Shown here: positions 1 through 64,000 of the stretch, in pieces
Position numbering within the stretch: position 1 is the stretch's first letter
Layout of the letters: each line of letters starts with the position of its first letter
From: Henriciella sp.
GTDB lineage: Bacteria; Pseudomonadota; Alphaproteobacteria; Caulobacterales; Hyphomonadaceae
DNA: 64,000 nt
NCBI GenBank assembly: GCA_013213785.1
Contig: JABSPZ010000005.1
Location: forward strand, 1-64,000
Reading direction: 5' to 3'
Translations under genes and position numbers: made by a program
Notes under the pieces: generated by a model
Databases searched by the model: none
Told to the model about the DNA's origin: nothing
The model's input: only the letters and a program-made list of their open reading frames with translations

Positions 1-237
1 TTGAGTCAGGTGCGATGAGCCAAAAATCCTCCTTAAGCATAACAACCAAAGTGTCTCACGGTCGCTGAACCGCTACAGGATGGGTTGCGATTCCCGAACT
101 CCATTGTATACTTCACTTGATCGATGGGGATCGACACCCGCCTGAACAGCTCTCAATCGGCACACTCATGCGATCAGCCATCCATTTTTACCTATTAGAG
201 ATGCTTGATCTGAAGTCTTGTGCCTCACTCCGCCAGA

Positions 238-720
238 ATGGAAGCCATGGATAAGTTCACAGAACATTCTCTCTCCGACGCGGAAAATAAGCTCGGCTAT
301 TGCCTTCCAGGTTTTCTCAGGGAGCTGTATCTGACATACGGCAACTCAGCCGATTTTCCGTTGCTGGATCCGGCGCATTTGGTAGCGCTAAACCCAGACA
401 CTGATTTTCCTGGAATCTACGCCCTCTATCCAGATTTAAAGAACACGCCTTCCAAAGATCGGAAATTGGTCACCTCACTCAAGCGAGACGAGATTTCCGG
501 CCTCATGGGGGTTATCCATGAAGGTTGCGGCCACTACACATGTGTTGCGACTTCAGGAATACACCAAGGCAAAATGTATGACGCTGAAGATCTATCAGTC
601 CTGAGTGGATACAAAGTTCGACCAGACGGCATGATAGAGGCCCATTATGGCGAGTCTGAGTTGTCACTGAAGTCTTATCTTCGACGATGGTTAGTATCCG
701 ATACGGCTATTCGGAACTAA
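238..720 (+). CDS. SMI1/KNR4 (SUKH)-like protein
   Basis: A 160-residue protein without signal peptide or membrane segment. The N-terminal stretch ENKLGYCLPGFLRELY followed by TYGN has the Leu-Gly...Leu-Pro...Leu-Tyr...Asn pattern that opens SMI1/KNR4 (SUKH) domains, and the later Gly-rich turn and Tyr-Asp-Ala-Glu-Asp segment also fit. SUKH proteins are often immunity proteins against secreted polymorphic toxins, but no toxin gene is visible here, so a function cannot be assigned. ATG at 238 is used; an in-frame GTG at 220 and an ATG at 247 are alternatives and none has a good ribosome-binding site. The gene is more A+T-rich than the genes from 1.7 kb onward, which suggests recent acquisition. 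Confidence 0.5.
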   Translation: MEAMDKFTEHSLSDAENKLGYCLPGFLRELYLTYGNSADFPLLDPAHLVALNPDTDFPGIYALYPDLKNTPSKDRKLVTSLKRDEISGLMGVIHEGCGHYTCVATSGIHQGKMYDAEDLSVLSGYKVRPDGMIEAHYGESELSLKSYLRRWLVSDTAIRN

Positions 721-759
721 ACAGTGGTTTTCATTGTCTGATTGGGTCCGCTTGCGGAG

Positions 760-1497
760 CTAGTGCATTTGCCCATAAATCTGATCCAGTATTTCGTCCA
801 CCTCTCGTAAGTCATAGGCGGCCCGGGGACCGAGTTTTTGGTACTCTGAACGAAGCCGTTTGAGGTGAAATAAGGCTTGTGGGATGCAGCGACCGCGCTC
901 GCGTACCAGTTCATCCAGTATGATCAAGGTCGTTCCCAACGCATAATTAGCGTTTTCCTCGATCCAAGGGTCTACCTCAGGAATGAATGAGAGCGCCAAG
1001 TCGAGATTCGTATCGTCAATCATGTCGACCAGCTTTTCCATCGTGTATTCATGCTCCCATTCGCCCTCAGCGACATAGTATTCTTTTAGTCGAGATTTCA
1101 TTGGGTGATCGTTGGGTTGATTGACCAATCTTTGAATTGTCGAGTTCGAAGCGATCCTTACCAGTTCGTCGAATAGTGTTTGTGGATCTATGAGCCTTGG
1201 ATCAATCCCAACTGTGTTGTCATAATTCCAGTTATAAGGCTTCCCTGGGAGCTCGAACATCCGCCCATACGGAGATTTTTCCAAGCCAGGAAGCTCGCGT
1301 AGTTTGTGAAGATCGCGAGAGGTCCAAAAGGTCAACTCCAGAGGAGAAGCGGCGTTCAGCGCCAAAAAAACCACCCGACTATCGCTAAACGATATGAAGA
1401 CGCTTTTTGCCTGAGCTCCAGATCCTCGTTTTTTCGAGAAATCGGGATGTTGGGAGAACCGCCTGAACAAAAAATCAAATAGTGGCTCAGTTTGCAT
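760..1497 (-). CDS. Hypothetical protein, 245 aa
   Basis: I do not recognise this family. The 245-residue product is soluble-looking, mixed alpha/beta, with an acidic helical C-terminal half (Trp-Glu-His-Glu-Tyr, Asp-Met-Ile-Asp-Asp, Asp-Glu-Ile-Leu-Asp). It has no signal peptide, membrane helix or obvious catalytic motif. It is convergent with the SUKH-like gene, shares its lower G+C appearance, and the two are separated from rpsU by a hairpin. Its coding status rests on length, an ATG start and the absence of a better frame. Confidence 0.55.
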   Translation of the reverse strand: MQTEPLFDFLFRRFSQHPDFSKKRGSGAQAKSVFISFSDSRVVFLALNAASPLELTFWTSRDLHKLRELPGLEKSPYGRMFELPGKPYNWNYDNTVGIDPRLIDPQTLFDELVRIASNSTIQRLVNQPNDHPMKSRLKEYYVAEGEWEHEYTMEKLVDMIDDTNLDLALSFIPEVDPWIEENANYALGTTLIILDELVRERGRCIPQALFHLKRLRSEYQKLGPRAAYDLREVDEILDQIYGQMH

Positions 1498-1706
1498 CTG
1501 TGAGGCCTCAACAAGTTCACTCTAAACTATTGAGCCCGTCACTCCAATGAATGTGCGGGTTTGTCCATTTTAAATTAGGGATATGCATGAACGAAACGTC
1601 TCGCCAATTCTGGGGTCACCCTCACCCCCCCATTCGACTGCAACTTAAAGTCCCCGCCGCAGATCGCTTTGCGGTACTCGAATAATTATTTTCGGACATA
1701 ACTATG

Positions 1707-1729
1707 CCCCCGCGCCATCGGCACGGGGG
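1707..1729 (-). terminator. Strong hairpin downstream of rpsU
   Basis: CCCCCGCGCC / GGCACGGGGG forms a ten-pair stem (one G-T wobble) around a 3-base loop, 28 bases past the rpsU stop. There is no long T-run on the minus-strand side; on the plus strand it is followed by TTTAATT, so it may act in both directions or simply stabilise the rpsU transcript 3' end. Confidence 0.6.
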
Positions 1730-1756
1730 TTTAATTCGGTCATTCAAGCCTATGGC

Positions 1757-1972
1757 TTAAACGAGGCCCTCACGCTGGGCGCGCTTCCGAGCAAGTTTGC
1801 GAGCGCGGCGCACAGCTTCTGCCTTTTGACGTGCCTTCTTCTCAGATGGCTTCTCAAAATAAGTGCGAGATTTCATTTCACGGAACAGACCTTCGCGCTG
1901 CATCTTCTTCTTAAGGGCGCGTAGGGCTTGTTCGACATTGTTGTCGCGAACGGTAATCTGAATAATGGTCAA
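1757..1972 (-). CDS. rpsU: 30S ribosomal protein S21
   Basis: Small-subunit protein that sits near the anti-Shine-Dalgarno end of 16S rRNA and assists initiation. The 71-residue sequence has the family hallmarks: N-terminal beta strand with [15 protein letters not shown], then a highly basic C-terminal helix rich in Lys/Arg/Ala ([19 protein letters not shown]). Length is normal for the alphaproteobacterial form. A GGAG ribosome-binding site lies a few bases before the ATG. It is divergent from the COQ9 gene, an arrangement familiar from alphaproteobacteria, and is followed by a stable hairpin. Confidence 0.97.
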
Positions 1973-2089
1973 CTCTCCATAAAGGGTCGGGGCAGCAGGG
2001 CTGCAGATGTGCGGTTGTGGCCTATAGGGCCGTGATCAAGCCGCGCCTATAACATGTGGATATCGCCTTGCCTATCCCCGGAGTCAGAT

Positions 2090-2725
2090 ATGTCGACACC
2101 TTCACAAATCCTGCGTGATCGCTGGCTTGAAGCGCTCTTGCCGCGCGTTGGCGAAACGGGTTGGACCATGGTGGCGGCCAAGCAAGCGGCACGGGAGATC
2201 GAGCTCACGGCTGGCGAGCAAGCATTGGCTGCGCCAAATGGTGTTTCCGATCTGATTGATCGCTTTATCGACCGCGCCGTCGATGAGGCGCTGGTCAACT
2301 TATCCTCAGAAACGCTCGCAACATTGCGGACCCATGAACGCGTTTCAGCAGGGCTCAAAGCTTGGTTGGATGCGCTCGAGCCACATCGAGATGCCGTCCG
2401 CAAAGCTGCAGGACACGGTTTGTTGCCTTGGGGCGCAGGCGCAGCTGCGAAACGCGTTTGGTCAATTGCCGATGCGATTTGGGAAGCGGCAGGTGACATG
2501 GCGACGGATTATAATCGCCAGACCAAGCGCGCTCTCCTGAGTGCTGTTATTCCGAGGGTCGTCTTGTACTGGCTCGAACAGCCGGACCCTGAACGGGTTC
2601 AGCGCTTCATAGAAATGCGTCTTCAGGAGGCTATGAAACTTGGCCAGGCTGGCGGTAAGATCTTGGGTCCTGTTTTGGACTTTGCCGAACGCGTACGAAG
2701 CCGCCGCGAAGCGCGCGATCTGTAG
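2090..2725 (+). CDS. COQ9 family protein
   Basis: 211 residues related to COQ9, the lipid-binding accessory protein of ubiquinone synthesis that presents the quinone precursor to the C6 hydroxylase (COQ7/UbiF step). Its TetR-like all-helical fold shows in the helical N-terminus (RDRWLEALLPRVGETGWT), and the C-terminal segments LPWGAGAAAKRVWSIADAIWEAAGD and DYNRQTKRALL are the conserved lipid-binding core. The ATG at 2090 is preferred over the one at 2054, because the upstream 12 residues do not resemble the family N-terminus. A UbiH/COQ6-type hydroxylase is also encoded in this window. Confidence 0.85.
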   Translation: MSTPSQILRDRWLEALLPRVGETGWTMVAAKQAAREIELTAGEQALAAPNGVSDLIDRFIDRAVDEALVNLSSETLATLRTHERVSAGLKAWLDALEPHRDAVRKAAGHGLLPWGAGAAAKRVWSIADAIWEAAGDMATDYNRQTKRALLSAVIPRVVLYWLEQPDPERVQRFIEMRLQEAMKLGQAGGKILGPVLDFAERVRSRREARDL

Positions 2726-2817
2726 CTGCGATTACAATTCTCCGCCCAGCAGTTGCAAAAGGATCAAACAGAGGTCTACAAGAATAGACCGTGCAACTTG
2801 GGGGTTTGGGAGAGAGT

Positions 2818-3435
2818 ATGCCGCGGCCGGCCGGTGTTCGTAATCACGATTTTGAAGCCAAGAAGACTGCGCTCCTAGACGCATTGTCGGAATTCGCGTT
2901 GAACGATGATCTTCGTCGTCCATCTCTGCGACAGTTTGCGATTGCGGCGAAAGCGTCAGAGCCAACCCTGCGCCATTATTTCAAAGACCGACAAGGATTG
3001 GTGATTGCGATCCTGCAGCACATTCATTTGCGAGCGATCCCGCTCTGGGATGTGATTGCGACCGGGGCTACTGACACAGCGACCGCGGTTCAAGAGTATT
3101 TTCGCGTAACCGAAGCCGGACTCACGCATGGCGGGTTCGCCCGCGCGCATGCGTTTGGAATCATTGAAGGGATGGCGGATGAAAAGGTGGGCCAGGCCTA
3201 TCTCGAATTTCTGCTTGATCCCGCGTTGAAAGCGGTCGCCGACAAGATGGATGCGACGCCCGGAAAGCCCGAAACGGAAAACGAGCGCCGCGCCTCCGCC
3301 TTTATGATGCTGTCCCCGATCTTGGTGATGACACTGCATCAGCAATTGCTCGGTGGGAAAGAGGCGTCGCCTGTCGACTCACAAGGCTTCTTGAAACTGA
3401 TGCAGGGCTGGCTCGCCTCAGGCCTCAGCCAGTAG
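2818..3435 (+). CDS. TetR family transcriptional regulator
   Basis: 205-residue one-component regulator. Residues roughly 20-60 form the TetR DNA-binding domain, with the recognition helix in SEPTLRHYFKDRQGLV, the usual 'leads to Y-F-x-D/N-K-x-x-L' pattern. The remaining C-terminal half is an all-helical ligand-binding/dimerisation domain with no recognisable specificity. GAGAGAGT precedes the chosen ATG; an upstream in-frame ATG at 2791 would add an unlikely glycine-rich leader. The 3' end overlaps the convergent threonine aldolase gene by 18 bases. Targets are unknown. Confidence 0.88.
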   Translation: MPRPAGVRNHDFEAKKTALLDALSEFALNDDLRRPSLRQFAIAAKASEPTLRHYFKDRQGLVIAILQHIHLRAIPLWDVIATGATDTATAVQEYFRVTEAGLTHGGFARAHAFGIIEGMADEKVGQAYLEFLLDPALKAVADKMDATPGKPETENERRASAFMMLSPILVMTLHQQLLGGKEASPVDSQGFLKLMQGWLASGLSQ

Positions 3436-4446
3436 ATCGCGCAACGCGTCCAGATCAGATTGCGGCGTCGCCCAACTACAAACAAAACGGTAGGATCCGC
3501 CCGGCCACGGATAGCATTTCACACCGGCTTGCTGAACCTTTGCTTCGATCGCTGGCGGCAGCACCGCAAAGACTTCATTCCCATCTGTTGGATACGCCAG
3601 TGATACGCCGGGCTGCGCGCAGAGAAGATTGGCGAGCGTCTTAGCGGAGCTGTTGGCTTGTTTGGCGAGCTCCAACCAAAGGCCGCCATCAAGCATTGCT
3701 GTCGCTTGCGCCGCTAGGAAACGCATCTTTGGCGGCATATGCCCTGATCGTTTGGCGCGCGCCTTTAGGGCGTCGAATTGCTGGCGCATCTGGCCAAACA
3801 GAATGATGATTTCGCATCCAATTGCGCCGGTCTTCGTGAGACCAAATGTCAGAACATCTACCCCAGCTTTCCAACTCATTTCCGCAGGCGTTGCACCCGT
3901 ATGGGCAAGTGCGTTCGCCAATCGCGCACCATCAAGATGCACGTTTAAGCCCTCTGCCTTCGCCAAAGCGGCATAGTGCGTGATCGTATCGACCGAATAG
4001 GCCGTGCCGCATTCGGTGAGATTGGTCAGAGAAAGCGTCTCGAGCGGTGTTTCATGTACGAAGCTTGGATTGTTCTGAGCGAGCGCATCTCGAAGGGCGG
4101 TTTCATCGATTTGTGCTCCGTGCCCGGGTAGGAGGCGAAGCTTTGCGCCGCCACTAAAGAATTCAGGCGCGCCGCGCTCATCGCGCTCAATATGAGCCTC
4201 TTCATGGCACGCGATCGCGCCAATCGATGAGCACATAATAGACAAAGCGAGCGCATTCGACGCTGTTCCACTGGCGCAGATCCAGAAATCAAAATCATTT
4301 GTCTCAAAAGTATCCGCCAGCAGGTTGCGCACGCGGGCCGTCACGTCGTCGGCACCATAGCTCGAGGCGCTGCCTGTATTCACTGCAGCGATCGCTTCAA
4401 TGACGCTAGGATGAGCCGGCGCGGTCGTGTCAGACGCAAAATCCAT
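3418..4446 (-). CDS. Threonine aldolase, PLP-dependent
   Basis: 342-residue aldolase of the beta-eliminating-lyase/threonine aldolase family, expected to cleave L-threonine or allo-threonine to glycine and acetaldehyde. Visible landmarks are the N-terminal FASDTTAPAHPSV, the HLDGARLANA segment carrying the PLP-pyridine Asp, and the Schiff-base lysine in FGLTKTGA (usually T/S-K-N-G). Length matches the low-specificity enzymes. It lies four bases upstream of nothing on its own strand but directly follows the SDR gene (3-base gap), so the two are probably co-transcribed. Confidence 0.88.
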   Translation of the reverse strand: MDFASDTTAPAHPSVIEAIAAVNTGSASSYGADDVTARVRNLLADTFETNDFDFWICASGTASNALALSIMCSSIGAIACHEEAHIERDERGAPEFFSGGAKLRLLPGHGAQIDETALRDALAQNNPSFVHETPLETLSLTNLTECGTAYSVDTITHYAALAKAEGLNVHLDGARLANALAHTGATPAEMSWKAGVDVLTFGLTKTGAIGCEIIILFGQMRQQFDALKARAKRSGHMPPKMRFLAAQATAMLDGGLWLELAKQANSSAKTLANLLCAQPGVSLAYPTDGNEVFAVLPPAIEAKVQQAGVKCYPWPGGSYRFVCSWATPQSDLDALRDLLAEA

Positions 4447-4449
4447 GAC

Positions 4450-5220
4450 TTAAAGCATGACGTCCGGAGTTTGCCACATCAAGTGTTGCCCGCCATCGCT
4501 CGCAATCAACTGTCCTGTGATGCTGTCAGCCTCAATGAGGTAGCGCAGTGTTTTGACGATCTCACCCGGGTTTGAGCCTTTCTGGGTGAGGGTCGCCTGT
4601 GCCTCAGCCGCAAACTCGCCGGGCGCCTGGTGGACATTTTCAAGCGTCGGTCCCGGGCCAATCCCATTGACGCGAATGTTTGGCGCGAAGGACTGCGCTA
4701 TTGTCCGCGTCGCGGTCCAGAGCGCTGATTTAGAGAGTGTATAGGTAAAGAAGAGCGGGTTGAGCTTCAGCACCCGCATATCAATCATATTGACGATTAA
4801 GCCCGCCTCATCCTCTGGAAGCGCCCGCGCGAAATGCTGCGCGAGCAAAACCGGTGCGCGAAAGTTTGGGCCCATATGGAAATCCCAATTGTCGCGCGTG
4901 TGCTCGATTGCTGTGTCGTCTTCAAAGGTCGACGCAGAATTGACCAGTAGCGTAAGCGGACCCCCAAGGGCTTCCTGCGCCGCGCGCTCAAGCGTTGCTG
5001 TTTGTTCTTCGTTTGCGAGATCGGCCTGGACCAGTTCTGCGCGTCCGCCCGCGGCTCTAATTGCAGCAGCTGTGGCCTCGGCGCCGGTCTTAGATCCGCG
5101 ATAATGGACCGCAACGGACCAATCATCTTCGCCGAGTGCTTCCGCCATGGCTTTGCCAAGCCGAGCGCCCGCCCCGGTGACCAGGGCGCGCTTTGGTCCT
5201 TCAGAAACACGAATAGCCAT
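4450..5220 (-). CDS. SDR oxidoreductase, pteridine-reductase/FolM-like
   Basis: 256-residue short-chain dehydrogenase. The coenzyme loop TGAGARLGKA contains the TGxxxRxG variant typical of pteridine reductases and FolM rather than the classical TGxxxGxG. The catalytic triad is also of that kind: Asp147, Tyr160 and Lys164 (TYTLSKSAL), with Asp in the place of the usual Ser and the same 13-residue Asp-Tyr spacing known for trypanosomatid PTR1. An NADPH-dependent dihydromonapterin or dihydropteridine reductase role is therefore likely but unproven. It sits just upstream of the threonine aldolase; the two products could share one-carbon/pteridine metabolism. Confidence 0.75.
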   Translation of the reverse strand: MAIRVSEGPKRALVTGAGARLGKAMAEALGEDDWSVAVHYRGSKTGAEATAAAIRAAGGRAELVQADLANEEQTATLERAAQEALGGPLTLLVNSASTFEDDTAIEHTRDNWDFHMGPNFRAPVLLAQHFARALPEDEAGLIVNMIDMRVLKLNPLFFTYTLSKSALWTATRTIAQSFAPNIRVNGIGPGPTLENVHQAPGEFAAEAQATLTQKGSNPGEIVKTLRYLIEADSITGQLIASDGGQHLMWQTPDVML

Positions 5221-5296
5221 AAGTGTCCTCTCCGCTCAAATAGCGCCGGACATTAGCAATAAGCCGGATTAATGATGTGGCGCTCTCGCGTCGCTT

Positions 5297-5383
5297 TTAG
5301 TCGAGGCGACGAAAATCGATAAGATTCAAGATTGCGAATACTGCGACAGTTGCGAGAATGGCCCAGACAGATGCGTGGATCAT
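5297..5383 (-). CDS. Possible 28-aa membrane miniprotein
   Basis: A short frame in an otherwise empty gap encodes 28 residues: one hydrophobic helix (VWAILATVAVFAILNLI) capped by a basic tail (DFRRLD). ATG start and TAA stop are clear; the ribosome-binding site is weak (AAGGGCTG). The single-span pattern with positive residues at the end resembles real bacterial membrane miniproteins, but chance cannot be excluded at this length. Confidence 0.35.
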   Translation of the reverse strand: MIHASVWAILATVAVFAILNLIDFRRLD

Positions 5384-5472
5384 GATGACAGCCCTTTGAA
5401 AATCTGGCGTCGTGTTAAACGGTCTTTGCTGATTTGGCGAGCCCTATTTGCCAGAACAAAAGGAAGCACCCT

Positions 5473-5934
5473 TTGATTGATCTTCGCAAGCACCTTTTTC
5501 GGACTTGGTTTCGGCTATCCCGTCCGATGACTTTGGGGGTCCGAGCCGCGGTAAAAAATGAAGCTGGCGAGGTTCTTCTTGTCCGCCACACCTATGTCAA
5601 AGGTCTTTACTTTCCGGGTGGCGGCGTCGAGCGCGGCGAAACGGTTGTGACCTCGCTCGGCCGAGAACTTGAGGAAGAGGCGGGCGTTCGTCTCACTGGA
5701 GCGCCAAGCTGGGTCGGAATTTTCTCAAACCACCGCGTCATGAAAAATGACCATGTCTGCTTCTACACGGTCGAGGCTTCAGATTGGGAGAGCACTGGGA
5801 TCAATCCGATCGGGCGGGAAATTTCTGAAATCATCTGGTGTGATCCGAACAGTCCGCCGGATGATGTCACGCCGGGTACGCTTCGGCGCCTCCGCGAAAT
5901 GGTGAATGGTGGTGCCCCCGAAGTCTATTGGTAA
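5473..5934 (+). CDS. NUDIX hydrolase
   Basis: 153-residue pyrophosphohydrolase acting on a nucleoside-diphosphate-linked substrate that cannot be predicted. The complete Nudix box GX5EX7REUXEEXGU is present (GGVERGETVVTSLGRELEEE then AGV), so the metal-binding glutamates are intact. The N-terminus LFRTWFRLSRPMTLGVRA is typical of a small alphaproteobacterial subgroup. The TTG at 5473 is chosen because AGGAAG stands six bases before it; a further TTG at 5434 lacks a site. The gene is convergent with a possible 32-aa frame. Confidence 0.87.
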   Translation: MIDLRKHLFRTWFRLSRPMTLGVRAAVKNEAGEVLLVRHTYVKGLYFPGGGVERGETVVTSLGRELEEEAGVRLTGAPSWVGIFSNHRVMKNDHVCFYTVEASDWESTGINPIGREISEIIWCDPNSPPDDVTPGTLRRLREMVNGGAPEVYW

Positions 5935-5937
5935 CGG

Positions 5938-6036
5938 CTAGCTCTCTGCGAACGCGAAGACGGCAGGTAAGGCCATGAATGCCAGAGCGGCCAGTATTAA
6001 GAGTATCGGAGCGAATCGTTGCCAGATCTGTTTCAT
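5938..6036 (-). CDS. Possible 32-aa membrane or exported miniprotein
   Basis: ATG-to-TAG frame of 32 residues starting MKQIWQRF, followed by a hydrophobic stretch of about 20 residues (APILLILAALAFMALPAVFA) and a short polar tail (FAES). It reads like a signal-anchor or a lone signal peptide. It stops three bases beyond the convergent NUDIX stop codon. No strong ribosome-binding site is visible, so coding status is uncertain. Confidence 0.3.
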   Translation of the reverse strand: MKQIWQRFAPILLILAALAFMALPAVFAFAES

Positions 6037-6229
6037 GGATCTGGTTAGACCCGCCAAACAGGGCGTGATTGCGGATCAGATCGCGGCACAATTTTGACGG
6101 GAAATTTAAGTGCGCTTTAACGCCTTTGTGAAAGAAAGTCTCAGCGGAGCAGACTTCCTAGATCTGAGCCGCCAAAAGCAGGAAAACGGCGCATCGTCCC
6201 ACTCCCCCTGATGCTGCTGACACGGAATG

Positions 6230-6262
6230 AAACGGCCGCGCTATGATTTAGCGTGGCCGTTT
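6230..6262 (-). terminator. pgsA terminator overlapping its stop codon
   Basis: A 14-pair stem (one G-T pair) with a 5-base loop; the pgsA TAA lies at the loop edge. On the minus strand the 3' arm ends GTTTCATT, a short U-rich tail. A good candidate for intrinsic termination of pgsA. Confidence 0.7.
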
Positions 6263-6796
6263 TACGTCTGCGAGGATCGCGCCGAGATAGAGCCCAAGCG
6301 TATAGACAGACAGCGCCGCTGCGACCCAAACCAGTACGGTCCCTGCATGCATAATTAGCGCACTGCTAAACGGCGCGGCGAGCAAGAGTGCTGCGATCCC
6401 CACCATTTCAAGCGCCGTTTTCCACTTCGCGAGTTGGGAGACGGGCATCTCAATATTCGGGAATAGGCGCAGAATCGTAGCGATTGTGTCGCGCAGGATA
6501 ATAACAGCCGTGGGGATAAGAAGGATCCACTGGCCGCCAGCCAGCAGAGTCAGTGCGACCAAAGCCAGCCCGACCAAAAGCTTGTCGGCGACCGGGTCGA
6601 GGAATGCCCCGAATTTACTAACTGCATCAAAGCGCCGTGCCGCCCAGCCATCTACAAAGTCCGTCAGTGCGACCAGGATAAATGCCAAGACCGGTAAGAA
6701 TGATCCAGCGGGCAGTTTTAGAATGAGCCACGCAACACCTCCCGCAAGAAGGCAGCGAGCAATCGTGAGCGTGTTGGGCAGCCACTTGAGAGACAT
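6248..6796 (-). CDS. pgsA: CDP-diacylglycerol-glycerol-3-phosphate 3-phosphatidyltransferase
   Basis: Inner-membrane enzyme that makes phosphatidylglycerol phosphate, the committed step to phosphatidylglycerol. The 182-residue protein contains the full CDP-alcohol phosphotransferase signature DG(x2)AR(x8)G(x3)D(x3)D, beginning at VDGWAARRFD and ending at FLDPVAD, so all metal-binding aspartates are present. Several hydrophobic segments flank it. The ATG at 6796 is preceded by AAGGA at proper spacing; a start further upstream would add a charged, non-homologous leader. Divergent from the GGDEF-EAL gene. Confidence 0.93.
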   Translation of the reverse strand: MSLKWLPNTLTIARCLLAGGVAWLILKLPAGSFLPVLAFILVALTDFVDGWAARRFDAVSKFGAFLDPVADKLLVGLALVALTLLAGGQWILLIPTAVIILRDTIATILRLFPNIEMPVSQLAKWKTALEMVGIAALLLAAPFSSALIMHAGTVLVWVAAALSVYTLGLYLGAILADVKRPR

Positions 6797-6972
6797 TCGG
6801 AGTTCCTTGTTCCGGCAGGGATAGAGTGTGCCGTTGCCATGGTCTAGGCGGTGTCTGCGAGAGATAATCAAGCCAACTCAATGCGGAGAAAATTATAGTT
6901 TAGGTTGAATTTGCTCCAAAATTGCGCGGACAGTTTGGAGTGACCTTCATCATATTCAGCTAGGCCTGCGGC

Positions 6973-8880
6973 ATGGCTGGGTTCATGAAGTCTACGCTCA
7001 AACTTGCAGATCGCATCGCGCGGGTTGAAAGCGATGCGACGGCGACGAAGCGATCGCGAATCCGTGCGCTTGTCATCTGGACCTTTTTAGCGGTCCCAAT
7101 CGGCATCACTGTGATCCTGTTTTCGCAAGGTTTTGATTTAACCTCTCCATCGACAATTTTTGTGTCGGTCGGCGGGAGCGGCATGTTCTTCGCCATTCTA
7201 CGTCTTCGTCAAACCCAGAACCTAGAAACTGCGAGTACGATCTTTATTGTTAGCGCGGTGATCGGGCTCGGCGGCAATGCGTGGGTTGATCCTGGCGCCA
7301 GCCTTGTCTCGCTGATCTTCTTGGCTGCAACGCCGGTTTATTTCGGGCTGATCGTTCGTTGGCAAAAGTGCTTGATTTATACATCCAGCCTGTTGGCTTT
7401 CTATCTGCTCTTGGCTTTGTGGGCTTCATTGGGACCGCTTGCTGAGGCTTCCACCGTCTTGAATATTATTGCGTGCGGGTTGGCCGCGCTCGGCGTAGGC
7501 CTGTCGACCACGGCCTACGCAAACACAACTGAACGGGCGGCGCGAAAAGTCCGGCTTCAGGCAGAAGAAATTTCCGCGATTGCCTATAGCGACCCCCTAA
7601 CCGGGATCGCGAACAGACGCGCGTTCAAAGATGCTATTCAACAGGTTGAAGACCTGAGGAAAATATTTGCGCTCGCCGTCATCGACTTAGACGCGTTCAA
7701 GCCGATCAATGATACGTACGGTCACGAAGTTGGCGACGAGGTCCTTTTAGAACTCGCCGCGCGCCTATCCTCCATCGCGCTCAGCCAGTCCAAAGTTTAT
7801 CGTCTTGGCGGGGATGAGTTTGTATTCATTGCGGATGAAGATTTCGAAGATTGTGATGAGTTGGGATCTTCTATCTGCCGAGCCTGCCAGAGCGTTTTCC
7901 AAACGCAGGCGGGCCCGCTATCGGTCGATATCTCTGTTGGTGTTGCCGCGCTTAGTGAAGATAGCCCAAGCCTGATCCAAACATTCCGAGAAGCTGACCT
8001 TGCCCTGTACGAAGCCAAACGCTCAAAGGGGACCGGTTGGACGAATTATTGCCACGGCCTCGGCGCGATCACGGATCGCAATAATAAGCTTACTGAATTG
8101 CTGAAACGCGACCTCGATCAGCATCAATTGGACGTTGATTTCCAGCCACAATACGACATTCACACCAATCAAATCATTGGCTTTGAAGCGCTGGCGCGAT
8201 GGACGGTTGATGAATTTGGTCGCGTGTCACCGGGTGAGTTCGTTCCTTTAGCTGAGCGCGCCAACTTGATCACTCAACTAGATCAATCCGTCTTCAAGAA
8301 AGCGATCTCACTGGCCGAGACCTGGCTGAAACCGTCTCAAAAAATCGCCATCAATGTCTCAGGTCGAACCCTGCTGAGTGAGGGCTTTGTCGCCTTTGTC
8401 GAAAATGCAATCACGGAATCGTCGCTGCAAAGCTGGCAGGTTCAAGTCGAGATTACGGAGACTGAAATTATCGAGGATGAGGAGGTGGCTGTCTCGATTT
8501 GTAGACAGTTGCGGGACCTCGGCTTCTCCATCACGCTCGACGATTTTGGTACCGGGTTCTCGTCGCTGAGTCATCTCTCAATGCTGCCCGTGAATGCGCT
8601 GAAGATCGATCGCTCTTTTGTGCAGCATTGCGACGGCGATTCGAATTTGAAGATCCTTAAGTCAATTATTGGGCTGGCGCGCAGTCTTGGCTTGAATGTC
8701 GTTGTAGAAGGTGTGGAGCAGGAGTCTCAGCTTGACGTGGTGCGCAATCTCGGCTGCCGTCACGTTCAGGGTTTCTACTTTTCTCGTCCCATATCGCCAG
8801 CTGATTGCGCGGCTCTGAATCGTCTCGAAACACCGGCACCCGCAAATGTTCGTCAACTGCGCGGTTCTCGGGCAGGGTAG
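6973..8880 (+). CDS. Membrane GGDEF-EAL cyclic-di-GMP protein
   Basis: 635-residue bifunctional c-di-GMP enzyme. Residues about 35-185 hold six hydrophobic segments with no recognised sensor domain. The GGDEF domain starts near SDPLTGIANRRAF, with the active loop GGDEF at 279-283; no RxxD inhibitory site precedes it. The EAL domain follows (E405-A-L), with the metal and catalytic residues all visible: INVSG, the TETE glutamates, LDDFGTG, LKIDRSF, VVEGVE and the final QGFYFSRP. Both halves look catalytically competent, so net direction cannot be predicted. Such proteins set the motile-sessile switch; no partner is encoded next to it. Confidence 0.93.
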   Translation: MAGFMKSTLKLADRIARVESDATATKRSRIRALVIWTFLAVPIGITVILFSQGFDLTSPSTIFVSVGGSGMFFAILRLRQTQNLETASTIFIVSAVIGLGGNAWVDPGASLVSLIFLAATPVYFGLIVRWQKCLIYTSSLLAFYLLLALWASLGPLAEASTVLNIIACGLAALGVGLSTTAYANTTERAARKVRLQAEEISAIAYSDPLTGIANRRAFKDAIQQVEDLRKIFALAVIDLDAFKPINDTYGHEVGDEVLLELAARLSSIALSQSKVYRLGGDEFVFIADEDFEDCDELGSSICRACQSVFQTQAGPLSVDISVGVAALSEDSPSLIQTFREADLALYEAKRSKGTGWTNYCHGLGAITDRNNKLTELLKRDLDQHQLDVDFQPQYDIHTNQIIGFEALARWTVDEFGRVSPGEFVPLAERANLITQLDQSVFKKAISLAETWLKPSQKIAINVSGRTLLSEGFVAFVENAITESSLQSWQVQVEITETEIIEDEEVAVSICRQLRDLGFSITLDDFGTGFSSLSHLSMLPVNALKIDRSFVQHCDGDSNLKILKSIIGLARSLGLNVVVEGVEQESQLDVVRNLGCRHVQGFYFSRPISPADCAALNRLETPAPANVRQLRGSRAG

Positions 8881-8910
8881 GACTTAACAACTCAATGTGA
8901 ACGCATGCGC

Positions 8911-8939
8911 CTTGATGATGACAAGGTGGCTTCCTAGAT
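8911..8939 (+). promoter_or_regulatory. RpoH-like promoter upstream of DUF1150
   Basis: CTTGAT, 17 bases, then CTAGAT. This resembles the alphaproteobacterial sigma-32 pattern (CTTG near -35 and a CYATAT-like -10). It lies about 100 bases before the DUF1150 gene, a family often found with small heat-shock proteins. Visual match only. Confidence 0.35.
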
Positions 8940-9035
8940 TCAGGCTAACACCGATCCTCTTGTGGCGGGGCTGCCAAGATGGGGCCTTGTGAGTGTCGTG
9001 TGTCCTGGTCCTGTCTGAAACGGAAGGAGTAGACC

Positions 9036-9278
9036 ATGAATGACCTAGAAAAGCCGACCACCGGCGAGAATGACTTCAGCCGGTTTGTCTATTTCCGAAA
9101 CATCAATGAGCGCGAGCTCGCTGAGTTGCCAGCTGATGCCCTAAGCGGCGTCGATGATGTTGATGAACTTGTCGTTGTGACCAATGGCGACGGCCAAAAG
9201 CTGGCCATCATCGAAGGACTCGAAGCTGCAGAGGCGGCTGCAGAAGCCTACAAACTGCATGCGGTCAGCGTGCACTAG
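9036..9278 (+). CDS. DUF1150 family protein
   Basis: 80-residue protein with the DUF1150 organisation: an N-terminal FVYFRNINERELAELP segment, a central turn ending in a beta strand (KLAIIEGLEAAEAAAEAY) and the family C-terminal tag VSVH. DUF1150 is confined largely to alphaproteobacteria and frequently neighbours Hsp20 genes; its function is unknown. Here no hsp20 is adjacent. GGAAGGAG stands seven bases before the ATG, one of the strongest ribosome-binding sites in the window, implying high expression when transcribed. Confidence 0.85.
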   Translation: MNDLEKPTTGENDFSRFVYFRNINERELAELPADALSGVDDVDELVVVTNGDGQKLAIIEGLEAAEAAAEAYKLHAVSVH

Positions 9279-9292
9279 AGCGCCAGACGCTT

Positions 9293-10279
9293 TTACAAAA
9301 TAGCTGGGATAACGCGATCAGGTGGGCGATGCCCATCGGCGAAGGTCTTGATGTTGATGATCACCTTCTCGCCCATCTCATTGCGCCCCTCGACCGTGGC
9401 TGATCCCATATGTGGGAGCAAAATGACATTGGGCAGACCAACTAGGTCTGGGTTCACGGCGGGTTCCCGTTCGAATACGTCGAGCCCAGCTCCGGCGAGT
9501 TTGCCGGTCTTCAACGCTTCTGCGAGCGCAGCTTCGTCAATAACCTCGCCTCGCGCCGTGTTCACGATAAAGGCTTCAGGTTTCATCAGCTCGAGGCGCC
9601 GTGAGTTCAGCAAGTGAAATGTTGCCGGCGTATGTGGGCAATTCACAGACACAATGTCCATCCGCGACAACATTTGATCGAGACTATCCCAATAGGTCGC
9701 GTCCAGCTCTTCTTCGATGAGGTGCGAGACCTTTTTGCGATTATGGTAGTGGATCTGCAGGCCAAACGCCTTCGCGCGCCGAGCCACAGCCTGACCAATC
9801 CTGCCCATGCCGATAATGCCAAGACGTTTGCCTGCGAGTCGGCGTCCCATCATCCAAGTTGGGGCCCAGCCATCAAACTTGCCCGCTTCCATCAATTCGA
9901 TGCCTTCATGCATGCGGCGCGGAACGGCGAGAATGAGCGCCATGGTGACGTCGGCGGTGTCATCCGTCAGAACCCCAGGCGTATTGGTCACGGTAATGCC
10001 GCGCTCATTGGCGGCTTGAACGTCGATATTGTCTACGCCCGCGCCAAACTGGGCGACCATTTTAAATTGCTCGCCTGCTTTGCTAATCACGTGTCCGTTG
10101 ACTTGATCGGTCACCGTAGACACCAAAACATCTGCGCGGCCGACCGCATCGATTAGCTGGTCTTCCGTGAATGCTTCATCGGAGGCATTCAGCTCGGTAT
10201 CAAACAGTTCCTTTAGGCGCAGTTCCACAGCGTCCGGTAGACGGCGGGTAACAATGACCTTCAAGCGCGTATCTGACAT
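9293..10279 (-). CDS. D-2-hydroxyacid dehydrogenase (glyoxylate/hydroxypyruvate reductase type)
   Basis: 328 residues of the NAD(P)-dependent D-isomer 2-hydroxyacid dehydrogenase family. The Rossmann nucleotide motif is GIIGMGRIGQAVARRA; the catalytic Arg lies in NTARGEVID, the Glu in DVFEREP and the His in LPHMGSAT. The NHRK-like stretch after the second strand (HYHNRKK) suggests NADPH preference, as in GyaR/GRHPR enzymes. The substrate is probably glyoxylate or hydroxypyruvate, but related 2-ketoacids cannot be excluded. It is divergent from the SH3 protein gene. Confidence 0.87.
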   Translation of the reverse strand: MSDTRLKVIVTRRLPDAVELRLKELFDTELNASDEAFTEDQLIDAVGRADVLVSTVTDQVNGHVISKAGEQFKMVAQFGAGVDNIDVQAANERGITVTNTPGVLTDDTADVTMALILAVPRRMHEGIELMEAGKFDGWAPTWMMGRRLAGKRLGIIGMGRIGQAVARRAKAFGLQIHYHNRKKVSHLIEEELDATYWDSLDQMLSRMDIVSVNCPHTPATFHLLNSRRLELMKPEAFIVNTARGEVIDEAALAEALKTGKLAGAGLDVFEREPAVNPDLVGLPNVILLPHMGSATVEGRNEMGEKVIINIKTFADGHRPPDRVIPAIL

Positions 10280-10375
10280 TCTTCCTCGCTTTCTGCTCCG
10301 CGCTTAGCAGAGCAAAAGCACATCGCCAATGCGCTGTTTTACGGTCGATTCACCTCAATCGGTAAAAAAGCAGTC

Positions 10376-10897
10376 ATGACAGCGCTGTTTGCACGTTCTT
10401 TGGTTTGCGCCGCCTTCTTTTTTGGAGTGGGCGCGGTGACGGTCGACGCGCGGCAATCGGCAGATACGGTCAAGATCAGCCGGTTCTCCGGCAAGCCTCT
10501 GCCGCGCTTTGAGTCGCTGCGTTACTCAGCGGTGCATGGGCGCCAAGGTCCGAACTTGGATCATCAAATCTTATGGCGTTATGAGCGTGAGGGCCTGCCC
10601 ATGCTCGTCGTTCGCGAAACGCATGGTTGGCGCCGCGTACGCGATCCAGATGGCGACGAAGTTTGGATGCAGGCCCGCATGCTGTCATCCGAACGAACAG
10701 CGCTTGTCACTGCAGAGGTTGAGCTGAAGCGCGGACCCGAAGACGCTGCGCGATCTAAAGCGCGTTTGAAACCTGGCGTGATCGCAGAACTCGTCGCCTG
10801 CGAAGGCGGTTGGTGCGAGGTTAAGATCGCACGTAATTCTGGCTATCTTCCGGAGTCGGTTCTTTGGGGAACCGAGATTGAGACCGGTAAACTGTAA
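10376..10897 (+). CDS. Exported bacterial SH3-domain protein
   Basis: 173 residues. A signal peptide is clear (hydrophobic core [14 protein letters not shown], cleavage near VDA-RQ). The mature part contains two SH3-like modules of the PF06347 kind: [20 protein letters not shown]...LPMLVV...[20 protein letters not shown], then a second with [20 protein letters not shown]. These periplasmic modules are thought to bind peptidoglycan or proteins. It is located just upstream of fabA, with about 100 bases between, and may be transcribed with it. Confidence 0.82.
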
Positions 10898-11001
10898 TCC
10901 GCGAAGCCTTGCGGCGCAGGCCCCAACCGTTTAAGGGCCGCACCAACCCTGTCTGCTCGAATCGCAGATGTCATATAATCAAAAAAAGCGAGGCCAGTTC
11001 T

Positions 11002-11541
11002 ATGAAGGGACCGCACGAATTTCATACCCCGCAACCGTCTTACACTAAGGAAGACCTGCTGAAGTCAGGCGCGGGCGAATTGTTCGGTCCTGGCAATGCG
11101 CAGCTGCCAATCCCGCCAATGCTGATGATGGATCGCATCACAGAGATCTCTGAAGATGGCGGCGAGTATGGCAAAGGCCACGTCATAGGTGAGTTTGATA
11201 TTCATCCAGACCTTTGGTTCTTTGAGTGCCACTTCCCGGGTGACCCGGTCATGCCAGGGTGTCTTGGCCTCGACGCGATGTGGCAGGCTGTCGGTTACTG
11301 GCTCGGCTGGTCTGGATCATACGGCAAGGGCCGCGCGCTTGGCGTTGGTGACGTCCGTTTTACGGGCGAGATTACGCCAGACACGAAACTGGTGCGGTAC
11401 GAAATCGACATGAAACGCGTGCGCCGCGGTAAGCTCATTCTCGGCATCGCGGATGGCCGGGTCTATGCGGATGACCAAAAGATCTACACAGCCAATGATA
11501 TGCGCGTTGGCCTAGTCGATAAATTAGGCTTGAAAAGCTAA
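11002..11541 (+). CDS. fabA: 3-hydroxydecanoyl-ACP dehydratase/isomerase
   Basis: Dehydrates 3-hydroxydecanoyl-ACP and isomerises trans-2- to cis-3-decenoyl-ACP, the branch point to unsaturated fatty acids. The hotdog active-site region [20 protein letters not shown] carries the catalytic His and, further on, the Asp of [10 protein letters not shown]. The 179-residue length is normal from the ATG at 11002, which has a GCGAGG site; an upstream frame is non-homologous. In most relatives fabB and fabI follow directly, but here the next plus-strand gene is fabI 1.6 kb away and fabB is absent from the window. Confidence 0.95.
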
Positions 11542-12392
11542 GGCACGTAAACGGTATAGACGACTTCCACTTGGAAATCGAAGGTTCCGAGTGAGAGGTC
11601 GTAGCCTGTCAAATTGGCCGCCGCGATCGAGTATTCAGCATCAAAACGAACGGATTGATCGGCAATTGATCCGGGTTGCGCCGCGGTGCGTTGGTTCCCG
11701 GTGAAAACGTTTCGGGGCGTTCGCAAATCCCACAATCGAAGACTTGGGGCAAAACCGGCATTTGATCCGCCGGTATGGGGCAGCTGTGCACTCGACCCAA
11801 ACGCCAGGCCATCATCCCCTGACTGCGTCATCGAAAGCTGTACGCGGGTAATTTGCAGCAGGATGAACTCAGTAAACGTCGTTGGCGTGAAGGCCTGAGC
11901 ATCAATCGAGAACGGGACATTCGACGCCACGTAAAAACTCGAAGACTGCCGCACGGCATCGACGCGCGCGTCGGAAACATTCTGCAAGCCAAAGGATGTG
12001 AACGCATCATCGCCGCTGACAATACCGTCACCATTCGTGTCCGTGCTGAATGTCCCGCGGGTTGTGTTGGTCAGCAAAAACGGCATCCCGCCCGTTGCGC
12101 TGGCGAGGCCGTCTTGCGTCGCGACCAGAGATCCCGTCACCACGGTATGGACGTCACTGCTAATCAAATCGACATCGCCAGAACTGGCGGCTGTGCTACC
12201 CGTTCCTGAATCGATGACCATGTCAGAGACAACAGGCGCGCCGCTGGCTGAATCTGCCGCCCAGACAATCACCAGGCCGTCTAAACGAAAGTGAGGACGG
12301 TCGATTACATCGCCCATCGCCGATCCTGATAACAGGGTCGTCGCTGCAATCGCACTGATTGCAGGGGAAAGTATGCCTAACATCCGCCTCAA
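11538..12392 (-). CDS. Secreted protein, VDRPHF/VVYTVY family, copy 1
   Basis: 284 residues; family not recognised. A signal peptide ends near SGSAMG-DV. The mature protein starts [20 protein letters not shown], has the repeated landmarks [33 protein letters not shown] and [12 protein letters not shown], and ends EVVYTVYVP. All of these recur in a second gene at about 37.8-38.7 kb, so the two are ancient paralogues. The composition (Thr/Ser/Val-rich, few Cys, no membrane helix) suggests an extracellular beta-sandwich, perhaps a surface or fibre protein. Residues 118-129 ([12 protein letters not shown]) look like a dockerin/EF-hand calcium loop and are not obvious in the other copy. It follows the related 169-aa gene by 51 bases and overlaps the fabA stop by four. 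Confidence 0.72.
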
Positions 12393-12443
12393 GCCTTCAG
12401 AGTAGCGGCGCGAGCGCTAAGAACTGATTAAGCACATTGAGTT

Positions 12444-12953
12444 TTAGGAGTCGGACGCTGTGATTGTGAGCCCATCAAGGGCGCCGCCTGTTGAGATCAC
12501 TTCTAAAGTCAGCGATTGCGTGATGGGGGCGCCTCGACCACGTGCCGTGCGATCGGTTTGTTCAAATATCCGCCGAGAGCCATCGCCAGGAATACGCGTT
12601 ACGGCTCGCGCATTCTCTCCTTCTGCAAGGATGCGCACCGAAACCTCATCGGCTTTCAGAGCTGTGCCCGTTTCCAGAACAAACCCCGTATTGCTCGCTA
12701 CGCTAAACACGATACGATGAACCCCTTCAGCAGAAGTTGCTCCGATCGGCTCAAGCATACCGTTCCCGAAAATCGGGTCGATGGATGTTTCACTCGCGCC
12801 GAGCGAGACCGCTGCGCCCTGGCCAACCATTACGCCGTCGACCCAGACCAGCACTTTGCCTGTTTGCGCAAATCGGACTTTTTGGACCGTACCTGCGACA
12901 GCAGTCCAACACAGCGACATCAAGATCATCGAGAGCGCAAAGACGCGAAACAA
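12444..12953 (-). CDS. Secreted protein, possible short relative of the VDRPHF family
   Basis: 169 residues with a signal peptide (MFRVFALSMILMSLCWTAVA, cleavage before GTV). The mature part is a predicted beta-rich domain. It shares with the two larger secreted proteins a strand of the form Val-Leu-Val-Trp (KVLVWVDG versus LVIVWAAD) and the motif FSVASNTGFVLE versus [12 protein letters not shown], so it may be a distant single-domain member or a partner subunit. It is the upstream gene of a two-gene minus-strand unit lying between fabA and fabI. No function is known. Confidence 0.65.
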   Translation of the reverse strand: MFRVFALSMILMSLCWTAVAGTVQKVRFAQTGKVLVWVDGVMVGQGAAVSLGASETSIDPIFGNGMLEPIGATSAEGVHRIVFSVASNTGFVLETGTALKADEVSVRILAEGENARAVTRIPGDGSRRIFEQTDRTARGRGAPITQSLTLEVISTGGALDGLTITASDS

Positions 12954-13134
12954 AACCGATTTCCAACCCAGTATGGTTAAGGCGTATTAAGGATATGATT
13001 CGCTGTGCATGATCTATGCCGCTCGAAAAACTTGGCAGAATTGACGCGCGGCCTACAGTCTCATTGCTTGACGGCGCAAGCGTGCCCGAATAGCCCTCGA
13101 ACCATAAGGACAGACAGGCAAGGAGCGCGTGCAC

Positions 13135-13953
13135 ATGGCTGAATATGGAGACATGCCAACCGGAAATCTGATGGCGGGCAAGCGCGGCATCATTATGGGT
13201 GTTGCGAACAAGAATTCGATCGCCTGGGGCATTGCCCAACAACTCGCTGCGCAAGGTGCTGATATCTGCTTCACCTATCAGGGTGAAAGCCTAGAGCGCC
13301 GAGTGCGCCCACTGGTTGAGAGCATCGGCATGGATTTCATGGTGCCCGCAGATGTGACTGATGATGCGAGCATGGATGCCGCCTTTGCCGCCGTGAAAGA
13401 GAAGTGGGGAAAGATCGACTTCCTCGTTCATTCGATCGCGTTTGCGGGCAAGGATGAGCTTATGGGCTCGATGGTCGCCAACACGTCTCGCGAAGGCTTT
13501 CGGCGCGCCATGGATATTTCGGTCTACAGTTTCATAGATGCGTCCCGCAGAGCCTCTGAATTGATGCCAGATGGCGGCGCGATCATTTGCATGACCTATC
13601 TCGGCGCTGAGCGCACGGTCCCAAGCTATAATGTTATGGGCGTCGCAAAAGCGGCGTTGGAAGCCTCAACGCGCTATGCGGCCCGTGATCTTGGAACCCA
13701 AGGCATTCGCGTCAATGCGATCTCTGCGGGTGCAATGCGAACGCTGTCTTTGGCCGGTATCCGGGGCGGGAAATCTTTGATGGGGACCGGTAAGGATTGG
13801 TCTCTGTTGAAAGAAGACACGCGCATGGAAGGCGTCGCAGGATGCGCGCTCTACCTGCTATCCCCGCTCGGATATTCAATTGCTGGGGAAGTCTTGCACG
13901 TCGACGCTGGGTTCCACGCGGTTGGGGTTCCGGAGCTACCTGAAGAGGGTTGA
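13135..13953 (+). CDS. fabI: Enoyl-ACP reductase (NADH), FabI type
   Basis: Final reductase of each fatty-acid elongation cycle. The 272-residue protein has the atypical SDR features of FabI: nucleotide loop GVANKNSIAWGIA, the VHSIAFAG segment, and an active site with Tyr-x6-Tyr-x6-Lys spread over TYLGAERTVPSYNVMGVAKA. AAGGAG lies nine bases before the ATG at 13135; the GTG at 13129 is too close to that site. It is followed one base after its stop by a flavodoxin-fold oxidoreductase, so these form a transcription unit. Confidence 0.95.
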   Translation: MAEYGDMPTGNLMAGKRGIIMGVANKNSIAWGIAQQLAAQGADICFTYQGESLERRVRPLVESIGMDFMVPADVTDDASMDAAFAAVKEKWGKIDFLVHSIAFAGKDELMGSMVANTSREGFRRAMDISVYSFIDASRRASELMPDGGAIICMTYLGAERTVPSYNVMGVAKAALEASTRYAARDLGTQGIRVNAISAGAMRTLSLAGIRGGKSLMGTGKDWSLLKEDTRMEGVAGCALYLLSPLGYSIAGEVLHVDAGFHAVGVPELPEEG

Positions 13954-13954
13954 T

Positions 13955-14542
13955 ATGGCTGCGAAAGTCTTTGTCTGGGTGGGGCACCCCCGGGAAAACT
14001 CACTAAGCCATGGCATGGCGGATGCCTTCATACGCGGCGCTGAGTCGAACGGGGCGGAAGTCCGGCGGATGAATCTGCATGATATGCAGTTCGATCCTGA
14101 TCTGACTTACGGCTACCATTCGCGGAAAGACCTGGAACCGTGTCTGAATGAGTGGCGCGATAACATCACCTGGTGCGATCATACCTGCTGGGCCTACCCG
14201 GTTTGGTGGGGCGGTATGCCTGCCAAGATGAAAGGCGTCATCGACCGGTCTTTCCTGCCTGGTTTCGCGATGGAGTATCACGAGAAAGACCCGTGGTGGG
14301 ATAAGCTCTTAAAGGGGCGTAGCGGCGACGTGCTGCTGACCTCCGATGCGCCGGCCTGGTTCGATCAACTTCTTTACCGTCGGCCGGCTGCGAATGCAGC
14401 AAAGCGGGCGATGATGGAGTTTTCCGGCATCAAGCCTGTTCGGGTCTTACAGGTCGGAACCGTAAAAGACGCCAAAGAGGCCAAGATCAAGACTTGGATC
14501 GATAAGGCGTACCGCTTAGGCGCTGACGCAGGTCGGCGCTAG
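13955..14542 (+). CDS. NAD(P)H-dependent flavodoxin-fold oxidoreductase (KefF/NQO1-like)
   Basis: 195 residues of the flavodoxin_2/NQO1 superfamily. KVFVWVGHPRENSLSHGMADAF is the FMN/FAD-phosphate binding start seen in KefF/YwrO-type quinone reductases, and TCWAYPVWWGGMPAKMKGVID is the conserved flavin isoalloxazine and dimer region. The protein should be a cytosolic two-electron quinone reductase. Its ATG starts one base after the fabI stop, which indicates co-translation. The usual potassium-efflux partner KefB/C is not in the window. Confidence 0.85.
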   Translation: MAAKVFVWVGHPRENSLSHGMADAFIRGAESNGAEVRRMNLHDMQFDPDLTYGYHSRKDLEPCLNEWRDNITWCDHTCWAYPVWWGGMPAKMKGVIDRSFLPGFAMEYHEKDPWWDKLLKGRSGDVLLTSDAPAWFDQLLYRRPAANAAKRAMMEFSGIKPVRVLQVGTVKDAKEAKIKTWIDKAYRLGADAGRR

Positions 14543-14584
14543 TAGATCGCGCGGGTCTATCCTCCGCACAACATTGGAGCGCTT

Positions 14585-15268
14585 ATGAAGACGTCCCCTG
14601 AAACGCATGTCGCTTTGAGCGAAGACTTCCCGCACTATCCAGAAGCTGAGATGCAAGCGCGAGCCACTGAGTTTCATGCTCAGATGCAATCTAGGCGTTC
14701 GATCCGAGCGTTTTCGGACCGTGCGGTTCCCGCGGAGATCATCAAGCAGTGCGTCTTAACAGCAGGCACGGCTCCGAGCGGCGCCAATCACCAACCTTGG
14801 TATTTTGCCTGCGTGGGGTCGCAGGAAAAAAAGGCCGAGATACGCGAAGCCGCAGAGGCCGAAGAGCGGGAGTTTTACTCTGGCCGCGCCGCGCAGGAAT
14901 GGATCGACGCGCTCGCGCCAATCGGCACGGATGCGGACAAGCCCTATATGGAAATTGCCCCTTGGTTGATTTGCATTTTTGCACAGCGCCGGGGCGGCGT
15001 TCGCGACGGGGAAGACAAAAAGAATTACTACATTCATGAGAGTGTAGGCATTGCGACGGGTATGTTGATCACCGCCTGTCACAATGCAGGGCTCGCCACT
15101 CTGGTGCACACACCGAACCCAATGAAGTTCTTGAATGGAATTTGTGGTCGGCCGGAAACCGAAAAACCGTTCCTGATCTTAGTTGCAGGCTATGCCGCAG
15201 ATGATGCGATGGTGCCGAACCATGCACTGATCAAAAAGCCTTTAGACGAGGTTGCTAGCTTCCTGTAG
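14585..15268 (+). CDS. Nitroreductase family protein, iodotyrosine-deiodinase-like
   Basis: 227-residue FMN enzyme. The flavin-phosphate motif SRRSIRAFSDRAVP and the AGTAPSGANHQPWYF stretch are characteristic of the bacterial homologues of iodotyrosine deiodinase, as are the lid helix EREFYSGRAAQEWIDAL and HESVGIATGMLI. Reductive dehalogenation or nitro/quinone reduction is possible; the native substrate in bacteria is unsettled. It continues the fabI unit on the same strand after 42 bases and its end overlaps the convergent CAP-protein gene by 14 bases. Confidence 0.85.
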   Translation: MKTSPETHVALSEDFPHYPEAEMQARATEFHAQMQSRRSIRAFSDRAVPAEIIKQCVLTAGTAPSGANHQPWYFACVGSQEKKAEIREAAEAEEREFYSGRAAQEWIDALAPIGTDADKPYMEIAPWLICIFAQRRGGVRDGEDKKNYYIHESVGIATGMLITACHNAGLATLVHTPNPMKFLNGICGRPETEKPFLILVAGYAADDAMVPNHALIKKPLDEVASFL

Positions 15269-16157
15269 CAGGCTTTACGGATATTTCCGGTCCTGAGAGG
15301 TAAATCCAGAACATCGTCTTGCGGTTTCGGTCTTCCTCAACGCGCTCGGCGCGAAGGTAGACTTGCATGTCTCCAGAAATATCCCGGGGCAGCTTGCCAG
15401 TTTTGAGATCAACCGTTTCCTCTGGCGTCGCAATGGCGAAGCGATGGGAATCCCATTCCTCAGCAATCTCTGCTTTCACGGCGATGCTTTCGCCTGCTTC
15501 AAATTGTAGGGGTAATGGGTCTTCAATTGTCCCCGAAACACTCACAAAGAGCTGTGTCACGTAGAATCCCGTGTCGGTTCGCGCCACACCGACAGACATA
15601 TGGGTGACTTTGGGGTCCAGTATATTCTCTCGGTGCCCATCGCTCAGCATCAGTTCCTTGTGGAGATGCTCAACGACCTCACTTCGGGTGGGCAACTCAA
15701 ACCCGGGAAGCAAAAGGCAAGAAACAGTATTATCGTTTTGATCGGTGCATACGGCAGGTCCGAACTGCGCAACATTCTCGGCCGAGCGGTCTGAAATGAG
15801 AGTGCGATCAAAAGCGGCGATCCGCTCATCATGGGAAAGCCCGCCTGGCGATGTGTGAGAGAAAAATTCATTCACCCCCATATCGAGACTATGGAATCGC
15901 GCGGCATCTCGCGTTTCATGTCGGATTTTCAAACGTTTCAGACCAGCACGTTCGCGTTCTTCGTTGACCGCGCGTTCAAACTGCCGCTCCGCTTCCACAT
16001 CGAAACGGTATGTGTCCGGAAGCTGCTCAAAACAGGCCCAGCCATTTTCAACATATGTGACCAAGTCAGCCGAGCGGTCATCAGACGACATATCGCACGC
16101 CAAGGCGGGGCTGGCAGCTAAGGCGGATCCCAGAAAGACAAACAAAAAGCGCAACAT
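15255..16157 (-). CDS. Exported CAP/SCP-domain protein
   Basis: 300 residues with a signal peptide (hydrophobic LFVFLGSALAASPALA before CDM). Residues about 58-200 form a cysteine-rich-secretory/antigen-5/PR1 (CAP) domain: NEERERAGLKRL, the HSLDM and SAENVAQ segments, and GHRENILDP carrying the conserved His and Glu. A C-terminal beta-rich extension of about 95 residues follows. Bacterial CAP proteins are extracytoplasmic and of largely unknown role, possibly cell-wall or lipid binding. The 26-base gap to the downstream udk gene on the opposite side is not informative about co-regulation. Confidence 0.85.
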   Translation of the reverse strand: MLRFLFVFLGSALAASPALACDMSSDDRSADLVTYVENGWACFEQLPDTYRFDVEAERQFERAVNEERERAGLKRLKIRHETRDAARFHSLDMGVNEFFSHTSPGGLSHDERIAAFDRTLISDRSAENVAQFGPAVCTDQNDNTVSCLLLPGFELPTRSEVVEHLHKELMLSDGHRENILDPKVTHMSVGVARTDTGFYVTQLFVSVSGTIEDPLPLQFEAGESIAVKAEIAEEWDSHRFAIATPEETVDLKTGKLPRDISGDMQVYLRAERVEEDRNRKTMFWIYLSGPEISVKPATGS

Positions 16158-16183
16158 CAGACACCAGTATAGCCTGAAAAGCG

Positions 16184-16870
16184 TTAAATCACACCTTCTG
16201 ATTTCAGGCGGTCCGCGATCGGGGCGAGCATGCGCGCGATAGCTTCATCATTCGGGCGCACCTGGCCATAGGCTGGGAGGCCTTCATCGGCGATGACCAA
16301 ATCTGCTTCGAACATGGCAGGATAGGTGTGGCGATAGTGCGCCGCTCTCACCGTCCCAAGGTATTGGGCGAGCACACTTTCAACACTCCGTCCGCGATCG
16401 AGAACGTCCCGGCGCAGACGCCGAGCGAGCCGAAGGTCATCCGGTGTATCGACATAAATCGACAAGTCGATGAGCGGTTTGAGCTCCGGAACCGAAAGGG
16501 CATGTATCCCTTCAAGGATGATAATCGGCGCTGGTTCAATGGTCAGCGTTTCTACAATTCGATCATGCGCATCATAATCATAGATCGGCTGCTCAATCGT
16601 GCGTCCCGCCTTCAAGTCCGCCAATTGGCGAGCCATTAAACTGGTCTCTTTGCTGATCGGGTCGTCATAATTGACGCGAGAAATAATTTGAGTTCGCTGC
16701 TCTTCCGTATCGGCGGGGCCATAATGGCTCATAGGCCAGTAATAGCCGTCCTCAGCGAACACCACGACGCCAATGCTCTCGCAGAGCGCCTTAAGCGCCT
16801 CGGCGACGGTGGATTTTCCGGAACCGGACCCGCCGGTTAGCGCGATGAGATAAGGACTTGAACGGCTCAC
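16184..16870 (-). CDS. udk: Uridine kinase family protein
   Basis: 228-residue P-loop kinase expected to phosphorylate uridine/cytidine to UMP/CMP in pyrimidine salvage. The Walker A GGSGSGKST (residues 13-21), the DGYYW substrate segment, YDDP, PIYDYDAHDR and the Walker-B-like IIILEGIHAL match the uridine kinase/phosphoribulokinase family, and the lid Arg pair appears in RLARRLRRDVLDRGRS. It lies six bases downstream of fur, in the same probable unit as rimI and tsaB. A kinase for another small substrate cannot be excluded. Confidence 0.87.
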   Translation of the reverse strand: MSRSSPYLIALTGGSGSGKSTVAEALKALCESIGVVVFAEDGYYWPMSHYGPADTEEQRTQIISRVNYDDPISKETSLMARQLADLKAGRTIEQPIYDYDAHDRIVETLTIEPAPIIILEGIHALSVPELKPLIDLSIYVDTPDDLRLARRLRRDVLDRGRSVESVLAQYLGTVRAAHYRHTYPAMFEADLVIADEGLPAYGQVRPNDEAIARMLAPIADRLKSEGVI

Positions 16871-16876
16871 GACAGA

Positions 16877-17293
16877 TTAGTCGTCAGTCTCTTTCAATGG
16901 AACCGCATAGAGTTCCAATCGATGGTCGACCAGTTTGTATCCGTAGGACTTTGCGATCTCTACTTGTAAGCGCTCGATCTCCTCATTGTGGAACTCGATT
17001 ACTTTGCCTGATTTTACATCGATCAGGTGATCATGGTGCTCGTCTGGAACTTCTTCGTAGCGGGCGCGGCCGTCACCAAAATCGTGGCTTTCGATGATGC
17101 CATATTCTTCAAACAGCTTCACGGTCCGATACACGGTCGCTAAAGAGATATTCTTATCGACGGCGTTGGCCCGACTGTGGAGCTCTTCCGCATCCGGGTG
17201 ATCGTCAGCTAGAGATAGCACGCGTGCAATGACCTTGCGTTGCTCGGTCATGCGGAGGCCTTTTTCGGCGCAGAGTTTTTCCAAACGATCCAT
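16877..17293 (-). CDS. fur: Ferric uptake regulator family protein
   Basis: 138-residue metalloregulator. The winged-helix domain (residues 1-82) includes the recognition helix in SLATVYRTVKLFEE. The regulatory metal site HHDHLIDVKSGKVIEF (86-101) is complete in His/Asp/Glu but lacks the CxxC pair of enterobacterial Fur, as usual in alphaproteobacterial Fur/Mur proteins, which may respond to iron or manganese. The position directly downstream of rimI is conserved in this class. An Irr identity is less likely, since no N-terminal haem motif is present. Confidence 0.92.
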   Translation of the reverse strand: MDRLEKLCAEKGLRMTEQRKVIARVLSLADDHPDAEELHSRANAVDKNISLATVYRTVKLFEEYGIIESHDFGDGRARYEEVPDEHHDHLIDVKSGKVIEFHNEEIERLQVEIAKSYGYKLVDHRLELYAVPLKETDD

Positions 17294-17311
17294 GAGCGAC
17301 CCTGTAACCTG

Positions 17312-17782
17312 TTACCTAGTTTCCTGTCTAGACACGTGTTTCGACATCAAGATGGCGTCGACGCGCGTTCCTTCAAGGCGTTTATAGTATCCTGGTCGTC
17401 GCCCATCCTCTTGGAAACCGATCTTCTGATAGAAAGCGATGGCGCGATGATTGTCAGCGGCAACATCCAACAACCATTTTTCCAGGCCTTCGGAGCGCAG
17501 TTCAGTCTCGAGCGCTTGAACCAATGATTGAGCCAGTCCGCGGCGCTGAACTGTGGGAGACGTCGCGAGCGTCAGAATTTCTGCTTCGGGCCGGATATAC
17601 TGCACCAAGATAAAAGCGGCGAGCTGAGTCTCGCGCAGCACGCCAATCGCTCGCGTGCTGACTTGAGTGAGTAAGCTCTTAAAGGCTGGCGCATCCCAAG
17701 CCTCGCCCGATGGAAATGCCTGAGCGTGTAGTCGCGCCAAGTCGTCAGACCGCTCTGCAGTGAGATCCACCAGGCCTGTCAC
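17312..17782 (-). CDS. rimI: Ribosomal protein alanine N-acetyltransferase family (RimI-like)
   Basis: 156-residue GNAT acetyltransferase. The acetyl-CoA loop appears as VQRRGLAQSLVQALE (Q/RxxGxG/A region), followed by the C-terminal AFYQKIGFQEDGRRPGYY typical of RimI, which acetylates the N-terminus of ribosomal protein S18. Its ATG overlaps the tsaB stop by four bases, the standard tsaB-rimI linkage, and fur follows after 18 bases. Confidence 0.88.
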   Translation of the reverse strand: MTGLVDLTAERSDDLARLHAQAFPSGEAWDAPAFKSLLTQVSTRAIGVLRETQLAAFILVQYIRPEAEILTLATSPTVQRRGLAQSLVQALETELRSEGLEKWLLDVAADNHRAIAFYQKIGFQEDGRRPGYYKRLEGTRVDAILMSKHVSRQETR

Positions 17783-18426
17783 TGTTTCGGTTTGCTCGCT
17801 GGAAGTGCGGCATCCGGGCTGCGGGCATAAGTCGGCCGGGCCGGTCTTTGGTCTGGATCCAGTTCAGCGGCAACAGCCGCTGCACGGGCAGCGCTGGGCG
17901 CGGCAGCGTGGATTGAATCGTTTGGAAAACACCGTGACAGCGCGTCTTGATCTCCGAACAACAAGTGTGGGCGATCCGACATAAGTTGAACGAGTTCGTC
18001 TGCCCGCATCTCATTCGCGATCGCGGTCGCCATTCCGGATCGGAAGGTTTGTGCCCAGAAGGTTATGTCTGGCGGGCGCTTTTGAGCTGCTAGAGCAACG
18101 ATGGCGGAGCCTTGTTGGCCTGCGGGCTGGGCGGCCTCTAAACTGGTAACGCCGATGCAGGGCGCACCGGTTGCTAAGCTAAGGCCTCGACCAAAAGCCA
18201 CACCAACGCGGATGCCGGTAAAACTTCCAGGGCCAGTGACGACGGCGTATCTCGAGATGTCGGTGAATGTGTAACCCGCCTCGTCCAAAAGCGACTTTGT
18301 CAGTTCTGGCAGCCGCGCATCTTGGCCCCGCACCATCGGCTCGCGCGCCTCTGCTAGCACCTCTCCGTCGCGCCAAATCGCGAGATCGCATGCTGGGCCA
18401 GCTGTATGGATGCCAAGAATGATCAT
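17779..18426 (-). CDS. tsaB: tRNA threonylcarbamoyladenosine protein TsaB
   Basis: Pseudo-ASKHA partner that supports TsaD in making the universal t6A modification at position 37 of ANN-reading tRNAs. 215 residues; the N-terminal MIILGIHTAGPACDLAIW and the hallmark VTGPGSFTGIRVGVAFGRGL are clear. The ATG at 18426 (AGAGG upstream) is used; a start at 18456 would overlap the preceding gene and add a foreign leader. Coupled to rimI by a four-base overlap. Confidence 0.92.
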   Translation of the reverse strand: MIILGIHTAGPACDLAIWRDGEVLAEAREPMVRGQDARLPELTKSLLDEAGYTFTDISRYAVVTGPGSFTGIRVGVAFGRGLSLATGAPCIGVTSLEAAQPAGQQGSAIVALAAQKRPPDITFWAQTFRSGMATAIANEMRADELVQLMSDRPHLLFGDQDALSRCFPNDSIHAAAPSAARAAAVAAELDPDQRPARPTYARSPDAALPASKPKQ

Positions 18427-18436
18427 GTTCTGGCCT

Positions 18437-19042
18437 CTACAGAATAAGGCACGCATCCTCGAAGCTCAAGCGCGGGCTGCGGTCAAAGATCATCGATTCA
18501 TCCCCGTGCCCCAAATTGCAGAGCCAGTTTGATCGCCATGTTTGCGTGGCATCATTGTTTTGGAAAAATTCTTTATCCACGCCTGCATTGTCGAACCCTG
18601 ACATCGGGCCGCAGTCCAATCCGAGCGCGCGCGCGGCGAGCATAAGATAGGCGCCTTGCAGGGTGCCATTCCGAAACGCGGTTAAATGCCGGTTCTGTTC
18701 GTCTGCGAACCAATCCTTTGCGCCTGGATTATGCGGGAAAAGCTCCGGGATCTTCTCGTGAAACTCTAGGTCGTGTGCGATGATGACAACCCAAGGCGCG
18801 GCGAGCGTTTTCTCGACATTGCCTTCCATCAAGTATGGTTGCAGGCGTGCCTTCGCTTCGGAGGATTGCAGGAAGACAAAACGCGCTGGCGAGCAATTGG
18901 CGCTGGTCATCCCCATCTTTGTCAGATCATAGGTCGCCCGGATCAAGGTTTCCGGAACCGTTTCAGGTGTCCAGCCATTATAGGATCGTCCCGTCCGCCA
19001 AATCTGATCCAATGCAAAGTCATTTACCGGAGTTTTGGTCAT
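18437..19042 (-). CDS. rutE: Malonic semialdehyde reductase / RutE-HadB nitroreductase
   Basis: 201-residue FMN-dependent nitroreductase-fold protein. The sequence FRTGRSYNGW-like start, MGMTSANCSPARFVFL, AYLMLAARALGLDCGPMSGFD and the Asn-Trp-Leu-Cys-Asn-Leu-Gly-His-Gly-Asp end follow the RutE/HadB pattern. RutE reduces the malonic semialdehyde formed in uracil breakdown to 3-hydroxypropionate, but here no other rut gene is present, so the cellular substrate is open. It is 10 bases upstream of tsaB and probably heads that transcript. Confidence 0.8.
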   Translation of the reverse strand: MTKTPVNDFALDQIWRTGRSYNGWTPETVPETLIRATYDLTKMGMTSANCSPARFVFLQSSEAKARLQPYLMEGNVEKTLAAPWVVIIAHDLEFHEKIPELFPHNPGAKDWFADEQNRHLTAFRNGTLQGAYLMLAARALGLDCGPMSGFDNAGVDKEFFQNNDATQTWRSNWLCNLGHGDESMIFDRSPRLSFEDACLIL

Positions 19043-19174
19043 CACGAAGCCCGCCTTTATCGTTCAGCATTTCAATACGAAATGTGTTTGCTGAAACATG
19101 CGAAAGACGCAAGGGCGCAGCGGTTGCGCGGCCTCGTTTTGTTTGTGCGATTCTTCGAGCAGAATGCCGCTAGT

Positions 19175-19645
19175 TTAGGTGTTCGCAGTCGACTTAATTC
19201 GCCAATTCACTTCCATTGAAGCGACTTCGACCCCGTCAGCGTTGGTTAAGATAACGTCCACAGCGAAGTTAACGACGCCTTCTTTTGCAAACTCATCCAT
19301 AATGTCCGCGCCAGCGCGTCTTAATCGGCCTTCCGCATGGATCGGGCCGCGTGCCGACTTCTTATATTCGATTTTCGCATCGACGATCGCGGCACGGACA
19401 ACTGCAATTTTGTCTGCGAACAGTGAGACAGATGCCGCGCCGGAGGCAGCTTCAGCCAAGGTAAACAGCGCGCCCGCGTGTTGAGACCCCATATGGTTCT
19501 GAGTTTCCTGCAGGTCCGGTAAATGTGCGGACCCGTGTCCGTCTGCAATTACCAGCAACTCAATCCCCGTATGCTGCGCAAAAGGAACATTCTGTTCGAA
19601 GAACGCCTTCATTAGAGTATAAAGCTGGTCTTTTTCGTCAGACAT
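19175..19645 (-). CDS. Hotdog-fold thioesterase, DUF4442/PaaI-like
   Basis: 156-residue single hotdog domain. The helix-bearing stretch QNHMGSQHAGALFTLAEAAS is the PaaI/DUF4442 signature (His-x-Gly-Ala-Leu-x-Thr-x-Ala-Glu), followed by the long beta sheet (AIVDAKIEYKKSARGPIHAE). Acyl-CoA thioesterase activity is probable, with unknown chain-length preference. A clean ATG is preceded by a weak site. The gene stands alone on the minus strand upstream of rutE. Confidence 0.78.
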   Translation of the reverse strand: MSDEKDQLYTLMKAFFEQNVPFAQHTGIELLVIADGHGSAHLPDLQETQNHMGSQHAGALFTLAEAASGAASVSLFADKIAVVRAAIVDAKIEYKKSARGPIHAEGRLRRAGADIMDEFAKEGVVNFAVDVILTNADGVEVASMEVNWRIKSTANT

Positions 19646-19960
19646 TTTGATTTTCCAATTCTTGAATCCGCATGGATATACTTTTGATTTGCAGGACAGT
19701 ACAAATCAATCATCATTTTAATTTTCAAGCGAATATTGAGAAGCTGAGAGTGTTCTGACAGCTTGTCCCCTCATTTTAAACGCATCGAATAAGCTCGAAG
19801 CCCCTTTGCGCGCTGCACTTTTCCATCGGATTAAACTCCGGTGGCAAATTTTCCAGATTAACCAATCGGCAAGCAGTATTTATCGTTCCTAAAAAAACTG
19901 AACGCAGATTTCCGGTCTTCGCGACCAGTTTTTCAAGACATTTGTGGCAAGTAGCAGCTC
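19646..19960. other. 315-base intergenic region
   Basis: A+T-richer non-coding stretch between two divergent genes (hotdog protein and degenerate histidine kinase). It should hold both promoters, but I see no convincing -35/-10 pair, operator repeat, small frame or RNA structure. Several A/T tracts (for example CTAAAAAAACTG near 19892) are present. Confidence 0.6.
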
Positions 19961-21640
19961 ATGCGCATCTCTACGGCTTCAGTTTTCAAGAGCATTGTTC
20001 ACGGCACGCTCGAACTCCCAGATGGGCGTTTGCGACAAGCTGTGCTTCGCGAACTGTTCGACCAACTCGCTTCGGTGATGAAGCCGCTTGCTTTGATTAC
20101 GGCGATTAACAGTACCGCCGTGGCTTTGATTTTCTCGCAGTTCACTATGTGGTGGCTGGCGCTGATCTGGTGGGCGCCGATTTTCTATTTTTCCTATTTC
20201 CAATGGAAAGGCTCCGTGGCGATGTCCGCGGTGCCGAAAGATGCAGAGTTGAAAGGCGGCTTCCTCAAGAAAGGCGCGCGCAACAATTTCCTGTTCGGCG
20301 CGTGGTGGGCGTCCTCCTGTTGGATTTTTGCGGGCCCTGATCCGGCTGCGAACATCACCCTAGCGGCACTTTCAGTCGGTATGTGCGCGGCTGCGGCCGC
20401 CTGTCTGGGTTCAAATGCCGGGATGTCAGCACGTTTCCTCGCTGGCGCTTTGCCGGTCACGGTTGTTTCTCTTCTTTTCATCGATGGCGCTGCCGCTATC
20501 ATTACTACAGCCATGGGCAGCACGCTTGGCGTCACCATGGTCTATATGGCGCATCTCAAGTATCACGATACGGTCGAGATGCTGCGTGTTCGCCTCGGCC
20601 TGGAACTGTCAAAAGGTCGCCTCGAGTCTGCTGTCAGCACGTTGGGGATCGGATTGGAGATCCAGGATAGTTCTGGAGAGGTCGTCTTTTCCAATCAGAC
20701 GATGGAAAACAATCGTGAGGCGGTCACGCATGGCACTCGGACGCGTGAAGGCTTCTATTTCTGGGAAGGGCGCTATTATCGCCAGACCGAGTTTAATGGC
20801 GTCGAAGGCGATCAGATTGAACTGGTTGAGGATGTTAGCTCGCTCGTCGAAAGCCAGCAGACGATCCTAGAATCGCGCAAACAAGCTGAACAAGCATTGC
20901 AGACGAAGTCGGCCTTCTTTGAATCGATTTCACGCGAAGTGATCTATCCGATTAAGTCGATCATGAAATATGCGCGTTTGCTGCAGCCAGATTCTCGCAT
21001 CAAATTTGATGATGAAGAGCTCGGCAATCTTGCCAATCTCATCATGAACGCGTCGAAAGACCTCGAACGTCTCATGTCGTCAATGACGCGCCATTCGTTG
21101 GACGACAACCAGCACCTGGTCGATGCTGAAATGATCAAACTTCGGGAAATCTTCGCGGAAGAGCTGACCGAGATGGCGCAAAATGATTTGAGCGACTCTC
21201 AGTTAAGCGCAATCATTCAGGCCGTGCCGGAAGAGTTATTGGTGAGATCTTCAGCGAGTGGATCGCTGACCCGCGCCCTAGGTCAGATGTGCCTAAAGAC
21301 TTTGCGGACGGTGGGAGCCTCCGGAAAGCTATCGATGCATGTTCGTGCGATGCCGGATGGGTCTGACGCAATCTGTTTCATCATTCGCGGCGTTTTTGGC
21401 GACGAGCTAGATACCATTTCCGATAAGCCTCAAATGGTGTTCTCAGGCGAGGACGATGTCACGCTGGACGAGTATGCGACCTATATGTCTGCGACACACA
21501 TCGAGAATCTTGGCGGTCAGTACCGTGAGGATCTTAATGGCGACAAGTCCGTCAATCTGATCGCAATCATCCCCGCCGATCACGTGCAGAGTGTTGGCAG
21601 CCCGATTAAGGCGCTACCGACGGCAGCAAACGCGCATTAA
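19961..21640 (+). CDS. Degenerate membrane sensor histidine kinase-like protein
   Basis: 559 residues. An N-terminal part of about 190 residues holds around six hydrophobic segments, followed by a PAS-like stretch (SAVSTLGIGLEIQDSSGEVVFSNQ), a helical linker (QQTILESRKQAEQALQTKSAF) and a DHp-like helix FFESISREVIYPIKSIMKYA. In true kinases the H-box reads S-H-E-x-R-T-P; here Arg325 replaces the His. The C-terminal part aligns roughly with a HATPase domain but I cannot find the N, G1 (DxGxG) or G2 boxes. It is therefore probably a kinase-derived signalling or scaffold protein without autophosphorylation. No response regulator is adjacent. Confidence 0.72.
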   Translation: MRISTASVFKSIVHGTLELPDGRLRQAVLRELFDQLASVMKPLALITAINSTAVALIFSQFTMWWLALIWWAPIFYFSYFQWKGSVAMSAVPKDAELKGGFLKKGARNNFLFGAWWASSCWIFAGPDPAANITLAALSVGMCAAAAACLGSNAGMSARFLAGALPVTVVSLLFIDGAAAIITTAMGSTLGVTMVYMAHLKYHDTVEMLRVRLGLELSKGRLESAVSTLGIGLEIQDSSGEVVFSNQTMENNREAVTHGTRTREGFYFWEGRYYRQTEFNGVEGDQIELVEDVSSLVESQQTILESRKQAEQALQTKSAFFESISREVIYPIKSIMKYARLLQPDSRIKFDDEELGNLANLIMNASKDLERLMSSMTRHSLDDNQHLVDAEMIKLREIFAEELTEMAQNDLSDSQLSAIIQAVPEELLVRSSASGSLTRALGQMCLKTLRTVGASGKLSMHVRAMPDGSDAICFIIRGVFGDELDTISDKPQMVFSGEDDVTLDEYATYMSATHIENLGGQYREDLNGDKSVNLIAIIPADHVQSVGSPIKALPTAANAH

Positions 21641-22847
21641 ACGCAGCGATTGTTGAGACGGCTTCGTGTGAGAAACTGGAGCCCGTGTGGAAGGTTCGCA
21701 TCTCGCCTTGCATCTGCACCATTTTTTGCAGCAGCCCCTCACGAATCTTACTCGCATCATAGGTCGGCATGTATTGCCAGATGACTTGCTGCACCACGCG
21801 AGGATCTATCGCGCCTTTTTCACGCGCATCGAAGGTTGCGAGTTCAGCCAATTCGTCAGGCGTATAAGCGATCGATAACTGGCCGACACTAAACAGAACT
21901 CGGCCATCCTCTTCCGGGCACTCATATCGGTAGTAGAGAAGCTGACCATCATTCTCATCCGTCGCGCAGGTGGCGCTCCAGGCGTTGACCGGCGCGTCAT
22001 GGGGCCAGTCTTCGACAGATAAAAGCGTTGTAGTGTAGCCTGACCACTGGATTGAATTGGCAAGCTCCTGTTCTGCCGCCGTGGGGTCAGTGAGCGCGCA
22101 AAAGTCGGATATTGGAATTGTGTTGATCAATTGGTCGGCTTCGAATGTTTCACCGGACTCTGTGGTCACACGTATGGTTTCGCCGCTCCGGTCTACCGCG
22201 ACGACTTTTGTCTGCAGATGGACATCAAGCGGCTTCGCGAATTCGTTCCAGAAATGTTGCCAACCGCCCTCCGGCATGACTGTGAACTTCAACAGCCCGG
22301 TCAGGAGCATATCGAAATCGACCCATCGCATGGCATGCAATAAGGGCAAACGATCGAGGTACCCATACCCGATCGAGGTCACGACCCGGTGCATCATGTT
22401 TTCGATTTTGCCGAGATTGTTTGCGCGCAACCACTCCCGTGTCGGCTGGGCGAGGATTTCATTGACCGATGGATCGCCTTTTTGGGCGCGTTTCATCAAG
22501 CTGCGGCGCTTTAAGGCATATTTGATGGCTTGGAATACAAAGGGTGGGCCGCTGCCATCCTTGATATAGTCGAGCAGCTCTCGTCCATCGATCCGTTGGG
22601 CGCGCAAATAGTTACGCTTAATCCCCAGCTTCTTCATGTGCTTGAGTACGTATTTGTGGGACCAAATCGCATAGCAGGTGCCGAACTCAACGATATGGTC
22701 ACCGATCGGGCTGGAGAGGCATTTGCCGCCGACTTTCGGCGAGGCTTCCAAGACCTTCACATCAGTAACGCCGCGGTCTTTCAGCATCCGCGCCATAGTC
22801 AGTCCCGCCGGTCCGCCGCCCAATATTAGATAAGATTTATAACGCAT
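21606..22847 (-). CDS. FAD-dependent amine-oxidase-type oxidoreductase
   Basis: 413-residue flavoprotein. The dinucleotide motif LILGGGPAGLTMARML and the following LEASPKVGGKC (Glu for the ribose, GG doublet) place it with NAD(P)-binding amine oxidase/desaturase-like enzymes. Polar uncharged middle regions and a C-terminal FSHEAVSTI segment follow. No specific substrate can be read. The start at 22847 begins MRYKSYLILGGG; the ATG at 22868 adds seven residues. It is convergent with the kinase-like gene (35-base overlap) and divergent from a thioesterase and fadD, so a lipid-related substrate is a guess. Confidence 0.78.
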   Translation of the reverse strand: MRYKSYLILGGGPAGLTMARMLKDRGVTDVKVLEASPKVGGKCLSSPIGDHIVEFGTCYAIWSHKYVLKHMKKLGIKRNYLRAQRIDGRELLDYIKDGSGPPFVFQAIKYALKRRSLMKRAQKGDPSVNEILAQPTREWLRANNLGKIENMMHRVVTSIGYGYLDRLPLLHAMRWVDFDMLLTGLLKFTVMPEGGWQHFWNEFAKPLDVHLQTKVVAVDRSGETIRVTTESGETFEADQLINTIPISDFCALTDPTAAEQELANSIQWSGYTTTLLSVEDWPHDAPVNAWSATCATDENDGQLLYYRYECPEEDGRVLFSVGQLSIAYTPDELAELATFDAREKGAIDPRVVQQVIWQYMPTYDASKIREGLLQKMVQMQGEMRTFHTGSSFSHEAVSTIAAFNARLLPSVAP

Positions 22848-22961
22848 CGAGTTTACTTTTGCACACAAAGTTCAATTGAGGTGAATTCGTTTACGATCTG
22901 TGTGTAACTTCTGCTTAGTCGCATTGGAAATGAACCGAACAGGTCGCCGCCGGATGAGTAG

Positions 22962-23555
22962 ATGGATTTATTTTTTAGCCTCTTAATCACTGCGTTCAGG
23001 TCCCTTCGTGGACCGCGTAATGCAAACGTGTGGGATGGCACGCACTATACGTTCAAGCCTCGTCGCTGGGATAAAGACCGACGCGGGCAGCTATACTCCT
23101 CTCGAATCCCATCCTTCATCGACCTTTCGCTGATTAAGTTTTTTGTTGAAACGAAAATGTCGGCCGTGGTGAGGAAGCATGGTTGGATTCCAATCGTGCT
23201 GAGCTCGGTACAAGTTCGCTTGCAGCCGCAAATTCCCAACGGGCCTCTGACCATCCATACGCGTGTCGTAGGTTGGCAGGATCAATATGTTGAGATTTGG
23301 CACACTTGGAGTGACGAGACCGGTGCCGAAGTCTTGCGATCCAAATATCTCACACGCGTGACACATCCCAAGCGCCACAAAGTTACGGGCGCAGATATGC
23401 TGCGCGAATTGGGTGAGTCGATTGTCGATCGACCGCTCTCAGCGACGGCTCGGCAGCAATTGGCAGATTACTTCCGCATCAAAGAAGCCAACCGCACCGC
23501 CGACCAGATGTCGGAAGAGTATGCCAATTATTTGAAATTCATCGAACAACCGTAA
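22962..23555 (+). CDS. Hotdog thioesterase family protein (THEM6-like)
   Basis: 197 residues. The region YTFKPRRWDKDRRGQLYSSRIPSF-then-IDLSL and the strand VRLQPQIPNGPLTIHTRVVGW-QDQYVEIWHTW resemble THEM6/4-hydroxybenzoyl-CoA-thioesterase-like hotdog proteins, which carry an N-terminal hydrophobic helix (FFSLLITAF) as here. Thioesterase activity is unproven. It is followed after 56 bases by fadD on the same strand, so the two may act on the same acyl-CoA pool. Confidence 0.7.
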   Translation: MDLFFSLLITAFRSLRGPRNANVWDGTHYTFKPRRWDKDRRGQLYSSRIPSFIDLSLIKFFVETKMSAVVRKHGWIPIVLSSVQVRLQPQIPNGPLTIHTRVVGWQDQYVEIWHTWSDETGAEVLRSKYLTRVTHPKRHKVTGADMLRELGESIVDRPLSATARQQLADYFRIKEANRTADQMSEEYANYLKFIEQP

Positions 23556-23611
23556 CGAGATTCAAATCCAAATTCGCTAAGCCAAACGCGTTCCCCAAAT
23601 AGAGACGCAAA

Positions 23612-25288
23612 ATGGCTATTCAGACTTCCGTAAATCCAAACTTCGCGCCCAATCCTGATGTCGCATTAGACACAGGCCGGTTACACGAAAAAATCGCGCA
23701 AGCTTTGGTCGAATATGCGGAACAGCCCTTTCTGACGACGGCGCTTCCAACCGGTCACTCTGAAACTACGGACTTTAAAACCGCGATTGCGTCAGCGCAA
23801 AAGCTCGCCAAGTACCTGCGTGAAGATCTCGGCTATGACGAAGGCGATGTTGTCGCGATTCAATCGCCGAATTGCACATCTTACATTGTGTCTCTTCTCG
23901 GCGTCTTCCTCGCTGGATTGAAAGTCACCAATGTGAACCCGCTCTACACGGCGGCTGAAACGCGGCGCCAGTTAAAAGACAGCGGCGCTCGCTGCGTGAT
24001 CGGCTCAACCATCTTCTCAGAAATGATCGAAGAGGCCGTCGAAGGCACCAAGGTCGATAAGCTCATCGCGATCTCAGTCACGGACTTCTTTAAGCCCATG
24101 GCACGCGGCGCGCTAAATTTCTTGCTGCGCAAAGTGAAAAAACTCGATCGTCCGTTCCAAGGTGCGCATTCAACCTTGAACGACATCCTCGCGAACACGA
24201 CTGTGACCGAGATCGACAATTTCGAGCGCGTTTCTGCTTTAGATCCTGAGCGCGATACAATCTATCAGTATTCCGGCGGCACGACGGGTGTCTCGAAGGG
24301 CGTTCGCCTGACTGAGCAGGGGCTGATGAGCAATATCGCTCAATTCACGATAGCGAGTCCGGAGCTGCTCCTAACCCCGAAACAGACCATGTTGCTGGCG
24401 CTGCCTGTCTATCATGTCTTTGGGATGCTGGCCTCTGTGATCGCGATCACCAATGGCGGCCATCTGGTGCTCATTCCGAACCCGCGCCCGCTGACCAATA
24501 TGAAGCCAGCCTTCAAAAAGTTTAAGCCTGACATCTTCCCTGGCGTGAATACGCTGTTTGAGAAGCTGCTCGAAGAAGACTGGTTCCAAGAGTATGGCCA
24601 AAGCATCAAGATCACGATCTCTGGCGCAGCCGCTCTGCATGATCACACGGCCCAGAACTGGATGGCGGCGACGCAGTCGAACATCATCGAAGGCTATGGC
24701 ATGACCGAGGCGACAACACTGATCGCCGTTCGCGATCACTCGGTCAGCAAATCTAGCGGCTCCGCGGGACGCGCTTTCCCAGGAACGGACATTCGGATCC
24801 TGCACAATGACCTTATTACGGAGCAGCCGGGTGTCGTCGGCGAGATCCTGATTTCAGGACCACAGGTCATGAAAGGCTATCTTGGCCGCGAACAGGAAAC
24901 CTCGAATGCCTATCTCGGCGAATGGTTCCGGACCGGCGATATGGGCCGGTTTGATGAAGACGGTGAGCTCTACATTGTCGACCGCTGTAAAGACATGGTG
25001 CTGGTTGGCGGGTTCAATGTGTTCCCGAACGAGGTCGATGGTGTGCTGTCGACCTGCGCCGGCGTCACAGAGGCCGCCGCAGCGGGTATTCGCACCGAGT
25101 CTGGCTCGGAAGAGTTGCATGCTTTTGTCGTGACGTCCGATCCTGAATGCACGGCAGAATCGGTTCTCGCGCACTGCCGAAACGAGCTGACTGGCTACAA
25201 AGTTCCTCGAAAAGTACATTTTATCGAAGAATTGCCAAAAAACCCGATCGGCAAGATTCTTAGGCGCCACCTACAGGATCACGCCTAG
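23612..25288 (+). CDS. fadD: Long-chain fatty acid-CoA ligase
   Basis: 558-residue ANL adenylating enzyme converting free fatty acids to acyl-CoA through an acyl-AMP. The P-loop YSGGTTGVSKGV, the A5 motif EGYGMTEAT, A7 RTGDMGRFDEDGE, A8 hinge YIVDRCKDMVLVGG and the catalytic Lys in NPIGKILRR are all intact. Inner-membrane-associated cytosolic enzyme of beta-oxidation and exogenous fatty-acid use. ATG start; length and motif order are those of FadD, though short- or medium-chain preference is possible. Confidence 0.9.
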   Translation: MAIQTSVNPNFAPNPDVALDTGRLHEKIAQALVEYAEQPFLTTALPTGHSETTDFKTAIASAQKLAKYLREDLGYDEGDVVAIQSPNCTSYIVSLLGVFLAGLKVTNVNPLYTAAETRRQLKDSGARCVIGSTIFSEMIEEAVEGTKVDKLIAISVTDFFKPMARGALNFLLRKVKKLDRPFQGAHSTLNDILANTTVTEIDNFERVSALDPERDTIYQYSGGTTGVSKGVRLTEQGLMSNIAQFTIASPELLLTPKQTMLLALPVYHVFGMLASVIAITNGGHLVLIPNPRPLTNMKPAFKKFKPDIFPGVNTLFEKLLEEDWFQEYGQSIKITISGAAALHDHTAQNWMAATQSNIIEGYGMTEATTLIAVRDHSVSKSSGSAGRAFPGTDIRILHNDLITEQPGVVGEILISGPQVMKGYLGREQETSNAYLGEWFRTGDMGRFDEDGELYIVDRCKDMVLVGGFNVFPNEVDGVLSTCAGVTEAAAAGIRTESGSEELHAFVVTSDPECTAESVLAHCRNELTGYKVPRKVHFIEELPKNPIGKILRRHLQDHA

Positions 25289-25490
25289 GCCACAATTTCT
25301 GCCTTAAAATTGCCCCACCTAAACCTGACTTAGGACATTGCCAGTGCGCCGTAGATGGCATAGATGCCGCGCGGAAATGGTTAATGTTGCTGATTGTTAA
25401 GCGGACCACCCCCTCCCTACAGTGTAATGAATACGCCGTTTGGACGAGGTCGTCAGTTATTAACAGTCCGATGCGGGATGGGTGATAAAG

Positions 25491-27929
25491 ATGAACTTGC
25501 ACACGCGCCTTTTGGCGATTGTTCGGCATCCGAGTAGCTGGTTGGTTGCTATCTGTTTGGTGCTTGTGGTGATGCATCTGCGAAGCTCACCAACGCTTCC
25601 CAACCAATTGCGCGCGATAACGATGTACGACTTCTCGCTCGCGATGAGTTTTGTCGGCGATGATCGCAATGTCGATGTTACGACATTCTTGCCGTCCGAT
25701 GATGAGCGCCAAGACATTGTTCGTGAGAACATTATTTCAGGTCAGCTCCAATTTGATGACCAAACAGATCAGTCCGGTCGCCGCGGCATGTGGTCTGGCG
25801 ATCAGGGCCGCGAGATTCGTTATCATGCGCTGATTACATCCAAGCAGCTGGTTTATGATCTCGATCAATCGCTACAGGTCCCGCAATTCCTTCCCGAACA
25901 GTACAATCAGTATTTGATCGAGGAAGAAGGCATTCAGGTCGGCCATCCAGAGATCCGAGATCTATGGTCGACGATCCAACCGGATGATAGCCGCGAGCTC
26001 GTCCCGGTTCTGACCTCCATTTATGACTATACCTATCAGGGCATCGAGGGTGCGCCATTCAAAGGCTTCACTGACGCCCTGACGGCGCTACGCCTTGGGC
26101 GCGCGAGCTGTAACGGGAAGGGCCGCTTGTTTGTGGCGATCGCCCGCACAAACGGCATTCCAGCACGTCTCGTCGGCGGTGTGATTATGAATGAGGGGTC
26201 TAAGAAGACCTCGCACCAATGGCTTGAAGTTCTGATCGAAGGTCGCTGGGTCCCGTTCGACCCTACCAATGGCCACTTTGCGAGCCTGCCGGAAAACTAT
26301 CTACGTCTATACACCGGCGACCACGCTCTGTTCCGCCACACACGGAACATCAATTTCGACTATCGCTTCACCATCAATCCGGTCAGCCAGTCCCCTGCCC
26401 TGTTTGAGTTTGATGAGAACGAGCCAACGCTGAATCGCTTCAACGCAGCGCAACTCATGCGCCTCACCGGTCTGCCGGAAGAGATGATTGGCGTCTTCTT
26501 GCTATTCCCGCTCGCCGCCCTGGTCACGATCTTCTTGCGCAGCGTGGTTGGCTTGAAAACATTCGGGATCTTTATGCCTATGCTGATCGCGGCGGCCTGT
26601 GTGAACACAGGGCTTTGGCTAGGCCTCGCAACCTTCTCAGGAATTGTCGCATTCGCGATCTTGGCGCTCGCCTATTTCAACAGGTTCAATGTCTTGAAGA
26701 TCCCGCGCCTCGCAGCAGTGATTACGATCTGTACCGTCTTGTTTGTCGGCGTGCTGCTTTGGCTTGGCAACCGCACCAGCTTGCAGTTCGGGATCCTCGC
26801 TCTGTTCCCGGTGGTGATCATTTCCTTCCTAGCAGAGCGCATTCACAACATGCTTGATGACGAGGATTGGAAAGGACTGGCGACGGCCGGCGCCGGAACG
26901 ATCGTTACGATTATCGCCTGTTACATCGTGTTCTCATCGGTTCTGCTGAAAGGCCTATTCGCTTTGATGCCTGAGCTTCTGTTGCTCGTTCTCGGCGTCC
27001 AGCTCGCGATCGGCCAATGGTCCGGCATGCGTCTCCAAGAGTTCTTCCGGTTTCGCTCCATCTTGGACAAAGGCCCGGTGCTTGGCATGAATGCCCGTAA
27101 CCGCCTTCTGATCAACGAGTTGAACTCTAAGGAATTGCTCGACCTCGCCGCCGACAAACTGCGCACGAAAGAGATCCTACAAGCGGCGGACGTTCCTGTC
27201 GCACGCACCTACGCGGTGTGTGAGTCGTTCCGTGACTTGCCAGAGTTTATGAACACGGTTGCCGATTTCGGTTCGTTTGCGCTGAAGCCAAATCGCGGAT
27301 CTCAAGGCAATGGTATTTTGATTATCCGCGAGCGTGACGGCGATAGTTTCATTACTGCCGGCGGTCGCACCTTGAAGCCTGAACAGCTTTCCAAACATGT
27401 CGGTGAAATCCTGCACGGCGCCTATTCTCAGGGCGGTGAGGAGGACTCTGCCTATGTTGAGCCGCTCCTGAAGCAGCACTCTGAAATCAGCAAGATTGCC
27501 GATTTCGGGCTCTCCGATATTCGCGTGATCCTGCATGAAAATCGCCCTGTTTCCGCGATGCTACGTCTGCCGACAAAGAAATCCGGCGGGAAAGCGAACC
27601 TGCACCAAGGTGCGGTTGGTCTCGCCATCGATATCGAAACCGGCAAAATCACCAACGCCGCGCTGCAGGGCCAAACGATTGAAGAGCACCCTGATACGGG
27701 CGCGAAACTGATCGGCGCGAAGATCCCAAAATGGCGTGAACTTGTGGATATCTCCAAGCGCGCCTCGCAAGCGATCCCGCTTGGCTATATCGGTGTTGAT
27801 ATCTGTATCGACCAGGATCGCGGTCCTCTCATTCTGGAAGTCAATGGCCGCCCGGGCATTGAGATCCAGAACGTCCAACAAAAAGGCCTCGTAGAAGACC
27901 TAACGAATCAAGAGCTTGCCCATGCATGA
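25491..27929 (+). CDS. Transglutaminase-like / 7TM / RimK-like ATP-grasp fusion protein
   Basis: 812 residues combining three modules usually encoded separately. (1) An N-terminal signal anchor (about 16-29), then an extracytoplasmic transglutaminase-like domain with Cys207 (GRASCNGKG), His242 (TSHQWLEV) and Asp257 (PFDPTNG), an apparently intact triad, although the relatives are called 'inactive transglutaminases'. (2) About six or seven membrane segments between residues 332 and 510. (3) A cytosolic ATP-grasp ligase, residues about 525-810, with ATP-binding Lys599 (ALKPNRGSQGNG) and the metal-binding LILEVNGRPG. In gammaproteobacteria the separate proteins (alpha-L-glutamate-ligase-like, 7TM transglutaminase) occur with a retropepsin-like zinc protease, which is absent here. 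A peptide or protein amidation role across the membrane is inference. A GTG at 25482 is an alternative start. The downstream TPR gene overlaps by eight bases. Confidence 0.82.
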   Translation: MNLHTRLLAIVRHPSSWLVAICLVLVVMHLRSSPTLPNQLRAITMYDFSLAMSFVGDDRNVDVTTFLPSDDERQDIVRENIISGQLQFDDQTDQSGRRGMWSGDQGREIRYHALITSKQLVYDLDQSLQVPQFLPEQYNQYLIEEEGIQVGHPEIRDLWSTIQPDDSRELVPVLTSIYDYTYQGIEGAPFKGFTDALTALRLGRASCNGKGRLFVAIARTNGIPARLVGGVIMNEGSKKTSHQWLEVLIEGRWVPFDPTNGHFASLPENYLRLYTGDHALFRHTRNINFDYRFTINPVSQSPALFEFDENEPTLNRFNAAQLMRLTGLPEEMIGVFLLFPLAALVTIFLRSVVGLKTFGIFMPMLIAAACVNTGLWLGLATFSGIVAFAILALAYFNRFNVLKIPRLAAVITICTVLFVGVLLWLGNRTSLQFGILALFPVVIISFLAERIHNMLDDEDWKGLATAGAGTIVTIIACYIVFSSVLLKGLFALMPELLLLVLGVQLAIGQWSGMRLQEFFRFRSILDKGPVLGMNARNRLLINELNSKELLDLAADKLRTKEILQAADVPVARTYAVCESFRDLPEFMNTVADFGSFALKPNRGSQGNGILIIRERDGDSFITAGGRTLKPEQLSKHVGEILHGAYSQGGEEDSAYVEPLLKQHSEISKIADFGLSDIRVILHENRPVSAMLRLPTKKSGGKANLHQGAVGLAIDIETGKITNAALQGQTIEEHPDTGAKLIGAKIPKWRELVDISKRASQAIPLGYIGVDICIDQDRGPLILEVNGRPGIEIQNVQQKGLVEDLTNQELAHA

Positions 27930-29808
27930 GCAATCCCCCTTCTTCTCAGCCCCGGCCTTGAGCATCCTGGCGCTGGTCGTCGCGATCTTTGCGCTCGTGG
28001 CGGAGTTTGTTGTTCGCAGCGATGAAGACACGACGATTTCGCGTGCAATTTCGTCAGACGATCAGCAGGAGATTGAAGTCGTTGATACCAGCGATTTATC
28101 AGAGGATTTCCAAGCTGATCTCGTTCAGATTGTTCAAGATACATCGCTCTCGCCGCTCTCTTATGACCGGTTGCAAACGACCCCATTCTTTCGCCGTGCG
28201 AGCGATGCGGATAAGCCGAAATTTGCGGCGCATATCGGTGAACTCCTCACCTCTCGGAAGCGGTTTGAGGAAGCGATTGAAGTGCTGCGCGGATTGCAGC
28301 CGGAACAGCGGATCGAGCATGGCGCGTCTTTCTCATATGCGCTGGCTTTTCGTGGTGCCGACCGGATTGAAGCGGCAATTCAAGCCTATGCGACACACCT
28401 GGCGGCGAACCCAAACCACAATCCGGGTTACGTGAATTACGGGATCTTGCTTGCAGAAACCGGGCAGCATGAAGAAGCGGTGCGAGTGTTTGAGCGCTCA
28501 GTGGATATCACCAGCTCATCCCGTAAAGGCAAATCGCTCTCTTTGCTGGGCCAATCTCAAGTTGAGCTTGGACTGTATGAAGAGGCGATCGACGCTTTTG
28601 ATAAGTCGATCCAATTCCGCCCCGATAGCGGTCCGACCTGGCGCCGCTTTGCGACGGCCAAAGCGCGATCCGGCTTGTATCCAAGTGAAGAGATTGAAGC
28701 AGATTACCAACGCGCCCTCGCCTTGGCGCCGGACAGCGCGGTGACCCTAACCGACTGGGCCGAATTTAACTTCTCATTCGGTCGTTTCGAAACTGCATTG
28801 CCAATGTTTCGCGAGGCCAGCACCCAAGCGCAGAATGATTTTGACATCCTGTTCTCGCGCTCCGTGAACCTGATGGCATCCGAGCGTCCTCGCGCGGCCC
28901 GCCAAGTCATCCGCCGGATGGCGAATGTGGAAATGTCTTCAGAGCAGGCGCTTCTTCTAAAAGCCCTCCAAGAAGCGAGCGGTGTGATCCGTCCACCAAC
29001 CGTGGAGACTAAGGATGAAGTTTGCATCGCGCGCGGTGAAACTGAGCGTCTGATTTACACGTGTCTGTTGTTGCAACTCGAGCTGGATAATCTTGAGGCT
29101 GCCTCTGATATCGCGTCCGAGCTGCCTGAAACGTCTGTCTTTACGCAACCTGCGGCGTTCGCACTGGCGCGCTATGAATACAGACAAGGCTCGCCGGAAA
29201 TGGCTGCTGAGCGTCTTGATATCTTGCTCACAAAGAACCCACAAAGCCCGCTTTTCTGGCTCTACAAAGCACGTAGCCTCGCGGTCAGCGAGCAAAACGA
29301 TGAAGCTCTTATGGCATTCGGGAAAGCACTCGAGCTCAACCCAGAAAGTCGCAAGACAACGCTCGAAATGAGTGATCATCTCATGGTTATGGAATTCTAC
29401 GAGCAGGCGGAAGAAATCCTGATGAGCTACTTGCTCGTGAATCCGAACGATGCGCCAATCTTGCTCGCATTGGCGGGAGTTCAAGAAGCGGCGGGCGCTC
29501 CTGAAGCAGCAGAAGAAACTTTGCTTCAGCTGATGGATATGAGCGAAGAAGACGACGCGGAAACCACTCAAAAGCTGGTTGCCGTCCAGGTCAGCCTGGA
29601 TAAGTTTGCCGATGCCTTGGCAAATGCAGACAATCTGCTTGAGCAAGATCCAGCGAATATAGAAGTGCGCCGTCTTCGTGTCGAAGCGCTTACAGCGTTG
29701 GGTGAGGATGAAGAGGCTGAAGCTGAACTCGATCGGATCCGCCGTCTAGAACCGACTGAGACAACCGAGGAAGCGACGGCAACAGAATTCGCAGCCTCTG
29801 CGCCCTAA
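27922..29808 (+). CDS. Membrane-anchored TPR protein
   Basis: 628 residues. A single N-terminal membrane helix (SILALVVAIFALVAEFVV) is followed by an acidic linker and then many TPR-like helical pairs (for example NPGYVNYGILLAETGQHEEA and SLLGQSQVELGLYEEAIDAF, and NPESRKTTLEMSDHLMVMEF). Predicted periplasmic scaffold. Its ATG lies inside the last codons of the ATP-grasp fusion gene (eight-base overlap), so the two are translationally coupled and very likely work together, perhaps with the TPR array presenting the substrate. Acidic low-complexity tail (EDEEAEAEL, TEEATATEFA). No enzymatic motif. Confidence 0.8.
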   Translation: MHEQSPFFSAPALSILALVVAIFALVAEFVVRSDEDTTISRAISSDDQQEIEVVDTSDLSEDFQADLVQIVQDTSLSPLSYDRLQTTPFFRRASDADKPKFAAHIGELLTSRKRFEEAIEVLRGLQPEQRIEHGASFSYALAFRGADRIEAAIQAYATHLAANPNHNPGYVNYGILLAETGQHEEAVRVFERSVDITSSSRKGKSLSLLGQSQVELGLYEEAIDAFDKSIQFRPDSGPTWRRFATAKARSGLYPSEEIEADYQRALALAPDSAVTLTDWAEFNFSFGRFETALPMFREASTQAQNDFDILFSRSVNLMASERPRAARQVIRRMANVEMSSEQALLLKALQEASGVIRPPTVETKDEVCIARGETERLIYTCLLLQLELDNLEAASDIASELPETSVFTQPAAFALARYEYRQGSPEMAAERLDILLTKNPQSPLFWLYKARSLAVSEQNDEALMAFGKALELNPESRKTTLEMSDHLMVMEFYEQAEEILMSYLLVNPNDAPILLALAGVQEAAGAPEAAEETLLQLMDMSEEDDAETTQKLVAVQVSLDKFADALANADNLLEQDPANIEVRRLRVEALTALGEDEEAEAELDRIRRLEPTETTEEATATEFAASAP

Positions 29809-29814
29809 CAGATT

Positions 29815-29840
29815 TGCGGAGCGATGAAGGTTGCTCCGCA
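29815..29840. terminator. Bidirectional hairpin between TPR and DUF465 genes
   Basis: TGCGGAGC and GCTCCGCA pair perfectly (eight pairs, ten-base loop) in the 39-base convergent gap. T-rich bases follow on each side (TTCGGGTTT on plus). Plausibly ends both transcripts. Confidence 0.6.
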
Positions 29841-29847
29841 TTCGGGT

Positions 29848-30108
29848 TTAGCGGGTTAAACGCGTGAAGCTTCCTGGCTGCAGCATGGAATAGAGCTGAT
29901 CTTTCAGCATCATCCGTTCTCGGCGGAGTGCGAATTCGGTCATATCTGCGACCGGTTCAATGCGTTCTTCCATCCGGTGAATGGTGCGATTGATCTCATG
30001 ATACCGATCGGCCAGTTTCGCGAAATGTGGACTGGTGCGGCGCATTTCCTGAATTCGCGTTTTATCGTTCGGGAAATCGTCAGCAAGTTCGTGTGGGGTA
30101 TGGCTCAT
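29848..30108 (-). CDS. YdcH/DUF465 family protein
   Basis: 86-residue all-helical protein. The RTSPHFAKLADRYHEINRTIHRME segment and the basic ALRRERMMLKDQLYSML tail are the DUF465 pattern (Leu-x-x-x-H-x-x-Leu-D ... Lys-x-x-Lys-Leu-x-Leu-K-D-x-I). Function unknown in all members. Its ribosome-binding site lies within a hairpin (see 30115-30148), and ftsK is upstream, about 86 bases away. Confidence 0.85.
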   Translation of the reverse strand: MSHTPHELADDFPNDKTRIQEMRRTSPHFAKLADRYHEINRTIHRMEERIEPVADMTEFALRRERMMLKDQLYSMLQPGSFTRLTR

Positions 30109-30114
30109 AACAAA

Positions 30115-30148
30115 CGGCTCCTCTGGTGGTTTGAGACCAGAGGAGCCG
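30115..30148 (-). promoter_or_regulatory. Hairpin sequestering the DUF465 ribosome-binding site
   Basis: A perfect 13-pair inverted repeat (CGGCTCCTCTGGT / ACCAGAGGAGCCG, extendable by one A-T pair) with an 8-base loop lies 45 bases past the ftsK stop. Read on the minus strand, the 3' arm contains GAGGAG, nine bases before the DUF465 ATG, then TTTGTT. It could terminate ftsK transcripts, mask translation of DUF465, or both. Confidence 0.7.
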
Positions 30149-30193
30149 TAATTTTGTCAGCCGTCACTTAGGACTATTGCTTATACCGCTGGG

Positions 30194-32572
30194 TTATTCG
30201 GGGTCAGTTGGCTTCAATATCGTCCGCTTCCCAGCATGGTTTGGCGCGGAGATCACGCCTGCGTCTTCCAAGCGCTCGATCAAGGTGGCGGCTTTGTTGT
30301 AGCCGACTTTGAGACGGCGCTGCAGATAGCTGGTTGAGGCGCGCTTATCGCCGAGAACAATCGCCATGGCCTGTGCGTAGAGGTCTTCGTCCTTGTCGCC
30401 GGTCGACGTGCCGAGCATCGCGTCCATGATGACGCTGCCAGTGCCTTCATCAGGCTCCTCGAGGACTTCTGGATTATAGTCCGGCTCCCCGCCATTTTCA
30501 CGCAACCAGTCGACGACCGCTTGCACTTCGTCATCCGATACGAACGGGCCGTGACAGCGTTGAGACTTAATACCTGCGGCTTGATAGAGCAGGTCGCCCA
30601 TGCCGAGGAGCTGCTCCGCGCCTTGCTCGCCCAAAATGGTGCGAGAGTCGATTTTTGTCGTCACCATGTAAGAGATACGGGTCGGGAAGTTGGCCTTAAT
30701 CGTCCCGGTAATCACGTCCACGGACGGACGCTGTGTTGCGGTGATCAGGTGAATGCCAGCCGCCCGCGCCATTTGTGCGAGGCGTTGGACGCAGCCTTCA
30801 ATCTCTTTGCCGGCCACCATCATCAGGTCGGCCATCTCATCGATAACGATGACGAGATTTGGAACATGATCCAGAGGTAGGATCTCGGTTTCATATTGTG
30901 GCTTGCCGCGATCATCGAAACCGGTCTGGACCTTGCGGGTCATGTGCTCACCACGCTTGCGGAACTCGGCCGCTTTCTTGTTGAAGCCAGATAGGTTCCG
31001 AACACCGGCTTTCGACATCAACTCATAGCGCATTTCCATCTCGCGCACCGCCCATTGCAGCGCCAGAACCGCTTTTTTCGGATCTGTCACCACCGGCGAT
31101 AAGAGGTGCGGAATGCCCTCATAAATGCTGAGTTCCAGCATTTTCGGGTCGATGAAGATGAAGCGGCATTCTTCAGGCGGGAGCTTGAAGATTAGCGACA
31201 GGATCATCGCGTTAACGCCGACCGATTTACCAGAGCCGGTTGTCCCCGCAATGAGCAAGTGAGGCATCTTTGCCAGCTCAACGACGGTTGGCGCGCCGCC
31301 AATATCCTCGCCGAGCGCCATCGGGAGCGCTGCTTTGGTCTTGGTATAGGCCTCATTGTCGAGGAGCGAGCGGAGATAAACCGTCTGGCGCTCTTCGTTT
31401 GGTAGCTCGATACCAATTGCGTTTTTTCCTGGAACAACGGCAATCCGGCAGGAAACTGCGCTCATTGAACGGGCGACATCGTCTGCGAGAGAGATGACGC
31501 GGGCGGATTTCACACCAGCTGCAGGCTCGAGTTCAAATAGGGTGACCACCGGGCCTGGGCGAACTTCGCGGATACGGCCACGGACCCCAAACTCGCGAAG
31601 GACTTCAGCCAAGCGGTTGGCTTTCTGAAGCAGAGCGTCTTCGTCAATCTCGTTGCGCTGTACTGGCGGCAATTGCAGCAGATCCATCGGTGGAACTTTT
31701 GCGCCGCGCGCCTTTCGGCTGCGCTTTACCTGGGTCTTCGGCACCGTCGCAGACCGCGGCGCCATGACAGTCAGGGATTTCGGAGCTTCAGGCCCTGCGG
31801 CAGAGGCAACAGAAGGGCTCTCCACAGTGTCTTCGACGTCGGCATAGTCGGCAGCCTGGAGGGCTGTCTCAGACTCATTTGAACGGCGAATTTGTAGTCC
31901 GTCTGGTGCATCGACTGCGGCTGCGTGCGCGCGCCGGCGCTTGAACCGGCTGAGAAGTCCGCCTGCTTGACGCGCCGCGCGGGCGCTCGATTGGCTTGCA
32001 GCGGCCTGCAAGAGGCGCGCATCGCCGCGTCGGAAGCCGAGCGCTGCAAATGCGCAGGTCAAGGCGAGGCCGCCCGCCAGTAGGCCTGCTAGCAATTCTG
32101 GCATAGGAAGAAGCAATGCCTTGAACGGCATAACCGAGAGATCGTGGAGCCCGTCACCAATCATGCCGCCAAGGCCAGCCCGAAGCGGCCATGAGGTTGG
32201 AACCGGCCAAGAGGCGAAACAGGCTGCGGAAAGCGGGACAAAAGCCATTCCGAGCATCCATCGACGGACTTTCGGGGCGCCGATTAAAACCGCGCGCATG
32301 GCTCCGCCAATCATCAAAGCAAGACCTGCGACCCAAGCAGACCAGCCAAGCAATTGCCGCATCAGATCAGCGAACACGGCGCCACCTGAGCCAAACAGGT
32401 TGGTTACGCTGCGATTGGTGGCGGCGTTCCAGCTTGGATCCAATGGGTCATAAGTTCCCACACTGCCGCAAATAAACACGCCCAAAGCAAAAGCACCGGT
32501 TCCAGTTATGATGCGCCAAACAGGATCTGAGGCTTCTCGGATCTGCGCGCTGTCTGCGATTGTATTCGCCAT
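30194..32572 (-). CDS. ftsK: DNA translocase FtsK
   Basis: 792-residue septal DNA pump that segregates chromosome termini and activates XerCD recombination. An N-terminal membrane domain with about four helices (for example ITGTGAFALGVFICGSV) anchors it at the divisome; a Ser/Arg/Pro-rich linker (about 200-290) follows. The motor contains Walker A AGTTGSGKSVGVN and Walker B LVIVIDEMADLMMV, and the C-terminal winged-helix gamma domain (SYLQRRLKVGYNKAATLIERLE) reads KOPS/dif-proximal sequence. Shorter linker than E. coli FtsK, typical for alphaproteobacteria. Confidence 0.96.
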   Translation of the reverse strand: MANTIADSAQIREASDPVWRIITGTGAFALGVFICGSVGTYDPLDPSWNAATNRSVTNLFGSGGAVFADLMRQLLGWSAWVAGLALMIGGAMRAVLIGAPKVRRWMLGMAFVPLSAACFASWPVPTSWPLRAGLGGMIGDGLHDLSVMPFKALLLPMPELLAGLLAGGLALTCAFAALGFRRGDARLLQAAASQSSARAARQAGGLLSRFKRRRAHAAAVDAPDGLQIRRSNESETALQAADYADVEDTVESPSVASAAGPEAPKSLTVMAPRSATVPKTQVKRSRKARGAKVPPMDLLQLPPVQRNEIDEDALLQKANRLAEVLREFGVRGRIREVRPGPVVTLFELEPAAGVKSARVISLADDVARSMSAVSCRIAVVPGKNAIGIELPNEERQTVYLRSLLDNEAYTKTKAALPMALGEDIGGAPTVVELAKMPHLLIAGTTGSGKSVGVNAMILSLIFKLPPEECRFIFIDPKMLELSIYEGIPHLLSPVVTDPKKAVLALQWAVREMEMRYELMSKAGVRNLSGFNKKAAEFRKRGEHMTRKVQTGFDDRGKPQYETEILPLDHVPNLVIVIDEMADLMMVAGKEIEGCVQRLAQMARAAGIHLITATQRPSVDVITGTIKANFPTRISYMVTTKIDSRTILGEQGAEQLLGMGDLLYQAAGIKSQRCHGPFVSDDEVQAVVDWLRENGGEPDYNPEVLEEPDEGTGSVIMDAMLGTSTGDKDEDLYAQAMAIVLGDKRASTSYLQRRLKVGYNKAATLIERLEDAGVISAPNHAGKRTILKPTDPE

Positions 32573-32680
32573 AATCTACACTCCGGTCACTTGGGACGTT
32601 CTGAACCAAAAATGAAATTACAGGCTTGGCCTTAAAACGGCGCTAACAGACGAGAGATTGCGGCGAGGATTCAGCAGGGC

Positions 32681-32713
32681 AAAAAAATCCCCCGGTCGCA
32701 AAGGCGCCGGGGG
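32681..32713 (-). terminator. Intrinsic terminator of amtB
   Basis: CCCCCGG / CCGGGGG plus an inner CGC/GCG pairing; on the minus strand the 3' arm is followed by ATTTTTTT, a textbook rho-independent terminator. Confidence 0.88.
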
Positions 32714-32727
32714 AAAGTCGGGAGGAA

Positions 32728-32751
32728 ACGCTTCCAAACAAAGGGAAGCGT
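32728..32751 (-). repeat. Second hairpin between ftsK and amtB
   Basis: ACGCTTCC / GGAAGCGT, eight perfect pairs with an eight-base loop. Lies between the amtB stop and its main terminator; probably part of the transcript 3' end. Confidence 0.6.
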
Positions 32752-32755
32752 AGAA

Positions 32756-32786
32756 TTGCCCGCGATAGCTCGGCCATCGCGGGCAA
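32756..32786 (-). repeat. 11-pair inverted repeat just past the amtB stop
   Basis: TTGCCCGCGAT / ATCGCGGGCAA, perfect, nine-base loop, six bases beyond the amtB stop. First of three consecutive hairpins in the 3' region of amtB; may protect the mRNA from exonucleases. Confidence 0.65.
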
Positions 32787-32791
32787 ACTGG

Positions 32792-34144
32792 TTAGGAGGC
32801 GAACTCCGGATAGGCTTCGACGCCAGTGTCCGCGCGGTCGAGGCCGAGTTGCTCTTCCTCTTCGCTGACCCGGACACCGATGGTGACCTTCAGGATCATC
32901 CAAACGATCGCTGACAAGACAGACACAACGACACCTGTCAGAACAACACCGACGAGCTGGCCGACATAGCTTGCGTCGCCTGTCAGATCGCCTGCTGCGT
33001 CGACAGGTGGCATGATGTGGTTGCCGTAAGAAGCGGCGACGATGATCGTACCCCAGATACCGCAGACCAAGTGAGCTGGGATCGCGCCAACAACGTCGTC
33101 AATCTTCAGCTTGTCGAGCAGTGGAACGGTCAGGACGACCAAGACACCACCGACAGCACCGATCAGGACTGAGGCGCCCATGCTTGGTGCGAGTGGCTCA
33201 GCCGTAATTGAAACGAGACCACCGATCGCGCCGTTAAAGGCCATGGTTGGGTCGACTTTGCCCTTATAAAGGATCGCTGTGAGGATCATTGCAGACAGAA
33301 CCCCGCCGACAGCCGCCATGTTTGTGTTGGCGAAGATTTTTGCAACAGCGTTGATGTCGTCAAATGTGCCTGCTGCGAGCTGAGACGCGCCGTTAAAGCC
33401 GAACCAGCCGAACCACAGAATGAATGTACCAAGTGCAGCGAGTGGAATGTTAGACCCTGGCATTGGGTTCACTTTCTCACCGAAATACTTGCCGGCACGT
33501 GGCCCGATGATGATGGCGCCGACGAGAGCGGCCCAGCCACCGGTTGAGTGCACGAGGGTAGACCCCGCGAAATCAGAGAAGGCCCACTCAGAGTCGAGGT
33601 AGCCGCCGCCCCATTCCCAGCTAACAACAGTTGGGTAGATAAAGGCTGTCAGTACAACGACAAAGGCGAGGAAAGACCAAAGCTTCACACGCTCAGCAAC
33701 CGTTCCTGAAACGATAGACGCTGCTGTCGCAACAAACACCATTTGGAAGAACCAGTCGGAGCTCGCTGCATAACCAGTGTCGAGGGATTCTTCACCGCTC
33801 CACGGGATTGCCCCTGGAATGCCGATGATGCCGCCCAGCTCTGTCGAAGCTGGGTAAGCGATATTGTAACCGACGAGCCAGAACATCAGGCCCGCGACTG
33901 AGAAGAGGGCGACGTTTTTCAGAGACTGCATAGATGCGTTCTTCGACCGCACCAAGCCAGACTCGAGGCAGAGGAAGCCTGCTGCCATGAACATGACGAT
34001 CAAGCCGCCAATTAGGAACAAGTAGCTGCTATCGACATATGCGCTGACCGCGCTTGCGTCTTGAGCATGTGCTGCCAGTCCCGCCATTCCTGCAAGCGGT
34101 AGCAACATCATGCTCCGCTTTGCTGTTTTCATCCATAAACTCAT
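32792..34144 (-). CDS. amtB: Ammonium transporter AmtB family
   Basis: 450-residue channel with a cleavable signal peptide (MMLLPLAGMAGLAAHA before QDAS) and 11 expected membrane helices. The two conserved pore histidines lie in DFAGSTLVHSTGG and GAIPAHLVCGIWGT; the mouth residues AGFLCLESGLVRSKNA are also present. It imports ammonium/ammonia and is normally gated by a P-II protein from an adjacent glnK; here the only P-II gene is about 20 kb away. Three hairpins follow the stop. No sigma-54 promoter was found by eye upstream. Confidence 0.95.
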   Translation of the reverse strand: MSLWMKTAKRSMMLLPLAGMAGLAAHAQDASAVSAYVDSSYLFLIGGLIVMFMAAGFLCLESGLVRSKNASMQSLKNVALFSVAGLMFWLVGYNIAYPASTELGGIIGIPGAIPWSGEESLDTGYAASSDWFFQMVFVATAASIVSGTVAERVKLWSFLAFVVVLTAFIYPTVVSWEWGGGYLDSEWAFSDFAGSTLVHSTGGWAALVGAIIIGPRAGKYFGEKVNPMPGSNIPLAALGTFILWFGWFGFNGASQLAAGTFDDINAVAKIFANTNMAAVGGVLSAMILTAILYKGKVDPTMAFNGAIGGLVSITAEPLAPSMGASVLIGAVGGVLVVLTVPLLDKLKIDDVVGAIPAHLVCGIWGTIIVAASYGNHIMPPVDAAGDLTGDASYVGQLVGVVLTGVVVSVLSAIVWMILKVTIGVRVSEEEEQLGLDRADTGVEAYPEFAS

Positions 34145-34336
34145 TGCCCGTATCTCCCGCAGCTCTGGTTAGTTGACCTCGGCAAAAAGCCCATCTGCCT
34201 AGTTTCCCGCCAGAACTAAAAAGCTGTACATCTGTGACGCGGGAGGGAGTGACCAAATTTCGAGCAGGCTGCGACCCAAACGCCCGTTTCTCTGTCAGGC
34301 ATGGACCAGATGCAGTTGAACTCATACGTAGCTTGC

Positions 34337-35563
34337 ATGAGCGAGCAAATCTTTGACGTGGCGATTTTAGGTGCGGGACCAACTGGGGCCTCTCTAGCAC
34401 TCGGTTTAGCGCAAGCTGGCCTCGATGTCGCTGTGATCGATGCGAGAGATCCCGCGGTGAAACCTCCAAAGGACGGCCGCAATTTCGCGATCGTGACGGG
34501 GAGTTGGCGTCTATTGGACTCTATTGGGGTCGCGGCGAAGCTTGCTGAAACCAGCCAACCGCTCAATGGCTTGGAAGCGACAGATGGCGGCACCCACTAT
34601 TTTGGGCAGCCATCGGTCCTCTTCACCAAGGATGACTTGGAGAGCGTAAATCCCGACGAACCCTTAGGGCATATGACCATGGCAGAGCCGCTTCAGGCCG
34701 CCTTGGATGCGGCATTGAAAGACGAGTGCGGGATCCATTGGTTCGCCCCCGAGCGCTTTGACCGGATGAATGTACAGGCGGGTTGCGCGGACATTCAGCT
34801 TGAAAGCGGGCGGAGGCTACGGGCGCGATTGCTCGTGGGCGCGGATGGTATGAATTCGCCCGTTCGCCAAGCGGCTGGGATCTCGACTGAGGGACGCGAC
34901 TACGGAAAGTCGGTCTTCACCGCGAATGTTTCGCTCAGCGCACCGCATGAAGGCATTGCTCGCCAATTGTTCACCCCCGAGGGACCGTTTGCAACGCTTC
35001 CTCTGGTCGGGGATCGCGCCAATCTCGCCTGGTATATGAAGCGCGGCGCGGCTGAGACGCTCGCAAAAATGCCAACGGACGATGCAGAAGCTGAGCTCAA
35101 TCAACGCTTTGCAGATTTCGCAGGCGAGATGAAAATTGAAGGCAAGGCCGGGTCATATCCATTGATCCTGCAACTAGCGACGGCGATCACGGCGCCGCGG
35201 ATCGCGCTCATTGGGGATGCCGCGCGGCGCGTGAACCCGCTGGCCGGGCAAGGCTTGAACCAAGGGTTCAGGGATGTCGCTGTGCTAATTGAAATTGCGC
35301 AAGACACACTACGGGTCGGCGGAGAGATTGGCTCGCCGCAAATGCTTGAAGACTACAGCGCGGCACGGAACTTTGATGGCGCGGGAACGGCCCTCGCCCT
35401 CGATGCGATTGATCGTCTGTTTTCAAATGACTCAATGCTCACCAAGCCAGTGAGAACTTTTGGATTATTAGCCGCGTCGAAGTTTTCGCCGCTACGGCGC
35501 TTCCTCGCGAGAAAGGCTAGCGCAACAGAAGCTGGCGTAGCCGGTCCGATGTCGGACTGGTAG
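34337..35563 (+). CDS. UbiH/UbiF/COQ6-family FAD monooxygenase
   Basis: 408-residue aromatic-ring hydroxylase expected to hydroxylate a ubiquinone precursor. The FAD motif is VAILGAGPTGASLALGLA; the DG motif appears in LLVGADGMNSPVRQAAGI and the second FAD motif in RIALIGDAARRVNPLAGQGLNQG, all family hallmarks. Which ring position (C5, C6 or C1) cannot be read from the sequence. The ATG at 34337 gives the Rossmann strand at the right distance; the ATG at 34301 adds 12 extra residues. Cytosolic, membrane-associated. Confidence 0.87.
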   Translation: MSEQIFDVAILGAGPTGASLALGLAQAGLDVAVIDARDPAVKPPKDGRNFAIVTGSWRLLDSIGVAAKLAETSQPLNGLEATDGGTHYFGQPSVLFTKDDLESVNPDEPLGHMTMAEPLQAALDAALKDECGIHWFAPERFDRMNVQAGCADIQLESGRRLRARLLVGADGMNSPVRQAAGISTEGRDYGKSVFTANVSLSAPHEGIARQLFTPEGPFATLPLVGDRANLAWYMKRGAAETLAKMPTDDAEAELNQRFADFAGEMKIEGKAGSYPLILQLATAITAPRIALIGDAARRVNPLAGQGLNQGFRDVAVLIEIAQDTLRVGGEIGSPQMLEDYSAARNFDGAGTALALDAIDRLFSNDSMLTKPVRTFGLLAASKFSPLRRFLARKASATEAGVAGPMSDW

Positions 35564-35939
35564 GGCGCTCAAGCCAGAGCACGCCAGAATTATAGAGATA
35601 TAAGAACGCGTCGGTTGATTCTTGTGCGGCGCGTCCAGCCAACTCGCCGGCCATGCGACGGTTCGAGATTTTTTGCAGACACGCAAGGCCTGTCATCGGG
35701 ATGAACGTCCACCAGGCGACAAAGAACGTGGTCAAAATGCCGCCTAGCAGCATCAGGTCTGAAATCAGATCGAGCAGAAAGATCCGATTGGCGTAGTGAT
35801 TGCCGAGGCTTTTCAGTACATCCAAGCGTCCGTGAAGATAATCAGCATCCAGCGCCCAAGTTTGGTCTGGCGTCGCAGGAATGCGCACGGTCATGTGCCC
35901 GGGTTCTTGCGGAAGATCGCGTTTCGGTTGTGCTGACAT
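35517..35939 (-). CDS. Hypothetical membrane protein, 140 aa
   Basis: Not recognised. A polar N-terminal half (QTWALDADYLHGRLDVLKSLGNHYANRI) is followed by two hydrophobic segments (FLLDLISDLMLLGGILTTFFVAWW and FIPMTGLACL) and a basic helical tail. The pattern suggests an inner-membrane hairpin protein with its soluble domain in the cytosol. Its 3' end overlaps the convergent hydroxylase by 47 bases, and it lies beside bolA on the same strand. Confidence 0.6.
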   Translation of the reverse strand: MSAQPKRDLPQEPGHMTVRIPATPDQTWALDADYLHGRLDVLKSLGNHYANRIFLLDLISDLMLLGGILTTFFVAWWTFIPMTGLACLQKISNRRMAGELAGRAAQESTDAFLYLYNSGVLWLERPTSPTSDRLRQLLLR

Positions 35940-35996
35940 TCTACGCTCCGTTGAATGCAGAATACCGGCGAAGACTTAACGAAATCTGTCTCTACA

Positions 35997-36254
35997 TTAT
36001 GAATTCGCTTTAATGGAAAGTGCGTGCAGACCGGTCTCAAACTCAGGTTTCAAGGCCGCTAGAATGGAACGCTGTGTTGTCACGCGAGATTGGCCTTTGA
36101 ATTCAGACGAAGTAATTTTAATCGTATAATGCGTTTCGCCTTCTGGACGCGCCCCGGCATGCCCCGCATGTTTGTGGCTGTCATCAATCACTTCTAATGC
36201 GCTAGGTGAGAAAGCCTCTGTTAAAATGTCACGAATACGTTCTGATCTGATCAT
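35997..36254 (-). CDS. bolA: BolA family protein
   Basis: 85 residues. The class II KH-like fold and the conserved DSHKHAGHAGARPEGETHY loop (candidate Fe-S/haem-ligand histidines) identify BolA, which partners monothiol glutaredoxin in iron-sulfur trafficking and stress. It is divergent from a J-domain gene with only 44 bases between starts, an arrangement seen in many alphaproteobacteria. Confidence 0.93.
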   Translation of the reverse strand: MIRSERIRDILTEAFSPSALEVIDDSHKHAGHAGARPEGETHYTIKITSSEFKGQSRVTTQRSILAALKPEFETGLHALSIKANS

Positions 36255-36298
36255 TAGTTCTGGTCTCTTTAACTCGAAGCCACTATGTTACGCCGCCT

Positions 36299-36916
36299 AT
36301 GGATGATGCATACAAATATCGCCCCAAGTTCACCGATATAAGGGTGAAGCCGCCGGCCGACGATACCTCGCGTGCAAAAGCACAGAAAACGCGTATTTGC
36401 GAGCACCCGGGCTGTGACCTGGCTGGGGAATTTCCGGCCCCGAAACAGTTCGGTGATGGCATGCACTATTTCTGTCAGCGCCATGCCGCAGAGTATAATC
36501 GCAACTTCAATTTCTTCGACACGATGAACGAAGAGCAATTGAAAGCGTTCAATGAGAATGCGCGGTACGGCTTTAAGCAGACCTGGAAATTTGGCGCTGG
36601 CCCAATGGGCGGTGACAAAGCCGGGAAAGCGCATGACCCAAAAACATGGCAAGGTGCGGAATTCTTCCAAGATCGTGCAGCGGCGCGGGAAGAGAGACGG
36701 GCTAATCGCTCTGCGACTGGAATCGCGAAACGCGCGCTTGAAGAACTTGATTTGGACGCCAAGGCCAAACCGCCGGAGATCCGCGCGCGTTACGCAGAAT
36801 ATGTACGGCGCTTCCACCCCGATTCGAATAGCGGGGACCGGTCTTCAGAGGAAAAACTCGCCAAAGTGATCCGTGCGGGTAAGACGCTGAAAGCGGCGGG
36901 TTTGATGAAAGACTGA
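36299..36916 (+). CDS. Short J-domain protein
   Basis: 205 residues. The C-terminal 70 residues form a J domain: ALEELDLDAKAKPPEIRARYAEYVRRFHPD with the essential HPD, then KLAKVIRAGKTLK. The N-terminal 100 residues contain a possible zinc-ribbon-like CEHPGCDLAGEF...YFCQRHAAEYN. It should stimulate a DnaK ATPase, perhaps for a specialised client; the usual DnaJ Gly/Phe region and zinc fingers are missing. Divergent from bolA. Confidence 0.87.
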   Translation: MDDAYKYRPKFTDIRVKPPADDTSRAKAQKTRICEHPGCDLAGEFPAPKQFGDGMHYFCQRHAAEYNRNFNFFDTMNEEQLKAFNENARYGFKQTWKFGAGPMGGDKAGKAHDPKTWQGAEFFQDRAAAREERRANRSATGIAKRALEELDLDAKAKPPEIRARYAEYVRRFHPDSNSGDRSSEEKLAKVIRAGKTLKAAGLMKD

Positions 36917-36960
36917 CGTCTTTTCTTGCCGAAACTCGAAAATCAGAGCAATTTCAAGGC

Positions 36961-37839
36961 ATGGAGGACACGCCGAAGCTCTCTTATGCGCCATATTTTG
37001 ATCATCCGTTTAAGCGCGGCATGGTCAGAACGATCGAGCGTTTGTCCGGCCAGCCATATCTTCAGAAACTCTATGAGACCTATCGCGCCAGTCTCACGGA
37101 TGAGCCTTTTTTCGCCTCGGCGATCAAATTGCTCGATCTCGACGTTGAGTTTAGTTCCAGCCGTTTAGCGCAAATCCCTTCGACCGGACCGCTCGTCGTT
37201 GTCGCCAATCACCCGTTCGGGGTCTTGGACGGGCTATTGATCTCTTGGATCATTTCTCTTCGGCGTACTGATTTCAAAGTGCTCACCAATGCGATCTTGG
37301 ATGGCGCACCTGAGGCACGTGAATGGCTGTTGCCGATCGATTTTGCGAACACACGAGAAGCGCGAGCCACCAATATCGCGACGCGCGCAGAAAGCATGGA
37401 GCGGTTGAAAAACGGCGAGTGCATTATTGTCTTCCCCGCTGGCGGCGTCTCGACCTCACCGACCCCGTTTAGCCGCACTGCTGTGGATGACACATGGAAG
37501 CCCTTCACAGCAAAATTGATAAGTCGTAGCGAAGCGCATGTTACACCGATTTTCTTTGAAGGGCAGAATTCGCGACTATTCCAATGGGCAAGCCATATGT
37601 CGATTGAGCTGCGTTTGGCGTTGATTTTCCGGGAAGTGAAACGCCGAGTCGGCACGGCGGTGCCGGTCCATATCGGCGAAACGCTCACTCCAGAAGTGCT
37701 CTCGAATGCAGGCAAACGGCATGAGCTCATGACGTTTTTGCGGGACCAAACCTATCAGATGGCGCCGTTTAAACAGCAGGCGTCAATCGCGCGCGCGCAA
37801 AAGCGCTTTGAAGCGTCTAAGCCTGCCATTTTCCACTGA
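36961..37839 (+). CDS. Lysophospholipid acyltransferase family protein (PlsC-like)
   Basis: 292-residue acyltransferase of the PlsC/hemolysin-type group. The active-site motif VVVANHPFGVLDGLL has five rather than four residues between His and Asp (HX5D), a variant I know from hemolysin-like members. The phosphate-binding segment IIVFPAGGVSTS replaces the usual FPEGTRS. A hydrophobic stretch near the motif suggests membrane association. The donor acyl group and acceptor are unknown; lysophospholipid or ornithine-lipid synthesis are both possible. Ends exactly before the convergent secreted-protein gene. Confidence 0.8.
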   Translation: MEDTPKLSYAPYFDHPFKRGMVRTIERLSGQPYLQKLYETYRASLTDEPFFASAIKLLDLDVEFSSSRLAQIPSTGPLVVVANHPFGVLDGLLISWIISLRRTDFKVLTNAILDGAPEAREWLLPIDFANTREARATNIATRAESMERLKNGECIIVFPAGGVSTSPTPFSRTAVDDTWKPFTAKLISRSEAHVTPIFFEGQNSRLFQWASHMSIELRLALIFREVKRRVGTAVPVHIGETLTPEVLSNAGKRHELMTFLRDQTYQMAPFKQQASIARAQKRFEASKPAIFH

Positions 37840-38679
37840 TTACGGAATATAGACCGTATAAACCACCTCAGCTTCGACATCGAATGTCCCGTCGCTGAGA
37901 TCGATATTTCCAGTGTTCCAGCGATAATCGAGGTCAAACCGTACGGATTGATCTGCAATCGACCCTGGCGTCTCAGCAGTGCGTCGATTGCCTTGGAAAA
38001 TGTCAGATCCACCGGTCAGAAGAGACAGGCGTCGATACCCACCCCATTGCATGCCAGAGGCGTTGGTATTGCCGGTATGCGGAAGCTGAGCTGCGGTTCC
38101 GAAGGAGAGCCCGCCATCCGTGCCGGATTCTGTCATTCGCATCCGCAAACGGATCAAGTTCAGATCCGCAGGATTGCCAACCGACGAGGCGACCACGTCG
38201 ATATTGAACGCTTTGTTCGTCGCCACATAGAAGCTGCTTAGAATGTCACTGCGGATTGTACGAACATCTGTCGTGGCATCGAGGCGGAATGGATTGAGCG
38301 TATCAGACGAGGACGTAAACCGGTCGCCCTGACGGGTCGTCTGATTTCCGCTTCCTGGGATGTTCTGAATACGCAACGTGGCGCCAGCACCATCTGGGAA
38401 AGACCCATCCAAGGCATCGAGCGACCCGGTGACCACTGTGTGGACGTCGGTGCCAATCAGATCGACATTCGTACCGCCGTTCTCAATGATGAAGTCCGAT
38501 GCGATCGGTGTATTGCCTGACGAGTCGGCAGCCCAAACGATCGCCACCCCATCCACTTTGAAGTGCGGTCGGTCGACCATATCGGTCATTGCGGGCGGTA
38601 AAGCCCATATAGCGGTTCCGGCACATATTACGCCCATGCGCAACACGGCGCCGAATTTCTTTCGGTTCGTGTCCCTCAT
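37840..38679 (-). CDS. Secreted protein, VDRPHF/VVYTVY family, copy 2
   Basis: 279 residues, paralogue of the gene at 11.5-12.4 kb. After an N-terminal leader with a hydrophobic stretch (GVICAGTAIWALPPAM) comes DMVDRPHFKVDGVAIVWAAD, then [46 protein letters not shown] and the terminal EVVYTVYIP. The conserved ends and variable middle suggest a surface beta-sandwich protein. Unlike copy 1 it has no short companion gene next to it and no obvious calcium loop. It directly abuts the acyltransferase stop. Function unknown. Confidence 0.72.
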   Translation of the reverse strand: MRDTNRKKFGAVLRMGVICAGTAIWALPPAMTDMVDRPHFKVDGVAIVWAADSSGNTPIASDFIIENGGTNVDLIGTDVHTVVTGSLDALDGSFPDGAGATLRIQNIPGSGNQTTRQGDRFTSSSDTLNPFRLDATTDVRTIRSDILSSFYVATNKAFNIDVVASSVGNPADLNLIRLRMRMTESGTDGGLSFGTAAQLPHTGNTNASGMQWGGYRRLSLLTGGSDIFQGNRRTAETPGSIADQSVRFDLDYRWNTGNIDLSDGTFDVEAEVVYTVYIP

Positions 38680-38831
38680 ACGGATGCATTATCAAAGAGG
38701 CGTTGGAATACGGATAAATGAATCGATCGAATTTTATCTAATTAACCAACAGTTCCGACCAGTCGGGGCCTTGCCTTTTTGACGCAAACGGGGTCAGTGG
38801 CGCGGGTCATTTTCAGACGGAGTTCTTCGAC

Positions 38832-40130
38832 ATGGCTGGAGTTGTGGTTGTCGGTGCCCAGTGGGGCGACGAAGGCAAAGGCAAGATTGTGGACTGGCTG
38901 TCCCATCGCGCAGATGTCGTTGCGCGGTTTCAAGGGGGGCACAATGCTGGCCATACCTTGGTCATTGATGGCACGACTTACAAGCTGAACCTTCTGCCGT
39001 CTGGTGTCGTGCGTGGCGGCAAGCTCTCGGTCATTGGGAATGGCGTCGTTGTTGATCCATGGCAGCTTCTATTAGAGCTCGAGAACATGGAACAAGCCGG
39101 GATTACATTGACCCCGGATGACTTGCTGCTTGCCGAAACGGCTTGCCTAATCCTGCCTTGGCACCGCGACTTAGATGCCGCGCGCGAAGGCGCCGCGAGC
39201 GACAAAGCGAAAATCGGAACCACAAAGCGCGGGATTGGTCCTGCCTATGAAGATAAAGTCGGGCGCCGCGCCATTCGTGTCGCCGACCTCGCCGATGAAG
39301 CCGCGCTGGATCAAAAGCTTGAGCGCCTGATTGCGCATCACGCACCTTTGCGTGTTGGTCTGGGGCTAGAGGCTCCAGATGCCGCCGCTCTGAAAGCGGA
39401 GTTGTTGGAGATCGCCCCAAAAGTGCTCGCCTTTGCCGGTCCGGCTTGGAAAGTTCTTGGCGAAAGTCAGAAACTCGGCCGCCGGATCCTTTTTGAAGGC
39501 GCGCAAGGTGTAATGCTCGACGTTGATCACGGCACCTATCCATTCGTGACATCATCGAATGTCGTTTCTGGCCAAGCCGCGGCAGGCACAGGACTGGGTC
39601 CTCGCGCGGTCAGCTATGTGCTGGGTCTGGCGAAAGCTTACACAACCCGCGTCGGAACCGGTCCTTTCCCCACAGAGCTGTTCGATGAGATCGGTCAGGG
39701 TCTTGGCGAGCGCGGTCACGAGTTTGGAACGGTGACAGGGCGCGCCCGCCGATGCGGCTGGTTTGATGCGGTCATGGTGCGCCAAGCCTGTGCCGTGTCG
39801 GGCGTCGATGGTCTCGCCCTCACAAAGCTCGACGTCCTCGATGGCATGGACGAGATAAAAGTCTGCACGGGCTATAAACTGGGCGACCAAGTGCTCGATT
39901 ATCTGCCAGCCACTGCCGCCGCGCAGGAAGCCGTGGAGCCGATTTACGAGACAATGCCGGGTTGGAGCGGATCGACACGCGGAGCGCGGTCGTGGAACGA
40001 TCTACCGGCAGAAGCGGTGAAGTATGTTCGACGCCTTGAGGAACTGGTCGGAAAACCATGCGCCCTCGTTTCGACGTCGCCGGAGCGCGAGGACGTGATC
40101 CTCATGCGCGACCCGTTCGAACATCGATAG
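38832..40130 (+). CDS. purA: Adenylosuccinate synthase
   Basis: 432 residues, first committed step from IMP to AMP (GTP-dependent IMP plus aspartate to adenylosuccinate). The N-terminal [16 protein letters not shown], the HNAGHT IMP loop, the [14 protein letters not shown] segment, [20 protein letters not shown] and the GTP-binding TKLDVLDG are all intact. A single enzyme of normal length, on its own on the plus strand. Confidence 0.97.
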
Positions 40131-40139
40131 GCGCTGGTT

Positions 40140-41183
40140 TTAGAAGTTCGGCATTTGGCCGGTGGCGGCCCATGGCATCCCAACCGCTAGGATAACGCTG
40201 ATGATCAGACCGATCAGGGCTCGTCCAGCATCGGAGCTAACATCTTTTATCGCCGCGCCGCGTTCGCGCAGAGCAGTGACGAAGGAAATCGCCATTTCGC
40301 GGCCTGCCAAGAGGCCTAGGAAGACCCAGGTCGTGCTCATCGGAACATCGTTGAGTTCTTTGAAATAGAACAAGACGATCGCGTAAATCAGGTCGACAAT
40401 CGTAGCAGCGCGGACATCCGTCGTATGGGTTTTCGACAGAACGATCTTTTGGATCTCGCCGCCGCGGGTCCGGAAAATATAGGCCATCATAGCGGCCATA
40501 AGCAGCGCGCCGCCGATGATTACCTCAGGCTTAAACACCATCATCGCGATGGAGCCATCGTCCGCATAGACGGGCTCGCGCGGCATAAAGACGAAGATGT
40601 TCGCGAAATCTTGCAGGAGCCAAGTCCACCAGAGGAAGCCTGTGGTTGCCCATTGGAACACGGTCCACATCGGGTGAAGGCGCTCATCCCCATCACGCGT
40701 CCGACCCACCCAAACTTCCCACATGCGTGAGATCAGAAGCCAGACAACCGCGCCAGCCGCGAAGGCCACGACATAACCGGTCAGCGATTTAATGAGCATG
40801 CTGCTCATGACGCCTTCAGTTGCTGATCCACCAGAGAGCGCGAATACGGTCAAAACGAGGAAGGTCGTTGAAACTGGAATACCAAACCGCGTCAGGAAGA
40901 GCAGGACAATCGGCGGTAGGGCGTGCCACCATTGAATGCCGCCTTCTGGATACGGGATCTTATTCAGTTTTCCGTCCGCGATGTCGCCGCCGCCATAAAA
41001 CAGCTGAAACAGAAGGGCTGCGACCATGATCCCGGCCGCAAACAACCAGAGCGCCCACCATGGACGGTGCGAGTTGGATGCGAGGAAAGTTCCGAGTGTT
41101 TGGATCGAGTCGTTGGCGATCACGGCATAGGCCGCAAAAAAGAAACCAATCAGAGCGAAAATCTCGTAACCAGCAAGTGACAT
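40140..41183 (-). CDS. PiT-like membrane transporter, divergent
   Basis: 347-residue inner-membrane protein with nine or ten hydrophobic segments. It resembles the PiT inorganic-phosphate transporter fold: an N-terminal IANDSIQTLGTFL (compare IxNDxANA), and the paired motifs GIPVSTTFLV and DVPMSTTWVF, one in each half, as in the inverted-repeat signature of PiT. It lacks the full canonical signature and is shorter, so an anion or phosphate transporter is probable but not certain. The start at 41183 has GGAG upstream; a start at 41216 is a non-homologous extension. Convergent with purA. Confidence 0.65.
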   Translation of the reverse strand: MSLAGYEIFALIGFFFAAYAVIANDSIQTLGTFLASNSHRPWWALWLFAAGIMVAALLFQLFYGGGDIADGKLNKIPYPEGGIQWWHALPPIVLLFLTRFGIPVSTTFLVLTVFALSGGSATEGVMSSMLIKSLTGYVVAFAAGAVVWLLISRMWEVWVGRTRDGDERLHPMWTVFQWATTGFLWWTWLLQDFANIFVFMPREPVYADDGSIAMMVFKPEVIIGGALLMAAMMAYIFRTRGGEIQKIVLSKTHTTDVRAATIVDLIYAIVLFYFKELNDVPMSTTWVFLGLLAGREMAISFVTALRERGAAIKDVSSDAGRALIGLIISVILAVGMPWAATGQMPNF

Positions 41184-41343
41184 AATGGCTCCAGAGCTAG
41201 CTTGATTGATGGCCAATCGACTTGCTGGCTAGCGGATTACAGAATTGAGATCAATCGGGTGGATTGACAATTCGTGATCCAATTACAGCTAAGCGGATGA
41301 TAGGTTTTCTCTATCGATTGCGGCGGCTTCTTCCGTAACCGGA

Positions 41344-42126
41344 CTATTGCGCAACCCAGCCACCATCCATACTGAGGATGGCGCCATTGATCCCATCCGC
41401 CCCAGGCGAGCATAGGAAAGACGCAAACGCCCCGATCTGTTCAGATGTCACGAACTCTTTGGTCGGTTGCGCTGCGAGCAAGACGTCGCGTTTCACTTCT
41501 TCTTCTGTGATCCCGCGCGCTTTTGCCGTGTCCGCGACTTGGCCCTCGACCAACGGCGTATAGACATAGCCCGGGCAAATCGCGTTGCAGCGAATGCCAT
41601 GCTCCGCGCCTTCAAGGGCGACGGTCTTCGTTAAACCTGCAATTCCATGCTTCGCTGCCACGTAAGCGGATTTGTATGGTGATGCGACAAGCGCGTGTGC
41701 GGACGCGGTATTGATGATGCGGCCCCAGCCTTTCTCTTTCATGCCTGAAATTGCCATGCGAGTGGTGTGAAACGCGGCCGAGAGATTGAGCGCGATAATC
41801 AGGTCCCAGCGCGCGACCGGGAAGTCTTCGATCGGCGAGACATGCTGAACGCCGGCATTGTTCACCAGAATATCCGCTCCGCCAAAATCACGCGCGACAT
41901 ACCCCATCATGCCCTCAATTGCGTCGGGATCGGTCAGGTTCGCGCCGGAAAAGCCAGCTTTTACGCCATAGGTCTCTGAAATTTCTTGTTTGAGCGCGTC
42001 TGCTTCATCATCGCTTGAAAGACCGCTCAGCACGATATCAGCGCTTTGTTCTGCAAGGGCTTTGGCGATGCCTAAACCAATTCCGCTCGTCGATCCCGTG
42101 ACAAGGGCGGTTTTTCCTTTGAGCAT
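41344..42126 (-). CDS. bdhA: 3-hydroxybutyrate dehydrogenase
   Basis: 260-residue SDR converting D-3-hydroxybutyrate and acetoacetate with NAD. The coenzyme loop TGSTSGIGLGIA, NNAGVQHVSPIEDFP, and the active-site run INTASAHALVASPYKSAYVAAKHG (Ser, Tyr, Lys of the triad) are diagnostic, together with CPGYVYTPLVEGQ. It would draw on polyhydroxybutyrate, a plausible store in this lineage. GAAGGA precedes the chosen ATG. Confidence 0.88.
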   Translation of the reverse strand: MLKGKTALVTGSTSGIGLGIAKALAEQSADIVLSGLSSDDEADALKQEISETYGVKAGFSGANLTDPDAIEGMMGYVARDFGGADILVNNAGVQHVSPIEDFPVARWDLIIALNLSAAFHTTRMAISGMKEKGWGRIINTASAHALVASPYKSAYVAAKHGIAGLTKTVALEGAEHGIRCNAICPGYVYTPLVEGQVADTAKARGITEEEVKRDVLLAAQPTKEFVTSEQIGAFASFLCSPGADGINGAILSMDGGWVAQ

Positions 42127-42206
42127 TTTGCGTCCTTCCATCTTGAGTGCAGCACCGGCCTTGGTTAGAGCAAATGCAGACACCTTAACAGGCGGGATAT
42201 TGTACT

Positions 42207-42638
42207 ATGACGGCAACGTTTGAATCTTTTCGCCAGGGCTTTCCAGACTTTCTTCTGATGACGGGTACAGCGGGCGTGCTTTTGCTGCTGGCGAGCACGA
42301 TTTATATTCTCCTGACACCCTGGAAAGAACTGGCTCTGGTGCGCGGTGGAAACGGCGCCGCCGGCTTGGCGCTGGCGGGCGCAATTGCCGGTCTAGCAAT
42401 CCCGATCGCATCTTGCCTCGCGTCGAGTCTCACTTTGTTAGACCTGCTCCTGTGGGGCACCGTCGCTCTGCTTTTACAGCTCTTGACCTATCGCATTATC
42501 GACATGGTTTTGCGTGATATTCCGACCCGGATCCAAAATGATGAAGCTGGCGCAGCAATTGTCTTGATCGCTGCGAAAATTTCTGTCGCTATGCTTTTGG
42601 CCGCGGGTCTTTGGGATCCGAATATTGGGCGTGTGTAA
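42207..42638 (+). CDS. DUF350 membrane protein
   Basis: 143 residues, four hydrophobic helices with two internal DUF350-like halves (NGAAGLALAGAIAGLAIPIASCLASSL and EAGAAIVLIAAKISVAMLLAAGL). DUF350 proteins are small membrane proteins of unknown function. It is 16 bases upstream of the anchored protease and is probably co-transcribed with that gene and pyrF. Confidence 0.75.
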   Translation: MTATFESFRQGFPDFLLMTGTAGVLLLLASTIYILLTPWKELALVRGGNGAAGLALAGAIAGLAIPIASCLASSLTLLDLLLWGTVALLLQLLTYRIIDMVLRDIPTRIQNDEAGAAIVLIAAKISVAMLLAAGLWDPNIGRV

Positions 42639-42653
42639 GAGGAGCAACTGACT

Positions 42654-43478
42654 GTGCTGAGATTGATCCCTGATTGGGTCATTTACGCGCTGGTCCTCGG
42701 CGTCGTCCTCTGGGCGATTTTTTCAGGTGGATCTGACGATGCACCACCGCCGCCTCCTGAAGCGATCAAAGAAGAAGGCGCGATGTTGCCGCCGCCGTCT
42801 GCATTTGATGAGCGGGTTCTGGTCCAGGTCACAGCGCCAAAGAACGGGATTGGCACGGCATTCGCGATTAATGACGAGGGGCAATGGTTGACCGCGCGCC
42901 ATGTTGTGGATGGCTGCAGCGAGGTGTCGCTTTTGGTGGCGCCCGGTCAGTATGATCCAGCGCGCAGCATTGTCGTCTCAGAGCAATTCGATCTTGCATT
43001 GATTGAGACGGAAACTAGCCCGAATCCGGCCTCCATAAACACCGATAACGATCTGACGATTGGATCATACGGCTTCCATGTTGGGTACCCTCAAGGACGT
43101 CCAGGTGAAGCCGCATCACGGCTTTTAGCGCGGTCAAATTTGATCTCACGCGGTCGCCGATCGAGCAGCGAGTCTGTTCTCGCTTGGGCGGAAACAGGAC
43201 GCACCCGCGGCTTGATGGGGTCCCTAGGTGGGCTTAGCGGCGGTCCGGTTTATGACGAGGACGGCAATGTGCGGGGTGTCATCGTGGCTGAGAGCGCCCG
43301 TCGGGGCCGCATCTACACCGCGGCTCCGGAAACTGTGGCTGCGTTCATTAAAGCGACCGGCGCCGAAACGCTCGGCGAGCCAGCACGAGAATTTTCAACC
43401 GCGACTTACGGGCGTGAGGCGGACCACGCGCGACGAAATCTGCAAGTCGTTAAAGTCGCTTGTAGCGTAGAAGAGTAA
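42654..43478 (+). CDS. Membrane-anchored trypsin-like serine protease
   Basis: 274 residues. A short N-terminal membrane anchor (WVIYALVLGVVLWAIF) and a proline-rich linker precede a chymotrypsin-fold domain with a complete triad: His83 (TARHVVDGC), Asp113 (FDLALIE) and Ser195 (GGLSGGPVYDEDG). No PDZ domain follows, so it differs from DegP/HtrA. The GTG start has AAGAGGAG upstream. Periplasmic location is likely. Its role with the DUF350 neighbour is unknown. PyrF starts four bases downstream. Confidence 0.8.
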   Translation: MLRLIPDWVIYALVLGVVLWAIFSGGSDDAPPPPPEAIKEEGAMLPPPSAFDERVLVQVTAPKNGIGTAFAINDEGQWLTARHVVDGCSEVSLLVAPGQYDPARSIVVSEQFDLALIETETSPNPASINTDNDLTIGSYGFHVGYPQGRPGEAASRLLARSNLISRGRRSSSESVLAWAETGRTRGLMGSLGGLSGGPVYDEDGNVRGVIVAESARRGRIYTAAPETVAAFIKATGAETLGEPAREFSTATYGREADHARRNLQVVKVACSVEE

Positions 43479-43482
43479 GATC

Positions 43483-44355
43483 ATGTTCGCAGACCGTTTT
43501 ATTGAGGCCACCCGAAACTATGGCCCGCTTTGTGTTGGGATCGATCCCCATGCCGGACGCATCCCAGATTTATTTGGCGGTGATACGCCGGAGGGCCTCG
43601 AAAAGTGGGGCATATCCGTGGTTAAGGCCGCCGCTGGACGCACGGGCATTGTGAAACCTCAAGTGGCGCTATTCGAACGCCATGGTTGGCAAGGCATGCG
43701 CGCGCTGGGCCGTGTTCTTGAAGCTGCCAAAGCGGAAGGACTGATCGTGCTCGCAGATGCCAAGCGCGGCGATATTGGATCTACTGCTGAGGGCTATGCC
43801 GCCGCTTATTTATCAGAGGATGCGGCTTTTCCGTGCGATGCGCTGACCGTTAATCCCTTTATGGGGCTCGACACGATCGAACCTCACGTGCGTACCGCTG
43901 AGGCGGCTGGTAAAGGTGTGATCGTGCTCGCGCGAACCAGCAATCCGGGAAGCGCTGACTATCAGGCACGCGATTTAGAGGGCGCGCCATTATTTGCGCG
44001 CGTTGTCGAAAGTCTCGCGCCGATGATTGACCGTCTAAAAGGCGATAGCGGATGGTCCGGTCTAACTCTGGTCACGGGCGCAACCGGTCCTGATGAAGCG
44101 AGGCATTTGCGAACCTTGGCGCCTGAGGCCCTGTTTCTCGTGCCTGGCTACGGTGCTCAAGGCGCAGGTGCGTCAGATGCTGTTGCGAGCTTTGTGAATG
44201 GCGAAGGCGGCTGCGTGAACGCATCTCGCTCTGTGACCTTTCCGAAAGGGTCAGAAAGTGCCGCCAGCATAGATGACTGGGCCGTCTGCATTGCAGATGC
44301 GATTGATGCTGCGCAGTCTGATCTAAAAGCGGCGCTTCAACCGCTTAGCCTTTGA
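43483..44355 (+). CDS. pyrF: Orotidine-5'-phosphate decarboxylase, type 2
   Basis: 290-residue enzyme for the final UMP-forming step. The active site motif DAKRGDIGSTAEGY and the N-terminal CVGIDPHAGRIPDLF follow the longer type 2 (PyrF subfamily 2) sequence, as does GVIVLARTSNPGS. ATG is four bases after the protease stop. Overlaps the convergent permease by 11 bases. Confidence 0.94.
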   Translation: MFADRFIEATRNYGPLCVGIDPHAGRIPDLFGGDTPEGLEKWGISVVKAAAGRTGIVKPQVALFERHGWQGMRALGRVLEAAKAEGLIVLADAKRGDIGSTAEGYAAAYLSEDAAFPCDALTVNPFMGLDTIEPHVRTAEAAGKGVIVLARTSNPGSADYQARDLEGAPLFARVVESLAPMIDRLKGDSGWSGLTLVTGATGPDEARHLRTLAPEALFLVPGYGAQGAGASDAVASFVNGEGGCVNASRSVTFPKGSESAASIDDWAVCIADAIDAAQSDLKAALQPLSL

Positions 44356-46420
44356 CCAGCGCCGTGAGATCTTCCGGCTCACCGATCACGGCGACATGGT
44401 CGCCGGGTTGAAGAACCTCATTCGGTGCTGCGATGATCACGTCGCCATCGCGTTCAATAATGGCGATCAGGCAGCTTTTGGGCAGTTCGATCTCTGAAAG
44501 AGGACGCCCGACATAGTCCTGCAGATTGCCAAGGTCGGATATTGGCGCGTGCAGGAAGTGATCATCCCGCATCAGGATTTCATTCATTTCCTTGTCCGAC
44601 GTCGCCGCGAGCCATCGACGCTCGAAATCATAGGCTTGAACAACTTCTGCCAAGTGGCCGGCTAAACGTAAGTCGAGTCCTGCGGGTTTGCGCGGACAGA
44701 TCAGCATCATGATCGTGTGGACATCTTTGGCCTCTTCCATGTCCATCGCGGCGAGCCGAGTGAAGCGGAAGACCACCAATTCCGGGCTCGTGAGGCCATC
44801 ATGGCTGCGATAGGCGAGGAGAACATGATCGCTCAAAGGATGCAGCGTTGCGGCGCCCGAATTAAAGACGTCTTCGATAACTGCTTCATCGATGTCGTAG
44901 GCCGTGTGCGCGATGTTTTTGACTTCATCGACAATCATCTCGCGAGAATATGTGCCGTGACTGTAAGTGTGCACAACTGACCGCGCGATAAGGGCTTCAT
45001 AGGTCAGGTTTTGCTTCTGAGTGCGATCATGAATGATCGTCATCAGTTCGCGCTCAAGCCCCTCATAGCGCATCTGTCCGAGGCGTTCGTGCACGTGGAA
45101 GATCGCACCGCGCCGGGCGAGCTGGCCAGACGCATAGAACTGATACCAAAGTGCGCAAGCGATTGTTAGCATTCCAGTAAAGCCGATGGCCAGAATACCC
45201 ATTTCGACAATCAGCCAGAAGGACACCAGGATACCTGCAATCGGCAACCAGGGGTAAAACGGGAGGCGGTAGCCGGGCTTGTAGGTCGCGATCCGACTCT
45301 CACGCATCACGATCACGGCGACGCTGACCAAACCAAACAGAAAGAGTTGGAAGGCACTGGCGAGCTTCGCGACGGCTTCGACATTGAACAGAAGCAGCAC
45401 CGCGATCATTGAGAATGTGGTGACCGCGATAGAAAAGACCGGCGTTCCAAAGCGGCCGATGACCGCGAACCGATCCGGTAGCAATTTGTCTTTCGCCATC
45501 GCGTAGGGGTAGCGGCTGGCGGACATAATTCCGGCATTTCCGGTCGAGGCAAATGCTGCAATCGCTGAGACGACGATCAGGATTACGCCGAGATCAAACG
45601 GCCAGTTGCCGACAAATTGGCGGCCTGCATCAGCGACGGGTGTGAGGCTGCCATACAGGCTTTCAATTGGAAGAATGGCGATGATGACGATCAGACCAAG
45701 TGTGTAGATCGCTGTGGCTGTCATCAGGGAAAGCACCATGCCCAGTGGGATGTTTCGATCCGGGCTTTGAACTTCTTCTGCAACGCTGGCGACTTTTGTG
45801 AGACCGGCATAGGAGACAAAGACCAAGCCGATCGTGGCAACAAAGCCAACGGTTCCTGCTGTGAAGAAGGGCTGTGTTTCGCCATTCGGCCGCAAACCCT
45901 CTGAAATCTCCGTATGGGCGATCCCCAGGATGACAAAGGCGGCCAATATGACTACGAGCGTGGCGACCAATAGTCTTTGTAGGAAAGTCGTTTCTTTCGC
46001 GCCAACGGCATTGATGAGGCCAAATACCAAAGTCAGGCTGACAGCCAGAACCAGGATTGGGACATCCAAATAGAGGCTGAGATAAGCGCCCATGCCGACA
46101 AGTGCGAAGGCGCTTTTGAACACGACCGCTACCCAGGATCCGAGCCCGCCAATCGTGCCGAACAAAGGCCCCAAAGCGCGGTCGAGGAAATAATAGGTTC
46201 CGCCAGCTTTCGGCATCGCCGTTGAAAGCTCTGCCATGCACAGCATCGCTGGAATGATCAGAAAGCCTGCGAGCAGGTAAGCGAGATAGACAGAATCGCC
46301 TGTATAGCTCGCTGCAATCCCAGGTAGGAGAAAGAATCCGGAGCTGAACATGGCGCCGGTGGAGACGGCATAAACGTCAAACAGCGTGAGGTTTTTCTTG
46401 AGCTTTTTCTCATCAGCCAT
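44345..46420 (-). CDS. Amino-acid permease fused to EIIA-like and TrkA-C domains
   Basis: 691 residues. Residues 1 to about 440 are an APC-superfamily transporter: TLFDVYAVSTGAMFSSGFFLLPG, LCMAELSTAMPKAGGTYYFLDRALG and twelve-odd membrane helices. The cytosolic C-terminus has a region like a mannitol-type PTS EIIA domain (residues about 480-610; ATLHPLSDHVLLAYRSHDG and a DLRLAGHLAEVV helix) and finally a TrkA-C/RCK-C domain (PLSEIELPKSCLIAIIERDGDVI...QPGDHVAVIGEPEDL). Such tails usually sense nucleotides or phosphorylation state, suggesting regulated amino-acid uptake. The start at 46420 removes a non-homologous leader. Confidence 0.8.
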   Translation of the reverse strand: MADEKKLKKNLTLFDVYAVSTGAMFSSGFFLLPGIAASYTGDSVYLAYLLAGFLIIPAMLCMAELSTAMPKAGGTYYFLDRALGPLFGTIGGLGSWVAVVFKSAFALVGMGAYLSLYLDVPILVLAVSLTLVFGLINAVGAKETTFLQRLLVATLVVILAAFVILGIAHTEISEGLRPNGETQPFFTAGTVGFVATIGLVFVSYAGLTKVASVAEEVQSPDRNIPLGMVLSLMTATAIYTLGLIVIIAILPIESLYGSLTPVADAGRQFVGNWPFDLGVILIVVSAIAAFASTGNAGIMSASRYPYAMAKDKLLPDRFAVIGRFGTPVFSIAVTTFSMIAVLLLFNVEAVAKLASAFQLFLFGLVSVAVIVMRESRIATYKPGYRLPFYPWLPIAGILVSFWLIVEMGILAIGFTGMLTIACALWYQFYASGQLARRGAIFHVHERLGQMRYEGLERELMTIIHDRTQKQNLTYEALIARSVVHTYSHGTYSREMIVDEVKNIAHTAYDIDEAVIEDVFNSGAATLHPLSDHVLLAYRSHDGLTSPELVVFRFTRLAAMDMEEAKDVHTIMMLICPRKPAGLDLRLAGHLAEVVQAYDFERRWLAATSDKEMNEILMRDDHFLHAPISDLGNLQDYVGRPLSEIELPKSCLIAIIERDGDVIIAAPNEVLQPGDHVAVIGEPEDLTALVKG

Positions 46421-46610
46421 AGCGAAACCCCGTTTCTGCCCGTTTTCGCATCTGCGATATAAGTCGCCTCGCGGCCAGCACCACCTTTTTGTCAGCGATG
46501 ATGCTTGCCGCTGGGTCGCGTCTCGACTGGACACTGATTTCGGCTAGTGTAACAACCCTAAAAACGGCGCGTAAGACGCCATCGAGAGTGAGGAAACGAG
46601 GAAAGCGTTC

Positions 46611-48803
46611 ATGAAACCGCTTAACATTGCGGCCTTTACGGCTGCGTCTTTATTTATTCTTTCAGCCTGTTCCGGCGGGCAAGACCCTGCGGATGAAAGC
46701 GCGAATGCATCTGCCGAAGAGGCGGTGTTCGCCGATGTCTCAGACGACCGGCTGAACAATGCAGCGGCGACACCGGCTGAGTGGCTCGGATATGGCTTCG
46801 ATCGTGAAGAAACACGCCACTCTCCTTTGACCGGGATCACCGCAGATAATGTTGGCGAGCTTGGGGTCGCTTGGACCTATGATCTTGCGACTTCACGCGG
46901 TGTGGAATCTACCCCCATCGTGATTGACGGCGTGATGTATGTCACATCAGCCTGGTCGATCGTTTACGCGCTTGATGCAAAAACGGGCGAAGAGCTTTGG
47001 GTCTATGATCCGGACGTCGATCGCGCGGTCGGTGTGAATGCCTGCTGCGACGTCGTAAACCGAGGCGTCGCCCTGTACGAGGGCAAGCTCTATCTCGGCG
47101 TCATTGATGGCCGCGTGGAAGCCTTGGACGCGAAAACGGGAGACCTGATTTGGTCGAAAGTGACAGTTGATCAGTCTAAGCCTTATACAATCACTGGCGC
47201 GCCGCGCGTCGTTGACGGCAAAGTCCTGATCGGCAATGGCGGCGCCGAGCTCGGCGTACGCGGCTATCTGAATGCGCTTGACGCCGAAACCGGCGAGCTG
47301 ATCTGGCGGTTTTACACAGTCCCGAGCCCAGACAAGCAACCTGATGGTGCGGCGTCTGATAGCGCGTTCGAAACCGTCGGGAACATCACTTGGGGTGAAG
47401 AAGGCGCCTGGAAGACCGATGGCGGCGGCGGCACCGTTTGGGATTCTATTATCTATGACGAAGAGACCGATTCCGTGATCTTTGGCGTCGGCAATGGATC
47501 GCCGTGGAACCAAACACTGCGTGACCCATCTGGCTTGGATAACCTGTTCCTTTCATCGATTGTCGCCGTCGATGCCGATACGGGTGAGTATAAGTGGCAC
47601 TTCCAAACCACGCCGGGCGACAATTGGGATTATACTGCGACACAGACTTTGATCATCGCGACCCTGCCGCTTGGCGAAGGCGGCGCTGATCGCCGTGTTG
47701 TTATGCAGGCACCGAAGAATGGTTTCTTCTATGTCCTTGATGCGACCACCGGCGAGTTTCTCAGCGGCAACAATTATGTGCCGGTGAACTGGGCAACCGG
47801 CCTCGATGACAGTGGGCGTCCGGTCGAAGTGCCAGAGGCGCGCTATGCAGAGATTCCATATTTGCAGACGCCAGGACCGTTGGGAGGCCATAACTGGCAT
47901 CCAATGGCGTACAACCCAGATGTGGGCCTCGCCTATATTCCAGCCCAAGAGATCCCGCAGGCGTATGCGACGGACCCGCGGTTCCAGGATAATTCGACCA
48001 AATGGAATACCGGCGCAGACTTTGCGGCAGGCGTTCCGCAATTGGTGCCGAGCGAAGTCTTCAAATTCCTACGCTCTGGTTTGAAAGGTCGATTGATCGC
48101 TTGGGATCCGATTGCGCAGGAAGCGCGCTGGACGGTTGAGCATGACGGCCCATGGAATGGCGGCGTTCTGTCGACCGCCGCCGGCATCGTGTTCCAGGGC
48201 AAGTTGAACGGCGAATTCGCGGCCTATGACGCGGCTACGGGCGAAGAGCTTTGGGTGGCCGATGTGAAGTCAGGCGCGGCGTCTGGCCCGGGCACCTATG
48301 AGATCGATGGTGAACAGTATGTGACGATCACCACCGGGTGGGGATCGGCTTACCTCTTGTCAGCAGGAGGTGTGGCCGCTCCGCAGCCAGTCCAGCCAAC
48401 GGTTGGCAAAGTGGTCACGTTTAAGGTCGGTGCGGATGGCACAATTCCAGACGTAGATATTCCGCTGGTTGAAGCAAGTCCGAAAACAGATGAGTTTGGC
48501 ACGGATGAGCAATTGGCGCTTGGATTGGTCCAATACGCGCGTAACTGCACCGTCTGTCATGGCCCGTTTGCGGTTGGCGCGGGTGTTCTGCCGGACCTAC
48601 GTTGGTCAAGCTACACATCAAGCGCCGACGCGTGGAAGGGTGTGCTCATTGATGGGAATCTTCAATCCATCGGCATGGTCTCATTCGCGGACGTTTTGTC
48701 GGAAGACGAAGTGGAAGCGATTCGCGCCTATGTCGTTCAACAGGCACACAATACCGATGGAATTAACGATGCGATCGCCAGCGAGGGCGGCGGCCTGCAA
48801 TAG
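46611..48803 (+). CDS. PQQ-dependent quinohaemoprotein alcohol dehydrogenase, lipoprotein
   Basis: 730 residues. The N-terminus has a lipobox (IL-SAC, Cys20), so the mature protein should be lipid-anchored. Residues 45-600 form the eight-bladed propeller of type II alcohol dehydrogenases, with the vicinal cysteines Cys145-Cys146 (NACCDVVNRG), the Trp-rich docking repeats and the catalytic PGDNWDYTATQTL. The C-terminal cytochrome c has CTVCHG (Cys646, Cys649, His650). It oxidises alcohols and passes electrons to a downstream cytochrome. No PQQ synthesis genes lie in this window. Confidence 0.9.
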   Translation: MKPLNIAAFTAASLFILSACSGGQDPADESANASAEEAVFADVSDDRLNNAAATPAEWLGYGFDREETRHSPLTGITADNVGELGVAWTYDLATSRGVESTPIVIDGVMYVTSAWSIVYALDAKTGEELWVYDPDVDRAVGVNACCDVVNRGVALYEGKLYLGVIDGRVEALDAKTGDLIWSKVTVDQSKPYTITGAPRVVDGKVLIGNGGAELGVRGYLNALDAETGELIWRFYTVPSPDKQPDGAASDSAFETVGNITWGEEGAWKTDGGGGTVWDSIIYDEETDSVIFGVGNGSPWNQTLRDPSGLDNLFLSSIVAVDADTGEYKWHFQTTPGDNWDYTATQTLIIATLPLGEGGADRRVVMQAPKNGFFYVLDATTGEFLSGNNYVPVNWATGLDDSGRPVEVPEARYAEIPYLQTPGPLGGHNWHPMAYNPDVGLAYIPAQEIPQAYATDPRFQDNSTKWNTGADFAAGVPQLVPSEVFKFLRSGLKGRLIAWDPIAQEARWTVEHDGPWNGGVLSTAAGIVFQGKLNGEFAAYDAATGEELWVADVKSGAASGPGTYEIDGEQYVTITTGWGSAYLLSAGGVAAPQPVQPTVGKVVTFKVGADGTIPDVDIPLVEASPKTDEFGTDEQLALGLVQYARNCTVCHGPFAVGAGVLPDLRWSSYTSSADAWKGVLIDGNLQSIGMVSFADVLSEDEVEAIRAYVVQQAHNTDGINDAIASEGGGLQ

Positions 48804-49169
48804 TTAAAGCGCGAGAAGACCGAGTTCTTTTTGCTTCTTCTTGGACAAGCCATCGGCGACCAGCCGGTGGCTTGTTTCGATATAGGCTTTGAGATCCCCA
48901 TCCTTCAGGCCGGGCTCAGCATAGTGTTGGATCCATTTCATACCCCTTGAGGCGAGATAAGGCGCAGGGCGAAGCCCAGGTTGCTCGGCCAGGATCTCGA
49001 AGGAGAGCGGCGTGACTTTAAAGGTCACTGCGAACACATCTTCATCCCCCCATCCAGCGACGGCGAAGACTTTTCCGCCCACTTTCCAAACATGACTGCC
49101 GCCCCATTGGACCACGCGGCTAGTTGCCGGCAGTGCCTTACAAAAGTCATTGTATTCATCCAAAGTCAT
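48804..49169 (-). CDS. MmcQ/YjbR family protein
   Basis: 121-residue CyaY-like fold protein. The start MTLDEYNDFCKALPATSRVVQWGG, the VFAVTFKVTPLSFEIL strand and the C-terminal helix HYAEPGLKDGDLKAYIETSHRLVA match the YjbR/MmcQ DNA-binding-like family, whose role is unknown. An in-frame extension upstream to 49565 is clearly non-homologous. Its stop abuts the alcohol dehydrogenase stop. Confidence 0.82.
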   Translation of the reverse strand: MTLDEYNDFCKALPATSRVVQWGGSHVWKVGGKVFAVAGWGDEDVFAVTFKVTPLSFEILAEQPGLRPAPYLASRGMKWIQHYAEPGLKDGDLKAYIETSHRLVADGLSKKKQKELGLLAL

Positions 49170-49254
49170 AACAAGCTCATGACAGAGCAAATTGTTCACT
49201 TCAATCCGACTTCGATTGGGGTTACGATAGCTTAATATTGAACGGGCGGCGTGA

Positions 49255-49791
49255 ATGCAGTTTATCGCAATACTTCTTGGGTTTTTAGGCTTCATCGCGG
49301 TCTGGTATTGGCGCATCAAGGCGATGCAAGAGGTCGCTAAAGACGGTCGTAAGGTCGTCGAGACGGTCGCGAATCTTCCGCGTAAAATGCGTTTCAAGAA
49401 TAAGAGTGGCAAAGGCGGCCTCGCCGTCGTTGATGATCCTCGCCAGGCGGCGACGATCCTAATGCTCGAAATTGCCCAGGCGCGTGGGACGCGCACAGTG
49501 CGGCAAGAAGCGGTCATTCGCGGTGAGGTAATGCACCATTTCGAATTTAATGAGGCTGATGCCAACGCTCTGATTGATCAGGCGGGCTTGCTCTCTCGAA
49601 ATGGCGGCGCGAGCCATGTCGTAATGTCCAAGATGACCGATTTTGTGCGCCAATCACCGGGCATGACGAGCAAGGAATTGGTGGACCTAGATGGAATGCT
49701 GGTCGCGGTGTCCGAAGCCGAAGGCGACCCAACCGACAGCCAGCTGGATTTGCTCACCATCTATCGCGACAAAACGGGTCTGCGCGTTTAG
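49255..49791 (+). CDS. TerB-like domain membrane protein
   Basis: 178 residues: an N-terminal membrane helix (FIAILLGFLGFIAVWYW), a basic linker and a helical TerB-like domain (DDPRQAATILMLEIAQARG...FEFNEADANALIDQAG). TerB domains occur in tellurite-resistance and surveillance systems, but no other ter gene is nearby, so I assign no function. Plus-strand start has no strong ribosome-binding site. Confidence 0.65.
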   Translation: MQFIAILLGFLGFIAVWYWRIKAMQEVAKDGRKVVETVANLPRKMRFKNKSGKGGLAVVDDPRQAATILMLEIAQARGTRTVRQEAVIRGEVMHHFEFNEADANALIDQAGLLSRNGGASHVVMSKMTDFVRQSPGMTSKELVDLDGMLVAVSEAEGDPTDSQLDLLTIYRDKTGLRV

Positions 49792-49844
49792 CTTTTCTCA
49801 CGTTCCAATTGGGCTAGCTCCTCTCGTCGAAGAGGAGAGACTCT

Positions 49845-50558
49845 ATGCGAGCGGTTATAATCGGCGCCTCGGGCGGTATCGGCGCGGCCCTTGTTGAACA
49901 GATCGCATCCCGTCCGGAGTGCGAAAATGTCTATGCGCTGTCCCGGCATCCGGTTGCTGGATCTAATAAAGTCACGCCTATTCGCCTAGATCTCGATCAG
50001 GAAGAAACGATCAGCGCTGCAGCGACTGCGATCGGCAAAGATGGCGCGCCTGATCTCGTCATCGTCGCAACTGGGATCTTGTCGAATAAGGCTGGCCTCG
50101 CGCCTGAAAAGTCTTATCGCCAGCAAACGTCCGAGGCGTTTGAGAAAGTTCTCCAAATCAATACGATTGGGCCAGCCCTGATTGCCAAACACTTCCTACC
50201 CATCATGCCGCGGAAGCAGCGCGCCGTTTTCGTCGCGTTATCCGCACGCGTCGGGTCGATTTCGGACAACCGGATCGGCGGATGGCACGCCTATCGTGCC
50301 TCCAAAGCCGCTCTGAATATGCTCATCAAGAATTATGCGATCGAACAGGCGCGCCGCAACGAGGCTTTTATCGCGGTCGGACTGCATCCAGGGACAGTTG
50401 ATACCGGGCTCTCGAAACCGTTCCAATCGGGATTGCCGGACAAACAGCTTTTCTCTGCTGAGCAATCTGCAGCCTATTTGCTGCGTGTAATTGAAGGGCT
50501 CACCCCAAGCGATTCCGGCAAAGTCTTTGATTGGGCTGGGAAAGAGATACCCGCTTAA
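49845..50558 (+). CDS. SDR family oxidoreductase
   Basis: 237-residue short-chain dehydrogenase: TGxxxGxG-like coenzyme loop IGASGGIGAALVEQ, LVIVATGIL core strand, and a YRASKAALNM active-site lysine pattern with Tyr and Lys. Ser and Tyr of the triad are in VFVALSARVGS and HAYRASK. Substrate unknown. GAGGAGA precedes the ATG; the end overlaps the pseudogene by four bases. Confidence 0.78.
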   Translation: MRAVIIGASGGIGAALVEQIASRPECENVYALSRHPVAGSNKVTPIRLDLDQEETISAAATAIGKDGAPDLVIVATGILSNKAGLAPEKSYRQQTSEAFEKVLQINTIGPALIAKHFLPIMPRKQRAVFVALSARVGSISDNRIGGWHAYRASKAALNMLIKNYAIEQARRNEAFIAVGLHPGTVDTGLSKPFQSGLPDKQLFSAEQSAAYLLRVIEGLTPSDSGKVFDWAGKEIPA

Positions 50559-51008
50559 GCCCCGCCGAGATTAGCGAGGACATCCGACGCATCATACGCG
50601 TCTGGATTGTCTGGCTTAGCTCCGCTCGCGGTAACGATCTCCATCACGTGTTCCACAGAACTCGACCCACCGCCGAGCTGGAGGGCAATGCCAACTCCGA
50701 CGCCAACACTGGTGCGTCCACTCGAGCCGCCAGAGCCGCCAATCGAAACTGAAGATCCTCCGCCTGCGAGTTCGCCCAGGTCGCTATACGCAGTGACGAT
50801 CTGGAACCAATCGTCGCCGCGTTTCAGCGTTAGCTCGGCTGCGCGCAAGCTCCGCGCTTGTATCGGTATAGGTGATGCGGAATCGGTTGTTCTCGATGGG
50901 TTGGACAGAATACCCAGCTCCGCCATCGCGTGTGGCTGGTCCATAAGGTGCCTGTGTGGCGCAAGCGCCTACAAAAGCGAGTGCAGATAGCGCGACCCAT
51001 TTCATCAT
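50555..51008 (-). pseudogene. Frameshifted CC0125/CC1285-type lipoprotein gene
   Basis: One gene split into two frames. The first part begins MMKWVALSALAFVGACATQ, a signal peptide and lipobox, and continues GYSVQPIENNRFRITYTDTS; the second, in another frame, has RAAELTLKRGDDWFQIVTAY, then a Gly/Ser-rich stretch and KPDNPDAYDASDVLANLGGA. These are consecutive parts of a Caulobacter-type lipoprotein family. The switch lies about 50845-50865 and a few residues of the usual linker between the two halves seem missing, so a small out-of-frame deletion or a sequencing error is likely. AGGAGG precedes the ATG at 51008. Neither half is likely to fold alone. Confidence 0.78.
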
Positions 51009-51309
51009 AGCGAACATCCTCCTGTCCCAAGATCACCGGAGCCCATGTCAGCACGTCCGAATGAACCTGAACAGAACACAACCCAAGATGAACGCGCGCC
51101 AACACATTACAACGAGTTCATTCATCTTGGATCCTGTATTACTTATTACAGGACGGGGGGCGGTCATGTGATCCCAGATTGCTACGATCCGCAGGCGTCC
51201 AACCGCGAGAGCTAATGTGCACGTCCGTAGGCGCACGCCGCTCAGCGCGAAGGTGCCGCTTTACTGCGGCTCACGAATGGGCGGCGTTTTAAAGGGGAGC
51301 GTCGCCCGT
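51009..51309. other. Intergenic region with inverted repeats
   Basis: About 300 bases without a gene. It contains the palindrome TCCTGTA-8-TACAGGA at 51132-51153 (perfect seven-pair arms, possible operator), a five-pair hairpin GCCGC/GCGGC at 51255-51270, and GGGCGGCG/CGTCGCCC at 51279-51307 (one mismatch) downstream of tyrC, which may end its transcript. No small coding frame stands out. Confidence 0.55.
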
Positions 51310-52251
51310 TTATTCGTCTTGATCAGAGTCTAGCTGACGGCGGCCGAAGTCGGCTTCCGCCGTGTCGAGACCCGCGTCGATGATTGCTTTTCGAATACCG
51401 CGCGCTCGTGAGAACTCTTTCATCAGCATGTCGCCATCACCCCAACGAATAGCACGCTGTAAGGCTGCGAGATCTTCGCTGAAGCGACCCAGCGTTTCGA
51501 GGACGGCGTCCTTATTGGTCAGGAACACATCGCGCCACATGGTCGGGTCTGAGGCTGCAATGCGCGTAAAATCGCGAAAGCCGCCAGCTGAATATTTAAC
51601 GACTTCCCCCTGCTCCACGCTTTCCATGTCGTAAGCAGTGGAGACGATATTATAAGCAATCAAGTGCGGCAGGTGCGATGTGATGGCCAGCACGCGATCA
51701 TGCCGGTTCGCGTCCATGGTTTCCACTTTGGCACCGAGTCGTATCCAGAAGGCGGTCAGACGTTCCAATGCGGATTTATAGTCATCAGACGCATCAGATC
51801 CTGGCGTCAGGATATGCCAAGTGTCTTGGAACAGGCTCGCGAAGCCGGCTTCTGGACCTGATTTCTCTGTCCCGGCGATGGGATGGCCAGGGACCAAATG
51901 AACATGAGACGGACACGCGGCGCCCATATCAGCTGCTGCTTTCGCCTTCACGGATCCGACATCAGTAAGGATCGCACCGTCAGCCATCGCGGTAGCGATT
52001 TGGCCCGTGACCTCTTTCAGGACACCAACGGGCGTGCACAAGATCACGCAATCAGCGCCTGCCACAGCCGCTTGAGCAGTCTCAGCTACATCACCCGGCA
52101 CAACGCGTGCCGCACGGGTGCGCACGTCATTTGAGCTGTCCCACATAGTAACGCGCTCTGCGCCGCCATAAGCAGTAACAGCATGCGCAATCGATGAGCC
52201 CAAAAGACCGATCCCGATGATCGCAACGTGTTTAAACTCCGGGTCGGTCAT
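51310..52251 (-). CDS. tyrC: Prephenate/arogenate dehydrogenase
   Basis: 313 residues, NAD(P)-dependent step to tyrosine. The Rossmann motif IIGIGLLGSSIAHAV, the LTDVGSVK segment, HPIAGTEKSGPEA and the ITSHLPHLIAYN helix are typical of cyclohexadienyl dehydrogenases in alphaproteobacteria. The gene overlaps the hisC stop by one base, the standard hisC-tyrC pair. No ACT domain is present. Confidence 0.92.
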   Translation of the reverse strand: MTDPEFKHVAIIGIGLLGSSIAHAVTAYGGAERVTMWDSSNDVRTRAARVVPGDVAETAQAAVAGADCVILCTPVGVLKEVTGQIATAMADGAILTDVGSVKAKAAADMGAACPSHVHLVPGHPIAGTEKSGPEAGFASLFQDTWHILTPGSDASDDYKSALERLTAFWIRLGAKVETMDANRHDRVLAITSHLPHLIAYNIVSTAYDMESVEQGEVVKYSAGGFRDFTRIAASDPTMWRDVFLTNKDAVLETLGRFSEDLAALQRAIRWGDGDMLMKEFSRARGIRKAIIDAGLDTAEADFGRRQLDSDQDE

Positions 52252-53330
52252 TAGCTCTTCGAGAATTTCTCAATCGCTGCAATCAGATCGTCATTTTGCT
52301 CTGTCGTCCCGATGGACGCGCGCAAACAAGTCGGCAGTCCATAGACATTTACATCTCGGATGACGATGCCTTCTTGGCGCAGAAACGCGTCAGCCTCGGC
52401 GCTGGTACGGCCCGCTTCATCTGGGAATTCGATCAGGACGAAATTGCCGACACTCGGGAAGGTTTTGAAACCCGCCTTCTCAACAGCGTCTTTGACCCGG
52501 ACAAGCTCCGTATCATTATGGTCTGCCGATTTTGCCATGAAGGCATCATCGTTCAGAGAGGCGATACCGGCGGCTTGTGAAACCGCGCTGACATTGAACG
52601 GACCGCGTGTTCGGTTCAGCGCATCGATGACGCTTTCCGGACCATAGGCCCAGCCGAGACGCAATGCCGCCAGGCCGTGAATTTTCGAGAAAGTGCGCGT
52701 GACCAGTACATTGGCCATCTCACCCGCGAGTTCCATTCCGGCGCTATAATCATTCTTACGAACATATTCTGCATAGGCGCCGTCCAGAACGAGCAGCACG
52801 TTCTCCGGGAGTGCAGCATGAAGGCGCTTCACTTCAGAATAGGGAATGTAACTGCCGGTTGGATTGTTCGGGTTCGCCAAGAAAACGATTTTGGTGTTCT
52901 GATCGACCTGTTCGAGCATGGCATCGACATTGGTCGTCAAATCGGTTTCTGGCGCGCTCCGGGTTTCGGCCCCGGCTTGTTGGGCGATCAGGCGGTAGAC
53001 GAGAAAGCCGTGCTGGCTTTGCACGATATTGTCACCGGGCCGCAGGTAAGCGCGTCCAAGCAATTGAAAAATCTCATCGGACCCTGCGCCGCAGACGACT
53101 CGGGCCGGTTCGATGCCGTATTTCGCACCGATCGCATCGCGCAGCGCGCCCGCAGATCCATCCGGATAAAGCTCCATATGCTTCGCGGCTTCGATCACGG
53201 CGGCTTGCGCAGCTGGGCTGCAGCCAAGTGGATTTTCATTGGACGAGAGCTTATGCGCACCAACCAGTTTTTGGCCGCCCTTATAAGGCGTGATTTCCAG
53301 GATATTCGGCAGCGCTGTAGGGCCGGTCAT
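52251..53330 (-). CDS. hisC: Histidinol-phosphate/aromatic aminotransferase
   Basis: 359-residue class II PLP aminotransferase. NENPLGCSPAAQAAVIEA, the pyridine-ring AsnPro loop NPNNPTGS, the GAYAEYV region and the Schiff-base lysine region TRTFSKIHGLAALRLG are clear. In a hisC-tyrC pair it may also serve phenylalanine/tyrosine synthesis. The renalase-like gene is 51 bases upstream. Confidence 0.92.
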   Translation of the reverse strand: MTGPTALPNILEITPYKGGQKLVGAHKLSSNENPLGCSPAAQAAVIEAAKHMELYPDGSAGALRDAIGAKYGIEPARVVCGAGSDEIFQLLGRAYLRPGDNIVQSQHGFLVYRLIAQQAGAETRSAPETDLTTNVDAMLEQVDQNTKIVFLANPNNPTGSYIPYSEVKRLHAALPENVLLVLDGAYAEYVRKNDYSAGMELAGEMANVLVTRTFSKIHGLAALRLGWAYGPESVIDALNRTRGPFNVSAVSQAAGIASLNDDAFMAKSADHNDTELVRVKDAVEKAGFKTFPSVGNFVLIEFPDEAGRTSAEADAFLRQEGIVIRDVNVYGLPTCLRASIGTTEQNDDLIAAIEKFSKS

Positions 53331-53381
53331 CTGAGGTCTCCATCATTGAGCAAGCTGACCTGCCGGGAACGGCTGCGAAAA

Positions 53382-54347
53382 TCAAGTGCCTGATGGCGAC
53401 TCAAACTGATCTGCGAGCTCTGAGGCACTCAAAAACGCAGCTTCAACTTTGCCGCCTAGGCACCAATCCCCGCAAGCAGCGAGTTGCAGAGCTGGATCTA
53501 AAAGGAAAGGCTCACCCGCGGGTGTACGTGTCGCTGCATAGCGCCAGCGATGCATCACCTGATGAGAGGCCGCTGACAGATCTGCTCCAGCAAGTTCAGA
53601 CGCTGCTGATAAGAGCGTGCTGCGCACCAAATCAGGATCATCTTCCAGGTGCGTTTCTGCCCATTCATTGTCGGATTGGACCAGAATAGAATAGGGCTCT
53701 GGACGACCCGGTTTATTGGAATTGACGGCCATCCAGCCAATAGGGGCTGTGCCGCTTTTCAGCGCGGTCCACGGCAGATCAAGCGGCGCTGCAAAGCCAA
53801 GCATAAGCGCGAAACAGCCAATCATTTCTGTTCGTTCGAGTGCAGGCTGCCCGGCGAAGGACTTTGGGAAAAGAGCCGCTGTCTGTACACTCGGCGCAGA
53901 TGAAATCACCCAATCAAACGCGCCTAGCTCGGTGCCGGTTTTGTCGATGAGCGTCCAACGCTCGCCAGTTCGCTTTAAATGCTCGACGTGAGCTTGCGTG
54001 TGGACTGAGATATCCGTAGCCAGCGCTTTACAGAGGCTGTTCATGCCGGGTGCCGCGACCAGTTTCTCTTTGCTTGAAAGCCTCGCGCTACCGACGAGTT
54101 CTATGTCTCTCGGCCAAGTCTCAACGAGACCTGATGCACGAAACGGAGCTAGAAAAGCTTCAAACCGCTCTGTTTCCACCGTGAAGTATTGCGCGCCATG
54201 GTCGAATGCGAATGGATCAGCCCGGCGGGTCGACATGCGCCCACCCGGTCCACGGGCTTTCTCTAAGACAGATACGTCTTGCTGGTCGGCCAAGCGTTTG
54301 GCGAGGGTTAAACCCGCAAAGCCAGCGCCGATGATCGCGATTTTCAT
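53382..54347 (-). CDS. Renalase-like FAD-dependent oxidoreductase
   Basis: 321 residues. The Rossmann motif IAIIGAGFAGLTLAKRL and KARGPGGRMSTRRAD plus the DHGAQYFTVE segment identify the bacterial renalase-like NAD(P)/FAD oxidoreductase group, which may oxidise misreduced (2- or 6-dihydro) NAD forms. The substrate here is unproven. The ATG at 54347 is chosen; an ATG at 54374 adds a polar leader. It follows the P-II gene by 82 bases. Confidence 0.8.
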   Translation of the reverse strand: MKIAIIGAGFAGLTLAKRLADQQDVSVLEKARGPGGRMSTRRADPFAFDHGAQYFTVETERFEAFLAPFRASGLVETWPRDIELVGSARLSSKEKLVAAPGMNSLCKALATDISVHTQAHVEHLKRTGERWTLIDKTGTELGAFDWVISSAPSVQTAALFPKSFAGQPALERTEMIGCFALMLGFAAPLDLPWTALKSGTAPIGWMAVNSNKPGRPEPYSILVQSDNEWAETHLEDDPDLVRSTLLSAASELAGADLSAASHQVMHRWRYAATRTPAGEPFLLDPALQLAACGDWCLGGKVEAAFLSASELADQFESPSGT

Positions 54348-54429
54348 AAGGCAACTCTCATCATTCGAAGGCACGACTTAAGCCATGCCTTCCTGATGAC
54401 GAGAAAAAAATATTTGCAGGATTGGCGGA

Positions 54430-54774
54430 TTAGCTGCCGATCGCTTGTTCGTTGCGCTCACCGGTGCGGATCCGGACAATCGTTTCGAGGTCCGCGACGA
54501 AGACTTTGCCGTCACCGATCGTTCCGGTATTTGCAGCATTGGTGATCGCCTCAACCACACGCTCGGTTTCTGATGCCGCGCACGCCACTTCAACTTTCAC
54601 CTTTGGAAGCAAACGGACTTCATACTCGGCGCCGCGATAGACTTCGGTTTTGCCTTGTTGGCGGCCATAGCCTCGGACTTCAGAGACTGTGAGGCCGGAC
54701 ACATCGGCTTCGCCGAGCGCGTCAATCACAGCATCCAGACGACTTGGCTTGAAAATAGCTGTTACGAGTTTCAT
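54430..54774 (-). CDS. glnK: P-II nitrogen regulatory protein
   Basis: 114-residue trimeric signal protein. The T-loop with uridylylatable Tyr51 (GKTEVYRGAEYEV), the B-loop NTGTIGDGKVFV, and the C-loop RIRTGERNEQAI are intact. It senses 2-oxoglutarate/ATP and controls AmtB, GlnD/GlnE targets. Not linked to amtB here; instead its ATG overlaps a methyltransferase stop by four bases. GlnB or GlnK identity is undecided. Confidence 0.93.
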   Translation of the reverse strand: MKLVTAIFKPSRLDAVIDALGEADVSGLTVSEVRGYGRQQGKTEVYRGAEYEVRLLPKVKVEVACAASETERVVEAITNAANTGTIGDGKVFVADLETIVRIRTGERNEQAIGS

Positions 54775-55610
54775 GTGGGCCCGCCTCCAATTGTAGATTC
54801 GACTATACTGGTACTGGGTTGAGATGTAACGTCAATTCCAGGATTTAACACAGGTTTTGAGCCAACAGACTCTGCCAGTTTTCTAGGCATGACGGGTTTC
54901 GGTCTGCCCGCCTTTGCAGCTTTCGTTACAGGCGCGGCGGCACTGCCGCTCGGTTTCGAGTAGAGGCGCTTCACAGCTTCGACGAGAACAACGCCGCCCA
55001 AACCGGGCAAAGCAAGTTCCCCTGCCCGCTCCCAAGACTTCGATGCAGCGGTGATTAAACGCCAATCTAGAGGCGGCATGTGAACAGCTGTGGTCGAGGC
55101 TGTGACCTGGAACAGGCTGTCATTGAGAAACCGAACCAGCTGGCTCCGGGTCCAAGGGCGGCCATGTCCGAAGGGTTTGCTATCAACCAGAGACCACATG
55201 CTTCGGCGATTGGTGACTGCAACGACAATCCGGCCTTCTGGTGCGAGGACACGCCAGGCCTCGCGCAGTAATTGTCGCGGACTATCGGCTTCTTCGAGCG
55301 CGTGCAGCAAAAAGACGCGATCGAACAGGCCCTCGGGGAATGGCAGTCGCTGTTCTGGAGCAAGGCAGAGCGTTTGCCCTTTAGGCGAAGCCTGGCGCAC
55401 CTCACCTATCTCTTCCGGAACCGCGCCGATGCAGCTTGCGGCATCGGATTGCCAGAGCGGCAGGAGCGGGCTTGGATAACCAATCCCGAGCACACGTTGC
55501 CCCTCGCAGGTGCCCCATAGATCGGTCATTCGCTCGGACATAAGGCGTGCGGCGCATTGCCCAAGACGGGTGGCATAAAAGGCCTCAAGGGTTGCCGCAG
55601 GCTGGCGCAT
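54771..55610 (-). CDS. Class I SAM-dependent methyltransferase
   Basis: 279 residues. A weakened motif I (RVLGIGYPSPLLPLW) and clear post-I and motif-IV segments (LPFPEGLFDRVFLLHALEEADSP, then LREAWRVLAPEGRIVVAVTNR) place it with class I methyltransferases of the UbiE/type-11 kind. Its C-terminal 60 residues are Ser/Pro-rich and probably disordered. Adjacent divergent gloB and coupled glnK; acceptor unknown. Confidence 0.8.
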   Translation of the reverse strand: MRQPAATLEAFYATRLGQCAARLMSERMTDLWGTCEGQRVLGIGYPSPLLPLWQSDAASCIGAVPEEIGEVRQASPKGQTLCLAPEQRLPFPEGLFDRVFLLHALEEADSPRQLLREAWRVLAPEGRIVVAVTNRRSMWSLVDSKPFGHGRPWTRSQLVRFLNDSLFQVTASTTAVHMPPLDWRLITAASKSWERAGELALPGLGGVVLVEAVKRLYSKPSGSAAAPVTKAAKAGRPKPVMPRKLAESVGSKPVLNPGIDVTSQPSTSIVESTIGGGPT

Positions 55611-55654
55611 ATGGCTGTTATCTTTCCAAACGTTTCTACCCTGGAGATGGGATC

Positions 55655-56416
55655 ATGCTGACTATACATCAATTCCCCTGCTTAAGTGATAATTACGGCT
55701 ATCTCGCGCATGACCCTGTTTCAGGGGAAACAGCAGCGATCGATACGCCAGATCCGGACAAGTATTTGGCAGAGGCCGCGGCGCAGGGTTGGACGATTAC
55801 GGCGATCTGGAACACGCATTGGCACCCAGACCACGCGGGCGGCAATCAGAAGATCAAAGACGCGACGGGCTGCACGATTATTGGTCCCAGAGGGGAAGCT
55901 GAAAAAATCCCTGGCATCGATCGCGCGGTCGGCGGCGGCGATACCGTTTCACTCGGTGCGATGACCGCAAATGTGATTGACGTGCCAGGCCATACACTGG
56001 GCCACATCGCGTTCCACATGTCTGCGCAGAAAACCGCGTTTGTTGGCGATGCCGTCTTTGCGCTGGGCTGCGGCCGCGTCTTCGAAGGTGACATGCCGAT
56101 GATGTGGAATTCGATGCTGGCGATCAAATCGATGCCGCCAGAGACCGTTCTCTATTGCGCGCACGAATATACGCAGGCCAATGCGCGTTTTGCTGAGACG
56201 ATCGAGACCGGCAACGCGGCTTTAAAGGCCTATATTGCTGAGATTGATAATAAGCGCAGCCGCGGAGAGCGGACAGTGCCTGTCCAGCTCGCACGGGAAC
56301 TGGAAACCAATCCATTTTTACGCGCCGATGTTCCCGAGCTTCAGGCTGCAATGGGACATCCTGGCGACGCCGCTGCGACGTTTGGAGAAATCCGCGGCCG
56401 AAAGGATCGGTTCTAG
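55655..56416 (+). CDS. gloB: Hydroxyacylglutathione hydrolase (glyoxalase II)
   Basis: 253 residues; completes methylglyoxal detoxification by hydrolysing S-lactoylglutathione. The metallo-beta-lactamase motif NTHWHPDHAGGN, the second metal ligands near DVPGHTLGHIAFHM and GDAVFALGCGRVFEGD, and HEYTQANARFA are diagnostic. GGAG precedes the ATG at 55655; upstream in-frame codons are non-homologous. Stop overlaps the next gene by one base. Confidence 0.94.
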   Translation: MLTIHQFPCLSDNYGYLAHDPVSGETAAIDTPDPDKYLAEAAAQGWTITAIWNTHWHPDHAGGNQKIKDATGCTIIGPRGEAEKIPGIDRAVGGGDTVSLGAMTANVIDVPGHTLGHIAFHMSAQKTAFVGDAVFALGCGRVFEGDMPMMWNSMLAIKSMPPETVLYCAHEYTQANARFAETIETGNAALKAYIAEIDNKRSRGERTVPVQLARELETNPFLRADVPELQAAMGHPGDAAATFGEIRGRKDRF

Positions 56417-56856
56417 TGGTCGCTCTATCCGGTGACCTTGGGGCGAACGAGATCATCCGCCTGCTTGGCATGAAGGCTCATCCGGAAGGGGGGCATTACG
56501 CTGAAACCTATCGCAGCAGCGATGGTGAGCGGGCGACCTCCACCGCGATCTATTATCTTTTGCAAGCCGATGAAGTATCGGCGTGGCACCGGGTCGACGC
56601 TGAAGAGCATTGGCTTTGGCATGCAGGCGGCGCGCTCGCGCTAACCCTGTCGCCGCCAGATGGAAAAGGCGCGACGCCCTACACATTAGGACCGGATTTA
56701 CGGGCACGGCAGCGGCCCCAGGTGACGGTGCCTGCGCATCATTGGCAAACAGCCGAAAGCCTGGGCGCTTGGACTTTGGTGTCTTGCGTGGTCGCGCCTG
56801 GATTTGAATTTTCCGGATTTGAGCTCGCCCCTGAACATTGGCGGCCAGACGTATAA
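56416..56856 (+). CDS. DUF985 cupin
   Basis: 146-residue cupin. The start GANEIIRLLGMKAHPEGGHYAETYRSSDG and TAIYYLLQADEVSAWHRVDAEEHW are the DUF985 signature, with a likely metal-binding His/Glu set. Its GTG start shares the last base of the gloB stop, so it is translated by coupling. Molecular function unknown; possibly a sugar- or metal-binding detoxification partner of gloB. Confidence 0.82.
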   Translation: MVALSGDLGANEIIRLLGMKAHPEGGHYAETYRSSDGERATSTAIYYLLQADEVSAWHRVDAEEHWLWHAGGALALTLSPPDGKGATPYTLGPDLRARQRPQVTVPAHHWQTAESLGAWTLVSCVVAPGFEFSGFELAPEHWRPDV

Positions 56857-56877
56857 TCACCGGATTGGGAGGAAGAT

Positions 56878-58008
56878 TTGGTAGAGATCCACGGCCACTG
56901 CGCCGACAAGTTTGCGGGCGTGAAGGCGGCCTTTGAAAACAATTTCACTCAGCATGATGAGATCGGTGCGAGCGTCGCGATCACCTATGAAGGCGAATTT
57001 GTTGTCGATCTATGGGCGGGCCACTTAGGCCGCGATAAGGCCCAGACTTGGGACGAGAACACGATCACCAATGTTTGGTCCAGCACAAAGACAATGGCGG
57101 CTATGTGTTTGCTCGTCTTGGCCGATCGCGGTGAAGTGGATCTGCACGCACCGGCCGCAAAATACTGGCCGGAGTTCGCAGCGGCTGGAAAAGACAATGT
57201 CGAAGTTCGCCATTTCCTTTCGCACATGGCGGGTCTCTCCGGCATGGATACAAAAGTAGAGGGCGATGCGCTGTATGACTGGGATTGGATGGTGCGTGAG
57301 CTCGCCGCGCAGGCGCCGTGGTGGGAGCCGGGCACGGCTTCAGGATATCACGCGCTGACCCAAGGCCATTTGATTGGCGAGATTGTCCGGCGCGTAACGG
57401 GGCAATCCCTTGGCGCATTCTTCGCGTCAGAGATTGCCGGGCCGCTCGGCGCTGATTTCCATATCGGGATCGCTGATGAACATATCTCGCGTATCTCTCC
57501 TTTAGAGCCGCCGCCGCAGAATGTTCGTCCGGCAGACGATGGGTCAGTGGCCTCCAAGACGTTCGCCAACCCGCCTGTTCTGGCAGAGCAGGCGATGGAA
57601 CCAGCTTGGCGGAAAGCTGAAATTCCAGCGGCTAACGGCCAGGGCAATGCCCGCAGTATTGTACGCGCCCAGACGCCTATGGCAAATGGCGGAGAAGCCT
57701 TTGGCAAACGTATTCTGTCTGAGGCTGGAACGCGCCGCATCTTTGAGCAGCAATCCAGCGGTGTTGATTTGGTGCTCGGAATTCCGGTCATGTTCGGCCT
57801 CGGTTACGGCATCAACAATCCCGCCATGCCGCTCGGGCCGAACAAACACATCGCCTATTGGGGCGGTTATGGCGGCTCAATCGTGATCGTCGACCAGGAC
57901 GCGCGGCTTTGTATTTCCTACGTTATGAACCGTATGGAACAGGGAACGACGAGTGACGTCCGGGGCCTATCCTTGGTTATGGCGGCCTATGGAGCACTCG
58001 CCCAGTAA
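56878..58008 (+). CDS. Beta-lactamase family serine hydrolase (EstB-like)
   Basis: 376-residue protein of the class C beta-lactamase/DD-peptidase fold. The SxxK motif is Ser68-Ser-Thr-Lys71 (VWSSTKTMAA), Tyr of the second motif lies in SGYHALTQG, and GGYGGS represents the KTG-like third motif. No signal peptide is visible, so it is more likely a cytosolic esterase (carboxylesterase VIII) than a resistance enzyme. TTG start with GGGAGG upstream. Same operon direction as gloB. Confidence 0.83.
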   Translation: MVEIHGHCADKFAGVKAAFENNFTQHDEIGASVAITYEGEFVVDLWAGHLGRDKAQTWDENTITNVWSSTKTMAAMCLLVLADRGEVDLHAPAAKYWPEFAAAGKDNVEVRHFLSHMAGLSGMDTKVEGDALYDWDWMVRELAAQAPWWEPGTASGYHALTQGHLIGEIVRRVTGQSLGAFFASEIAGPLGADFHIGIADEHISRISPLEPPPQNVRPADDGSVASKTFANPPVLAEQAMEPAWRKAEIPAANGQGNARSIVRAQTPMANGGEAFGKRILSEAGTRRIFEQQSSGVDLVLGIPVMFGLGYGINNPAMPLGPNKHIAYWGGYGGSIVIVDQDARLCISYVMNRMEQGTTSDVRGLSLVMAAYGALAQ

Positions 58009-58093
58009 GGCTACAAAAGCTCCCGCAGAGTGAAGCTTGCTAATTGCGCACGCGCTCGGCAAAATCTCAGGAATTGCTTGGGAGGCAGCCGGA

Positions 58094-59590
58094 ATGATCA
58101 AACGTGTTCTTTTAGGGCTCGGTGGGGTCCTGATTCTATTGGTCGGAATTATCCTTGTTCGCACGCTGAATTATGGCGGCGCGCCGCAAGATGTTCGCGA
58201 GATTGTTCTCCCAGAGGTTCCTGAGTTCGACGCCATGGTGGCAGCTGAGCATCTCGGCGAAGCGATCCGCTTTCGTACAATAACGGTTGCCCCAGGTGAT
58301 CCCCGTGTCGGTCAAGAAGGACCTTGGTTGGAGATGCAGGCTTGGATGGAAGAGACCTATCCGGACTTCCATACCGCCGCCAACAAAGAAACGATTCCGG
58401 GCGGCTATAGCCTTCTTTATACCTGGGCCGGCAGTGATGAGAGTCTCGATCCAATTCTATTGATGGCGCACCAAGACGTTGTGCCGGTGAATATCGGAAC
58501 CGAGGAAGATTGGGACGCACATCCTTTTTCTGGTGCGATTCAAGACGGCTATGTCTATGGCCGCGGCGCAATTGACGACAAAGGCTCAATGGTTGGCCTG
58601 TTTGAGGCCCTAAATGCACTCGCGCGCGAAGGCTTTCAGCCAAAGCGGACGATTCTTCTGATGCTCGGGCATGATGAGGAGGTCTCAGGATCAGGCGCGT
58701 CGTCTGGGGTTCAGCTGCTGAAGTCTCGCGGTATCTCCCCAATCATGGCGCTCGATGAGGGCTTCATGGCGATTGAGAATAACCCACTGACCGGCGGAAC
58801 CGTTGCCTTCGTTGGTGTCGCGGAGAAAGGCTATGTGACCTTCAACATCACCGTGACAGCTGAGGGAGGTCACTCCTCAACGCCGCCGCGAAACAGTGCG
58901 ACTGTGCGCTTGTCACGGGCCTTGATTGCCTTGGATGAAAATCAAATGAGCGCGGATTTGAAATATCCGCTGGTCTCTGGCCTGTTCCAAGCGACGGGCG
59001 CGGATATGCCATTCGTTCAGCGTATGGCCTTTGCCAATCAATGGTTGTTTGGCGGGTATTTGAAAGGGGTGCTTGGCGCGACGCCGGCTGCCAATGCGAT
59101 GATCCGCACAACCACGGCGCCAACGATGCTTACGGGATCTGCAAAAGAGAACGTTCTGGCGCAGCGCGCCACCGCGATCATCAATTTCAGGATCCATCCG
59201 AAGGACACCGAAGAAAGCATTCTGGCGCACATCAATGAGGTCACGAAGGATATTGAAGGCCTGGAGGTCAGCTATGGCCGCACGGGCATTCGCGGCGCGG
59301 GTGCGTCACCGGTCAGCCCGATGGATAATCTTCCATTCGGAGTCCTTTATGCCGTTGCAGCAGACTCAAGCGGCGCCCCGGTTGCACCAGGCCTTGTGCT
59401 GGGGGCTACTGATGGACGTTATGCAACCGCGATTACGGACAGCGTCTACCGTTTCATGCCAGCCGTCATGTCACCTGAGGACCTTACGGGATTCCATGGC
59501 ACGAATGAGCGCCTGACCGTAGAGAATATGGGCCGACTTTCGAAAGGTTACGCCCAGATCATTCTTGCGATGGATGTGAATACGGAGTGA
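58094..59590 (+). CDS. Membrane-anchored M20 family metallopeptidase
   Basis: 498 residues. A signal anchor (VLLGLGGVLILLVGIILVRTL) is followed by an M20 peptidase of the carboxypeptidase S (Gly-X) kind: metal ligands in LLMAHQDVVPV, GRGAIDDKGSMVG and GHDEEVSGSG, plus ALDEGFM, and the dimerisation-lid domain around EGGHSSTPP with its His. It probably degrades short peptides or N-acyl amino acids at the periplasmic face. GGGAGG precedes the chosen ATG; an upstream ATG at 58037 is less likely. Confidence 0.85.
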   Translation: MIKRVLLGLGGVLILLVGIILVRTLNYGGAPQDVREIVLPEVPEFDAMVAAEHLGEAIRFRTITVAPGDPRVGQEGPWLEMQAWMEETYPDFHTAANKETIPGGYSLLYTWAGSDESLDPILLMAHQDVVPVNIGTEEDWDAHPFSGAIQDGYVYGRGAIDDKGSMVGLFEALNALAREGFQPKRTILLMLGHDEEVSGSGASSGVQLLKSRGISPIMALDEGFMAIENNPLTGGTVAFVGVAEKGYVTFNITVTAEGGHSSTPPRNSATVRLSRALIALDENQMSADLKYPLVSGLFQATGADMPFVQRMAFANQWLFGGYLKGVLGATPAANAMIRTTTAPTMLTGSAKENVLAQRATAIINFRIHPKDTEESILAHINEVTKDIEGLEVSYGRTGIRGAGASPVSPMDNLPFGVLYAVAADSSGAPVAPGLVLGATDGRYATAITDSVYRFMPAVMSPEDLTGFHGTNERLTVENMGRLSKGYAQIILAMDVNTE

Positions 59591-59595
59591 GGCGC

Positions 59596-60651
59596 TTAAA
59601 GCGCTGCGATCACTGCGTCGCCCATTTCAGTCGTCGACATAGAGCCGCCAATGTCGCCGGTGCGGGCGCCGGCATCGAGCGCTGTGCCGACCGCCGCGAA
59701 CAATCTGTCTGCAGCCTCTGGGCGGCCGAGTGACCAGCGCAGCGCCATTTCAAGCGACATGATGGCAGCGCAAGGATTGGCTTTGCCCTGTCCAGCAATG
59801 TCGGGCGCTGATCCATGGACAGGTTCGTAGAGGCCCGGCTTGCCATCATAGCTTAGGGATGCACTCGGCAGCATGCCGATCGATCCGGTGAGCATGGCGG
59901 CTGCATCCGAGAGGATGTCGCCAAATAGGTTGCCAGCGAGGATCACATCAAACTGTTTGGGGTGACGGACCAGTTCCATAGCGCACGCATCAGCTAAGAC
60001 GTGTCGGAGCGCGACGCCTTCGCCCTCACTTTCATGGAGCTCAATCACGGTTTCACGCCAGAACTGTCCGCTTTCCATGACATTAGATTTCTCGGTCGAG
60101 ACAACTTCGCCGCGGCGGCCACGCGCGATCTCAAACGCGACCCGCGCTACGCGATCAATCTCACCCTTTGTGTAGCGTGAAGTTTCGTAGCCGAAGCTCT
60201 TATCGCCAATCCCGCGTTCAAATCCGCGCGGCTCGCCGAAATAAACGCCGGAGGTCAGCTCGCGCACGATCATGATGTCGAGGCCTTCAACGATTTCACG
60301 TTTTAGACTGGAGGCATCGACCAGAGCTGGAAAACAGAAAGCTGGACGTAAGTTCGCAAACGTATCCATACCTTTGCGCAATTGCAGTAGTCCCATTTCT
60401 GGACGCAGGTAGCGTTCAACACCTGCCCATTTTGGGCCACCGACCGCGCCAAGCAGCACTGCGTCGCTGGATTTCGCTTTGACGAGGGCGTCGACGGTCA
60501 GGGGCTCACCATGCGCATCGATCGACGCGCCGCCGACCAGGTCGTTTGCGAATTCTAGATCCGGCACGAGGACTTCTGCGACCCGACGCGCTTGTTCGGT
60601 GACTTCAGGTCCGATCCCGTCTCCGGGCAGCAAAAGCAGGGTCTGGCTCAT
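59596..60651 (-). CDS. leuB: 3-isopropylmalate dehydrogenase
   Basis: 351 residues of leucine synthesis. N-terminal [16 protein letters not shown], substrate-binding arginines around [24 protein letters not shown], the NAD motif region [19 protein letters not shown] and [17 protein letters not shown] are intact. It continues the minus-strand leu cluster after an 85-base gap from the ABM gene, so it may have its own promoter as well. Confidence 0.96.
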
Positions 60652-60736
60652 AGCATCCTCATCTGGCGAAATTTGAGTTTCGCGCCATAGATCAGGTTGT
60701 GCTCGCGGAGTCTACTGCGACCAATACGGCGGTGCG

Positions 60737-61039
60737 CTAGAGAGGCATCGGCTCTGGCTCGGCTTCATACATTCGAACCTTGAGGTCCCGCGGCCCGATT
60801 TCGGCCAACGCTTGGCGAAACTCTGCCATATGGGGTTCGGCGAAATGGCTAATCAGGGCGTCGCGATCTTTCCACCGCTCGATAATCCGCAAGAGGTTCG
60901 AATCAATCAGATCGCGGCTATAGGCGTATTCGATACAGCCTTCTTCGAAGCGGCTCGCGACAATCATCTTCCTCATCGCTGCTTCGGCTTTGTCCCAAGC
61001 ATCTTCAGGAATGCGTGCGCTCCCTTCAACGATAATCAT
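60737..61039 (-). CDS. Antibiotic biosynthesis monooxygenase-domain protein
   Basis: 100-residue dimeric ferredoxin-like fold of the YgiN/ABM group: VEGSARIPEDAWDKAEAAMRKM, FEEGCIEYAYSRDL and the HFAEPHMAEF segment. A quinol oxidase or haem-related role is possible. Its start overlaps the chagasin stop by four bases, so it is translated with leuD and the inhibitor. Confidence 0.83.
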   Translation of the reverse strand: MIIVEGSARIPEDAWDKAEAAMRKMIVASRFEEGCIEYAYSRDLIDSNLLRIIERWKDRDALISHFAEPHMAEFRQALAEIGPRDLKVRMYEAEPEPMPL

Positions 61040-61461
61040 TCGATCACCTTGATTTTCAGCTTTAGCGTTTCGGCGACGTCTTCTGGCGATCGCTCATAAG
61101 ACAGTACCAAATTCGATTTACCCGTCGAAAGCGCCTCGAAGACAAATAATTGGTGTCCACCGCTGCCGACCAGGCCTTCGGGGGCTGGGTCTGCGTTGTA
61201 GGTGTCGGACAGTTGGTCCACCTGGGACGCGTCAATGTCTTTGAGATACCAAAAATAACCCGTGGTGGGATTGGAATCGAGCTTTAGGTTAAGCTTACCG
61301 CCCGGCCGCAGGGTGATCTCAGTTCCAGACGCAGGATCGGTAAATGTCTGCACAGGCGCTGCGCCTTCCAAGCCCTTCACTTCAGGTTCGGTATTCATGA
61401 TATCTGGGACGCATGCGCTGAGCATGAGCGCGCCAAAGGCGGCGGCGATAACGGATTTCAT
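61036..61461 (-). CDS. Chagasin-like (I42) protease-inhibitor lipoprotein
   Basis: 141 residues: a lipoprotein signal peptide ending ALMLSAC, then an I42 chagasin/Ig-like domain. All three inhibitory loops appear: NPTTGYFW (NPTTG), LVGSGGHQLF (GxG), and LSYERSPEDV in the RPW/xxP position. I42 proteins inhibit papain-family cysteine proteases; bacterial ones may guard against host or own proteases. Its ATG overlaps the leuD stop by four bases and its stop overlaps the ABM start, so it is embedded in the leucine operon. Confidence 0.82.
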   Translation of the reverse strand: MKSVIAAAFGALMLSACVPDIMNTEPEVKGLEGAAPVQTFTDPASGTEITLRPGGKLNLKLDSNPTTGYFWYLKDIDASQVDQLSDTYNADPAPEGLVGSGGHQLFVFEALSTGKSNLVLSYERSPEDVAETLKLKIKVIE

Positions 61462-62087
61462 GAGGCAGTCTCCAACCAGGGTGTTGCAAGTTTGCGCTGG
61501 GCTTCAAAGGTCGAGATTGCGTCCTCTGCCTGCAGCGTCAGCGCAATATCATCCAAGCCTTTGAGCAATTTCTCGCGGCGGCCTTCATCATAGTCGAAAC
61601 TATGTTCGGCGCCCTCCGGCGTTGTGACCGTCTTTTTCTCAAGGTCGATTTCGAAGACGCTATTGCTGCCACCAGCTTGACCGGCGATCGCGTCGCAAAC
61701 CCCAACCGGCAGGGCGATGGCGAGGATGCCGTTCTTGCCGCAATTATTGTAGAAGATGTCCGCAAAGCTCGGGGCGATGACGCAGGTAATACCCTGGTCC
61801 AAGAGCGCCCACGGGGCGTGCTCCCGCGATGATCCGCAGCCGAAATTCTCACCTGCGATCAACACGCCAGCGTCTTTATATTGTGGCTTGTTCAGCACGA
61901 AATCTGGGTTTGGCGATCCGTCCTCAAGCGTCTTAAGCTCGTGAAAGAGGCCTTCTGACAAGCCGACCCGTTCTGTGGTCTTTAGGAACTGTTTTGGGAT
62001 GATCATGTCGGTGTCGACATTTACCATCAGCTTGCCCTTATCCATTAGGGGCGCAGCGGTTGAGCGGAGTTTTGTAAAGGCTTTCAT
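61458..62087 (-). CDS. leuD: 3-isopropylmalate dehydratase small subunit
   Basis: 209 residues forming the swivel domain of isopropylmalate isomerase. The loop YKDAGVLIAGENFGCGSSREHAPWAL with GCGSSREHAP is the diagnostic region, and VNVDTDMIIPKQFLK starts the fold. It partners the large subunit LeuC at the window edge, from which it is separated by the GNAT and VOC genes. Confidence 0.95.
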   Translation of the reverse strand: MKAFTKLRSTAAPLMDKGKLMVNVDTDMIIPKQFLKTTERVGLSEGLFHELKTLEDGSPNPDFVLNKPQYKDAGVLIAGENFGCGSSREHAPWALLDQGITCVIAPSFADIFYNNCGKNGILAIALPVGVCDAIAGQAGGSNSVFEIDLEKKTVTTPEGAEHSFDYDEGRREKLLKGLDDIALTLQAEDAISTFEAQRKLATPWLETAS

Positions 62088-62096
62088 AGGCTCTGC

Positions 62097-62936
62097 TTAG
62101 CGTGAGGTGTGGGCAATGAATAGGGTGGGAACGTTCTGGGTCCCGTTTCGCACCGTGAAGACGTCTGATCCCGGTTTGCGGCCGGCGCGGATTTCGCTGA
62201 CATCCAGTCCGGCATTTGTCAGGCGCGCATGTGTGGCGGCGAGATCATCGGTTTCCCAGGTTAGACCCCAAATATGATCGGGCGCGGCGGGGTCTTGGTC
62301 CTCTCCGAGCCGGTTGATGACTTCCAGCGTCAGTCCACCGAGCCGGAAAAACAAAAAGCGCGTTTTCCATTGCTCTGCGGTTCGATCGAGTGCGAAGCGC
62401 AGACCAAGGCGCGCGCCATAGTTCGCGACGGCGCGTTCTGGGTTCGGCGTATTGATGACGAGATGGTCTAGCCCCGTCGCAGATCCTGGCGAAGGATGCG
62501 CGGCAATCAGCGGGGCGTCGGTTTGCAGGACGAAGGTCTTAATCCCGGCCATCACCTGATCTGGGATCCGAAAGCGCTGCCAGCTGCGGGTTGCGCCCGT
62601 ATCTTCATTGGTGCTATCGCCGTCGCTCATGTCGTCCGGGCGAAGGCCACGCCGCTTCATTTCATGATGATCCTGAGCGAGATCATCGGAGCGATAGACC
62701 AGCGAGGTCAGGACCGCGCCGTCTTTTGTCATCTCTCTCAATTTAGAGGCGACATCGCCGTCTCCATTGGGAGCGAGAAGTTCGATCGCCGTGTTCCCGA
62801 CAGCGAAAACGGAAGAGGCTGTGTCTGCGCTCTCGGCACGCCAAACGGGCTCCTCTCCCAGCAAAGTCTGATAGTTCGTGGTTGCAGTCTCGATTTCAGG
62901 ACAAACGAGAACAAAATGGTCGAGGGATGTGATCAT
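62097..62936 (-). CDS. VOC-superfamily (glyoxalase-like) protein
   Basis: 279 residues in two halves, each a pair of VOC beta-alpha-beta-beta-beta repeats (DHFVLVCPEIETATTNYQTLLG and DHLVINTPNPERAVANYGARLG). Metal-ligand His/Glu positions are partly present (DHF, DHLV, LTLEVI). Substrate unknown. Start overlaps the GNAT stop by four bases and leuD is nine bases downstream. Confidence 0.78.
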   Translation of the reverse strand: MITSLDHFVLVCPEIETATTNYQTLLGEEPVWRAESADTASSVFAVGNTAIELLAPNGDGDVASKLREMTKDGAVLTSLVYRSDDLAQDHHEMKRRGLRPDDMSDGDSTNEDTGATRSWQRFRIPDQVMAGIKTFVLQTDAPLIAAHPSPGSATGLDHLVINTPNPERAVANYGARLGLRFALDRTAEQWKTRFLFFRLGGLTLEVINRLGEDQDPAAPDHIWGLTWETDDLAATHARLTNAGLDVSEIRAGRKPGSDVFTVRNGTQNVPTLFIAHTSR

Positions 62937-63601
62937 GACCGGAACGCCTCCAATCTCTGTTTCTGGTCGCCGGACGCGTCAAAGTTGTTCGGATTCAGCC
63001 ACGCTTCAAAAGCGGATTTGAGGGCGGGCCAATCCTCATCGGTCATCGCAAACCAGGCGGTATCGCGGTTCTTACCCTTAACGACCATATCATTGCGAAA
63101 CACGCCCTCGAATTGGAACCCAAACCGGGTGGCTGCGCGACGCGACGCGGCATTGTCATTGTGGCACTTCCATTCATAGCGGCGATAGCCGAGTTCTTCG
63201 AACATGTGGTGCGCCATCAGATACATGGCCTCGGTGGCTTCCGGTGTTCGCCGCAGCGCGCGCCCAAACGACACGCAGCCAACTTCAGCGCTGCCATGGG
63301 TTTCTCGAATGCGCATATATCCTGCCATGCCGAGAATGGTGCCATCCTTAACCTTACGGATAACAAGCAGCTCCCAACCGAATTCGGCGCAAACATGGGT
63401 TAAAGTTTTTTCAAACTGACCTTGGTCCTTGAACGGACCAATCGGCATATAGTCCCACAGGTCGGCAATGTCCGGGGCCGCGATGGCTTTGTAAAGGCCG
63501 TCAGCATGCGTGCTCCAATCCAGCGGTTCGAGCACCACACGCGGCCCCGTTAGAGGCCATTGCCCAGGCCGCTCACGGGCCGTCCAATCTGCTAGGCTCA
63601 C
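62933..63601 (-). CDS. GNAT family N-acetyltransferase (RimJ/RimL-like)
   Basis: 222 residues. The fold shows in [44 protein letters not shown] and the end [25 protein letters not shown], which is the RimJ/RimL/PseH type pattern, including the Asn-Ala-Ala-Ser motif. The start is a GTG whose last two bases overlap the leuC stop (GTGA). A long in-frame extension upstream lies inside leuC and is rejected. Confidence 0.8.
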
Positions 63602-64000
63602 CCGCCTATCACCCCAGTAATCGCGGCGCGGGCCGCGAGATGTGGGCTCATCAAGTGCGTACGACCGCCGCGCCCTTGGCGCCCCTCGAAGTTCCGGTTT
63701 GAGGTCGAGGCGCAGCGCTCTCCTGGCGAAAGGATGTCTGGGTTCATGCCGAGACACATTGAACATCCAGGCTCGCGCCATTCAAAGCCTGCCGCTTCAA
63801 AGATCTCGTCGAGGCCTTCGGCTTCGGCCTGCGCGCGTACCAGACCTGAGCCCGGGACAATCATGGCGCGCACGCCATCTGCGACTTTCGCAGACTTCGC
63901 AATATCTGCGACCGCGCGCAAATCTTCAATTCGAGAATTTGTACAGGATCCAATAAAAACACGCTGCACAGGGGTTCCCGCCAATTTCGCGCCCGCGTCT
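63598..64000 (-). CDS. leuC: 3-isopropylmalate dehydratase large subunit, C-terminal part (gene cut by window end)
   Basis: Only the last 134 residues are in the window; the reading frame is open to base 64000 and the 5' part lies beyond. Fe-S and substrate motifs are present: [12 protein letters not shown] with one cluster cysteine and [11 protein letters not shown] with the other two, followed by the [20 protein letters not shown] region typical of LeuC. First gene of the leu cluster. Confidence 0.93.

Follow-up and report, generated by a model that had tools for sequence, protein, structure and literature searches.

A candidate sister form of the Rlo system with a transglutaminase-like domain, a 7TM domain and an ATP-grasp ligase in a single Henriciella protein

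In the window analysed, i.e. the whole stretch of 64,000 nucleotides from Henriciella sp. (contig JABSPZ010000005.1), we identified one gene whose product joins a transglutaminase (TG) domain, a 7TM domain and an ATP-grasp ligase. Judged from sequence, this protein is the inner-membrane core of a conserved system in its own right, related to the Rlo system as a sister form, and belongs to what appears to be an overlooked family. Among characterised proteins its closest relatives are RloB (inactive TG-7TM) and RloC (ATP-grasp) of Pseudomonas aeruginosa, which are separate chains. We put at about 0.45 the probability of our main reading, in which a poly-amino-acid, probably of glutamate, would be made in the cytosol, trimmed or attached in the periplasm and exported in many relatives, a chemistry that we infer. 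No description of the fused form was found among the literature matches listed, a scope that does not take in Iyer et al. 2009 (Amidoligases...).

Domains of the fused protein

The features of the locus are listed with their positions in the window.

25491..27929, + strand: fused gene, TM helix, TG, 7TM and ATP-grasp ligase, 812 aa (ORF, Pfam)
25530..25586, + strand: N-terminal TM helix, residues 14-32 (AlphaFold helix H14-32; hydropathy)
25617..26393, + strand: predicted extracytoplasmic module (beta domain and transglutaminase/papain-like domain), residues 43-301 (PF01841; 3isr_A Z 24.3)
26109..26111, + strand: codon of the catalytic-type Cys207 (C in 32/33 distinct fused proteins)
26214..26216, + strand: codon of His242 (H in 33/33 distinct fused proteins)
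26259..26261, + strand: codon of Asp257 (D 23, G 9, C 1 of 33 distinct fused proteins)
26436..27062, + strand: 7TM_transglut domain, residues 316-524 (PF14402)
27096..27908, + strand: RimK/LysX-like ATP-grasp ligase domain, residues 536-806 (PF14397)
27922..29808, + strand: TPR protein gene with an N-terminal hydrophobic segment, 628 aa, ATG at 27922 (profile)

The frame runs uninterrupted from the ATG at 25491 through the stop codon at 27927-27929. The initial annotation had placed three modules in a single chain, and both the frame and the Pfam matches of the 812-residue product bear this out: Transglut_core (PF01841) matched residues 176-258 (E 1.4e-16, 61.1 bits, cut-off 23), 7TM_transglut (PF14402) residues 316-524 (E 1.9e-41, 142.6 bits, cut-off 25) and ATPgrasp_ST (PF14397) residues 536-806 (E 1.4e-65, 221.7 bits). 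PF14400 gave a weak match only, at residues 52-105 (E 0.012). A FadD-like gene lies upstream and the TPR gene downstream of the fusion, and a consensus scan of the + strand of 25200-30250 found no promoter-like site.

The C-terminal part had been annotated as an ATP-grasp ligase, which PF14397 and the folds of ArgX and RimK confirm. Its AlphaFold model matched ArgX (3vpb_A, Z 18.1) and RimK (5zct_A, Z 16.8), 18 of the 19 site positions tested are identical in 27/27 rows, and PF08443 scored 37.5 bits (cut-off 21). The domain thus has the fold and the site residues of the RimK/LysX/ArgX ligases. Unlike those ligases, it comes with a membrane domain attached and is coupled with a Cys enzyme.

The two enzymatic parts had further been suggested to be joined across the membrane. 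The anatomy supports this, since it would put the inner membrane between the TG and the ligase, a predicted topology in which the number of crossings is left undecided by the helices of the model; upstream of the helix at residues 14-32 there are two K/R and no D/E residues. When the 7TM part was modelled alone (pLDDT 77), fold comparison with the PDB gave no match under E 0.001 and Z of at most 6.7, which has no bearing on novelty, and no known transporter fold was seen. The 7TM part and PgsC share a similar-looking G-I-x-x-P stretch. Among the family matches of 27 members, taken at E up to 10, PF14102 (PgsC/CapC) did not appear, and hhalign of the 7TM part against PgsC gave a probability of 0.2% initially and, with 128 sequences, of 1.4% overall, 6.6% for the first and 0.1% for the second PgsC repeat. 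In hmmsearch with 1549 ORFs the best whole-sequence E was 0.8 in both directions, the weak matches including many 7TM proteins. Poly-gamma-glutamate synthesis by PgsBCA/CapBCA resembles our proposal in product type and in its membrane-coupled ligase, and differs in the fold of that ligase.

Catalytic-type residues and relation to canonical Rlo proteins

Residues 207, 242 and 257 of the translated protein are C, H and D. The TG-region profile found the structure 3ISR (E 1.8e-6), with whose C/H/D the three residues align, and 251 residues of the AlphaFold model, within 43-301, could be superposed on 3isr_A (Z 24.3, rmsd 2.9). Hence the structure search that had been proposed for this region places the presumed triad in the right context, as had been claimed. 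The likeness to 3ISR extends over the entire extracytoplasmic module in addition to the C/H/D columns, whereas the solved chain (286-293 residues) has neither a membrane nor a ligase part. The 3ISR entry, from Cytophaga hutchinsonii, is titled a putative cysteine protease. The TG fold is common to transferases and proteases. We consider the TG domain to be of active type, i.e. a seemingly working cysteine enzyme.

The full triad is present in 23 of the 33 distinct fused chains and the Cys-His pair in 32. The alignment of these columns across relatives therefore upheld Cys207 and His242 and failed to uphold Asp257, whose variation makes the Cys-His pair the conserved unit. Cys is also found in 5/5 unfused active-type proteins; in contrast, it occurs in none of 57 distinct canonical RloB-type proteins (65 rows with overlapping-locus repeats, collapsed by the last 150 residues; the count omits 23 of 128 7TM matches, those shorter than 480 aa), of which four have the His. 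The TG of RloB is described as inactive, and the contrast with inactive relatives made in the initial annotation is thus borne out. Retention of Cys-His in 32/33 fused and 5/5 unfused proteins, against the absence of Cys from 57/57 canonical ones, argues for selection on the nucleophile. The same counts speak against a pseudoenzyme or sensor that has kept its triad within an envelope-stress regulator, a reading to which we give very little weight. What favours it is the Gly at the third residue in 9/33 fused proteins and the loss of Cys in one fused member (Opitutales), so that some members may manage without TG catalysis. Also in its favour, the genes upstream in one genome (G374) include an ECF sigma factor and a weak match to an anti-sigma factor.

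A search with two peptide patterns yielded at least 31 loci, and the fusion is now known from 33 distinct full-length loci; an assembly or frame error as its origin is thereby ruled out, and the idea of a singular architecture gives way to a recurrent one. It was found in the Henriciella group, other Alphaproteobacteria, several Gammaproteobacteria and one Verrucomicrobiota bin. Eight other genomes of the window's genus carry it in full length at 82-97% identity, and copies of lower identity occur in G206, G374, G1002, G1084 and 20 loci of named records (L109-L128). Excluded from the full fusions were L129 and L130, truncated by contig ends, and L040, where contig C32 of G082, a bin with 6% contamination, stops inside the gene. 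G005 and the Syntrophus-group loci L131 and L132 were rejected as fusions: their order is rloA-rloB-rloC, split into separate genes by a stop or a change of frame. The survey of fused versus split forms that had been suggested for the window's family found the fusion in nine genomes of the genus, and split forms as well (43 loci). In the window's lineage the canonical rlo operon is replaced by the fusion locus.

In the tree of ligase domains (61 rows) the fused proteins (26 rows, 100/99), the unfused active-type proteins (5 rows, 100/98) and the canonical ones (30 rows, 100/100) separate: the fused proteins form one group distinct from canonical RloC, with the unfused proteins of intact triad as a third. 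This tree derives from one of 82 rows by removal of 17 near-copies and of L198, L208, L127 and L132, which were long or odd. In the 82-row tree L198 and L208 stand beside the fused group, and canonical RloC then needs two changes; they sit on a branch of 2.26, so their placement is unsure.

The likeness to RloB and RloC of the rloABC operon of Pseudomonas aeruginosa (NF052267, TIGR02291) comprises the 7TM_transglut domain, the TG-like module preceding it and the RimK-like ATP-grasp group. Of the curated profiles, RloB matched residues 200-525 with 106 bits versus a curated 900, and TIGR02291 gave 269 bits, under its cut-off of 314.2. Furthermore, RloB and RloC are two proteins and the window has one chain, and rloA lies inside the rloABC operon and is absent from the window locus. 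The genetics of RloB and RloC (PMC12239564) is strong, with effects on cell shape, osmotic and antibiotic tolerance and biofilm, and deletion of rloB or rloC rescues the hypo-osmotic growth defect of the P. aeruginosa rloA1-3 mutant.

Partner genes and the RloA-like retropepsin

The TPR gene overlaps the stop of the fusion by 8 nt (ATGCATGA). It is the next gene in 32 of the 33 fused loci, and a barrel-like (outer-membrane) gene follows it in 18. An operon with a TPR repeat protein and often a barrel suggests a machine that makes and handles an amino-acid polymer across the envelope. All five unfused active-type loci are arranged as TG7TM-ATPgrasp-TPR, and four of the five include a barrel-like gene (the contig of L213 stops within the TPR gene). 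A further variant combines a weakly matching barrel-like gene with a 7TM protein devoid of TG and an ATP-grasp (L198 in G555, L208 in G512). The TPR and barrel profiles matched none of the ORFs of the 14 canonical rlo loci tested. The barrel profile was built from 14 of the 18 barrel genes; the four in G206, G374, G1002 and G1084 did not contribute to it, nor did the f39 ones. The putative barrel assignment leans on weak matches: a Pfam scan of six members left one above cut-off (L127, PF11854), the rest being sub-threshold or empty, and the G512 protein matched no Pfam family.

Genome-wide, the A4 barrel profile (E up to 0.01) found no such gene in the nine genomes of the window's genus that carry the fusion, in four Kangiella genomes (G409-G412) or in the pair G416 and G418, in both of which the contig with the fusion stops early. 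Outer-membrane export is thus not supported for the window's lineage. The 15 genomes are also compatible with a modification of envelope proteins and no free polymer, which we hold to be possible though rather unlikely. The ligase would then extend or prime a glutamyl tag, which the periplasmic Cys enzyme would ligate to or remove from a protein, lipid or peptidoglycan, the TPR protein presenting the acceptor; a TG fold shared by transferases and proteases suits this well. A precedent is RimK, for which PMC12239564 gives the addition of glutamates to a protein. Such tagging leaves unexplained the barrel-like gene of 18/33 fused and 4/5 unfused active-type loci, as it does the barrel-7TM-ATPgrasp variant.

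The case for glutamate draws on RloA of P. aeruginosa, which cuts poly-glutamate in vitro (PMC12239564). The window genome has a single match to the retropepsin family PF05618, on another contig (C11) and away from the fusion locus. This divergent RloA-like protein, identified by score and alignment and not by a tree, occurs with a DSGA motif and, by eye, a signal-like start in 8/9 fusion genomes of the genus. A match of similar score (55.9 bits) in G013 lies within that genome's own frame-broken rlo locus. Of the 21 fusion genomes outside the window's family, 10 lack any PF05618 protein, so that the case for carrying poly-glutamate over from RloA is weaker. In the remaining 11 the proteins are of RimB or RimB-RimK size and have no signal-like start or, in two genomes, a canonical rlo operon is present besides.

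These counts would also fit a TG acting as a cysteine protease in place of the RloA retropepsin and trimming the same poly-glutamate, so that RloA is unnecessary in most fusion lineages. In 42/43 split loci of the window's family (coordinates, by eye) rloA lies near the gene for a TG that has no Cys, which points the same way, as does the title of 3ISR. Nevertheless, the window's genus has both the active-type TG and the divergent RloA-like protein, and G418 and G422 have both the fusion and the canonical system; we regard this substitution as unlikely. A strict rule of either a barrel or RloA fails in Kangiella G409-G412, which have neither, their only relevant protein being of the RimB type (140 aa) without a signal-like start.

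Proposed mechanism and meaning

In our main reading, the cytosolic ATP-grasp domain would form successive amide bonds, most likely giving an alpha-linked glutamate chain or a glutamylated acceptor, and the product would pass over the inner membrane through the 7TM part. The periplasmic Cys-His enzyme may then form a thioester with the product, followed by trimming or transfer to an amine acceptor. The TPR protein would serve as a scaffold in the periplasm, and the barrel would let the product out through the outer membrane. For the Henriciella group, in which no barrel was found, we presume that the product is kept in the periplasm and that the divergent retropepsin turns it over.

Synthase-dependent exopolysaccharide secretion (alginate AlgK, PgaA, Pel) combines inner-membrane synthesis, a periplasmic modifying enzyme, a TPR scaffold and a barrel. 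The fused loci share this logic, a TPR protein predicted to be periplasmic lying beside the synthase in 32/33. They differ in having an amide ligase in place of a glycosyltransferase, the likeness is one of logic, and the outer-membrane barrel of such secretion was not found in the window genome or in the eight other fusion genomes of the genus. Only tentatively do we extend the reading to a Gram-negative trans-envelope amino-acid-polymer machine, in which one protein would polymerise inside, conduct and process outside, with a TPR scaffold and an outer-membrane exit. If true, synthase-dependent exopolysaccharide secretion would have in this machine a counterpart for amide polymers, and canonical Rlo would be a derived or sister branch in which a dead transglutaminase was replaced by a retropepsin.

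The RloB-RloC core thus occurs here with a TG site of the living type, though the TG of RloB has been filed as dead, and with TPR and barrel-like partners whose usual job is polymer handling. The question of the RloB/RloC product may hence become testable, e.g. in Kangiella or Henriciella, as that of a polymer or tag requiring Cys207 and the ligase.

Domain order and catalytic residues of the fused gene

The fused gene and its 3' partner occupy the following positions of the window:
25491-27929, + strand, fused gene, 812 residues in an uninterrupted frame
27922-29808, + strand, TPR protein gene, 628 aa, hydrophobic segment at the N terminus

The TPR gene starts slightly 5' of the fusion stop (overlap ATGCATGA). 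Between the convergent TPR and FtsK-like genes lies a stem of 14 pairs whose tails are T-rich on either strand (30114-30149); by consensus scan only, it has the look of a two-way terminator.

The initial annotation of three modules in one chain with an apparently intact triad was borne out. Pfam placed Transglut_core at residues 176-258, 7TM_transglut at 316-524 and ATPgrasp_ST at 536-806, all well above cut-off, and residues 207, 242 and 257 are C, H and D. The Pfam 'inactive transglutaminase' model PF14400 scored below its own cut-off, as did two NCBIfam models, RloB (106 bits, cut-off 900) and TIGR02291 (269 bits, cut-off 314.2); thus by their own rule the latter two names do not apply to the protein. 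A profile of the transglutaminase (TG) region built from 22 fused proteins found 3ISR, a TG-like putative cysteine protease, as the best solved structure (E 1.8e-6; the six other sequences listed had E >= 0.2), its C, H and D aligning on the Cys207, His242 and Asp257 columns. The structure search proposed earlier also identified both end modules in an AlphaFold model of the fusion (28 rows, mean pLDDT 81.4, pTM 0.61): 3isr_A superposed on model residues 43-301 over 251 residues with Z 24.3, and the C-terminal domain matched ArgX (Z 18.1) and RimK (Z 16.8). Of 19 ATP-grasp positions tested, 18 were identical in all 27 rows, and the remaining one was S in 24 and A in 3.

The presumed contrast with inactive relatives was upheld. 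In a first alignment of 10 fused proteins, one of them truncated where its contig stops, with 30 split RloB-type proteins of the Hyphomonadaceae, the Cys207 column held C in 10/10 fused and a gap in 30/30 split proteins, and the His242 column H in 10/10 versus 3/30. A wider count covered the distinct ORFs of at least 480 aa that matched the 7TM profile in the fetched loci (105 of 128 hits). Among 33 fused proteins the residues were CHD in 23, CHG in 9 and PHC in one, the Opitutales member L127, which has lost the Cys, so that Cys was present in 32/33 fused versus 0/57 split RloB-type proteins (65 rows, 57 distinct; His 4/57). Two further fused ORFs truncated at contig ends (L129, L130) were CHG, and all five unfused proteins of family f39 were CHD. 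Hence the Cys-His pair is retained across the fused family and the third residue is relaxed, contrary to the strictly kept triad implied at the outset.

Distribution, phylogeny and related clusters

The suggested survey of fused and split architectures found PF14402 in 52 of 105 Hyphomonadaceae genomes: 9 with the full fusion, 42 with split loci only and one mixed, G082, a bin with 6% contamination carrying a split locus and, where a contig ends, a fragment of the fused type. Within Henriciella, 28 of 29 genomes had a single match each, 9 fused and 19 split; L102-L108 are records of the same genes under the names Henriciella, Hyphomonas or Hyphomonadaceae. The fusion is not singular, as had been implied, since 33 distinct full-length fused loci were collected: nine from Henriciella, four from other Alphaproteobacteria (G206, G374, G1002, G1084) and L109-L128. 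Records outside the family, found with two patterns only and many of them bins, are named Kangiella, Aliikangiella, Bermanella, Cycloclasticus, Hahella, Saccharospirillaceae, Thiodiazotropha, Pseudomaricurvus and Marinifaba, or belong to unplaced Gammaproteobacteria or Pseudomonadales and to Opitutales. Within the E-value limits used, the fusion was rare in even samples (10/398 order genomes, 3/385 class genomes and, across the phylum, 1/398, the window's own).

The ligase-domain tree separated three groups: the 26 fused rows on one side of a branch (100/99), five rows of unfused active-type proteins (100/98), in which TG-7TM and ATP-grasp are encoded separately, and 30 rows of canonical RloC (100/100). 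A larger quick tree gave the same groups except for two long rows; here the Henriciella rows clustered with those of G206/G374, which belong to the same order, and the combined cluster with Kangiella (L109-L112), a grouping that fits either one old between-class transfer or deep loss.

Other arrangements were also observed. In two genomes of one alphaproteobacterial family, G512 and G555 (L230:3963-6958, L229:4155-6922), three genes lie in operon-like order: a barrel-like gene (weak profile match, E about 1e-4; no Pfam match in G512), a 7TM_transglut gene whose product lacks any TG domain, and the gene of an ATP-grasp ligase. The 13 kb examined contained neither a TPR gene nor rloA; this is a third, minimal variant. 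In the split loci of G084 (L042:8781-10495) and G082 (L043:6722-8427), RloB is the 7TM part alone (249-250 aa), adjoining rloA and ATP-grasp genes. Family f39, which has the unfused active-type system, also encodes 1079-1083-aa proteins with two CapC/PgsC domains each (L246:8486-11725, L247:5686-8937, L248:748-3999, L249:7485-10736). An 818-827-aa gene follows; the one in L246 had no Pfam match, and there a gene for a CHASE2-domain protein lies ahead of the CapC/PgsC gene. The canonical rlo operon of genus g4 has, at a distance of about 1 kb, a different amidoligase cluster as its neighbour, comprising a circularly permuted ATP-grasp protein (PF14403) and an active-type stand-alone transglutaminase (G046, L048:3849-7072, the one locus checked with Pfam; similarly arranged in G043, L049:9878-13061).

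Partner genes and RloA

The TPR gene directly follows the fusion in 32/33 fused loci; the contig of L116 stops 189 bases past the fusion, and the TPR ORF of L118 has only 269 aa. A 372-407-aa barrel-like gene comes after it in 18/33; its start looks signal-like by eye, and it weakly matches models of outer-membrane beta-barrels. Among six members scanned, L127 alone exceeded a Pfam cut-off (PF11854). With a profile built from 14 of the 18, the four alphaproteobacterial ones not being included, none was found genome-wide in the nine Henriciella fusion genomes, four Kangiella, G416 (L116) and G418 (L118), most of the genomes without the gene being drafts or bins. Unfused active-type loci share the order TG-7TM, ATP-grasp, TPR (5/5) and the barrel-like gene (4/5, the fifth contig ending within the TPR gene); neither profile matched an ORF in 14 canonical loci. 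Directly upstream of the fusion, G206 (L215:176-961) and G374 (L216:12080-13346) have an anti-sigma-like gene, whose zf-HC2 match is above cut-off in the former and below it in the latter; in G374 an ECF-type sigma factor gene precedes it.

In split loci of the Hyphomonadaceae rloA is nearby on the same contig in 42/43 (by eye), the contigs of G066 being broken. The only PF05618 protein of the window genome is encoded on a different contig; it is 228 aa long, begins with a hydrophobic stretch and contains the motif AKLDSGAKTTS. Orthologues of this divergent RloA that share its extra insert are present in 8/9 Henriciella fusion genomes, all but G024 (84% complete), which count as one association, not eight, because the genomes look like one clade. 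By score none was found in the other 96 family genomes except G013, whose similar-scoring PF05618 match lies inside its own broken rlo locus. That canonical rloABC (L047:7357-9909) may be decaying: its rloA frame is short, and stops interrupt the matches to both rloB and rloC. Two divergent RloA-like genes stand in tandem in G016 (L221:2375-3852), and G018 and G022 have two copies each on separate contigs. Of 21 fusion genomes from other families (the L124 genome not in the set), 11 had a PF05618 match. A signal-like start was seen only in matches within the canonical rlo operons present alongside the fusion in G418 and G422; the others were RimB- or RimB-RimK-sized. These data bear on one of two main rival readings, that the TG domain is a protease replacing RloA, which we consider improbable and which partly overlaps with our preferred explanation.

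A proposed make, pass and process system

RimK/LysX-type ATP-grasp enzymes catalyse amide-bond formation on substrates resembling glutamate, Cys enzymes with the TG fold cleave or transfer amides, and TPR and barrel pairs serve in polymer export. According to PMC12239564, RloA cuts poly-glutamate in vitro and a rloA1-3 mutant is rescued by deletion of rloB or rloC; we infer from this that RloB/RloC make something that RloA must remove. Most likely the fused protein would build a glutamate-type chain or tag inside the cell, pass it across the membrane and process it outside, the product being exported in many lineages and, in the Henriciella group, presumably kept and turned over. We give this whole account, export or turnover included, a probability of about 0.45. 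Protein tagging with no free polymer, the other main rival, seems unlikely, if less so than replacement of RloA.

Domain order, intact residues, conserved partners and separate tree grouping are established at the level of sequence. The literature searched, with a key 2009 paper outside its scope, yielded no description of the fused active-type form. We regard the fused form as a new variant among Rlo-type amidoligase systems; given its partners, the wider proposal of a machine that secretes a poly-amino-acid can be put to the test.
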